A DNA stretch of 37,767 bases from Vermiphilus sp. (GCA_020722805.1 DYKA01000006.1:1-37767); one strand, 5' to 3'; positions 1-37,767 are shown, counted from the stretch's first letter. Notes: generated by a model from the letters alone, not told the origin. Made by a program: numbers and translations.

Positions 1-45
1 CTACCGGTGAAAATTGGAAAAACTCTTCTGAAGGTTGTAGAATAA
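1..45 (+). CDS. C-terminal end of an unidentified upstream gene (partial)
   Basis: Frame 1 reads LPVKIGKTLLKVVE and then TAA, ending 6 bases before the aroE start. The tight spacing fits the operon style of this genome, so it is probably the tail of the gene upstream of aroE. Fourteen residues are too few to name a family. It could also be a chance open frame. Confidence 0.35.
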   Translation, partial: LPVKIGKTLLKVVE

Positions 46-51
46 ATTATT

Positions 52-918
52 ATGAAGAAAATACAGATAACTGGCGAGACAACGCTCACGGGTGTTTTTG
101 GATGGCCTGTCAAGCATTCTCTTTCTCCTGTTTTTCAGAATGCTGCATTTCGGCATTCCGGATTCAACTGGGTTTACATCCCTTTTGAAGTGAGTCCTGA
201 AAACCTGGGAAGGGCAATTGAGGCGATAAGAGTTTTTTCAATAAAAGGAATAAACATTACAATCCCCCACAAAAAAGAGGTACTTAGATACATTGACATT
301 TTTGATGACGAAGTGAAACTTCTTGGAGTTGCAAATACAATCGTAAACACGAATGGCATTCTGAAGGGTTATACAACCGATGGGATTGGTTTTCTGCGTT
401 CTCTAAAAGAGGAGGGCGGGTTTGACCCCGAGCACAAGAATGTCTTTTTGTTTGGGGCAGGCGGCTCTGGATTTGCCATTTCCGGAACTCTTGTGAGGGC
501 AGGAATATCAAGTCTTATCATCTGCAATCGCACCCATGAAAAGGCGATTATGCTGAAAAATCATCTGAAAGAACACTTTGGTTTTGAGAATACTGAGGTT
601 GTTCAGTTCCACGATAGAAACCGTTCCTCTCTGTGGAAGGATATTGACCTTGTTGTCAATACGACTTCTGTCGGAATGAAAGATGACGATATAATTCTGA
701 CAGAAGAGAACAATCTCAATGAGGACATGTTTGTGTATGACATTGTTTATAACAGAAAAACCAATCTCATAAAATCGGCTGCAAGAAATGGGATAAGATG
801 TCTTGATGGACTTTCAATGCTTATCTTCCAGGGAGCAGTTTCATTCACTCTATGGACCGGCATTGATGCCCCTGTTGATGTAATGAGAAAGTCATTGATT
901 GAATACAGAAAAATGTAA
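52..918 (+). CDS. aroE: Shikimate dehydrogenase (NADP+)
   Basis: AroE reduces 3-dehydroshikimate to shikimate with NADPH in the cytoplasm. The 288-residue length is normal. The N-terminal substrate domain shows GWPVKHSLSP and INITIPHKKEV with the catalytic Lys, followed by GVANTIV and TTDGIGF with the catalytic Asp. The nucleotide-binding domain has FGAGGSGFA (residues about 129-137) and CNRT, which is the NADP-preferring type. VVNTTSVGM, VYDIVY and the C-terminal GLSMLIFQGAVSF are also family signatures. No clear Shine-Dalgarno stands before the ATG; the preceding gene ends 6 bases upstream, so translational coupling is likely. The aroK homologue follows after 20 bases. All key residues look intact. 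Confidence 0.95.
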   Translation: MKKIQITGETTLTGVFGWPVKHSLSPVFQNAAFRHSGFNWVYIPFEVSPENLGRAIEAIRVFSIKGINITIPHKKEVLRYIDIFDDEVKLLGVANTIVNTNGILKGYTTDGIGFLRSLKEEGGFDPEHKNVFLFGAGGSGFAISGTLVRAGISSLIICNRTHEKAIMLKNHLKEHFGFENTEVVQFHDRNRSSLWKDIDLVVNTTSVGMKDDDIILTEENNLNEDMFVYDIVYNRKTNLIKSAARNGIRCLDGLSMLIFQGAVSFTLWTGIDAPVDVMRKSLIEYRKM

Positions 919-938
919 GCAAAGAATGGGAGAAGGTA

Positions 939-1442
939 TTGAAGATTATTCTTGCAGGGTTCAACGGCACATGGAGAAAAGAAGCAGGTCTTATTCTTTC
1001 AATGCGACTTGGAAGAAGATTTTTTGATATTGAACAGATTATTGAAGAAAGAGAAAAAGACAGGACTGCCCATATTGCTCAGGTTAAAGGTGTTGACTAT
1101 CTTAAGAATCTTGAGAATCAAATAGTGGAAGAAATTGCATCATACCAGGAGTGTATAATATCCGTTGGACCGGATGTTCTTTCTGATGAAAAAAACCGAA
1201 AAAAACTTAAGTCTGATGGTATTATTATCTGGTTTACTGCGGAACCATCAATTATCCTGCTTCGTCTGTACCCGGGCAGGGAGAGCAAAACCCTGTTGAA
1301 AAAACAGAATGCACTGGTTCAGATCAGGCAAATGCTTAAGGAACATGATTTTTCAGAATTTGCTGATAGAATTATTGATACCTCTTCTCTTACTTCTGAA
1401 GAATCCGCTGACAGTGTTCAAAAATTGTTAGCATCCTTTTAG
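939..1442 (+). CDS. aroK: Degenerate shikimate kinase homologue
   Basis: The fold and position are those of shikimate kinase (ATP + shikimate to shikimate-3-phosphate): 167 residues, a GF.G..........RLGR.FFD.E..IEE start, and a C-terminal LIDTSSLTSEES-type end. The catalytic motifs are altered throughout. The Walker A GFMGxGK(S/T) reads GFNGTWRK (residues 7-14), so Gly-Lys-Thr is Trp-Arg-Lys. The DxD-type motif is FDIE (D30, E32), the shikimate-binding Arg of FRxxE is Lys56, and the GGG loop reads VGP (76-78). The lid RP is KT. Start is TTG at 939 with GGGAG at 928-932. The 3' end overlaps convergent aroC by 15 bases. The frame is open and not decayed, so it is translated, but kinase activity is doubtful. 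An active kinase may be encoded elsewhere. Confidence 0.75.
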   Translation: MKIILAGFNGTWRKEAGLILSMRLGRRFFDIEQIIEEREKDRTAHIAQVKGVDYLKNLENQIVEEIASYQECIISVGPDVLSDEKNRKKLKSDGIIIWFTAEPSIILLRLYPGRESKTLLKKQNALVQIRQMLKEHDFSEFADRIIDTSSLTSEESADSVQKLLASF

Positions 1443-2582
1443 TCGCATCCACTTTTTATCAAGTTTCGCAAGGGCATCATAGGCGCGCGCCATATATAAA
1501 GCATCAAGTATTGCACATGCCATCATTGCTTCGGCCACAGCGTAAATTCTACCGAGCAGAGTAGGGTCTCTGCGCGTGATTGGTTTGAGTGTTTCCTCTT
1601 TCATTGTTCTCATATTGATTGATATTTGTTCTATGGAGATTGTCGGTGTCGGTTTTACGGCAATTCTTACAACAATATCCTCTCCATTTGTTATTCCACC
1701 AAGTATCCCCCCTGCATTGTTTGTTCTGAACCTGACTTTGCCATCAGGGGTCATATACGGCTGGTCATTGTTTTCCGAGCCCTTCATTTTTCCCACGCCA
1801 AATCCTGCCCCAAATTCAATTCCTTTCACGGCGCCTATGCTGCAAAGAGCGTGCGCAATCAGGGCGTTTATTTTATCAAATACCGGTTCCCCGAGTCCTG
1901 GCGGAACATTGTGAGCAATTATTTCAATAATGCCGCCTGCTGTATCTCCTTGATTTTTTATTTCAAGGATTTTTTCTTCCATTTTCTCTGCAGCCGCAAG
2001 GTCAGGGCAGTTTATTTCATTCTTTCTGTAGTTGTTCTTTATTTCCTCAAAACTCATCTCTTTGCATCTGATGCCCATGCACTCTTTTGTGTATGCGAGA
2101 ATCTCTATTCCCTCTCTTGCCAGTATAAACTTAGCCACTGCACCGCCGGCCACCCTTGCAACTGTTTCCCTTCCTGATGCCCTGCCGGCACCACACCAGT
2201 CCTGATATTCTCCGTATTTTAGAAAAAATGAATATGTGGCGTGTCCTGGTCTGAAAATGTCCCTGTATGAGCGATACTGTTCAACATGCACTTTTTTTGT
2301 ATCAACGTTGTATATAATTATTCCCAGAGGTGCGCCTGTTGTAAGTCCGTCCTGACCGATGCCTGCAAAGATTTCACACTGGTCAGTTTCTTTTCTCGGA
2401 CTGTTAAATTTTCCGATACCCGGTCTTCTCTTATCCAGTTCCTTCTGTATAACATCTCTTGTTATTCTAAGCCCGGGCGGAACCCCGTCAACAATCACTG
2501 CGAGTCCTGAGCCCCTGCCTTTTCCATAAGATTCTCCGCATGTTGTTATTCTGAATATTCTTCCAAAGGTGTTGCCAAGCAT
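1428..2582 (-). CDS. aroC: Chorismate synthase with altered active site
   Basis: AroC converts 5-enolpyruvylshikimate-3-phosphate to chorismate and needs reduced FMN. At 384 residues it is the usual length. Conserved blocks are visible: the N-terminal TFGRIFRITTCGES, KRRPGIGKFNSPRKETD, RPGH, GAGRASGRETVARVAGGAVAK (split here as GAGRASGRET and VARVAGGAVAK), FGAGF, NNAGGILGGITNGEDIV and KPTPTIS. Three signature positions differ. The first catalytic His of GESHG is Tyr19 (GESYG, codon TAT). The Asp of RPGHAD is Thr116, although His114 is kept. The His of RHDP near the C-terminus is Arg338 (RRDP). The gene follows aroA by 12 bases on the same strand and surely shares its promoter. Family assignment is secure; catalytic competence is not. 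Confidence 0.92.
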   Translation of the reverse strand: MLGNTFGRIFRITTCGESYGKGRGSGLAVIVDGVPPGLRITRDVIQKELDKRRPGIGKFNSPRKETDQCEIFAGIGQDGLTTGAPLGIIIYNVDTKKVHVEQYRSYRDIFRPGHATYSFFLKYGEYQDWCGAGRASGRETVARVAGGAVAKFILAREGIEILAYTKECMGIRCKEMSFEEIKNNYRKNEINCPDLAAAEKMEEKILEIKNQGDTAGGIIEIIAHNVPPGLGEPVFDKINALIAHALCSIGAVKGIEFGAGFGVGKMKGSENNDQPYMTPDGKVRFRTNNAGGILGGITNGEDIVVRIAVKPTPTISIEQISINMRTMKEETLKPITRRDPTLLGRIYAVAEAMMACAILDALYMARAYDALAKLDKKWMRLKGC

Positions 2583-2594
2583 AAATCCTCCATG

Positions 2595-3875
2595 TTAATC
2601 ATCAATGGTTTTTATATCTGCTCCAAGATTTCTCATCATTTCCGAAAATTCTGGAAATGTTACTGATACTGACTCTGCAGTGGTTATTGCTGTTTCACCG
2701 TCAGCGATGAGCCCCGCAAGCACCAGAGCCATTACTACCCTGTGGTCTTTATGTCCATTAACAAGCGTGCCTTTCAGATTACTCTTGCGGATTATAAGGC
2801 CATCTTCCATTTCTTCTATTTCTGCGCCCATCTTTGACAGTTCCTCTGCCATCACCCTGATCCGGTCGGTTTCCTTGATGCGTGCCTGAGGAACATTTGC
2901 AAGGACCGTTGTTCCTTCGGCTGCGCATCCAAGAACAGCAAGAGCAGGAAGTGCATCAGGGGTTTCATTAAGATCAATTTCCATACATTTAAGGGAATCT
3001 CCCTTTACTGTTATCCCATCAGGGTTACTGGCAATAGTTGCACCTGCATTTTTTAAATACTCAATAATTTTCTTGTCTCCCTGAACATCATTTATGTCAA
3101 GTCCCTTTATAAGAACCTCAGACCCTGTGATGGCAGCTGCCACAAGAGGAAAGGTTGCTGAACTCCAGTCGCCGGGAATCTGTTTTTCAAATGGTCCGAA
3201 TGACTGATTCCCATAAACAATGAAATGCGAAAGGTCTTCTTTCTTCTCATAACGAATATTCTGTTCATCAAGCCACTTCAAGGTCATTTCCACGTATGGT
3301 TTTTCATGAAGGTCGGTCACATAAATTTCAGTATCATTATCAGCAAGCGGAGTGGATATTAGGAGGGATGATAAAAATTGCGAACTTATGCCGTTCACAG
3401 TGGTTTTCCCGCCTTTTATTCTGCCTTTAATTCTGACAGGCGGTTTTCCATTCCCATTTATTGACATTGCCTGTGCACCAAGATTTCTTAGTGCTGAAAG
3501 AAGTGGCTCAACAGGCCTGCTTCTTAAAGAATCATCTCCATCAAGTATTGCTTCAAAATTTCCAAGAGACACGATACCGCAGACAAGATTGAAAGAGGTT
3601 CCCGAGTTTCTCAAGTCAAGGGGTTTTTCAGGATTTTCGGGATTGCCGGAAAAGCCATTCACAATCCAGCAGTCATTTTCTATAGAAATTTTCGCGCCAA
3701 GATTACTGCAGGCATTTACAGCTGCCATTGTATCATCGGATTTCAGTGGCCTGAGAATCTTTGACCGTCCTCCTGCAAGAGATGCAATGACAACCGCTCT
3801 GATTGTGTGCGACTTACTTGCCGGTATAACTGCTGTTCCATTCAAGGATTTTGTTTTTCTGACTATAAATTTCAT
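2595..3875 (-). CDS. aroA: EPSP synthase (3-phosphoshikimate 1-carboxyvinyltransferase)
   Basis: AroA joins phosphoenolpyruvate to shikimate-3-phosphate. The 426-residue product shows IPASKSHTIRAVV (Lys, Ser and Arg of the substrate site), SLRSRPVEPLL with the PEP-binding Arg, GISSQFLSSLL, GDWSSATFPLVAAA, TPDALPALAVL with the catalytic Asp, KETDRI and NGHKDHRVVMA. One oddity: the NAGTxxR loop reads NSGTSFN, so the usual Arg is Asn. The open frame extends to an ATG at 3905, but that ATG lies inside the -10 box (TAGAAT) of the only good upstream promoter. The ATG at 3875 (MKFIVRKTKS) is therefore the likely start. First gene of an aroA-aroC operon. Confidence 0.93.
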   Translation of the reverse strand: MKFIVRKTKSLNGTAVIPASKSHTIRAVVIASLAGGRSKILRPLKSDDTMAAVNACSNLGAKISIENDCWIVNGFSGNPENPEKPLDLRNSGTSFNLVCGIVSLGNFEAILDGDDSLRSRPVEPLLSALRNLGAQAMSINGNGKPPVRIKGRIKGGKTTVNGISSQFLSSLLISTPLADNDTEIYVTDLHEKPYVEMTLKWLDEQNIRYEKKEDLSHFIVYGNQSFGPFEKQIPGDWSSATFPLVAAAITGSEVLIKGLDINDVQGDKKIIEYLKNAGATIASNPDGITVKGDSLKCMEIDLNETPDALPALAVLGCAAEGTTVLANVPQARIKETDRIRVMAEELSKMGAEIEEMEDGLIIRKSNLKGTLVNGHKDHRVVMALVLAGLIADGETAITTAESVSVTFPEFSEMMRNLGADIKTIDD

Positions 3876-3895
3876 CGGTATTGAATCTTTATTAT

Positions 3896-3924
3896 ATTCT
3901 ACCATTATTCGCAGCGAAGTTCAA
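3896..3924 (-). promoter_or_regulatory. Putative sigma-70 promoter of aroA-aroC
   Basis: On the minus strand TTGAAC (3924-3919) and TAGAAT (3901-3896) are separated by exactly 17 bases. Transcription would start near 3889, downstream of the ATG at 3905, which argues for the aroA start at 3875. It diverges from the aroB promoter, and the two do not overlap. Confidence 0.55.
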
Positions 3925-3947
3925 TAAGACATTGCGGTTTATGCAAG

Positions 3948-3976
3948 ATGACACCTCAAAAATCAGGTGTTATAAT
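3948..3976 (+). promoter_or_regulatory. Putative aroB promoter with an operator-like inverted repeat in the spacer
   Basis: ATGACA (3948-3953) and TATAAT (3971-3976) are 17 bases apart. The spacer and -35 edge carry a perfect 6-bp inverted repeat, ACACCT (3951-3956) and AGGTGT (3965-3970), with another AGGTGT at 3981-3986 near the expected +1. This placement suits a repressor site controlling the aroB-pheA-aroF operon, for example by aromatic supply. The regulator is not known. Confidence 0.55.
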
Positions 3977-4013
3977 AAAAAGGTGTCTGATAAATTTTCA
4001 CTGCCGAAAGAAT

Positions 4014-5078
4014 ATGAAAAAAATAACAATAGAACTCAAGCAGAAGAAGTATCCTGTTTATCTGGGATATCCTGTTTCCAGGATTGGAAAATTATTTGAC
4101 AGGCATTCCTGCGGGAAGAGGATTCTTGTGATTACTGATGAAAATGTCAGCCGGCTTTATTCAGAAACAATATGCAAGTCCCTTGCTCATTGTGGTAAAA
4201 GGGTGAAACTTGCAGTAATAAAACCAGGTGAGCAGTCAAAAACAATCAGGACAGCTTACAATCTGATTAAGGAATGTTCTCTCTCTGGAATGGATAGATC
4301 AGATACTATTGTGGCGCTCGGAGGCGGGGTTGTTTGTGATCTTGCCGGATTTGTTGCTTCAATCTATTTAAGAGGAATAGGACTTGTGTCTATACCGACA
4401 TCCCTTCTTGCCCAGGTGGATGCCTCTGTTGGTGGCAAGACGGCCGTAAATCTGCCATGGGGCAAGAACCTTATTGGGTCATTCTATCAGCCATGCTTTG
4501 TTGTGATGGATTTTTCAACGCTTGATACTCTCCCTGCGAGGGAAATAGCACAGGGAATGGCTGAAGTGATTAAGTGCGCGGTTATCAGAAGCAGGAAGTT
4601 GTTTAATCTTCTCTGTGATGTCCACCCTTCAGAGATTGAAAAACACATCAGCACAATTGTTCATGAGTGCATAATGATAAAAAAAAGTGTTGTGGAGGCA
4701 GACGAACAGGAAAAGAAAGGAATCCGCGAGATTTTGAATTTTGGGCATACGATTGGACACGCCATAGAAATCAACAGCAGAAACCTGAATCATGGGGAAT
4801 GTGTATCACTGGGTATGATAGCAGAAACATTTCTTTCCATGACAAGGGGATACTGTTCGGAGACCCTTTTTAAAAATGTAAAAGAACTGGTAAAAAAGTT
4901 TTCACTGCCTTCTAAGACGAATGTCAATGCGAAAAAAGTGGCAGATGCTCTGGTATATGATAAGAAGACAAAAATGGGTAGAATCAGGTTTGTTTTGCCT
5001 TTAAGGATAGGGTCAGTGAAAACAGGTGTTGAAATTTCACCTGAAGAAGTAATATCAACATGGGAGAAATGGCAATGA
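4014..5078 (+). CDS. aroB: 3-dehydroquinate synthase
   Basis: AroB cyclises DAHP to 3-dehydroquinate using NAD+ and a divalent metal. From the chosen start the protein has 354 residues, the usual length. Visible motifs are ALGGGVVCDLAGF, IPTSLLAQVDASVGGKTAVN, GKNLIGSFYQP, EIAQGMAEVIKCAVI (metal Glu), NFGHTIGHAIE and HGECVSLGM (metal His residues), and YDKKTKMGRIRFVLP. All active-site blocks look standard. The open frame reaches an ATG at 3948, but that codon is the -35 box of the promoter, so ATG 4014 (MKKITIELKQ) is preferred; its ribosome binding site is weak (GAAAG). The stop overlaps the pheA start by ATGA. Confidence 0.95.
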   Translation: MKKITIELKQKKYPVYLGYPVSRIGKLFDRHSCGKRILVITDENVSRLYSETICKSLAHCGKRVKLAVIKPGEQSKTIRTAYNLIKECSLSGMDRSDTIVALGGGVVCDLAGFVASIYLRGIGLVSIPTSLLAQVDASVGGKTAVNLPWGKNLIGSFYQPCFVVMDFSTLDTLPAREIAQGMAEVIKCAVIRSRKLFNLLCDVHPSEIEKHISTIVHECIMIKKSVVEADEQEKKGIREILNFGHTIGHAIEINSRNLNHGECVSLGMIAETFLSMTRGYCSETLFKNVKELVKKFSLPSKTNVNAKKVADALVYDKKTKMGRIRFVLPLRIGSVKTGVEISPEEVISTWEKWQ

Positions 5079-6151
5079 GGAAGAACAATCTTGATGATTT
5101 GAGAACAGAGATTGATCAACTTGACAGGAAACTGATTCAATTATTGAATCAGAGAGCAAGGATTGTGGAACAGATAAATGAAGTGAAAAAGAACTTCAGA
5201 CTTCCGAAGTTTGACCCTACCAGAGAAAAAAAGATTATTGAGAAACTTCAAGAAGTCAACAGCGGCCCACTCTCAAAGCAGGACATAGAAATAATTATGA
5301 ATGCAATCTTTAAGGTCTGCAGGTCGTTTGGAAGACCTCTGAGAATTGCCTATTTTGGTCCTGCCGGGACCTTTACACATCAAGCGTCATTGCATCAGTT
5401 CGGCGAGAAAAATGATTATGTTCCATGCAGAACAATTGAAGATGTATTCAGGGAGGTGGAAAAAAACAGGGCTGATTATGGGGTTGTGCCTGTTGAAAAT
5501 TCAACTGAAGGGGTGGTTACCCATACTCTTGATATGTTTATTGATTGCGAACTGATAATTACTGCAGAAATAATCCTTGAGATTCACCACTTTCTGCTTT
5601 CCAGAGAAACCAGACTGGACAGGATAAAAAAGGTGTATTCTCACGCTCAGGCATTTGCACAGTGCCAGCGCTGGCTTGAGGATAATATCAGGAACGTCTC
5701 ACTTATTGAAACAGAAAGCACTGCCTATGCTGTTGACCTTGCGAGAAGAGAATCCTGTTCTGCTGCAATTGGTTCAGAAGTTGCTGCTGAGATTTACGGT
5801 ATGAACATACTTGCTTCAAACATTGAAGATTTTAAGGAAAATATCACAAGATTTCTTGTAATCGGAGCGAATGAGGCAAAGCCGAGCGGCGATGATAAGA
5901 CATCCATTATGTTTTCCATAAAAGACCGTGTTGGAGCACTTCATGATATGCTTGTTCCTTTTAAGAAATATAACATAAATCTGACACGAATTGAATCAAG
6001 GCCGACAAAGAAAAAGGCATGGGAATACATATTCTTTGTTGATTTTCTCGGACATAAAGATGACAGAGATGTTAAAACAGCACTCAGAATGCTTGAAAAA
6101 AATTGTGTATTTCTTAAGATACTTGGCTCTTATCCAAGAGGAGGTGGATGA
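5075..6151 (+). CDS. pheA: Bifunctional chorismate mutase / prephenate dehydratase (P-protein)
   Basis: The enzyme takes chorismate through prephenate to phenylpyruvate. Order of domains in 358 residues: an AroQ chorismate mutase (about 1-85: LRTEIDQLDRKLIQLLNQR, then FDPTREKKI), a prephenate dehydratase domain (about 90-270: AYFGPAGTFTHQA, VPVENSTEGVV, SHAQAFAQC, GSEVAAEIYG and the catalytic TRF), and a C-terminal ACT domain (about 280-355: SIKDRVGALHDML and the Phe-binding ESRP). Feedback inhibition by phenylalanine is expected from the ACT motifs. ATG 5075 forms an ATGA overlap with aroB and has GGGAG 8 bases upstream; an in-frame ATG at 5060 lacks this. The stop again overlaps aroF by ATGA. 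Confidence 0.96.
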   Translation: MRKNNLDDLRTEIDQLDRKLIQLLNQRARIVEQINEVKKNFRLPKFDPTREKKIIEKLQEVNSGPLSKQDIEIIMNAIFKVCRSFGRPLRIAYFGPAGTFTHQASLHQFGEKNDYVPCRTIEDVFREVEKNRADYGVVPVENSTEGVVTHTLDMFIDCELIITAEIILEIHHFLLSRETRLDRIKKVYSHAQAFAQCQRWLEDNIRNVSLIETESTAYAVDLARRESCSAAIGSEVAAEIYGMNILASNIEDFKENITRFLVIGANEAKPSGDDKTSIMFSIKDRVGALHDMLVPFKKYNINLTRIESRPTKKKAWEYIFFVDFLGHKDDRDVKTALRMLEKNCVFLKILGSYPRGGG

Positions 6152-7179
6152 TGGCAGACCTTATTATAATGGATGGAAGATGTCCCGAAGAAAACATCAA
6201 CGCTGTTATAGATAAGATCAAATCTCTGGGTTTTGATGTTAGTCTCAGCAGGGGTAGCGAAAAAATAATAGTGGGTATAATTGGAGATACCCGTGGCTTG
6301 TCTGAGGAAACATTTGTGTCCCTTCCCGGAGTTATAGATGTCATAAGTATTCTCAAGGACTACAAACTTGTAACAAGAGAATTTCATCCGGTTGATACCC
6401 GGATATGTGCTGGCAGTGCTATTATTGACGGTAAACATTTTGTTATAGCTGCAGGTCCCTGTTCTGTTGAGAGTCACGAGCAGATGCTTAAGACAGCAAT
6501 TCTTGTAAGGGACTGCGGCGGAAAAATTTTGAGGGGTGGCGCATATAAGCCGAGAACATCACCTTACAGTTTTGTCGGGCTGGGGAAAGAAGGTCTTGCG
6601 ATATTAAGGGATGTGAAAATGGAAACCGGGCTTCCTGTTATAACTGAGGTTCTTGCTCCTGAAGAGGTGGAAATTGTTGGTGAGGTTGCGGATATACTTC
6701 AGATTGGCGCAAGAAATATGTATAACTACCGGCTTTTAGAAAGGGTTGGAAGAGTCTCACTGCCTGTAATGCTCAAAAGAGGGTTTCAGGCGACAATAAG
6801 TGAATTTCTCAGCTGTGCGGAATATATACTGAAAGGTGGAAATAATCAGGTTATTCTCTGCGAGAGGGGCATAAGAACATTTGATTCACAATTTGTAAGA
6901 AACTGTCTTGATTTGAGTGCAGTGCCTGTTCTTAAAAAGGAAAGCCATCTTCCTGTTTTTGTTGACCCAAGTCATGGCACAGGAAAAAGAGACCTTGTTA
7001 TTCCCATGTCAAGGGCAGCAGTTGCAGCAGGCGCGGACGGACTTATGGTTGAGGTCCATCCAAGACCTGATGTGGCATTGTCAGACGGGTTCCAGTCCCT
7101 CACATTTGACCTGTTTGAAAAACTTGTGAAGGAGATAGCACCTTTTGTTCAGATTATGGGTAGAACCATTCAGGATTAG
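6148..7179 (+). CDS. aroF: DAHP synthase, type I-beta, with N-terminal regulatory domain
   Basis: It condenses phosphoenolpyruvate and erythrose-4-phosphate to DAHP, the first step of the shikimate pathway. Residues 1 to about 75 form a ferredoxin-like regulatory domain as in the Thermotoga maritima enzyme, which is a feedback target in that family. The barrel follows: AAGPCSVES, LRGGAYKPRTSPYSF, LQIGARNMYNY, MLKRGF, CERGIRTF, FVDPSHGTGKRD and VEVHPRPDVALSDG with metal and substrate residues in place. Length 343 residues is normal for this subtype. The start shares ATGA with the pheA stop, and AGGAGG inside the pheA 3' end is its ribosome binding site. Third gene of aroB-pheA-aroF. Confidence 0.95.
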   Translation: MMADLIIMDGRCPEENINAVIDKIKSLGFDVSLSRGSEKIIVGIIGDTRGLSEETFVSLPGVIDVISILKDYKLVTREFHPVDTRICAGSAIIDGKHFVIAAGPCSVESHEQMLKTAILVRDCGGKILRGGAYKPRTSPYSFVGLGKEGLAILRDVKMETGLPVITEVLAPEEVEIVGEVADILQIGARNMYNYRLLERVGRVSLPVMLKRGFQATISEFLSCAEYILKGGNNQVILCERGIRTFDSQFVRNCLDLSAVPVLKKESHLPVFVDPSHGTGKRDLVIPMSRAAVAAGADGLMVEVHPRPDVALSDGFQSLTFDLFEKLVKEIAPFVQIMGRTIQD

Positions 7180-7190
7180 CGGATTTTCCT

Positions 7191-8360
7191 ATGGACATAA
7201 TTACAGCATGGAAACTTCTTATTGATGAATCAACATATCCTGCTGAACATCCATTTCCATGTGAATGGATTTCTTTTGGAAAAGGGTATCCGGTCAGGGG
7301 ACTTGGTGGATGGGAAACCCCTTTGATTGCGCATGAGCTTCTGCATTTCAATCTTCAAAGGGCAAAACATCAGATTGTTCTTTACCTGAGGTCGTGTTTC
7401 AGAGAGGAAGATGGAATGCTGGCTGCAAGAGTTGTTTCCAGGTCTGATGTTTCATACCGCGATAACGAAAAAGGCAGATTTTACAGATACAGCCATCCTC
7501 CTGTGTGGAGTTTTACTGCGAGAAAAATTCTTGAAAAAAAGTGGGACGCAAAATTTGCGCTGTTTTGCTTTGAACATGGACTCGCAAATCTCAAGTGGTG
7601 GGAAAATAATCGGCAGGACAGGATTGGATTGTTCTGGTATCTTGATAGTTATCCCGATGAAAAAGATGCTGCTGAATCAGGATATCCTCGTTCTCCGCGA
7701 TGGGATTTTACAGACCTTGGACCTTTTCCCTGTGTGGACCTGAACTGTCAGATTCTTTTTTATATTGAAAACATGATTTTTCTGGCTGAGAAGCTGGGTT
7801 TTCTGGATAAAAAGCAGCGGCTTGTTTTGATATATGAAAATCTGAAAAAAACGATCGTGAGATACTTCTGGGATGATATTTTAGGTTTTTTCTGCGACTA
7901 CGAACTTACTGGTTTGAATGCAAAAAAGACCACTGCGTCTTTCTGGGTTCTTATAAGTGGACTTGCTGCACCGGAGGATGTAGAAAGAATGATTTCTTTG
8001 TTGCTTGACCCACGAGAGTTTGGGGCACCCTGCGGGCTTCCATCTGTTTCTCTATCAGAGCCAAAGTTTGAACTTGATTCTTGGAGGGGGTGTCTCTGGC
8101 CTTCAGAGGTCTTCTGGGTTTGTACAGGACTTCAACGTTACGGACAAAATGATATTGCCAGGAAAATTGCGAAGACATGCCTTGACAATATCTGGGTTAT
8201 CTATAAGACAACAGGGAAATTCTGGGAGTTCTATAATCCGCTTGACGGGGATATAGCAAAACTTTCAAGAAATAGAATCCGCGGACCGTATCAGGACTAT
8301 CCTGCGTCAGTTCCTGTGATAAGTCTCGAAAAAATCGCTTCAGGAGAACTGATATGTTAA
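7191..8360 (+). CDS. GH63/trehalase-like (alpha/alpha)6-barrel protein lacking the usual acid
   Basis: The 389-residue cytoplasmic protein (no signal peptide) resembles the GH63/MGH1-like clan-G glycosidases that include mannosylglycerate and glucosylglycerate hydrolases. Recognisable blocks are ESG..RSPRWD (residues 162-172), VDLNCQ, WRGCLWPSEVFWV and FWEFYNPLDG (344-353). The likely base Glu346 is kept. The general-acid Asp in the family's ESGxDNSPxWD is Pro166 here, and the next Asn is Arg. It may be inactive, or use another residue. It starts 12 bases after aroF and overlaps the alcohol dehydrogenase by 7 bases, so it is co-transcribed with the aromatic genes; a metabolic link is not obvious. 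Confidence 0.7.
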   Translation: MDIITAWKLLIDESTYPAEHPFPCEWISFGKGYPVRGLGGWETPLIAHELLHFNLQRAKHQIVLYLRSCFREEDGMLAARVVSRSDVSYRDNEKGRFYRYSHPPVWSFTARKILEKKWDAKFALFCFEHGLANLKWWENNRQDRIGLFWYLDSYPDEKDAAESGYPRSPRWDFTDLGPFPCVDLNCQILFYIENMIFLAEKLGFLDKKQRLVLIYENLKKTIVRYFWDDILGFFCDYELTGLNAKKTTASFWVLISGLAAPEDVERMISLLLDPREFGAPCGLPSVSLSEPKFELDSWRGCLWPSEVFWVCTGLQRYGQNDIARKIAKTCLDNIWVIYKTTGKFWEFYNPLDGDIAKLSRNRIRGPYQDYPASVPVISLEKIASGELIC

Positions 8361-9469
8361 ACACAATCAGATTTTTTTTACCGACAAAGATTGTCTTTGG
8401 AGAAGGTGTTATTCCTGATTCTTTGCCAGATATAGCCCATTACGGGAAAATTCCTTTGATTGTTACAGGAAAGGGGTCAGCCAGGAAAAGTGGATTGCTT
8501 GATTTTATAGCAGGCACGCTGAAAAACAGAAATATCAGTTATCACACTTACGAAGGCGTTTCTCCTGAACCATCCACAGATGATTGTATGAAGGTTGCCC
8601 GTGTAGCGGCAGAGTGCGGGGCAGACACACTTGTTGCGATTGGTGGTGGAAGTGCAATGGATGTTGCAAAAGCGGCAGCAGTACTGGTGAGAAACCAAGG
8701 TCCTATTCAGACCTATTTTGGTGAAGAAAAATTTCAAAATGAGCCGCTTCCCGTAATTGCCATACCAACGACCTGTGGAAGTGGAAGCGAGATTACAAGG
8801 TACGCTGTTATTATTGACCGTCAGTCAAACACAAAGAAGACCATTTCATCCGAAAGGATAATCCCGAAGATGGCGATTCTTGACCCGGCTGTCATAAGAA
8901 CTCTTCCACGAAATCTTATCGCAGGCACCGGTATGGATGCACTGTGCCATGCCGTTGAGGGCTTTCTTTCCACAAAGGCAAACCACCTTACCAGAATTTT
9001 CTCGCGGGAATCAGTCGGCCTGATTCTTGATAGTATTGAAAAAGCAGTTCAGCATCCACGGATTGAATATCTTTCCAATCTTTTGCTTGGTTCTTTATAT
9101 GCAGGATTTGTCATCAACCACACAGGCACGATTTTTATCCACGGCATGGCATATGGAATGACCATAAGGCATCAGATTCATCATGGAACCGCGAATGCAA
9201 TATGCCTTCCATATGCCCTTGCATTTTTGAAAGCACACAATTACGAGGAAGAAATTCTTGAACTTGAGAGAATCTTCAGCATTGATTCCATTTTTGAAAT
9301 AAACAGGAAGATTGGGATTCCCATTCATCTTGGAGAACTTGGGATTAAACAGGAAGATGCACATATTCTTGCAGAAATGGCAGTCAAGGGCTGTGAAAGG
9401 TCATTTAAGAATATGAAGATATCCGTCAGCAAGGAAGAGTTTGTTGAAATTTTTTCAAGTATGTTATGA
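8354..9469 (+). CDS. Iron-containing alcohol dehydrogenase (group III)
   Basis: A 371-residue NAD(P)-dependent dehydrogenase of the Fe-ADH family. The N-terminal nucleotide domain has AIGGGSAMDVAKA, and IPTTCGSGSEIT follows. Metal ligands are visible in GTGMDALCHAVEG (Asp and His), IHGMAYGM and HHGTANAICLPYA. The family reduces or oxidises short alcohols, aldehydes, lactaldehyde or polyols; the sequence alone does not give the substrate. It overlaps the preceding GH63-like gene by 7 bases, hinting at a shared carbohydrate or polyol substrate. Its stop codon lies at the edge of an A+T-rich repeat that fills the gap to ribF. Confidence 0.9.
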   Translation: MLNTIRFFLPTKIVFGEGVIPDSLPDIAHYGKIPLIVTGKGSARKSGLLDFIAGTLKNRNISYHTYEGVSPEPSTDDCMKVARVAAECGADTLVAIGGGSAMDVAKAAAVLVRNQGPIQTYFGEEKFQNEPLPVIAIPTTCGSGSEITRYAVIIDRQSNTKKTISSERIIPKMAILDPAVIRTLPRNLIAGTGMDALCHAVEGFLSTKANHLTRIFSRESVGLILDSIEKAVQHPRIEYLSNLLLGSLYAGFVINHTGTIFIHGMAYGMTIRHQIHHGTANAICLPYALAFLKAHNYEEEILELERIFSIDSIFEINRKIGIPIHLGELGIKQEDAHILAEMAVKGCERSFKNMKISVSKEEFVEIFSSML

Positions 9470-9492
9470 AGTTAATAACTTATTAACTTAAT
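9470..9492 (+). repeat. A+T-rich junction repeat, copy 1
   Basis: AGTTAATAACTTATTAACTT (then AAT) fills almost the whole gap between the alcohol dehydrogenase stop and the ribF start. The reverse complement of 9472-9492 matches 13262-13282 exactly over 21 bases. It shares the core ATAACTTATTA with copies at 13256, 21912 and 22745. Confidence 0.7.
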
Positions 9493-9494
9493 AG

Positions 9495-10421
9495 ATGAAG
9501 ATATCAGACATACATCATTTCAATAGCGGTGATTCCAGTACAGTTGTTGGAATTGGTAAGTTTGACGGATTTCATATAGGGCATCAATATCTTGTTAAGA
9601 GGATAATCAGAGTTTCCCGTTTATTGAACAGTGTGCCGGCTGTTTTCACATTTAAGAACTATCCTTTTGACACAATTTTGAGTTTGTGGGAAGAAAAACT
9701 GGAGGCATTTAAAAGAAATGGTATAGATCTATGCCTGTGGGCGGATTTTTCAGAGATATATAAACTTCAGCCGCAGGATTTTCTGGATATGATGAGGAGA
9801 ACCTGCAACACCTCAGGAATTGTTGTCGGTGAAAATTTCAGGTTTGGTTTTCGCAGGAAAGGGGATATCTCCTTCTTGAGGCGATGGACAAAATCCAACC
9901 ATATTGAACTCTCAGTCGTAAAACCGGTTGTTGTGCATAACAAAATTGTCAGCAGCAGTGAGATAAAGAACTTGATAAGAAATTCTGATTTTCGACGTGC
10001 TGCTTTACTGCTTGGTAGATGGTTTGCAGTTAAGGGAACTTCTGTTAAAGGCAGAGGGATCGGAAAAACGATCGGGTTTCCCACCATAAACATTGACCTG
10101 AAAAATAAAAACAGTCCCCTTAAAGAAGGAATATATGCCTGTATTGTGGTGTATAAGAACAAACCTCTGAAGGGAGCTGTTTTTTACGGTTCATCTTCAA
10201 CGTTTGGACTTCCGCTGTCCTTTGAAATTCACATTATTGGTGAAAAAATTACTGGTGTTAATGAGGGTGATATTTTTACTGTTATTCCTGTAAAAAAAAT
10301 AAGGGAAATAAAAACATTCACCACCGTGCAGAACCTTGTAAATCAGATAAAAAAAGATATCAGGGAAACAGAAATTATTTTGAATTCGCATAAACTTGAC
10401 GATGTTTTAAAATGGATGTAA
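9495..10421 (+). CDS. ribF: Bifunctional riboflavin kinase / FAD synthetase
   Basis: RibF phosphorylates riboflavin to FMN and adenylates FMN to FAD. The 308-residue length is standard. The N-terminal FAD synthetase (about 15-155) has GKFDGFHIGHQ, VVGENFRFGFRRKGD and SSSEIKNLI. The C-terminal riboflavin kinase (about 170-300) has GRGIGKTIGFPTINI, GIYACIVVY, AVFYGSSSTFG and FEIHIIG with the catalytic Glu. ATG 9495 has no Shine-Dalgarno because the upstream gap is occupied by the A+T-rich repeat; translation may be leaderless-like or weak. Chorismate synthase of the neighbouring cluster needs FMN, but the link is only by proximity. Confidence 0.94.
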   Translation: MKISDIHHFNSGDSSTVVGIGKFDGFHIGHQYLVKRIIRVSRLLNSVPAVFTFKNYPFDTILSLWEEKLEAFKRNGIDLCLWADFSEIYKLQPQDFLDMMRRTCNTSGIVVGENFRFGFRRKGDISFLRRWTKSNHIELSVVKPVVVHNKIVSSSEIKNLIRNSDFRRAALLLGRWFAVKGTSVKGRGIGKTIGFPTINIDLKNKNSPLKEGIYACIVVYKNKPLKGAVFYGSSSTFGLPLSFEIHIIGEKITGVNEGDIFTVIPVKKIREIKTFTTVQNLVNQIKKDIRETEIILNSHKLDDVLKWM

Positions 10422-10424
10422 TAT
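10396..10424 (+). promoter_or_regulatory. Putative sigma-70 promoter of ppdK
   Basis: TTGACG (10396-10401) and TAATAT (10419-10424) are separated by 17 bases; the -35 box lies in the 3' end of ribF. The predicted leader is about 48 bases and carries AAGAGGAGG before the ATG at 10479, so ppdK is probably transcribed separately and strongly. Confidence 0.55.
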
Positions 10425-10478
10425 TTATTCACCTACCGGATATAACAAGAATAACTTTTTAAGAGGAGGAAAAACAAA

Positions 10479-13253
10479 ATGGCTAAATTTGTATATTTTT
10501 TTGGAGGTGGCAGGGCAGATGGTAATGAGAGTATGAAGGAACTTCTGGGGGGCAAGGGTGCAAATCTTGCCGAAATGGCAGGACATCCTGATCTGCGCCT
10601 GCCGGTGCCACCGGGATTCACCATTACCACTGAGGTCTGCACCTATTATTATAAGCACAATAGAAAATATCCTGCCACCCTGAAAAAGGAAGTAGAAAAA
10701 GCCCTGAAAAGAGTGGAAAAGCTGATGGGTAGAAAATTTGGAGACCCTGACAATCCTCTGCTTGTTTCTGTAAGGTCAGGTGCAAGAAGATCAATGCCTG
10801 GAATGATGGAAACAGTATTGAATATTGGCCTCACAGAAAAGACGCTGCCGGGGCTGATAAAGCAGAGTAAAGGCAATGAAAGATTTGCCTATGACGCGTA
10901 TAGAAGATTGATTATGATGTATTCAGATGTTGTTATGGAAAAAGCGGGAGGCATTCAGGTAGAAGACGGGAAAGGCATTAGAAAGACAATGGATGAAATG
11001 ATTGAATCCCTCAAGAAGCAAAAGAATTATGACAGTGATACCCAGCTTACTGTGGAAGATCTGAAGAGTTTAATTTCTGGTTTTAAGGACCTTGTGAAAG
11101 AAAGATTTGGAAGAGAATTTCCGGATGATCCTGTAGAACAATTGTGGGGAGGTATTGGTGCGGTTTTCTCTTCCTGGAATGGCAAGCGCGCTGTTGAATA
11201 CCGTAGAATTGAGAAAATACCCGATGATTGGGGAACTGCTGTGAATGTTCAGGCAATGGTTTTCGGGAATATGGGTGATGATTCAGCCACCGGGGTTGCA
11301 TTTACCCGTAATCCCGGCACAGGTGAACATCAGTTTTATGGTGAATATCTTATAAATGCTCAGGGCGAGGATGTTGTTGCCGGAATCAGAACTCCAGCAC
11401 CAATCAATGAATATTCAAAAAACCAGCAGAGCGAACATCTTCCAACCTTAGAGTCATTGATGCCATCTGTTTACAGACAGCTTGATGTAATTCAGAAAAA
11501 ACTTGAAAAGCATTACAGGGATATGCAGGATATAGAATTTACAATTGAAAGGGGACGGCTTTTCATCCTTCAGTGCAGGGTTGGAAAGAGAAACGGTGTG
11601 GCTGCAGTTCGGATGGCCGCGGATATGTATAAAGAAGGTCTGATTGATGCAGAAACAGCAGTAATGAGAGTGTCTCCATCACAGCTTGTGGAGCTTTTGC
11701 TTCCAATGCTTGACCCAAAAGCAGAAGCAGTGACAAAACCCATTGCCAAAGGTCTGCCTGCAGGCCCTGGTGGAGCAAAGGGAAGGGTTGTTTTTACCTC
11801 AAAGGAAGCGGTTGAATGGTCTAAAAAGGGAGAAAAAGTTATTCTTGTTAGAGAAGAGACATCCCCGGAGGATGTTGATGGCATGCACAAGGCAGAGGCA
11901 ATTTTGACGAGCAAAGGTGGTATGACTTCACATGCTGCCCTGGTTGCCAGAGGATGGGGAAAATGCTGTATTGTCGGTTGTTCAGATATAGAAATAGCGT
12001 CTGATAACAAACACTTCAGAACCAGAAGCGGAATTGTTATAAATGAAGGGGACTGGATTTCCCTGAACGGCACAAAAGGACTTGTGTATCAGGGAAGTTT
12101 ACCACTCGTTGATGTTGACCTTGACCACAATAAGTCCTATCAGGAATTTATGAAGATTGTTGACAAGGTAAGAAAGTTAAAGGTCAGAGCCAATGCCGAT
12201 ACTCCCGAAGATGCCAGAATATCGCTGAAATTTGGTGCAGAAGGAATAGGACTGTTCAGAACAGAACATATGTTCTATGGAGAGGGAAGTGACAAGCCAT
12301 TATTTTTGCTCAGGAAGATGATTATGAGCAAAACTGCAGAAGAAAGAAAGTCAGCGCTTGAAGATCTTTTCCCGTTTGTTAAGAATGATATAAAGGCAAC
12401 GCTTGAGGTAATGAACGGCTATCCTGTTACAATACGGCTTCTTGACCCGCCTCTTCATGAATTTGTGCCGCATGATGAGGAGAAACTTCTTGCCCTTGGC
12501 AGAGATCTCAACATTGATACAGAGGAGTTAAAAAGAAGGGCAGAGTCCCTGAGAGAAAACAATCCAATGCTCGGTCATAGAGGCGTGCGGCTTGGTATAA
12601 CCTATCCCGAAATTTCAGAGATGCAGTTCAGAGCCATTCTTGAGGCAGCGGGCGAACTAATTCTTTCAGGGAAAAAAGCAATGCCGGAGATTATGATACC
12701 CGTAACCTGTTCTGCCCAGGAACTCGCTCATCAAAGAGGCATCTTTAACCGCGTTTATAAAGAAGTGTGCTCAAAACTGAATCTGAAAAAAATACCTTTT
12801 ATGTTTGGAACAATGATTGAGATTCCAAGGGCAGCCCTGACTGCTGACAGAATGGCTGAGGTGGCTGAATTTTTCTCCTTCGGAACAAACGACCTGACAC
12901 AGATGGGTTTTGGCTTTTCAAGGGACGATATTGGAAGTTTTCTTCCGGATTACCTTGAAGATAGAATTATTCCAGCAGACCCATTTCAGACAATAGACCA
13001 GGAAGGTATTGGAGAGCTTATATCAATTGGTATTACCAGGGGAAGGGCGACAAGAAAAGATCTCAAGGTTGGCATCTGCGGAGAGCACGGTGGAGACCCT
13101 GATTCCGTCAAGTTCTGCCACAGGGTGGGCATGAATTATGTATCCTGTTCGCCCTTCAGAGTTTGCATAGCCCGGCACGCAGCAGCACAAGCAGCCGTTG
13201 AAGAAAAGAAATTTTTTTCCGGAAGGAAAAAGAGAAAGACCCGGAAGAAGTAA
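10479..13253 (+). CDS. ppdK: Pyruvate, phosphate dikinase
   Basis: PPDK interconverts pyruvate + ATP + Pi and phosphoenolpyruvate + AMP + PPi. All three domains are present in 924 residues: the ATP-grasp domain (about 1-370: GGKGANLAEMA, SVRSGARRSMPGMMETV, FTRNPGTGEHQFYGEYL), the phosphohistidine domain (about 420-540: GGMTSHAALVARGWGKCC with the catalytic His), and the PEP/pyruvate barrel (GLFRTEHMF, NPMLGHRGVRLG, FGTNDLTQMGFGFSRDD, CGEHGGDPDSV with the catalytic Cys). A usual Thr in NDLTQMTFG is Gly here. The C-terminus has a short basic tail (FFSGRKKRKTRKK). Strong ribosome binding site. In gluconeogenic direction it would supply phosphoenolpyruvate for AroF and AroA. Confidence 0.97.
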   Translation: MAKFVYFFGGGRADGNESMKELLGGKGANLAEMAGHPDLRLPVPPGFTITTEVCTYYYKHNRKYPATLKKEVEKALKRVEKLMGRKFGDPDNPLLVSVRSGARRSMPGMMETVLNIGLTEKTLPGLIKQSKGNERFAYDAYRRLIMMYSDVVMEKAGGIQVEDGKGIRKTMDEMIESLKKQKNYDSDTQLTVEDLKSLISGFKDLVKERFGREFPDDPVEQLWGGIGAVFSSWNGKRAVEYRRIEKIPDDWGTAVNVQAMVFGNMGDDSATGVAFTRNPGTGEHQFYGEYLINAQGEDVVAGIRTPAPINEYSKNQQSEHLPTLESLMPSVYRQLDVIQKKLEKHYRDMQDIEFTIERGRLFILQCRVGKRNGVAAVRMAADMYKEGLIDAETAVMRVSPSQLVELLLPMLDPKAEAVTKPIAKGLPAGPGGAKGRVVFTSKEAVEWSKKGEKVILVREETSPEDVDGMHKAEAILTSKGGMTSHAALVARGWGKCCIVGCSDIEIASDNKHFRTRSGIVINEGDWISLNGTKGLVYQGSLPLVDVDLDHNKSYQEFMKIVDKVRKLKVRANADTPEDARISLKFGAEGIGLFRTEHMFYGEGSDKPLFLLRKMIMSKTAEERKSALEDLFPFVKNDIKATLEVMNGYPVTIRLLDPPLHEFVPHDEEKLLALGRDLNIDTEELKRRAESLRENNPMLGHRGVRLGITYPEISEMQFRAILEAAGELILSGKKAMPEIMIPVTCSAQELAHQRGIFNRVYKEVCSKLNLKKIPFMFGTMIEIPRAALTADRMAEVAEFFSFGTNDLTQMGFGFSRDDIGSFLPDYLEDRIIPADPFQTIDQEGIGELISIGITRGRATRKDLKVGICGEHGGDPDSVKFCHRVGMNYVSCSPFRVCIARHAAAQAAVEEKKFFSGRKKRKTRKK

Positions 13254-13255
13254 CT

Positions 13256-13294
13256 AAAGTTATTAAGTTAATAAGTTATTAAGTTAATAACTTT
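13256..13294 (+). repeat. A+T-rich junction repeat, copy 2, with a 16-bp tandem duplication
   Basis: The unit AGTTATTAAGTTAATA occurs twice in perfect tandem at 13258-13273 and 13274-13289, and the outer bases AAAGTTAT and ATAACTTT make the element nearly palindromic. It fills the gap between ppdK and the 654-aa gene and contains the reverse complement of copy 1. Confidence 0.75.
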
Positions 13295-13302
13295 GGAGGC
13301 AT

Positions 13303-15267
13303 ATGAAACGTTTGCTCATCAGTACAGTCATATGCCTCCTTATTTTTTGCACGCATTCTTTTCCGAAGGTTTTTCATGACCTTCCCCAGCCAGGATTTGG
13401 TTTCAAAACTTTTTTCTGCACGTGGGGCGGTACAGACAGCCCTGAATTTAAGAAATTTCTGACAGTTGCCAGACCCGAGGTTGTTCAGGTCGGATTCTAC
13501 GGACCTATGTTTCATGGTTATGCCGACAATCCTCTGTCAACCGGTTATCCGATGCAGATACCTGTTTCTGGTCAGCACAGGGCACTTGCAGTTCAGAGGC
13601 GCATCAACGACATGATTCACTCTCTGGGATTAAAGGTTATCGGTCATTTTCAAATGGTCAATGTCATAATAAACGATACACACAAAGATGACTTTTTTGA
13701 TTTTTATGAAAACCACTGGCCTGCTGATTTGCTCGGTCCAAAGCCTGTATCTGACATCAACCAGCTGCTTCAAAGGGATTCAGATGGAAATGTGATAATA
13801 AAAAAGCATTATGTTGATTATGTCGGACTGTGTCTTTCAAGTCCCTATACAAGAAAAATGTTGAAGAACATGCTTCGGCTTGCCATAAGAACCGGACTTG
13901 ACGGAATAATTACAAACTATAATTATTACTGGTCATGCAGCTGTCCTTACTGTCAGGAATCATTCAGGAAATTTCTTAAAAAGAAATACTCTGACTATCA
14001 GCTGAAAAAAAAGTTCGGCATAGACGATATAAGAACATATAGATTTAAGAAGATCAATGCAGAAATTCCGGGATATCCATCTGAAGAAGCAAATCCTCTT
14101 GACTATGAGGCAATGGAATGGGCAGCGGTTTCTTTTAAGAATGCGTATGACGAAATTATTGTGAACTATGGCAGGTTACTCAAGCCAGACCTGATTGTTG
14201 CGACCTGGAATCATATCGGTAATATGGGCATAACTGAGGAAAGAATATTTCTTCCCAAAAAATTGTGGGGCAGGGGAGAGAACTATTTCTGGTACAGCGG
14301 TGGATATGGACCCACTGACATAAAGCATAATAAATTGGGAGATGGCTGGCTCAATTGCCTTTATATAAGAGAAATGTCAGGCGGAAAGCCGTTTGTGCTC
14401 GGTAAATATGAGGCGGTAAGAATAAGAAACAGTATTGCAGAGGGGCTGGCAACAGGCGGGAGTGGAATGGGACTTTACATAAATATCAGGAATCCGGATG
14501 GCTTTAGCTTTGCTTCAAGATACATGGATTTTGTTCATAAGAACAAAGGTCTGTATTCTGTTGACAGACCCTTCGCAGAGGTGGGACTTGTTTTCCCGCG
14601 GATGTCAATCAAATCTGGATACAGCCAGTGCATGGATTCTTTCAGGAAGATTGGCGAGTATCTGGCGCAAAGACATGTTTTCTTTGATGTTATCTGCGAC
14701 GAGAATATAACCGGCAAGAGGATATCCCGGTACAGGGTGATTATATGTCCTGAAATATATATACTTGGCGACCCACAGGCAGAACTGTTGGCTGGATTTG
14801 TGAAAAAAGGTGGAACTGTATGTTTTGTTGGCAGGAACACGGCAAGCATCATACGCGGAAGCAGTACTCCTGCAGTTATTGAAGCAGGAAAGAATACTGA
14901 TGTTATACAGGCCGCAATTGAGAAGGTTGTAGGTGATTTGAGTGCAATAAGTGCACCTTCAACCATAAGGATTTCCGGCTTCCACAACAACAGCAAGAGA
15001 ATAGTTGTTCATGTTGTGAATTACAACAGGGATGAAGAAAAAGGTAAGAAAATGTCAGGTCCTTCTGATGAGTGTCCTGTTGTGGAAAAAAATATAAGGG
15101 TGAAACTAAAGGTTAGTGAAACCGCAAGGAGTGCCAGAATAACATTTTTTTCTCCGGATAATGCGAAAGAACAATCACTTACATACACCATTACCAATGG
15201 ATTTCTGGAAACATCTATTCCTGAAGTACTTGTTTACGGTATTCTTGATATCTCTATCGGAAACTGA
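13303..15267 (+). CDS. Secreted glycoside-hydrolase-like protein with GATase-like domain
   Basis: A 654-residue protein with an N-terminal signal peptide (MKRLLISTVICLLIFC...). Residues about 30-400 look like a TIM-barrel of the GH42/GH-A kind seen in many environmental genomes, including a TNYNYYWSCSCPYCQESFRK segment with a CxCxxC cluster and the following FLKKKYSDYQLKKKFG. Residues about 425-525 (VGLVFPRMS, YRVIICPEIYIL, FVKKGGTVCFVGR) resemble the beta-galactosidase trimerisation, glutamine-amidotransferase-like domain. The C-terminal 120 residues look like a beta-sandwich. No CAZy family can be assigned by eye, and the substrate is unknown. GGAGG is only 3 bases from the ATG, a short spacing. 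Confidence 0.7.
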   Translation: MKRLLISTVICLLIFCTHSFPKVFHDLPQPGFGFKTFFCTWGGTDSPEFKKFLTVARPEVVQVGFYGPMFHGYADNPLSTGYPMQIPVSGQHRALAVQRRINDMIHSLGLKVIGHFQMVNVIINDTHKDDFFDFYENHWPADLLGPKPVSDINQLLQRDSDGNVIIKKHYVDYVGLCLSSPYTRKMLKNMLRLAIRTGLDGIITNYNYYWSCSCPYCQESFRKFLKKKYSDYQLKKKFGIDDIRTYRFKKINAEIPGYPSEEANPLDYEAMEWAAVSFKNAYDEIIVNYGRLLKPDLIVATWNHIGNMGITEERIFLPKKLWGRGENYFWYSGGYGPTDIKHNKLGDGWLNCLYIREMSGGKPFVLGKYEAVRIRNSIAEGLATGGSGMGLYINIRNPDGFSFASRYMDFVHKNKGLYSVDRPFAEVGLVFPRMSIKSGYSQCMDSFRKIGEYLAQRHVFFDVICDENITGKRISRYRVIICPEIYILGDPQAELLAGFVKKGGTVCFVGRNTASIIRGSSTPAVIEAGKNTDVIQAAIEKVVGDLSAISAPSTIRISGFHNNSKRIVVHVVNYNRDEEKGKKMSGPSDECPVVEKNIRVKLKVSETARSARITFFSPDNAKEQSLTYTITNGFLETSIPEVLVYGILDISIGN

Positions 15268-15644
15268 AAAACTGGTTTTCTGCAAAAATTAGACATTTTT
15301 CTTTCCGGTAACGTAGTATGAGCCCTGCAGACGGATTTTATTACCTTAAATAACGTTCTCATTCATATTTTCGCGTACCTGCACTGATGTTATACTTTTA
15401 TTCAGATCAATGATAGAGTTTTAAGAGAAAGCAGGGAATTTTTCCTGAAGTGTCGGTTTGATATAATAATTATATCCGTCAGATACTTTTTTCAAATTTT
15501 CTGGATTTGCTCACAATCAGGATGAAGGAGTATAATGTTAAAAAAGATGCAGAATACCATTTTTTACTTCAGCGGGTGTATTAATAAATTGGTTGAACTG
15601 TTTTTATGTAAGTATCTGAAAATTAAAAACAAGGAGGGTCTTAT
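15268..15644. other. 377-base intergenic region before the Tat/ferredoxin operon
   Basis: No convincing gene is seen. It is A+T rich and holds a candidate promoter at 15507-15536. A 43-codon open frame from ATG 15535 is preceded by AAGGAG, but its start codon lies in the TATAAT box, so the two readings exclude each other and the promoter is preferred. Confidence 0.5.
15507..15536 (+). promoter_or_regulatory. Putative promoter of the DUF362-ferredoxin-tatAC operon
   Basis: TTGCTC (15507-15512) and TATAAT (15531-15536) are 18 bases apart, upstream of the DUF362 gene by about 100 bases. The -35 box is imperfect. It is the best candidate in the gap. Confidence 0.4.
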
Positions 15645-16541
15645 ATGGATAGAAAAGAGTTTCTGAAAAAGAGCATGGCTGCGAGCCTTGGGTTGTTTCT
15701 TGCAAAATACTCAAAAATGTTTCCTTCGCTTTCTGCTGAGGCACAGGCATCACAACCAGTGATTTATGTTTCTAAAGATAAATCTCCAGCTGAGATGGTT
15801 TCATCCGTGATAAAAGCTATGGGCGGAATCGGGAAATTTGTCAGGAAGGGCTCAAAGGTTGTTATAAAACCAAACATTGCCTGGAACAGGACCCCTGAAC
15901 AGGCGGCAAATACTAATCCAGATGTTGTGGCAGCACTGGTCAGGATGTGTCTTAGCGCAGGTGCTTCATCTATTGTGGTTACTGATGTTTCTTGCAATCC
16001 ATGGCAGGTTACCTGTGTCGCCAGCGGCATAAAGGAGGCAGTTGAGAAATCTGGCGGCACAATTAAGAGTCCATCCAGATTCAGGAAGGTTACGATACCT
16101 TCAGGTCTTGTTTTGAAAGAAGCAGAAGTCCTTGAGGACATTCTTGATGCGGATGCTGTTATCAATGTTCCTGTTGTAAAGGTTCATGGTTCTCAGGCAA
16201 AGGTGACAATATCAATGAAAAATTTGATGGGTATAGTAAGAGACAGGGGATACTTTCACAGAACAGACTTGAATCAGTGCATCGCAGACATTTCTTCTTT
16301 TCTGAAACCTGCACTGATAGTTGTTGACGCAACAAGAATTCTTCTTACCAACGGTCCTCAGGGTCCTGGCCTGGTTAAAGAGACAAAAACAGTTTTTGCG
16401 GGTACTGATTTTGTCGCACTTGACGCTTTTGGCGCAACGTTTCTTGGAGTAAAACCTGCTGATGTCAGACACATTCAGATAGCAGGAAAGATGGGGCTTG
16501 GTCAACCAGATCTTTCAAAGGTAATCATAAAGTATGTTTAA
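15645..16541 (+). CDS. DUF362 protein with an R-K variant Tat-type signal
   Basis: The 298-residue protein has the DUF362 pattern: VVIKPNIAWNRTPEQAANTN, a central AGASSIVVTDVS, DADAVINVPVVKVHG, VTISMKNLMGIV and a C-terminal VFAGTDFVALDAFGATFLG. DUF362 proteins often accompany iron-sulfur proteins; the reaction is unknown. The N-terminus MDRKEFLKKSMAASLGLFLA has the layout of a Tat signal (polar, FLK, hydrophobic stretch), but the twin arginine is Arg3-Lys4. Good ribosome binding site (AAGGAGGG). The gene overlaps the next one by 8 bases and is the first of five coding for ferredoxins and Tat components, which supports export of the folded protein. Confidence 0.85.
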   Translation: MDRKEFLKKSMAASLGLFLAKYSKMFPSLSAEAQASQPVIYVSKDKSPAEMVSSVIKAMGGIGKFVRKGSKVVIKPNIAWNRTPEQAANTNPDVVAALVRMCLSAGASSIVVTDVSCNPWQVTCVASGIKEAVEKSGGTIKSPSRFRKVTIPSGLVLKEAEVLEDILDADAVINVPVVKVHGSQAKVTISMKNLMGIVRDRGYFHRTDLNQCIADISSFLKPALIVVDATRILLTNGPQGPGLVKETKTVFAGTDFVALDAFGATFLGVKPADVRHIQIAGKMGLGQPDLSKVIIKYV

Positions 16542-17205
16542 GATTAGATTGAAGAAACCGGTTCTAAACAGTGTAGCAAGAAAAATTTTCGTTAGAAGAA
16601 TTAGCCAGGCAGCAAGTATATTCTTTTTCTTCTTTCTTTTCAAAAGGGCAGCTGTTTTTCCTGTGTCTGATAAACTTCCCCTCAGCATATATTTTAAGAT
16701 GGATGGTCTTCTTGCTGTTGCAATGTCCATCATATCAAAGTCATTTTCTTTGCTCTTTCCTGCGATTTTTTTGTTGTTTCTGATCATGCTTTCTGGAAAC
16801 TTTTTCTGCTCATGGCTATGTCCTTTCGGTGGTATCATTGATTATATTTGTGCTCTATCATTTAGAAAATACTGGAAAATTTCGCCTGCGATCAAAGGCT
16901 TATTCAGAAGCATGAGACCTTGGACTTTAGTTTTTGTATTGACCTCTGCTGTGCTTGCAGGCTTTTCTTATTATCCTTTTCTGGGTTTTGTTTTTGATCC
17001 GTTTGTGATTATGAATGGTGCTTTTATTGGTTTGAAGATATGGCTTGTTTTTTTTGCTGTTATTTTAATGGCAAGCATTTTGAAACCAAGATTATGGTGT
17101 TATTGTTTGTGTCCCCTGGGATGGTTTTATACTCTTGTGGGAACAAAATTGCGCATAAGGAAAATCATCAATTTTTCAAGGGAGAAAGTTTTTAAGATAC
17201 GCTGA
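16534..17205 (+). CDS. NapH-like polytopic membrane protein with two CX3CP motifs
   Basis: The 223-residue integral membrane protein shows about five hydrophobic segments (near 28-38, 70-92, 122-140, 150-160, 168-185). Two CX3CP motifs, CSWLCPFGG after the second segment and CYCLCPLGWF near the C-terminus, are the mark of the NapH/RnfB-linked 4Fe-4S membrane family (PF12801 type). The classical C-terminal ferredoxin domain of NapH is absent, and ferredoxin clusters are supplied instead by the next gene. It probably passes electrons from the quinone pool or cytoplasm to the periplasmic ferredoxin. Its stop TGA shares a base with the next ATG. Confidence 0.8.
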   Translation: MFKIRLKKPVLNSVARKIFVRRISQAASIFFFFFLFKRAAVFPVSDKLPLSIYFKMDGLLAVAMSIISKSFSLLFPAIFLLFLIMLSGNFFCSWLCPFGGIIDYICALSFRKYWKISPAIKGLFRSMRPWTLVFVLTSAVLAGFSYYPFLGFVFDPFVIMNGAFIGLKIWLVFFAVILMASILKPRLWCYCLCPLGWFYTLVGTKLRIRKIINFSREKVFKIR

Positions 17206-17792
17206 TGAATAGAAAGGAATTTATTCTTTCAATATCTGCTGTGCTTTTTGCTGCTATGTGGCCTGGTTTTTTGTTGCGGAGTGCAAGAAGGATATCAATC
17301 ATCAGACCACCTGGCTCTGTGGAAGAAACTCTGTTTTCGCAGTTCTGTATCAGGTGTGGTCAGTGCATGAAAATATGTCCTGCCCATTGCCTGAAGCCGG
17401 TAAGAATTGAAAGGTCAATAAGGGATTGGGCAACACCAGAAATAATTCCAAGACAGGCCGGCTGCATCCGCTGTCAGAGTTGTTCAAAGGTTTGCCCTAC
17501 AGGCGCCATAAGAAAAGTTGAGAATGAAAAAATAAAGATGGGCACAGCGCACATAAACAGAAAAGAATGCCTTGTCTGGACACATCAGAAGGAGTGTCTT
17601 ATTTGCCTTGAATTCTGTCCTGTGCAGGCAATATACAAAGACGAGAATGGAAGGCCAGTTGTTAATCCAGTATTGTGTGTAGGTTGCGGTTTGTGCGAGC
17701 AAAACTGTCCTGTGACCACTGAAGAAGCAGCCATAAGGGTGAGTCCATCTGGAGAGAGAAGATTCCGTATAAAAGAAAATAAATACTGCTGA
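17205..17792 (+). CDS. NapG/MauM-like ferredoxin with four [4Fe-4S] motifs and R-K signal
   Basis: A 195-residue polyferredoxin. Four cysteine motifs follow in order: CIRCGQCMKICP, CIRCQSCSKVCP, an extended CLVWTHQKECLICLEFCP and CVGCGLCEQNCP, which is the NapG arrangement. The N-terminus MNRKEFILSISAVLFAAMW looks like a Tat signal, again with Arg3-Lys4 in place of R-R. Cofactor-loaded ferredoxins must be exported folded, so Tat export is expected. It starts in a TGATG overlap with the NapH-like gene and precedes tatA by 23 bases. Likely a periplasmic electron carrier; the terminal acceptor is not encoded in the window. Confidence 0.85.
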   Translation: MNRKEFILSISAVLFAAMWPGFLLRSARRISIIRPPGSVEETLFSQFCIRCGQCMKICPAHCLKPVRIERSIRDWATPEIIPRQAGCIRCQSCSKVCPTGAIRKVENEKIKMGTAHINRKECLVWTHQKECLICLEFCPVQAIYKDENGRPVVNPVLCVGCGLCEQNCPVTTEEAAIRVSPSGERRFRIKENKYC

Positions 17793-17815
17793 AAATTCTT
17801 AACAGAGGAGGTTTG

Positions 17816-18001
17816 ATGAATCTTGGAGCGCAGGAACTTATATTGATTGGCTTGATTGTTTTGCTTTTATTTGGAGCAAGAAGATTACCAGAGATTGGAA
17901 GGGCATTCGGGAAAGCGCTGGCTGAGTTCAAAAAAGGAATGAAGGAGGTTGAGAAAAGCGCAGAAACAGAAGAAAAACCTGACAAATCAGAAGAAAAATG
18001 A
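17816..18001 (+). CDS. tatA: Sec-independent translocase subunit TatA/TatE
   Basis: A 61-residue protein with one N-terminal transmembrane helix (QELILIGLIVLLLFGARRL), the FGARRLPEIGRAFGKAL hinge and amphipathic helix, and an acidic, charged tail (EKSAETEEKPDKSEEK). This is the TatA family core. ATG 17816 is chosen over an in-frame TTG at 17813 because AGGAGG at 17806-17811 is better spaced for it. The stop overlaps the tatC start by ATGA. No separate TatB is visible, so this may be a minimal TatA-TatC system. Confidence 0.93.
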   Translation: MNLGAQELILIGLIVLLLFGARRLPEIGRAFGKALAEFKKGMKEVEKSAETEEKPDKSEEK

Positions 18002-18741
18002 AGAAAACAGTCACTGATGGTTCGTTCCTTGACCATCTTGAAGAGCTGAGACAAAGAATTCTTTTGATTCTACTCTGGTTTTTTGTTGCATCCTGCCTTG
18101 TTTATGTATTTAAGAATCAATTACTTAAGGTCATTTTGCAGCCACTCGGCGGACTTCAGGAAAAGATTGTGTTTGTTTCTCCTGTTGAGCCATTTTTTTC
18201 AGTAATAAAGGTTTCACTTTTCTGCGGATTCCTGCTTTCGTTTCCATTTATGCTTTACCAACTGTATCTATTTGTAAAACCGGCACTTAAACCTACGCAA
18301 GCAAAAGTTATGCTCTGGTCAACAGTAGCCAGTCAGGTTCTTTTTTATGCTGGTGCTTTGTTTGCTCATTTCTTTATAGTGCCGGCAGGCCTGAGGATTC
18401 TCTTTAGCTTTGGCACAGGTTTGATGCAACCAATGATAACAATAGGTTATTATCTTTCATTCCTTATGTGGATGATTATGGGAATCAGTATTGTTTTTCA
18501 GGTTCCTGTTGTTATGACGTTCCTTGTAATCTCTGAAATTTTAAGCCTTGAGGCACTTGCAAGAATCAGAAAGCCTGTGATTGTGGGGAGTTTTGTTGTC
18601 GCCGCACTTATTACACCGACAACTGACATGATAACACAGATTATTATTGCAGGCATAATGGTGGTTCTTTATGAGATTACAATCTTAATTCTTAGAATCA
18701 TTTATAAATATAAATTACTGATAAAAGATAACTTGTATTAA
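17998..18741 (+). CDS. tatC: Twin-arginine translocase subunit TatC with an altered signal-binding site
   Basis: TatC is the six-helix receptor for Tat signal peptides. The 247-residue protein keeps FLDHLEELRQR with Glu16 (E. coli Glu15), the QPL Pro (Pro48 in E. coli), LYQLYLFVKPAL (Phe94), a PxxF-type periplasmic loop, and TPTTDMITQ with the conserved Asp. The second Glu that contacts the twin arginines (E. coli Glu103, in FxxPxLxxxE) is Gln101 here: VKPALKPTQAK. The codon is CAA at 18298-18300. The protein is otherwise well conserved, so decay is unlikely. Its cotranscribed substrates carry R-K signals, which suggests a matched change. Last gene of the operon. Confidence 0.93.
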   Translation: MKKTVTDGSFLDHLEELRQRILLILLWFFVASCLVYVFKNQLLKVILQPLGGLQEKIVFVSPVEPFFSVIKVSLFCGFLLSFPFMLYQLYLFVKPALKPTQAKVMLWSTVASQVLFYAGALFAHFFIVPAGLRILFSFGTGLMQPMITIGYYLSFLMWMIMGISIVFQVPVVMTFLVISEILSLEALARIRKPVIVGSFVVAALITPTTDMITQIIIAGIMVVLYEITILILRIIYKYKLLIKDNLY

Positions 18742-19066
18742 TTTTCTTAATAATAATTCTTAACTGCCTGACCCAGGGTTGAGTGCTTTCATTGCTGTCT
18801 AATTTCCGGACTGTCTGTATATTGAAAGTTTACATAATATATCTTATGCGACATTATATTTTATAAGATTTTGAATATCCAACACTTAGATTCTTCTGAG
18901 CATAACTACTGTTCATTGGTGTTATTTTTGAGATTGTTTGTGGTATTATGGAATACAGGCGATTATTTCATGGAGCTTTGTGGAAAGAAAATAAAATACC
19001 TTTTTCCTTTGGTATGAGTAAAACCCTGTTTTTTTGGTTTTTTTGTCTTATTTTTTGTTTTCCGGC
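18742..19066. other. 325-base intergenic region between convergent tatC and pdxJ
   Basis: A+T-rich, no RNA gene and no clear hairpin terminator recognised. A 59-codon plus-strand frame from ATG 18948 to 19127 has a hydrophobic middle but no ribosome binding site and runs into pdxJ antisense, so it is not called. Confidence 0.45.
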
Positions 19067-19807
19067 TTATTCTGGCTGGTTTCCTGCCTGCCTCAGCAGT
19101 GAAACCATTTCTTTTACAGCGCTGTGAAGCCCGACAAAGACTGCCTTACAGATTATGCTGTAGCCAATGTTGAGTTCTTCAATCCTGGGAATTGAAAGTA
19201 TCGGGTGTATGTTTCTGTAATCCAGGCCATGGCCTGCGTGTACTTTGAGGCCTGTTGACATTGCGTATTCTGTGGATTTTGCTATTCTTTCATATTCCTG
19301 ATACCACATAGTTTCTTCATGCTTTTCAAATAATTCCGCAAATTTTCCCGTATGTATTTCTATGGCATCTGCTCCTGCTATCTTTGAAGCTTCAATCTGT
19401 CTGTGGTCCGGTTCAATGAACAGACTTACAGTGATACCCTTTTCGTGAAATCTATCAATTACCTGTGCTATTCTATTTGCATTTCCAGAGACATCAAGAC
19501 CACCTTCTGTGGTTAATTCTTCTCTTTTTTCCGGAACAAGGGTTACCTGTGCCGGGCAGACATTCAGCGCTATTTTCACTATTTCTTCGTTCACTGCCAT
19601 TTCAAGATTCAGTCGTCTGACTGTCTCTTTCAAAGCATAGACATCTCTGTCCTGTATGTGTCTTCTGTCTTCTCTCAGATGGCACACAATTGAATCACAG
19701 CCGGCAATTTCACATATGCCAGCCGCAAACACTGGGTCTGGAAACCTTCCGCGTCTTGCCTGCCTCAGTGTTGCTATGTGGTCAATATTTACGCCCAATT
19801 TTTTCAT
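19067..19807 (-). CDS. pdxJ: Pyridoxine 5'-phosphate synthase
   Basis: PdxJ condenses 3-amino-2-oxopropyl phosphate with deoxyxylulose-5-phosphate in DXP-dependent vitamin B6 synthesis. The 246-residue protein shows LGVNIDHIATLRQARRG, HLREDRRHI, NLEMA, LVPEKREELTTEGGLDV, SLFIEPD, AIEIHTG, VHAGHGLDY and ELNIGYSII. The catalytic His and Glu positions are kept. GGAGG precedes the ATG. It is the last gene of a long minus-strand operon; HisC just upstream uses the pyridoxal phosphate this pathway supplies. Confidence 0.95.
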   Translation of the reverse strand: MKKLGVNIDHIATLRQARRGRFPDPVFAAGICEIAGCDSIVCHLREDRRHIQDRDVYALKETVRRLNLEMAVNEEIVKIALNVCPAQVTLVPEKREELTTEGGLDVSGNANRIAQVIDRFHEKGITVSLFIEPDHRQIEASKIAGADAIEIHTGKFAELFEKHEETMWYQEYERIAKSTEYAMSTGLKVHAGHGLDYRNIHPILSIPRIEELNIGYSIICKAVFVGLHSAVKEMVSLLRQAGNQPE

Positions 19808-19826
19808 TTTTGCCTCCGGATGAATT

Positions 19827-20927
19827 TTAACAGATTTTTTCCAGTTGTTTTATGAGCAACCTGTTTTCTGATGATTTTCCAACGGTAATTCTTATGAAAT
19901 TTTCCTTGAGCCCAAATCCTGTCATGGGACGCACGATAATCCCGTTTTCTTCAAGTTTCTGACATATTTCAGCGGCATTTTTTTCTGTCTGACAGAAGAG
20001 AAAGTTTGCCTGACTTTGAAATACTGTAAATCCTAATTTTTTCAGGTTTTCAGAAAGATATTTCTTTTCTTTTTTATTGTGTTGAATGGATTTTCTTACG
20101 AAATTGCGGTCATCAAGTGCAGCGATAGCGGCTTCCTGAGCCAGAATAGTTGTATTAAAAGGTGGTCTTATTTTCTCCAGAATCCTGATTATATCCTTTG
20201 ACGCTATACCATATCCAATTCTTAACCCGGCAAGTCCATATATTTTTGAAAATGTCCTGGCAATTATCACATTTCCCTTTCCGAGCCACTGGAATGCACT
20301 TCCAAAATCAGGGTCTTCTGCATATTCAAAATACGCCTCATCAAAGAGTGCTATGACATTTTCAGGAATATTCCTAATAAACCTTCTTAGCTCATGCTTT
20401 TTTACATGGGAACCCGTGGGATTATTGGGATTACACAATATTACCAGTTTTGTTTTCTTAGATATTTTTTCAAGATAACTGTCCAGGTTATAGGTGAAAT
20501 CCGCATTGAGTCCGACCTCTACGGGTTTTGCACCAAAAGCATGTGCAAGAATCTTATAGATTATGAACGAAGGCCAGGCAAATACTATTTCATCGCCAGG
20601 TTCGCAGAACGCCTGAACTGTCATGCTTATTATCTCACTTGAACCACTGCCTATCACTATTTGCCGGCCATCAATACCGAGCAGATGTGATAGTTTTCCC
20701 TTGAGTGCAAATGCATCTCCTTCCGGATACCTGTTAACCGTTTGTGCCTTGTTTTTTATGGCTTTTACAGCATAGGGAGATGCTCCAAGAGGATTTTCAT
20801 TTGAAGCAAGTTTTATAATTTTTGACAATCCCTTTTCTCTGAAAAGCTGTTCCACTGGTTTCCCGGGTACATAGGGGCTGATAAAAGACAGGCTTTTCCT
20901 TGCAAGTTTTTCAATCCGGTTATTCAT
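19827..20927 (-). CDS. hisC: Histidinol-phosphate / aromatic aminotransferase
   Basis: A 366-residue pyridoxal-phosphate aminotransferase of the HisC type. Motifs are KLASNENPLGASP, NRYPEGDAFALK, GSGSSEIISM, CNPNNPTGS, FDEAYFEYA, TFSKIYGLAGLRIGY with the Schiff-base Lys, and IRPMTGFG-like VRPMTGFGL near the end, then FIRITVG. The main reaction is histidinol phosphate with 2-oxoglutarate, but this subgroup often also transaminates phenylpyruvate, which could finish phenylalanine synthesis started by PheA. The start overlaps the trpS stop by ATGA. Confidence 0.93.
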   Translation of the reverse strand: MNNRIEKLARKSLSFISPYVPGKPVEQLFREKGLSKIIKLASNENPLGASPYAVKAIKNKAQTVNRYPEGDAFALKGKLSHLLGIDGRQIVIGSGSSEIISMTVQAFCEPGDEIVFAWPSFIIYKILAHAFGAKPVEVGLNADFTYNLDSYLEKISKKTKLVILCNPNNPTGSHVKKHELRRFIRNIPENVIALFDEAYFEYAEDPDFGSAFQWLGKGNVIIARTFSKIYGLAGLRIGYGIASKDIIRILEKIRPPFNTTILAQEAAIAALDDRNFVRKSIQHNKKEKKYLSENLKKLGFTVFQSQANFLFCQTEKNAAEICQKLEENGIIVRPMTGFGLKENFIRITVGKSSENRLLIKQLEKIC

Positions 20928-21928
20928 TTTTTATATTCAATTCCTATAAGTTTCCGCACCTCTTTCATTGTTTGTTGAGCAACTTTTCTTGCTTTTTCTG
21001 AACCTGCCTGAAGGATCTTCCACACTTCTTCGTGATGTCTGGAGAAATATTCTCTTTTCTTTTTTATTGGTTCCAGAAATGACACGAGGTCCCTGCCCAT
21101 CTGCTTTTTGCAGTCAACACAGCCGATTTCTGCCCTCAGGCATTTATTTCTGATGTCATCATGGTTTTTTGAGACAAGTTTTCTATATGCAAATACAGCA
21201 CATTCGTCAGGATGTCCTGGGTCTTTTTTATAAAGACGCGTCTGATCCGTGAACATCTTTGATGTCTTGGCCAAAATTTTCTCTTCTGAATCATTCAAAT
21301 AGATTGCATTTCCGTACGACTTGCTCATTTTTCTTCCGTCTGTTCCAGGAATCTTGGGGGTTTCTGTGAGAAGTTCTTTTGGCTCAGGGAAATATTCTCC
21401 ATAAAGAAAATTGAATCTGCGGGCAATTTCTCTTGTTAATTCAAGGTGCGGCAGTTGATCAACTCCTATCGGGACAAACTCTGCGCGATATACAAGGATA
21501 TCCGCTGCCTGCAGGACGGGATACCCGAGAAAGCCAAAGGTATGAAGGTCCTTTTCCTTCAATTCGGCAATCTGTTCTTTGTAAACCGGATTTCTCTCAA
21601 GCCATGACACCGGAACAATCATTGAAAGAAGAAGGTTTAGTTCAGAGTGTTCCTGGACCATTGACTGAATGAAAATCGTTGACTTGTGCGGGTCAAGTCC
21701 GCATGAGAGAAAATCAACAGCTATTTCAAAAACATTGTTTCTTATGCTTTCCGGATTTTGATATTCTGTACTCAGTGCGTGCCAGTCGGCGATCATATAA
21801 AAACAGGTGTATCCCTCGTCCTGTAGTTTTCTCCAGTTCTCAAGAGCCCCGAAAAGGTGTCCGATATGCAGCGGTCCTGTAGGCCTCATTCCACTCAATA
21901 TCCTACCTTCAGAAGTTCTTAAGTTCAT
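20924..21928 (-). CDS. trpS: Tryptophanyl-tRNA synthetase
   Basis: A class Ic tRNA synthetase of 334 residues, normal for bacterial TrpRS. It has SGMRPTGPLHIGHLFGALENW with the HIGH motif, a DWHAL segment, GFLGYPVLQAADIL, VPIGVDQLPHLELTREI and the KMSKS loop in GRKMSKSYGNAI. The first residues MNLRTS are encoded by the A+T-rich junction repeat, and the ATG itself lies in that repeat, overlapping the NUDIX stop by ATGA. The protein could be trimmed to a later start only by losing conserved sequence close to SGMRP, so this start stands. Confidence 0.96.
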   Translation of the reverse strand: MNLRTSEGRILSGMRPTGPLHIGHLFGALENWRKLQDEGYTCFYMIADWHALSTEYQNPESIRNNVFEIAVDFLSCGLDPHKSTIFIQSMVQEHSELNLLLSMIVPVSWLERNPVYKEQIAELKEKDLHTFGFLGYPVLQAADILVYRAEFVPIGVDQLPHLELTREIARRFNFLYGEYFPEPKELLTETPKIPGTDGRKMSKSYGNAIYLNDSEEKILAKTSKMFTDQTRLYKKDPGHPDECAVFAYRKLVSKNHDDIRNKCLRAEIGCVDCKKQMGRDLVSFLEPIKKKREYFSRHHEEVWKILQAGSEKARKVAQQTMKEVRKLIGIEYKK

Positions 21929-21936
21929 AACTTATT
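21912..21936 (-). repeat. A+T-rich junction repeat, copy 3 (NUDIX/trpS)
   Basis: In gene direction AATAAGTTATGAACTTAAGA (then ACTTC). It holds both the NUDIX stop TGA and the trpS start ATG. It matches copy 5 at 31268-31292 in 23 of 25 bases. Confidence 0.7.
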
Positions 21937-22743
21937 ACTCCGTATTAGATTCCTGTCAAAAAACCGCTCGAGAATTTCTCTGTGGTCAAATGCAATATTT
22001 TCCGGAAGTGCGTTCCTGTGAAAGATTTTTGCTTTTGAAGCATCATCGCCCGGACATATTTCACCCTCCCCGTCGGCGGTAAATACAATTGATATAGTGT
22101 GAAACCTCGGGTCTCTTCCGGGTTTTGAAAATACGCCGAAGAGTTTCAAATTTTTTATCTTAAGGCCGGTTTCTTCTTTTGCTTCTCTCATTGCAGCATT
22201 TTCCGCGGATTCACCATAGTTGATAAATCCCCCGGGTATTGCCCATCCTTGAGGGAAATTTCTTCGGTATATAAGTACGACACCCCTGCTCTTCTTTATG
22301 ATAACGTCAGCCGCTGGATAGGGATTTCTGAATGTTTTTTTTGTGATGCTTTCAAGCAATTCTGTTGCTATTTTTTCACAGATGTTGAAGCAATTCTCCG
22401 GCAGGATTACACTTATTTTCCTGAACCTTTCACCACGGCCCACCGCGGAGATAATTTCTTCCATCATAGTCCTGAACGAATTCTGAACAGATATCTTGCC
22501 AGTTTTGCAATCCGGAACTGACAATGCAACTGAGACACATGAAAGTTTCGTTACTGTCTTTATTGCCCTTTCAAACTCTCTTCTGGAATTTTCTGATACC
22601 GGGATATGTATCATCTTTATACTTCCACGGACATTAAATTTTTCGCCATCTTTTCTGATGGGAATGTCTGCATTTTTTCTTCCCGTATCTGTAGAAATTA
22701 TTTCAATAACTTTGTCCGATATAAAATATCTAACTTTTTTCAT
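21925..22743 (-). CDS. NUDIX hydrolase with an N-terminal macro-like domain
   Basis: The C-terminal half (about 140-265) is a NUDIX hydrolase. Its box GFINYGESAENAAMREAKEE (then TGL) fits Gx5Ex7REUxEExGU exactly, and the AIPGGF lead is typical of ADP-ribose or nucleotide pyrophosphatases. The N-terminal half (about 35-130) has alternating strands and helices (SRREFERAIKTVTKL, SCVSVALSVPD, FRKISVILPE) that recall the second half of a macro domain, but the usual N-terminal VNAAN-type ADP-ribose loop is not seen. The macro reading is tentative. The gene sits between yjbQ and trpS in the operon; its C-terminus SNKL is encoded by the junction repeat. Substrate unknown. Confidence 0.85.
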   Translation of the reverse strand: MKKVRYFISDKVIEIISTDTGRKNADIPIRKDGEKFNVRGSIKMIHIPVSENSRREFERAIKTVTKLSCVSVALSVPDCKTGKISVQNSFRTMMEEIISAVGRGERFRKISVILPENCFNICEKIATELLESITKKTFRNPYPAADVIIKKSRGVVLIYRRNFPQGWAIPGGFINYGESAENAAMREAKEETGLKIKNLKLFGVFSKPGRDPRFHTISIVFTADGEGEICPGDDASKAKIFHRNALPENIAFDHREILERFFDRNLIRSNKL

Positions 22744-22744
22744 T

Positions 22745-22772
22745 AGTTTATAACTTCATAACTTATTAATTT
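22745..22772 (-). repeat. A+T-rich junction repeat, copy 4 (yjbQ/NUDIX)
   Basis: In gene direction AAATTAATAAGTTATGAAGT (then TATAAACT). It encodes the last residues INKL and the TGA stop of yjbQ and fills the gap to the NUDIX start. It shares GTTATGAAGTTA with the alcohol dehydrogenase end at copy 1. Confidence 0.65.
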
Positions 22773-23172
22773 CAGAATTTGTGGACAAAAATGTAAGCCA
22801 TATTTCTCTTGTTCTTGGACCGTCAAATTCACAAAGGAAAATACCCTGCCATGTTCCGAGCTGGATTTTTTTGTTTTCAACTATGAGCGTTATTGAATGG
22901 GCAGATAAGGTTGACTGGATGTGGGCGTCTGAATTTCCTTCTGAATGACGGTAGTTTCCATTCTCCGGCACCATCCGGCTGAAGAAAGTCGTTATATCCT
23001 CCCGGACAGAGATGTCAGCGTTTTCATTGATTGTAATTCCACAGGTTGTATGAGGAACAAACAGAATACATATCCCGTTTTCGAGAGAAAGCCCCTTCAG
23101 AACCCGCTGAACTTCTCCGGTGATGTCCACCATTTCTTTTCGCTTTGTGGTTCTAACGATTATTTTCCGCAT
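22756..23172 (-). CDS. yjbQ: YjbQ family protein (UPF0047)
   Basis: A 138-residue protein of the UPF0047 family, whose members have weak thiamine-phosphate synthase activity in E. coli. It shows HTTCGITINENAD, HSEGNSDAHIQSTL, LGTWQGIFLCEFDGPRTREI, with the three metal-type His. The open frame extends to 23259, but MRKIIVRTTKRKE at 23172 matches the family start and lies 7 bases after the aminopeptidase stop. The C-terminal EINKL is repeat-encoded and outside the conserved core. Confidence 0.9.
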   Translation of the reverse strand: MRKIIVRTTKRKEMVDITGEVQRVLKGLSLENGICILFVPHTTCGITINENADISVREDITTFFSRMVPENGNYRHSEGNSDAHIQSTLSAHSITLIVENKKIQLGTWQGIFLCEFDGPRTREIWLTFLSTNSEINKL

Positions 23173-23179
23173 TTTCGGA

Positions 23180-24538
23180 TTATTTTGCAGTGTAAAATGT
23201 TTTGTAAGCCAGATATGTTGAGTAAATATCGGCTTTGCTTGTAACCTCAAATGGGGCATGCATGGATATTACACCTGTTCCGCAATCAATGGTCGGGATG
23301 TTTAATCTCGCAAAAAATGTTGCCACAGTTCCACCGCCGCCCTGCTCTATTTTTCCAAGTTCAGATGACTGCCAGTGTATCTTATTCTCATCAAAAATCT
23401 TTCTTATCCACGCAATATACTCTGCTGTTGGTTCGGTACTGCCTGCCTTTCCCCGTCCACCGGTTGTTCTTTCAACACATACGCCGTGGTGTATCCTTGC
23501 AGCATTCCTTGGGTCGTACGCTTCCTTAAACCCCGGGTCAAACAACGAAGATACATCTGCGGATATTGCCCTTGAATTTTCGTAAACATCTCTTAAGGAT
23601 TTCTTGCTCCCTGTTTTCTGAAGGAGTTCTTCAATGAAGAACTGAAAAAATGCAGATTGTGCTGATGTGCTTCCGTAACTACCTATTTCTTCCTGGTCAA
23701 CAAGAACGCAGAACATGCTTCTTTCGTTTTCTTTGGTATCAATAAGAGCCCTGAAGCATGTATATGAGCATACCCTGTCATCCTGACCATATCCAAGGAT
23801 TAGACTTCTATCAAAACCGAGGTCCCTTGCCTGACCCGCAGGTACCACCTCAAATTCGCTGCTTATAAGGTCTTCCTCACTGATTCCGTACCTGTCTTTC
23901 AATATTGAAAAAAGATTTTTTTTCACAGGGTCCTTATCATCATCCAAAGGGATTGTTGCAGCAACAACATTCAGACTTTCTCCCGGAAAGCCTTCTTCAA
24001 TCGTTTTCTTAAACTGGTCCTTTGAAAGATGTGGAAGAAGGTCGGTTATCGTGAAGACAGGGTCATCAGGTTTATCTCCGATTTCTATTATTTTTTTCTC
24101 ACCCGTCTTTATGACAGCAGTGCCATAGAGTGCAAGGGGAATTGTCAGCCAGTGGTATTTTTTGATGCCACCGTAGTATCGCGTCTTGAGGAATACCATT
24201 CCCTCGTCTTCATAAACAGGGTTTGGTTTTAAATCCAATCTTGGGGCATCAATATGTGCAACAATAAACCTTGTTTCTTCTTCAATAGGGATACGGCCTA
24301 TTTTCCCAAAGATTACCTGTTTATTTTTGTTCACCTTGAAAATTCTGTCCCCTGCCTCAATTTTTTTCATTGTTGAAATATTCTTGAAACCGGCTTTTTT
24401 GGCGAGTTCCACAGAAGCATCCACGAATTTTCGCTCTGTTTTGTTCTCTGATATAAAATTTCTATATTCTTCAGCGAAACTGAAAACTTTTTCCTTTTCT
24501 TTCTCCTTCCATGATTTCCAGGCATTTATTTTCAACAT
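23180..24538 (-). CDS. M18 family aminopeptidase
   Basis: A 452-residue zinc aminopeptidase of the M18 (aspartyl aminopeptidase-like) family. Metal and catalytic residues are visible in order: AHIDAPRLDLKP (His and Asp), GYGQDDRVCSYT (bridging Asp), VDQEEIGSYGST (catalytic Glu-Glu), ISADVSSLFDPG (Asp) and GTGVISMHAPFE (His). Length is normal. It removes N-terminal residues, often acidic ones, in the cytoplasm. GGAGG precedes the ATG, and a good promoter lies 48 bases upstream, so this is the first gene of the operon running through yjbQ, NUDIX, trpS, hisC and pdxJ. Confidence 0.93.
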   Translation of the reverse strand: MLKINAWKSWKEKEKEKVFSFAEEYRNFISENKTERKFVDASVELAKKAGFKNISTMKKIEAGDRIFKVNKNKQVIFGKIGRIPIEEETRFIVAHIDAPRLDLKPNPVYEDEGMVFLKTRYYGGIKKYHWLTIPLALYGTAVIKTGEKKIIEIGDKPDDPVFTITDLLPHLSKDQFKKTIEEGFPGESLNVVAATIPLDDDKDPVKKNLFSILKDRYGISEEDLISSEFEVVPAGQARDLGFDRSLILGYGQDDRVCSYTCFRALIDTKENERSMFCVLVDQEEIGSYGSTSAQSAFFQFFIEELLQKTGSKKSLRDVYENSRAISADVSSLFDPGFKEAYDPRNAARIHHGVCVERTTGGRGKAGSTEPTAEYIAWIRKIFDENKIHWQSSELGKIEQGGGGTVATFFARLNIPTIDCGTGVISMHAPFEVTSKADIYSTYLAYKTFYTAK

Positions 24539-24585
24539 ATTGCCTCCATCAGTGCAAGTCCGATATCAGTAAGGGGTTTGCTGTT

Positions 24586-24614
24586 ATTGTAATAAAAAAA
24601 GGCATACTCGTCAA
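24586..24614 (-). promoter_or_regulatory. Putative promoter of the aminopeptidase-to-pdxJ operon
   Basis: On the minus strand TTGACG (24614-24609) and TACAAT (24591-24586) are 17 bases apart, directly after the nitroreductase stop codon and about 40 bases before the aminopeptidase ribosome binding site. Confidence 0.6.
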
Positions 24615-24616
24615 TT

Positions 24617-25112
24617 TCACCAGTGTTCCCACTTTATAACTTCATCAAGCGATTTTTTTGGTGGATTCGGTGTTTCTGCCGGATAACCCAGGGCAATAAT
24701 TGACACAAGTTTCCATCCATCCGGTGCGTCAACAATACTGGAGATTCTTGCCGCATAGGTTTTTTTGTCACCGGCAATCCAGCAGCTTCCAAGTCCGAAA
24801 GCGCATGCTGCAAGGAGAATATTTTCTGTTGCAGCACAACCGTCCTCCAGATAATATTTCGTGTCATGGCAGAAAACCAGGATGCAGAATGCAGCATCCT
24901 TTAAGAATTTTCCATAATCTGTGGCATCGGATATTCTTTGGAGGGTATCCCTATTTTTTACTACAACAAACTTCCAGGGTTGCAGATTTCTTGCTGTTGG
25001 TGCAAGGCGTGCACAATCAATGATCTCATTTATGGTCCGGAACTTCTCTTTTCTGAAAAGACCTGATGCTTCTTCTTTTTTTGATCAAGTCTATAAGTTT
25101 TGTATCCTGCAT
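24617..25112 (-). pseudogene. Nitroreductase-family gene with a frameshift near its 5' end
   Basis: From ATG 25112 (preceded by GGGGGA) the frame reads MQDTKLIDLIKKRRSIRSFQ up to VPDHK and then stops at TGA. One base over, the frame continues as INEIIDCARLAPTARNLQPW and runs through KFVVVKN, DGCAATENILLAACAFGLGS, CWIAGDK and a normal C-terminus SLDEVIKWEHW to TGA 24617. Both parts are clear FMN nitroreductase sequence (RRSIR FMN site, PTARNLQPW), so one gene is broken by +1 or -2 at about 25028-25036. It may be a real pseudogene or an assembly error. The downstream part has no other good start. Confidence 0.85.
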
Positions 25113-25171
25113 GCTTTTTCCCCCTGAATTTTAGAAGAAAAATATTCTGTCTGTTTCCAATCTGTTTCATC

Positions 25172-25708
25172 TCAATATTCAATTCCTCTTATTGCCCTGA
25201 CATTCGGGTACGGATGTTTTATACATTTCATTTCAGTGATAATATCCGCAATATCTGAGATTGACTCTGACATACCCCTGCCTGTAAGAATTATATTTAA
25301 ACCGGGAACTTGTTGTTGCGCCTGTTTAACGAAGGAAATAATTTCTTTTTCTTTAATAAACCTGTCTCTCACTGCTATCAGGATTTCATCCATAATGAGA
25401 AGGTCGCAGTTTTTGATTTTTCTGAATGCTTCCCGGAAATTGGTCCACTCAGATGCAAAAAATTCTTCAAATTCTTTTCTTTTTATATCTTTGCGTGAGA
25501 ATGCAGGATGCTTGCGACAGAACATGAAAAGCTTGCAGTTTTTCAAATTTTTCAATACTTTCATTTCCCCGGACAGGGAGTTTTTGAAAAATGTGCAGTA
25601 CACAACCCTTTTTCCCCATCCTGTCATTCTCACTGCAGATCCTATTGCCGCAGTTGTTTTCCCTTTACCGTCGCCGGTAAAAACCAGGACAAGACCGGAT
25701 TTTTTCAT
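25172..25708 (-). CDS. cobO: Cob(I)yrinic acid a,c-diamide adenosyltransferase
   Basis: A 178-residue CobA/CobO/BtuR-type enzyme that adenosylates corrinoids with ATP. The P-loop FTGDGKGKTTAAIG (residues about 10-23), CTFFKNSLSGEMKVL, LLIMDEILIAV, LTGRGMSESISDIADIITEM and the C-terminal KHPYPNVRAIRGIEY are family marks. It points to use of vitamin B12 or corrinoid salvage, although no other B12 gene is in the window. Its start overlaps the Gfo/Idh stop by ATGA. Confidence 0.92.
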   Translation of the reverse strand: MKKSGLVLVFTGDGKGKTTAAIGSAVRMTGWGKRVVYCTFFKNSLSGEMKVLKNLKNCKLFMFCRKHPAFSRKDIKRKEFEEFFASEWTNFREAFRKIKNCDLLIMDEILIAVRDRFIKEKEIISFVKQAQQQVPGLNIILTGRGMSESISDIADIITEMKCIKHPYPNVRAIRGIEY

Positions 25709-26769
25709 GATATTTCTACAGGTTTTCCTGTTTCAGCGGACCTGTAAATACCTTCAATAATTTTCACAACAGTCAGAATTTCTTCTGGAGTGGTAATGGG
25801 CTGGGTATTGTTTCTAACGCAATTTACAAAGTGCTCTATTTCTGCCTGGTAAACATTTACAGAAGGAAATTCGGCGGTTGCGTCAGTAACCACGCCATTT
25901 ATATCTCCATAAATCTTGAGAGGCGGTTTTGCTTCTGTCCAGTACTGAACCCCATACTTTGTTCCCATGAGGGCAATCTTTAAGCCAGATTCTGAATTTC
26001 CTGCCCAGCTTGCTTCAAGAAAAAGGGTGATGTTATTCTTGAATTTTATAAATCCCGCAGCAAGGTCTTCCACATCAAAGGTACCTGTTGGCCTGTCCCC
26101 TACCCTGCTCCAGACAGGAGGCCATCCACCGTCAACTGCCTGGTTTTTGAATTTATTGTAGGTTACGCCAACAACAAGCTGTGGTTCAGGACATCCCATA
26201 AGATAAACTGCAAGGTCAAGTATGTGAACGCCAATGTCTATGAGGGGTCCTCCTCCTGCAAGTTTTTTTGTGGTGAACCATGTTCCAAGTCCAGGAATGC
26301 CCCTGCGTCTCAGGCACGATGCTTTCGCAAAGTACACTTCTCCCATCTGACCGCCGTCAATCATCTTTTTTATGAACTGGCTATGAGGTGCAAACCTGTG
26401 GCAGAATGCAACCATAAACTTATTGTTTACCTGTTTTGCTGTTTCAATGATGGATTTTGCTTCTTCAGTATTCATTGCAACTGGTTTTTCGCATATTACA
26501 TGCTTGCCTGATTTGAGTGCTGCGATGGCCTGCTGTGCATGAAATGCATTCGGGGAACATATGCTGATGATGTCAAGTTGTTCTTCTATAATATTCTCCC
26601 AGTTTACAAATCTTTTCAAAATGCCAAATTTCTCAGCAACAAATGAAAGTTTTGTTTCATTAGGGTCACTGATGGCAACAACATCTATCTCAAGTATTTT
26701 CTTGAATGCTTCTATATGATAATGAGAAATTCCACCTGCACCTATAATTCCTACCTTCAGCCTTTTCAT
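25705..26769 (-). CDS. Gfo/Idh/MocA family oxidoreductase
   Basis: A 354-residue NAD(P)-dependent oxidoreductase. The Rossmann fingerprint VGIIGAGGISHYHIEAF is near the start, then AISDPN, ICSPNAFHAQQAIAALKSGK, and the catalytic HVICEKPVA Lys-Pro. The C-terminal domain has GGGPLIDIGVHILDLAVYLMG with the usual Asp-His pair. Substrates in this family are sugars, inositols or their derivatives; which one cannot be told. GCGGAGG lies before the ATG. It has its own promoter, divergent from leuS, and is coupled to cobO without an obvious functional reason. Confidence 0.92.
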   Translation of the reverse strand: MKRLKVGIIGAGGISHYHIEAFKKILEIDVVAISDPNETKLSFVAEKFGILKRFVNWENIIEEQLDIISICSPNAFHAQQAIAALKSGKHVICEKPVAMNTEEAKSIIETAKQVNNKFMVAFCHRFAPHSQFIKKMIDGGQMGEVYFAKASCLRRRGIPGLGTWFTTKKLAGGGPLIDIGVHILDLAVYLMGCPEPQLVVGVTYNKFKNQAVDGGWPPVWSRVGDRPTGTFDVEDLAAGFIKFKNNITLFLEASWAGNSESGLKIALMGTKYGVQYWTEAKPPLKIYGDINGVVTDATAEFPSVNVYQAEIEHFVNCVRNNTQPITTPEEILTVVKIIEGIYRSAETGKPVEIS

Positions 26770-26802
26770 TTTTTCCTCCGCAGTAAAATTTATTTTTTAT
26801 AT

Positions 26803-26830
26803 ATTATATCAGTGTCAACATACTTGTAAA
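26803..26830 (-). promoter_or_regulatory. Putative promoter of the Gfo/Idh-cobO unit
   Basis: On the minus strand TTTACA (26830-26825) and TATAAT (26808-26803) are 16 bases apart; a TTGACA also lies in the spacer. The region diverges from the leuS promoter. Confidence 0.5.
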
Positions 26831-26876
26831 GAAACATCCTGAAACAGAAGCATATCTGTGTTTACAGAATTTTGAA

Positions 26877-26905
26877 TTGAAAAATATTCGTTATTGGAGT
26901 ATATT
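26877..26905 (+). promoter_or_regulatory. Putative leuS promoter
   Basis: TTGAAA (26877-26882) and TATATT (26900-26905) are 17 bases apart. The expected +1 near 26912 gives a leader of about 26 bases, with no room for a T-box or other riboswitch. Confidence 0.6.
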
Positions 26906-26937
26906 TATTAGATAAATAGATTTTCATGGGGACGAAA

Positions 26938-29403
26938 ATGGAAAAGAAATCAAAGAGAAAATATGAACCGGTGCTGATTGAGAAAAAGTGGCGCAGAATA
27001 TGGGAAGAAAAGGGGGTAAATCGTACTGATATTAATACGAAAAAGAAAAAGTATTACTGCCTTGATATGTTTCCATACCCATCTGGTTCAGGGCTTCACG
27101 TTGGACACTGGAGAGGATATGTACTTTCTGATGTCTGGGCACGCTATAAACGGCTTAACGGGTATCATGTTCTTCACCCTATGGGGTGGGACTCTTTCGG
27201 TCTGCCCGCTGAAAACGATGCAATAAAAAAAGGAATTCATCCCAAGATTAGCACAAGGAAAAATATCGACAATATCCGCCGTCAGTTGAAAGAAATTGGT
27301 GCAATGTATGACTGGAGCAAGGAGATTAATACAAGTGCCCCTGAATACTACAGATGGACTCAATGGATTTTTCTTCAGATGTATCACAGAAACCTTGCAT
27401 ACAGAGCCGAAATGCCTATAAACTGGTGTCCTGCATGCAAAACAGGTCTTGCAAACGAAGAGGTCATCGGTGGAAACTGTGAAAGGTGTGGCACTCCAGT
27501 GGAAAAGAAAAAATTAATGCAGTGGATGTTGAGAATTACCGCATATGCTGAAAGACTGCTTGCAGACATTAAGCAACTTGACTGGCCGGAGAAAGTGAAA
27601 GTAATGCAGCAGAACTGGATTGGCAGGAGTGAAGGTGCAAGTATAATATTCACGCTTGACAACAAATCAAATACGGAACTGGAAGTATTTACCACAAGAC
27701 CTGATACACTATTTGGTGCAACATATGTTGTGCTTGCTCCTGAACATCCGCTTGTCTTTGAGATTACCCAGCCTAAGTATATGTCAGAGGTGAAAAGATA
27801 TGTTGAGGAAGCAGTGAATAAGTCTGACCTTGAAAGAACAAATCTGGCACGCGAAAAGACAGGCGTTTTTACAGGGGCATATGCAATTAATCCTGTAAAT
27901 GGCAGAAAGATTCCTGTATGGATAGCTGATTACGTACTTGCACATTATGGTTCAGGTGCCATTATGTCTGTGCCAGCTCATGACCAGAGAGATTTTGAGT
28001 TTGCGAAAAAATTTGGACTTCCGATTATTGAGGTTATTTATAGTGAGAATGCATCAAGAAATTCAGATGGCTCTCTTGCATGTGCCTATGAAGGTTCCGG
28101 TATTCTCATAAATTCCGGAAGATTTGATGGAATGAATTCAGAACAGGCAAAAATTTCTATAACCGAATGGCTTCAGGACATAAACAAGGGTTCTTTTAAG
28201 ACAACTTACAGATTGAGGGATTGGGTTTTTTCAAGGCAGAGATACTGGGGCGAGCCAATTCCAATAGTTTACTGCGAAAAGTGCGGCACTGTTCCTGTTG
28301 ATGAAAAAGACCTTCCTGTTGTTCTGCCTGATGTTGAGTCATACAAACCTGCAGGTACCGGAAAATCCCCTCTTGCAGCAATAAAGAAATTTGTAAATAC
28401 AACCTGTCCTAAATGCGGAGGTCATGCTGAAAGAGAAACAGATACAATGCCACAGTGGGCTGGTTCTTCCTGGTACTTTTTGAGATATCCAACCCCGGAT
28501 CTTGAAACAGCACCCTTTGATAGAAACATCACTAACAGATGGTTGCCTGTTGATTGTTATATCGGAGGAGTGGAACATGCGATACTTCATCTGCTTTATG
28601 CAAGATTTTTCACAAAATTTCTTTATGATATTGGCGCGATTGATTTTGATGAGCCGTTTTTGAAATTGTTCAATCAGGGAATGGTGACGAAATTCAGTGA
28701 AAAAACCGGCAAACTTGAAAAGATGTCAAAGTCAAAAGGAAATGTTGTTAATCCGGATCCCCTTGTTAAAAAGTACGGTACTGATACAGTGCGGCTTTAT
28801 GAGTTGTTTATTGGCCCACCAGAGGTTGATTCAGAATGGAATGACAGTGGTATTGAAGGATGTTTCAGGTTTTTGAAAAAGGCATGGAACTTTGTTGTTG
28901 AGCAGGTAGAAAAGGGTTTTGCCGAAACAGATGAGTCTTCAAAGAAGAAACTGCACCAACTGATAAAAAAGATTACCGAAAGGGTTGAGGATTTCAAACT
29001 CAATACAGCAATCAGTGCCTTTATGGAATTTGTAAAGGATATACCTGGCAGTGCCTGTTTTTCCAGGCAGGATATTGAAAAGTTTGTTATACTTCTTTCT
29101 CCTTTTGTGCCACATTTTGCTGAAGAACTCTGGTGCGAAGTTCTGGAACATTCTGAAACGGTTTTTGACGCTGAGTGGCCAGGATTTGAAAAAGTGCTTG
29201 TTACTGAAAAGATGATTACTGTTCCTGTTCAGGTTGATGGTAAACTTCGTGGAACAATTGTTGTTGGAGATAAAGAGGATTCTAAAATGGTTCTGGAAAA
29301 GGCACTCAAACTGGATTCTGTTTTAAGATTTATCTCAGGCAGGCGTGTTGTTAAACAGATTTATGTGCCGGGTAGAATTGTAAATTTTGTTACGGAAAAA
29401 TAA
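26938..29403 (+). CDS. leuS: Leucyl-tRNA synthetase
   Basis: A class Ia synthetase of 821 residues from the chosen start. It has [21 protein letters not shown] with the HIGH-type HVGH, a zinc-binding CPACKTG...CERCGT, the CP1 editing domain with [20 protein letters not shown], a second CEKCG...CPKCG zinc segment, [16 protein letters not shown] and [13 protein letters not shown]. The order is the bacterial LeuRS one. ATG 26938 ([11 protein letters not shown]) has GGGGA 5 bases upstream; an in-frame ATG at 26926 has no ribosome binding site. It is transcribed alone, ending at the terminator just after the stop. Confidence 0.97.
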
Positions 29404-29404
29404 A

Positions 29405-29433
29405 AAAAGGGACTTCACCAGAAGTCCCCTTTT
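29405..29433. terminator. Bidirectional intrinsic terminator between leuS and the MamI-like gene
   Basis: A perfect 8-bp stem GGGACTTC (29409-29416) and GAAGTCCC (29421-29428) encloses the loop ACCA. On the plus strand CTTTT follows; on the minus strand a run of seven T follows the stem. It serves both converging genes. Confidence 0.85.
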
Positions 29434-29446
29434 ATAAGAAAATTTC

Positions 29447-29680
29447 TCACTTTTGCGGTTGTTCTGACTGAGGTTTTTCGGCTTTCATCTTTGCCTTTTC
29501 TTTTTGCTCTTCAATTCTATCTTTTATGTCGCTTATTCCTGCGGCAATTGCTATGACCCCGACAAGTAGAATGAAAAATGGGACTGCTGCCTGAAGTCCC
29601 TTTACAAAAAGTGTCCACCACTTAACAATTCCAGCAATGCCAACTATTACCGCAATAATCCCTCCGATTAATGCTCCCAT
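29447..29680 (-). CDS. Small two-helix membrane protein, MamI-like
   Basis: A 77-residue protein with two hydrophobic helices (GALIGGIIAVIVGIAGI and AVPFFILLVGVIAIAAG), a WW pair between them and a charged tail rich in Glu, Lys and Gln. The WW...L.AVP....L.G.IA.AAG layout resembles the magnetosome protein MamI as I recall it. Related short proteins exist in bacteria that make no magnetosomes, so no function is claimed. It has its own promoter, AGGAGG before ATG 29680, and a terminator after it, so it is a monocistronic expressed gene. Confidence 0.75.
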   Translation of the reverse strand: MGALIGGIIAVIVGIAGIVKWWTLFVKGLQAAVPFFILLVGVIAIAAGISDIKDRIEEQKEKAKMKAEKPQSEQPQK

Positions 29681-29716
29681 TCATCCTCCTTTTTTTATAA
29701 AAGTTTCTTGATTTTA

Positions 29717-29744
29717 TTATTACATGTCATTTTCAATGTGTCAA
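29717..29744 (-). promoter_or_regulatory. Putative promoter of the MamI-like gene
   Basis: On the minus strand a consensus TTGACA (29744-29739) stands 16 bases from TAATAA (29722-29717), in the gap after xerD. Confidence 0.55.
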
Positions 29745-29755
29745 CTTTTTTGTTT

Positions 29756-30631
29756 CTATGGCCTGGGATGAAATTTTTTATGGGCACTTTTCAATTGTTT
29801 TCTTGATACCTGGGTATAAATCTTGGTGGTGCTTATACTTTTGTGGCCGAGCAGTTCTTGAATTATTCTGATGTCCATGCCTGATTCAAGCATCTGTGTG
29901 GCAAATGTGTGTCTTAACATATGAGGTCTGATGTTAACGGGAAGGCCTGCTGCTTTTCCTGCACCTCTGACTATTTTCCACAGGTTCTGCCGTGTAAGGG
30001 GTTTGCCCTTTTTTGTGCTGAATATAAATTCACCTGGCATCTCGCAGCACTTGCGGAGAAAAGGAACAATATCTTCCGGGAAAAAAACTATTCTTTCTCT
30101 GTTTCCCTTTCCCACTACCCTGATATATCTTTCCTTCAGGTTGATATTTTCCTTTTTCAGTGCAGAAAGTTCTGATATCCTCAATCCAGTGACAGCGAGC
30201 AAACCAATGATTGTCCTGTTCCTGACCATGAGATTTTTCCTCTGTGAAACCCTTGATGCCATTATTCTGTCAATATCCTGTTTTTCAAGAACATCCGGGA
30301 TTTTCCTTTCAATCTTTGGACTCTCAAAGAGATCGACGACAGCAGGATTCACTTCATTCTTGCTGGCGAGGTACCTGTACATACCGCGAATTGAGGATAT
30401 ATTCCTCGCGATTGTGGAGGCAGCAAGTTTTTTCTTTTTTAAAAATACCGTAAATTCTGTAAGGTTCCCGGGTTTTATATATTTGAGGGGAATCTTATTG
30501 ATTAAAAGAAATTTACGAAACCTTTGCAGGTCTTTTTCGTATGATTTCAGTGTGTTTTTTGAAAGATTCTTCTCCACAGATAAAAACAACAGGAATTCAT
30601 CAATTATATGTTTCATTTCATCGCCGGTCAT
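29756..30631 (-). CDS. xerD: Tyrosine recombinase XerC/XerD
   Basis: A 291-residue site-specific recombinase. The N-terminal SAM-like DNA-binding domain (about 6-90: FLLFLSVEKNLSKNTLKSYE) and catalytic domain (about 110-290) are both complete. Catalytic residues are seen in order: Arg in AVTGLRISEL, Lys in GKGNRER, HMLRHTFAT, LGHKSISTTKIYT with the second His and the nucleophile Tyr. The length and lack of nearby attachment sites or phage genes fit the housekeeping chromosome-dimer recombinase rather than an integrase. The ATG overlaps the preceding stop by ATGA; an in-frame ATG five codons later is possible. C or D cannot be told apart. Confidence 0.9.
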   Translation of the reverse strand: MTGDEMKHIIDEFLLFLSVEKNLSKNTLKSYEKDLQRFRKFLLINKIPLKYIKPGNLTEFTVFLKKKKLAASTIARNISSIRGMYRYLASKNEVNPAVVDLFESPKIERKIPDVLEKQDIDRIMASRVSQRKNLMVRNRTIIGLLAVTGLRISELSALKKENINLKERYIRVVGKGNRERIVFFPEDIVPFLRKCCEMPGEFIFSTKKGKPLTRQNLWKIVRGAGKAAGLPVNIRPHMLRHTFATQMLESGMDIRIIQELLGHKSISTTKIYTQVSRKQLKSAHKKFHPRP

Positions 30632-31284
30632 ATTTGCTCCGAAAAAACAAGAAAGGGGTTCGTCTCTATCTCATTTTCCAGAGTCGTTTCAGGCCCGTGC
30701 CCAGGAAGTATCAGTGTTTTTTTGTCAAGAAAACAGATTTTCCTTAATGACCTCAACATTAATTCTTCACTACCACCCGGCAGGTCCGTCCTTCCGATGC
30801 CCTGAAAAAAAATAAGGTCTCCTGAAAAAAGATAATTGTTCAGTTTCACGCTTATGCTGCCGGGCGTATGTCCTGGAGTGTGTATTACAAGAAGTGAAAT
30901 GGTTTCGTCAATCATTATGGTCTGATTATCCTCCAAATGAATGTCGGGTTTTACGGGGACAGAGTCTATTCCAGAAATTTCTGAGAGATTCAGAGATGCG
31001 TTGGTAAGATAGGGTTCGTCCTTCCAGTGAATTCCAAGAAGCGGGACGGGTTTGAGTCTGTTTTTTATATTATTGGCGCCTGTGTGGTCGCAGTGGCCAT
31101 GAGTGTTGATTATGTATCTCACATTGAGTTTCTGTTTTTCCACATAGCTGATAATTTTTTCTAATTCATCTCCGGGGTCTATGATGACTCCGTTTTTATT
31201 TTCTGTAGATATGATGTAACAGTTTGTCTGAAGATGTCCCACAACAAGCCGTGAGATATTAACTTTTGAATTTCTTAAGTTCAT
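30628..31284 (-). CDS. Metallo-beta-lactamase-fold hydrolase (glyoxalase II-like)
   Basis: A 218-residue MBL-fold enzyme with INTHGHCDHTGA (HxHxDH), TPGHTPGSISV (His), FSGDLIFFQGIGRTDLPGG (bridging Asp) and LPGHGPETT (His), all binuclear zinc ligands. The NCYIIS and VIIDPGDE opening is that of the YcbL/glyoxalase II group, which hydrolyse thioesters or similar. The N-terminal residues MNLRNS and the ATG come from the junction repeat copy 5, as for trpS. It sits between ligA and xerD. Confidence 0.9.
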   Translation of the reverse strand: MNLRNSKVNISRLVVGHLQTNCYIISTENKNGVIIDPGDELEKIISYVEKQKLNVRYIINTHGHCDHTGANNIKNRLKPVPLLGIHWKDEPYLTNASLNLSEISGIDSVPVKPDIHLEDNQTIMIDETISLLVIHTPGHTPGSISVKLNNYLFSGDLIFFQGIGRTDLPGGSEELMLRSLRKICFLDKKTLILPGHGPETTLENEIETNPFLVFSEQI

Positions 31285-31292
31285 AATTTATT
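31268..31292 (-). repeat. A+T-rich junction repeat, copy 5 (ligA/MBL)
   Basis: In gene direction AATAAATTATGAACTTAAGA (then AATTC). It carries the start ATG of the MBL-fold gene and matches copy 3 in 23 of 25 bases. Confidence 0.65.
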
Positions 31293-31297
31293 TCCTT

Positions 31298-35047
<3,750 letters not shown>

Positions 35048-35048
<1 letters not shown>

Positions 35049-36274
35049 TGTCCAAATATTTTTATGTAGCCCGGGATTCTGCAGGGAATCGCCGTGAAGG
35101 AATGGTGGAGGCAGAATCAAACACGGCTGTTATCAGTGTTTTGAGACGTCAGCAGTTACTTCCTGTGGAGGTACGGCTTGTTAGTGAAAAGGGAACTCTT
35201 GTTGCCATAACAGAGAAGAAAAAGAAAAGTTTTCGCGGAAAGGTTTCACTTCCTGATATGGCTCTTTTTTCCAGGCAGCTTTCAACAATGCTTGAGGCAG
35301 GAATTCCGATTCTTGATGCTGTAGGAGACCTTGCCTCGCAAACACCCAACCGTTTTTTCTCAAACGTCCTTTCAGACATATGCAGTGAAATAAGAGAAGG
35401 GAGCAGTTTTTCTCAGGCGTTGTCAAAGTATCCGAAGGTTTTCAGTTCTCTTTATGTTGCGCTTGTCGTTTCTGGTGAGGAAAGTGGGAACCTTGTGGAA
35501 GTTCTAAAAGACCTTTCTTCTGAACTTGAAGACCAGTTAACCCTGCTGCGCAAGGTCAGGCAGGCAGTAAGCTATCCGGCAGTCATTCTTGCATTTTTTG
35601 CGGCAGTTGTTTCCTTTGTTTTTCTTTATCTTGTCCCAAAATTTCAGGAAATTTTTGAAAGTTTTGGCGCACAGCTTCCACTTTTTACCAGGATTATTCT
35701 TCAGATAAGCAGGTTCTCATTGAAGTTTTTCCCATTTTTGTTACTCGGTCTGATTCTTCTTGCGATTTTTTTCTCATGGTATAGAAAGACGCCTGACGGA
35801 TGCAGGAGAATTGATAGTATGAAACTGAGAATGCCTGTTCTGGGAAACCTTTTTCTAAAGGTGAGCCTTGCAAGATTTTCGCGTTCTCTTGCCACACTTC
35901 TGCAGGGCGGCGTGAGTATCATTGCGGCTCTTGATATAGTTGCAAAAACAACAGGAAATGCTATTCTTCAGCAGTATATAGAAAGGATAAGAGCTGGTGT
36001 TATTAAAGGGGAACTGCTCGGTTCTGAAATGAGAAAGTACAGAATTTTTCCATCCATGATGGTCAGGATGGTTGTTGTGGGAGAGGAAACAGGCAAGACA
36101 GACGACATGTTAACAAGAGTTTCAAAATTCTTCAGGGATGAGGTAGATTTAACCCTTAACATCCTTTCATCAATTCTTGAGCCGATTTTAATCATAGGAC
36201 TTGGAGTAATTGTGGGAACAGTTGTTCTTGCGATATACCTTCCCATATTCAAACTTGCTGCAACCGTAAGATAG
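35048..36274 (+). CDS. pilC: Type IV pilus / type II secretion inner-membrane protein PilC/GspF
   Basis: A 408-residue platform protein with two T2SSF domains (about 70-195: FSRQLSTMLEAGIPILDA...VSGEESGNLVEVLKDLS; and about 275-395: FSRSLATLLQGGVSIIAAL...VVGEETGKTDDMLTRVS). Hydrophobic segments follow each domain (AVILAFFAAVVSFVFLYLV, FLLLGLILLAIFF and ILIIGLGVIVGTVVLAIYL). The protein would anchor PilB at the inner membrane. Its ATG shares the last base of the pilB stop (TAATG), so they are co-translated. Confidence 0.94.
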
Positions 36275-36277
36275 TAT

Positions 36278-36631
36278 TCATTGCCTTGCTCCTTTTTCCT
36301 GAAGTATTTTTTCAAGTGATGCATCTATTTTGAAGCCGAGATTTTTTGCAATGAGAGCGTCCTTCACAGCATTATCTTTTTTCCCTTCAAGAAGAAATGC
36401 TGTTGCCCTGTAGTTGTAAAGTTCGCCATTTCGTGGATGTATGTCTATTGCAGAAGAAAGATCTCTGATGGCTTCATCAAACCTGTTGTTCAAAATATAG
36501 GCAATTGCCCTGTTTTTCAAAGCGTCAACATAATAGGGTTTGAGTTTGAGTGCTGTGTCAAAGTTATTAAATGCATGTTTCCATTTTCGGCTCTTCTCCA
36601 AAAATAGTGGTATAGGATAATAGTTTTTCAT
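36278..36631 (-). CDS. Small TPR-repeat protein
   Basis: A 117-residue protein with two to three tetratricopeptide repeats: KWKHAFNNFDTALKLKPYYV, then ALKNRAIAYILNNRFDEAIR with DLSSAIDIHPRNGELY, then YRATAFLLEGKKDNAVKDAL. The Ala, Gly/Asn and Pro32-type positions fit TPR. No signal peptide. The ribosome binding site is weak (TTAGG). Its stop lies 3 bases from the convergent pilC stop. It is short and sits next to insertion-sequence debris, so it may be the 3' part of a longer gene. Partner unknown. Confidence 0.7.
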   Translation of the reverse strand: MKNYYPIPLFLEKSRKWKHAFNNFDTALKLKPYYVDALKNRAIAYILNNRFDEAIRDLSSAIDIHPRNGELYNYRATAFLLEGKKDNAVKDALIAKNLGFKIDASLEKILQEKGARQ

Positions 36632-36663
36632 AGACCTAAGATTTTATGAAATAGTCGTAGTAG

Positions 36664-36752
36664 TTGATGTGAAGATTGTGGGCTGACCGAAGGTCTGTCC
36701 AAGTATGTGGGCTAGCCGAAGGCTTGTCCACATACGTCTATATTCACATCAA
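36664..36752. repeat. Two tandem hairpins inside a 10-bp inverted repeat
   Basis: TTGATGTGAA (36664-36673) and TTCACATCAA (36743-36752) bracket two similar hairpins. The first has arms TGGGCTGACC and GGTCTGTCCA, the second TATGTGGGCTAGCC and GGCTTGTCCACATA, each around a GAA triloop. Both hairpins keep the same G-T and T-T positions in the stem, so they look like copies of one unit. The right outer repeat encodes the end of the ISL3-like fragment. Confidence 0.7.
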
Positions 36753-37031
36753 TAAATCCCGCTTCTCTACCCTGACCCCGCAAGAAGGACATCTAATCCT
36801 GTACTTATACAGTATCAGATAGACCTTTTTCTTATCAAAGACCGACAGGTCTCTTATTCTTACCTGGTTGGAGTCCCAGGTAAAATATGTTCTTTGACCG
36901 CAGTTGGAACAGGCAAAGCCAAGTTCTGACCTCCTTGCTATCTTTATTTCTGCTATACCATCCTGAATTTGAGCATCGGCAAATTTTACACCTGGCAAAT
37001 TGAGACATTCTGCTATAATATTATCAGGCAT
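36744..37031 (-). mobile_element. ISL3-type transposase N-terminal fragment
   Basis: A 95-residue frame with CSNCGQRTYFTWDSNQVRIR, DLSVFDKKKVYLILYKYRI and RCPSCGVRVEKRD, which is the zf-ISL3 pattern (CxxC, HR-like stretch, RDL, RRxxCxxCG) found at the start of ISL3-family transposases. The DDE catalytic domain is missing: the frame stops at the inverted repeat and the TPR gene follows. AAGGAGGT stands before the ATG at 37031. It is either a truncated insertion sequence or a stand-alone zinc-ribbon protein of transposon origin. Confidence 0.65.
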
Positions 37032-37208
37032 CTGTTATTACCTCCTTTTACTTTATAATTGACAAATGTTTCTGTCGTTTAGAACATTATAGAAGATTGA
37101 CAGATGCCTTTCAATGACAATATTGCAAAGAATTATGTACTGTATATACTAACCACTATTTTTGGAGAAGAGCCGAAAAATTTGACTTAATTTTGCTATT
37201 GTGATTAA

Positions 37209-37490
37209 ATGTTGAATAAATTTGAACCAGTGGGTGATAAAAAAACAGAGAAAAAGAGAGTTTTAGGAGAAAAGTTGGAGTCTATGAATTATAAGGGATA
37301 AAAACAGGTTTTTAGAAAAAGATTAGTTAAAACCGATAGGGATATCTTACAAAAGAAATCTTTTTCCAGAAGAAATTGGACTTGACCCACACCTGCTCAT
37401 CCCAAAGATTACATCACACTTAGCAGAATGTCTCCACGACAACGGAAACTTGCCGAATATCTTAGATTAAACTATGCTGTTGCAAAGTAA
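37209..37490 (+). pseudogene. Possible decayed reading frame
   Basis: One frame, read through two in-frame stops (TAA 37299 and TGA 37383), gives lysine- and arginine-rich, protein-like stretches such as MLNKFEPVGDKKTEKKRVLG and YITLSRMSPRQRKLAEYLRL and ends at TAA 37488. There is no ribosome binding site and the family is not recognised. It may be chance. Confidence 0.2.
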
Positions 37491-37511
37491 AAAGACCAAA
37501 TTTGCCAAAGT

Positions 37512-37628
37512 TCAGATATTGGATAATGTCTCATGTTTTACTTTGCCCTTATGCCGATAGGTTCTTCGGATTAATGTGGAAACGTAAACAGTATTACCTT
37601 TTTTGCTTTTTATCTCTTCTACAAACAT
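37512..37628 (-). pseudogene. 5' remnant of an IS1634-like transposase gene
   Basis: From ATG 37628, preceded by AAAAAAGGAGG, 38 codons read MFVEEIKSKKGNTVYVSTLI and then RRTYRHKGKVKHETLSNI before TGA. This matches the start of IS1634/IS4-type transposases (K.KNG..YV.LV...R..GKV.H.TL.NLS). The catalytic part is missing. The stop lies within the 11-bp inverted repeat pair at 37482-37546, which may mark a deletion. Confidence 0.6.
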
Positions 37629-37660
37629 TCTGGCTACCTCCTTTTTTACCACTTCTCTGT

Positions 37661-37689
37661 ATTATACCTCAATAAGTATTTGTCTGTAA
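37661..37689 (-). promoter_or_regulatory. Putative promoter of the transposase remnant
   Basis: On the minus strand TTACAG (37689-37684) and TATAAT (37666-37661) are 17 bases apart, upstream of the strong ribosome binding site of the IS1634-like fragment. Confidence 0.45.
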
Positions 37690-37767
37690 TGGAGTTATCT
37701 TACTTTAAGGCAGGGTAAAATGCGCATAATAGGCATTCAGTTATCGCCTCCGTTAACCTCTATTTGC

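Follow-up and report, generated by a model that had tools for sequence, protein, structure and literature searches.

The window, by which we mean the whole 37,767-nucleotide stretch of Vermiphilus sp. DNA that was analysed, carries a five-gene operon that appears to encode a minimal, dedicated twin-arginine translocation (Tat) system in which the contact between TatC and the second arginine of the signal has been lost on both sides, such that recognition would be left to the remaining half of the binding site. Judging from comparisons of sequences, we place the probability of this reading at roughly 0.6. The dedicated set would comprise one TatA, one TatC and two substrates encoded in the operon, a DUF362 protein and a NapG-like ferredoxin.

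All five genes lie on the plus strand. The first (15645-16541) encodes the DUF362 protein (Pfam PF04015, E=2e-49), a putative Tat substrate whose ATG is preceded by AAGGAGG and whose signal reads MDRKEFLKK. It is followed by a NapH-like membrane ferredoxin (16534-17205) that matches Fer4_5, falls below the cut-offs of the NapH/MauN models and is likely a quinol dehydrogenase partner. The second putative substrate (17205-17792, ATG at 17205, signal MNRKEFILS) is a NapG-like multi-[4Fe-4S] ferredoxin that is recognized by Fer4 models and matches NapG (PRK09476) at E=8e-25, which is below the cut-off. TatA (17816-18001; TatA_B_E, E=3e-19) is read from an ATG at 17816, just 3' of a TTG at 17813 and downstream of GAGGAGG, and TatC occupies 17998-18741 (Pfam TatC, E=5e-56). 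Given that the NapH-like frame overlaps both of its neighbours (by 8 bases and 1 base), that tatA and tatC overlap by 4 bases, and that the single gap, of 23 bases, precedes tatA, the arrangement suggests one transcription unit. Upstream of the operon, at 13303-15267, is a gene for a 654-residue protein with a weak, below-cut-off match to a beta-galactosidase trimerisation domain, and such a protein is also found upstream in genome G004. The genome itself is a metagenome-assembled genome (MAG) of 1.79 Mb in 182 contigs, 92% complete, with one TatC and one TatA/B-family protein; the latter is the TatA, and no TatB was found in this genome. The bacteria of this lineage are uncultured; all genomes compared here are MAGs, and gene absences are accordingly provisional.

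The TatC of the window is a full-length member of its family, scoring 190 bits against PF00902 (cut-off 25.1) and 179 bits against NCBIfam TIGR00945 (cut-off 132.7) and matching the solved TatC structures 4B4A, 4HTS and 9DZZ. Its alignment with the E. coli protein is gapless from F94 to E103 (FIAPALYKHE in E. coli, FVKPALKPTQ in the window), and thus Gln101, encoded by CAA at 18298-18300, occupies the position of E. coli Glu103, as the first-pass annotation had proposed. The E. coli sequence served as reference; its length of 258 residues and the Glu at positions 15 and 103 were checked. Also in agreement with that annotation, Glu16 (18043-18045), the equivalent of E. coli Glu15, is kept, and residues H12, E15, R17, F94, P97 and L99 (E. 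coli numbering, which is used hereafter) are retained in all six TatCs of the genus. Position 103 is Glu in 118 of 118 TatCs outside the groups that lack it. Among the 24 columns that are at least 93% conserved in those 118 proteins, changes throughout the genus are confined to E103 and P221, and on this sequence pattern we judge the E103 change to be a specific loss and not decay. By family, the system is still a TatAC translocase, without one feature that is usually taken as invariant.

The position of this change can be placed on a known structure. In a 2026 cryo-EM study of E. coli TatBC in complex with the substrate MdoD, the first arginine of the signal contacts E15 via a water molecule and stacks under F94, and the second is salt-bridged to E103, lies against Y100 and also faces the lipid head groups (PMC13323110). 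E103A served as the binding-negative control in that study (PMC13323110), and E103A, E103G and E103K severely impair E. coli Tat (PMC13323110 among other sources). Given this geometry, the window has changed both partners of one contact, that between the second arginine and E103, and neither partner of the contact between E15 and the first arginine.

The signals carry the other side of the change. Both candidate substrates start with M-x-R-K-E-F (MDRKEF for the DUF362 protein at 15645, MNRKEF for the NapG-like protein at 17205), and no in-frame R-R is present just upstream of either start, which bears out the earlier observation of Lys in place of the second Arg. The two consecutive arginines of the canonical S/T-R-R-x-F-L-K signal are therefore absent from both, and each retains the Arg-x-x-Phe-Leu/Ile frame followed by a moderately hydrophobic h-region.

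The first-pass annotation had named ordinary R-R signals elsewhere in the genome, with no second tatC, as evidence against a joint change. None were found in the parts of the genome searched, which has one TatC and one TatA. A genome-wide search for M-x-R-[R/K]-x-F yielded no further credible Tat substrate; the other matches inspected proved to be short frames arising by chance or a membrane protein resembling a sensor kinase. At E<=10, TIGR01409 detected no Tat signal in this genome, but the model is insensitive here, since most R-R signals in the sister genomes escape it as well. Signals with longer N-regions were sought by a scan for R-[R/K]-x-[hydrophobic] plus an h-region, which covered 479 kb (about 27% of the genome) and revealed no convincing R-R substrate; the scan needs an Arg in the pair and a Phe, and unusual signals are missed. 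Matches to MERRKF or MERKKF within the order were considered as a third conserved substrate and were rejected as chance short frames or unrelated proteins.

Receptor and signals have changed together across the genus. Six of the eight species sampled have the Tat system, with one TatA/B match each, and in the other two (G005 and G007) TatC, TatA and DUF362 are missing jointly. Position 103 is Gln in five of the Tat-bearing congeners and His in the sixth (G006), and the DUF362 and NapG signals of these six are R-K in 12 of 12 cases; the pairing of Q/H103 with R-K thus holds in every Tat-bearing congener, and covariation of Gln with R-K signals in related genomes is what the first-pass annotation had named as support. 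The codons vary silently among congeners (AAA or AAG for Lys, AGA or AGG for the first Arg), which indicates that both residues were held while synonymous change occurred. Among sister families from the order and class, those with the same five-gene operon have E103 wherever the operon TatC is readable, and 18 of 19 of their signals are R-R, including those of all nine DUF362 orthologues. The lone exception is the NapG of G014 (MKRKEF), which has R-K together with E103 and stands beside an R-R DUF362 protein. Relatives with Glu and R-K had also been named beforehand as evidence against a joint change, and this one case is such a relative in part. R-K is hence found in 12 of 12 signals within the genus and 1 of 19 outside it (Fisher 9e-8, kinship ignored), and the co-change in the lineage of the window is a single evolutionary event.

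A second type of TatC, in which residue 103 is Thr or Phe, is accompanied by a TatA and resides in nuo clusters (G008, G009) or rnf clusters (G022, G027), at loci L038 (7894-8641), L039, L047 (1243-2011) and L050 (2557-3319). These proteins group with Omnitrophota TatCs on the tree. No obvious Tat substrate is encoded near them in the four genomes, and they are therefore uninformative on covariation.

The loss of a residue that is key to binding in E. coli could also mean that the R-K proteins no longer use Tat, relying instead on Sec export or membrane anchoring, and that TatC is drifting, its signal site no longer under selection. The h-regions of NapG signals are indeed slightly more hydrophobic in the genus than in the sister families (2.24 versus 1.89, p=0.03), but those of the DUF362 signals show no rise, and for the same reasons (no difference in one protein, a small one in the other) we rejected hydrophobic compensation for the lost contact. 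The several [4Fe-4S] clusters of NapG-like proteins have to be in place before export, and this speaks against departure from Tat. Furthermore, every other binding residue of TatC is kept, and within the genus TatA and TatC occur exactly in the genomes that have DUF362. We consequently regard an exit from the pathway as improbable.

A second phylum offers comparable cases. The first was a TatC of Candidatus Omnitrophota (L114) with Tyr103, which adjoins one radical SAM protein whose signal reads ITRKEFFKK and a second whose signal reads ISRRIFLKK. From a phylum-wide search of 384 genomes, 80 loci were fetched; E103 is lacking in 41 of the 81 Omnitrophota TatCs examined and present in 40, a proportion that is not a phylum-wide estimate, given that the loci were picked by similarity to the L114 TatC. 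The replacements are Q, F, K, T, H, V, Y, L, M, S, A, G and W. All 41 proteins lacking E103 keep H12, L13, E15, R17, P48, P85, F94, P97, G121, P131, F169, P172, P209 and D211, and 37 of the 40 genomes that carry such a TatC have no other.

Genes that adjoin these tatC genes on the same strand frequently encode proteins with altered signals. R-K is found on DUF362 proteins in seven genomes (G398, G474, G540, G553, G595, G678 and G520), on radical SAM proteins in two (G489 and G586) and on a molybdoenzyme in one (G472), and DUF362 proteins carry R-G in G602, G453 and G704 and R-I in G318. Beside other TatCs that lack E103 the signal is still R-R, on radical SAM proteins (G662, G645, G410), DUF362 proteins (G394, G441) and others (G516, G451, G447, G471). 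No convincing case was seen among the Omnitrophota loci in which the first Arg is lost and the second kept.

Several of the neighbouring genes merit mention in their own right. DUF362 proteins with Tat-like signals lie beside TatC at L259, L274, L285, L304, L239, L353, L358 and L368, and the recurring adjacency in Omnitrophota and in the lineage of the window is a hint of a conserved partnership between Tat and DUF362. Radical SAM proteins with apparent Tat signals stand beside tatC at L231 (2874-4034, minus strand), L232 (4721-5875) and L247; to our knowledge, exported radical SAM proteins would be unusual. Locus L248 (268-3669) encodes a molybdopterin oxidoreductase of 1134 residues with the signal ISRKKFLK, and the only TatC of its genome (G472) has Val103.

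Across the loci assembled, signals are other than R-R at 20 of those without E103 and R-R at nine, as against 0 and 14, respectively, where E103 is present (Fisher 1e-5, with tips that are related). For DUF362 proteins alone, 17 of 19 are not R-R without E103 and nine of nine are R-R with it; for the G022 operon in this count, the contig does not extend to the TatC. A TatC tree computed with the loop left out shows four changes at residue 103 and six at the second Arg, the latter all within clades that lack E103. However, only two independent pairs differ at position 103, and although both are concordant, a sign test on two pairs cannot reach significance. The case rests on structural specificity and recurrence, and not on phylogenetic statistics. 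Moreover, the coupling between E103 and the second Arg is not strict, because R-R is kept at 9 of the 29 loci without E103 and R-K occurs with E103 in G014.

This looseness also bears on whether the two changes coincided by chance, an ordinary Tat system tolerating a mild Arg-to-Lys change in a lineage where E103Q arose independently. A single Arg-to-Lys change merely slows export in most bacteria (PMC6708511), the G014 NapG protein is a natural example, and the genus amounts to only one event. Against coincidence stand the contrast between signals inside and outside the genus and its recurrence in an unrelated phylum within the same DUF362 family. Of the explanations weighed, we consider chance the least probable.

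An acidic residue elsewhere in the loop was examined as a predictor of which loci retain R-R. Asp or Glu is found at TatC position 100 in 26 of 50 proteins without E103 and in 2 of 130 with it (L231-L310), as though the acidic residue had shifted by one turn. Among the first loci, R-R was kept in six of nine with an acid at position 100 and in none of 16 without one, but a prediction written beforehand failed on 20 new loci, and the rule was rejected. Four of the new loci lack both E103 and the acid and have a signal; three of these are R-R (G394, G441, G471) and one fits the rule (G704). Phe103 and His103 seem to accompany R-R more often than do Gln, Lys, Gly or Ser, a post hoc pattern that is clustered on the tree.

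The proposal that receptor and signals co-changed into a Tat variant that reads R-K is sustained in its first part, by Q/H103 with R-K in the genus, E103 with R-R in the sister families and the second phylum. Its second part, specific reading of R-K, is not supported: Omnitrophota TatCs without E103 have neighbours whose second residue is K, G or I or has stayed R, and Lys103 is found with R-K. A switched code, in which Gln103 or His103 recognizes Lys and rejects R-R signals, would account for the Lys in every genus signal even though AAA is a single step from AGA and the second Arg never came back, and Q103 is paired with R-K in Omnitrophota too (G398, G540, G553, G586). Nevertheless, R-K also occurs with His103 in the congener G006 and with Lys103, Phe103, Val103 and Tyr103 in Omnitrophota, where R-G accompanies Gly103, Lys103 and Ser103. 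A contact of Lys with Lys cannot be specific recognition, and the uniform Lys of the genus may reflect shared ancestry. Although we rate a switched code ahead of both departure from Tat and coincidence, we think it unlikely. The losses to K, G and I, the persistence of R-R in some lineages without E103 and the pairing of Lys103 with R-K together make relaxation of the second position the better fit to these sequences.

TtrB of tetrathionate reductase lacks the first Arg of its signal and is served by an ordinary TatC. It is reported to be the sole known native K-R cargo (PMC6708511) and resembles the window signals in missing one arginine, whereas the latter miss the second Arg, and the matching residue of the receptor is gone as well. 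TatAC translocases such as TatAdCd of Bacillus subtilis with its dedicated substrate PhoD are alike in having one TatA-type protein, one TatC and substrates encoded adjacently, but differ in that the TatC of the window lineage has Gln or His for E103 and both substrates have R-K for R-R. The E. coli and Nitratifactor TatBC complexes with signal peptide (PDB 9E01 and 9E04; PMC13323110) share the TatC family, the alignment and residues E15, F94 and H12, whereas the window TatC could not form the salt bridge to the second Arg, and no TatB was found with it. Laboratory E103 mutants and their signal suppressors (PMC3712464, PMC5539426) establish that hydrophobicity can rescue Tat without E103 or the Arg pair; the change in the window is instead natural, fixed and clade-wide, and its DUF362 signals are no more hydrophobic. 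A literature search returned no relevant paper on TatC in Omnitrophota, on DUF362 proteins with Tat or on TatC E103Q.

With the second-arginine contact given up, recognition would most likely depend on the first Arg, through Glu15 and stacking under Phe94, on the motif Phe in a pocket with His12, on the h-region and, in the case of the Lys, on membrane lipids. Signals of sufficient hydrophobicity can bypass both E103 and the Arg pair in E. coli, where the contact is not mechanistically essential (PMC5539426), and this makes a Tat system that relies on the first-Arg half plausible. Because few substrates are encoded, and these beside their receptor, both sides could have changed together. We infer that the DUF362 and NapG-like proteins are exported by the TatAC of the window, that the system functions with that contact gone, and that E103 was lost first, after which the second position of the signal came under weaker selection for Arg and Lys went to fixation.

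More broadly, the sequences suggest, with odds that we judge a little better than even, that one-arginine Tat systems exist in nature. Repeatedly, in this candidate lineage and widely in Omnitrophota, receptor and substrates would have shed the two partners of one salt bridge, that between E103 and the second Arg, with the first-Arg half intact and the second half dispensable. TatC E103 is regarded as almost invariant and essential, to the point that a published co-evolution analysis dropped every TatC without it from its alignment (PMC5201420); a filter of this kind would discard these clades, and their substrates would go undetected by signal predictors that insist on R-R. If the reading is correct, these lineages are natural experiments on the twin-arginine motif, in which what each arginine contributes could be told apart in functioning systems; they also suggest that co-change of receptor and signal is feasible when Tat serves few substrates. 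On this candidate reading, living systems appear able to do without one half of a textbook recognition code that was supposed to be invariant.
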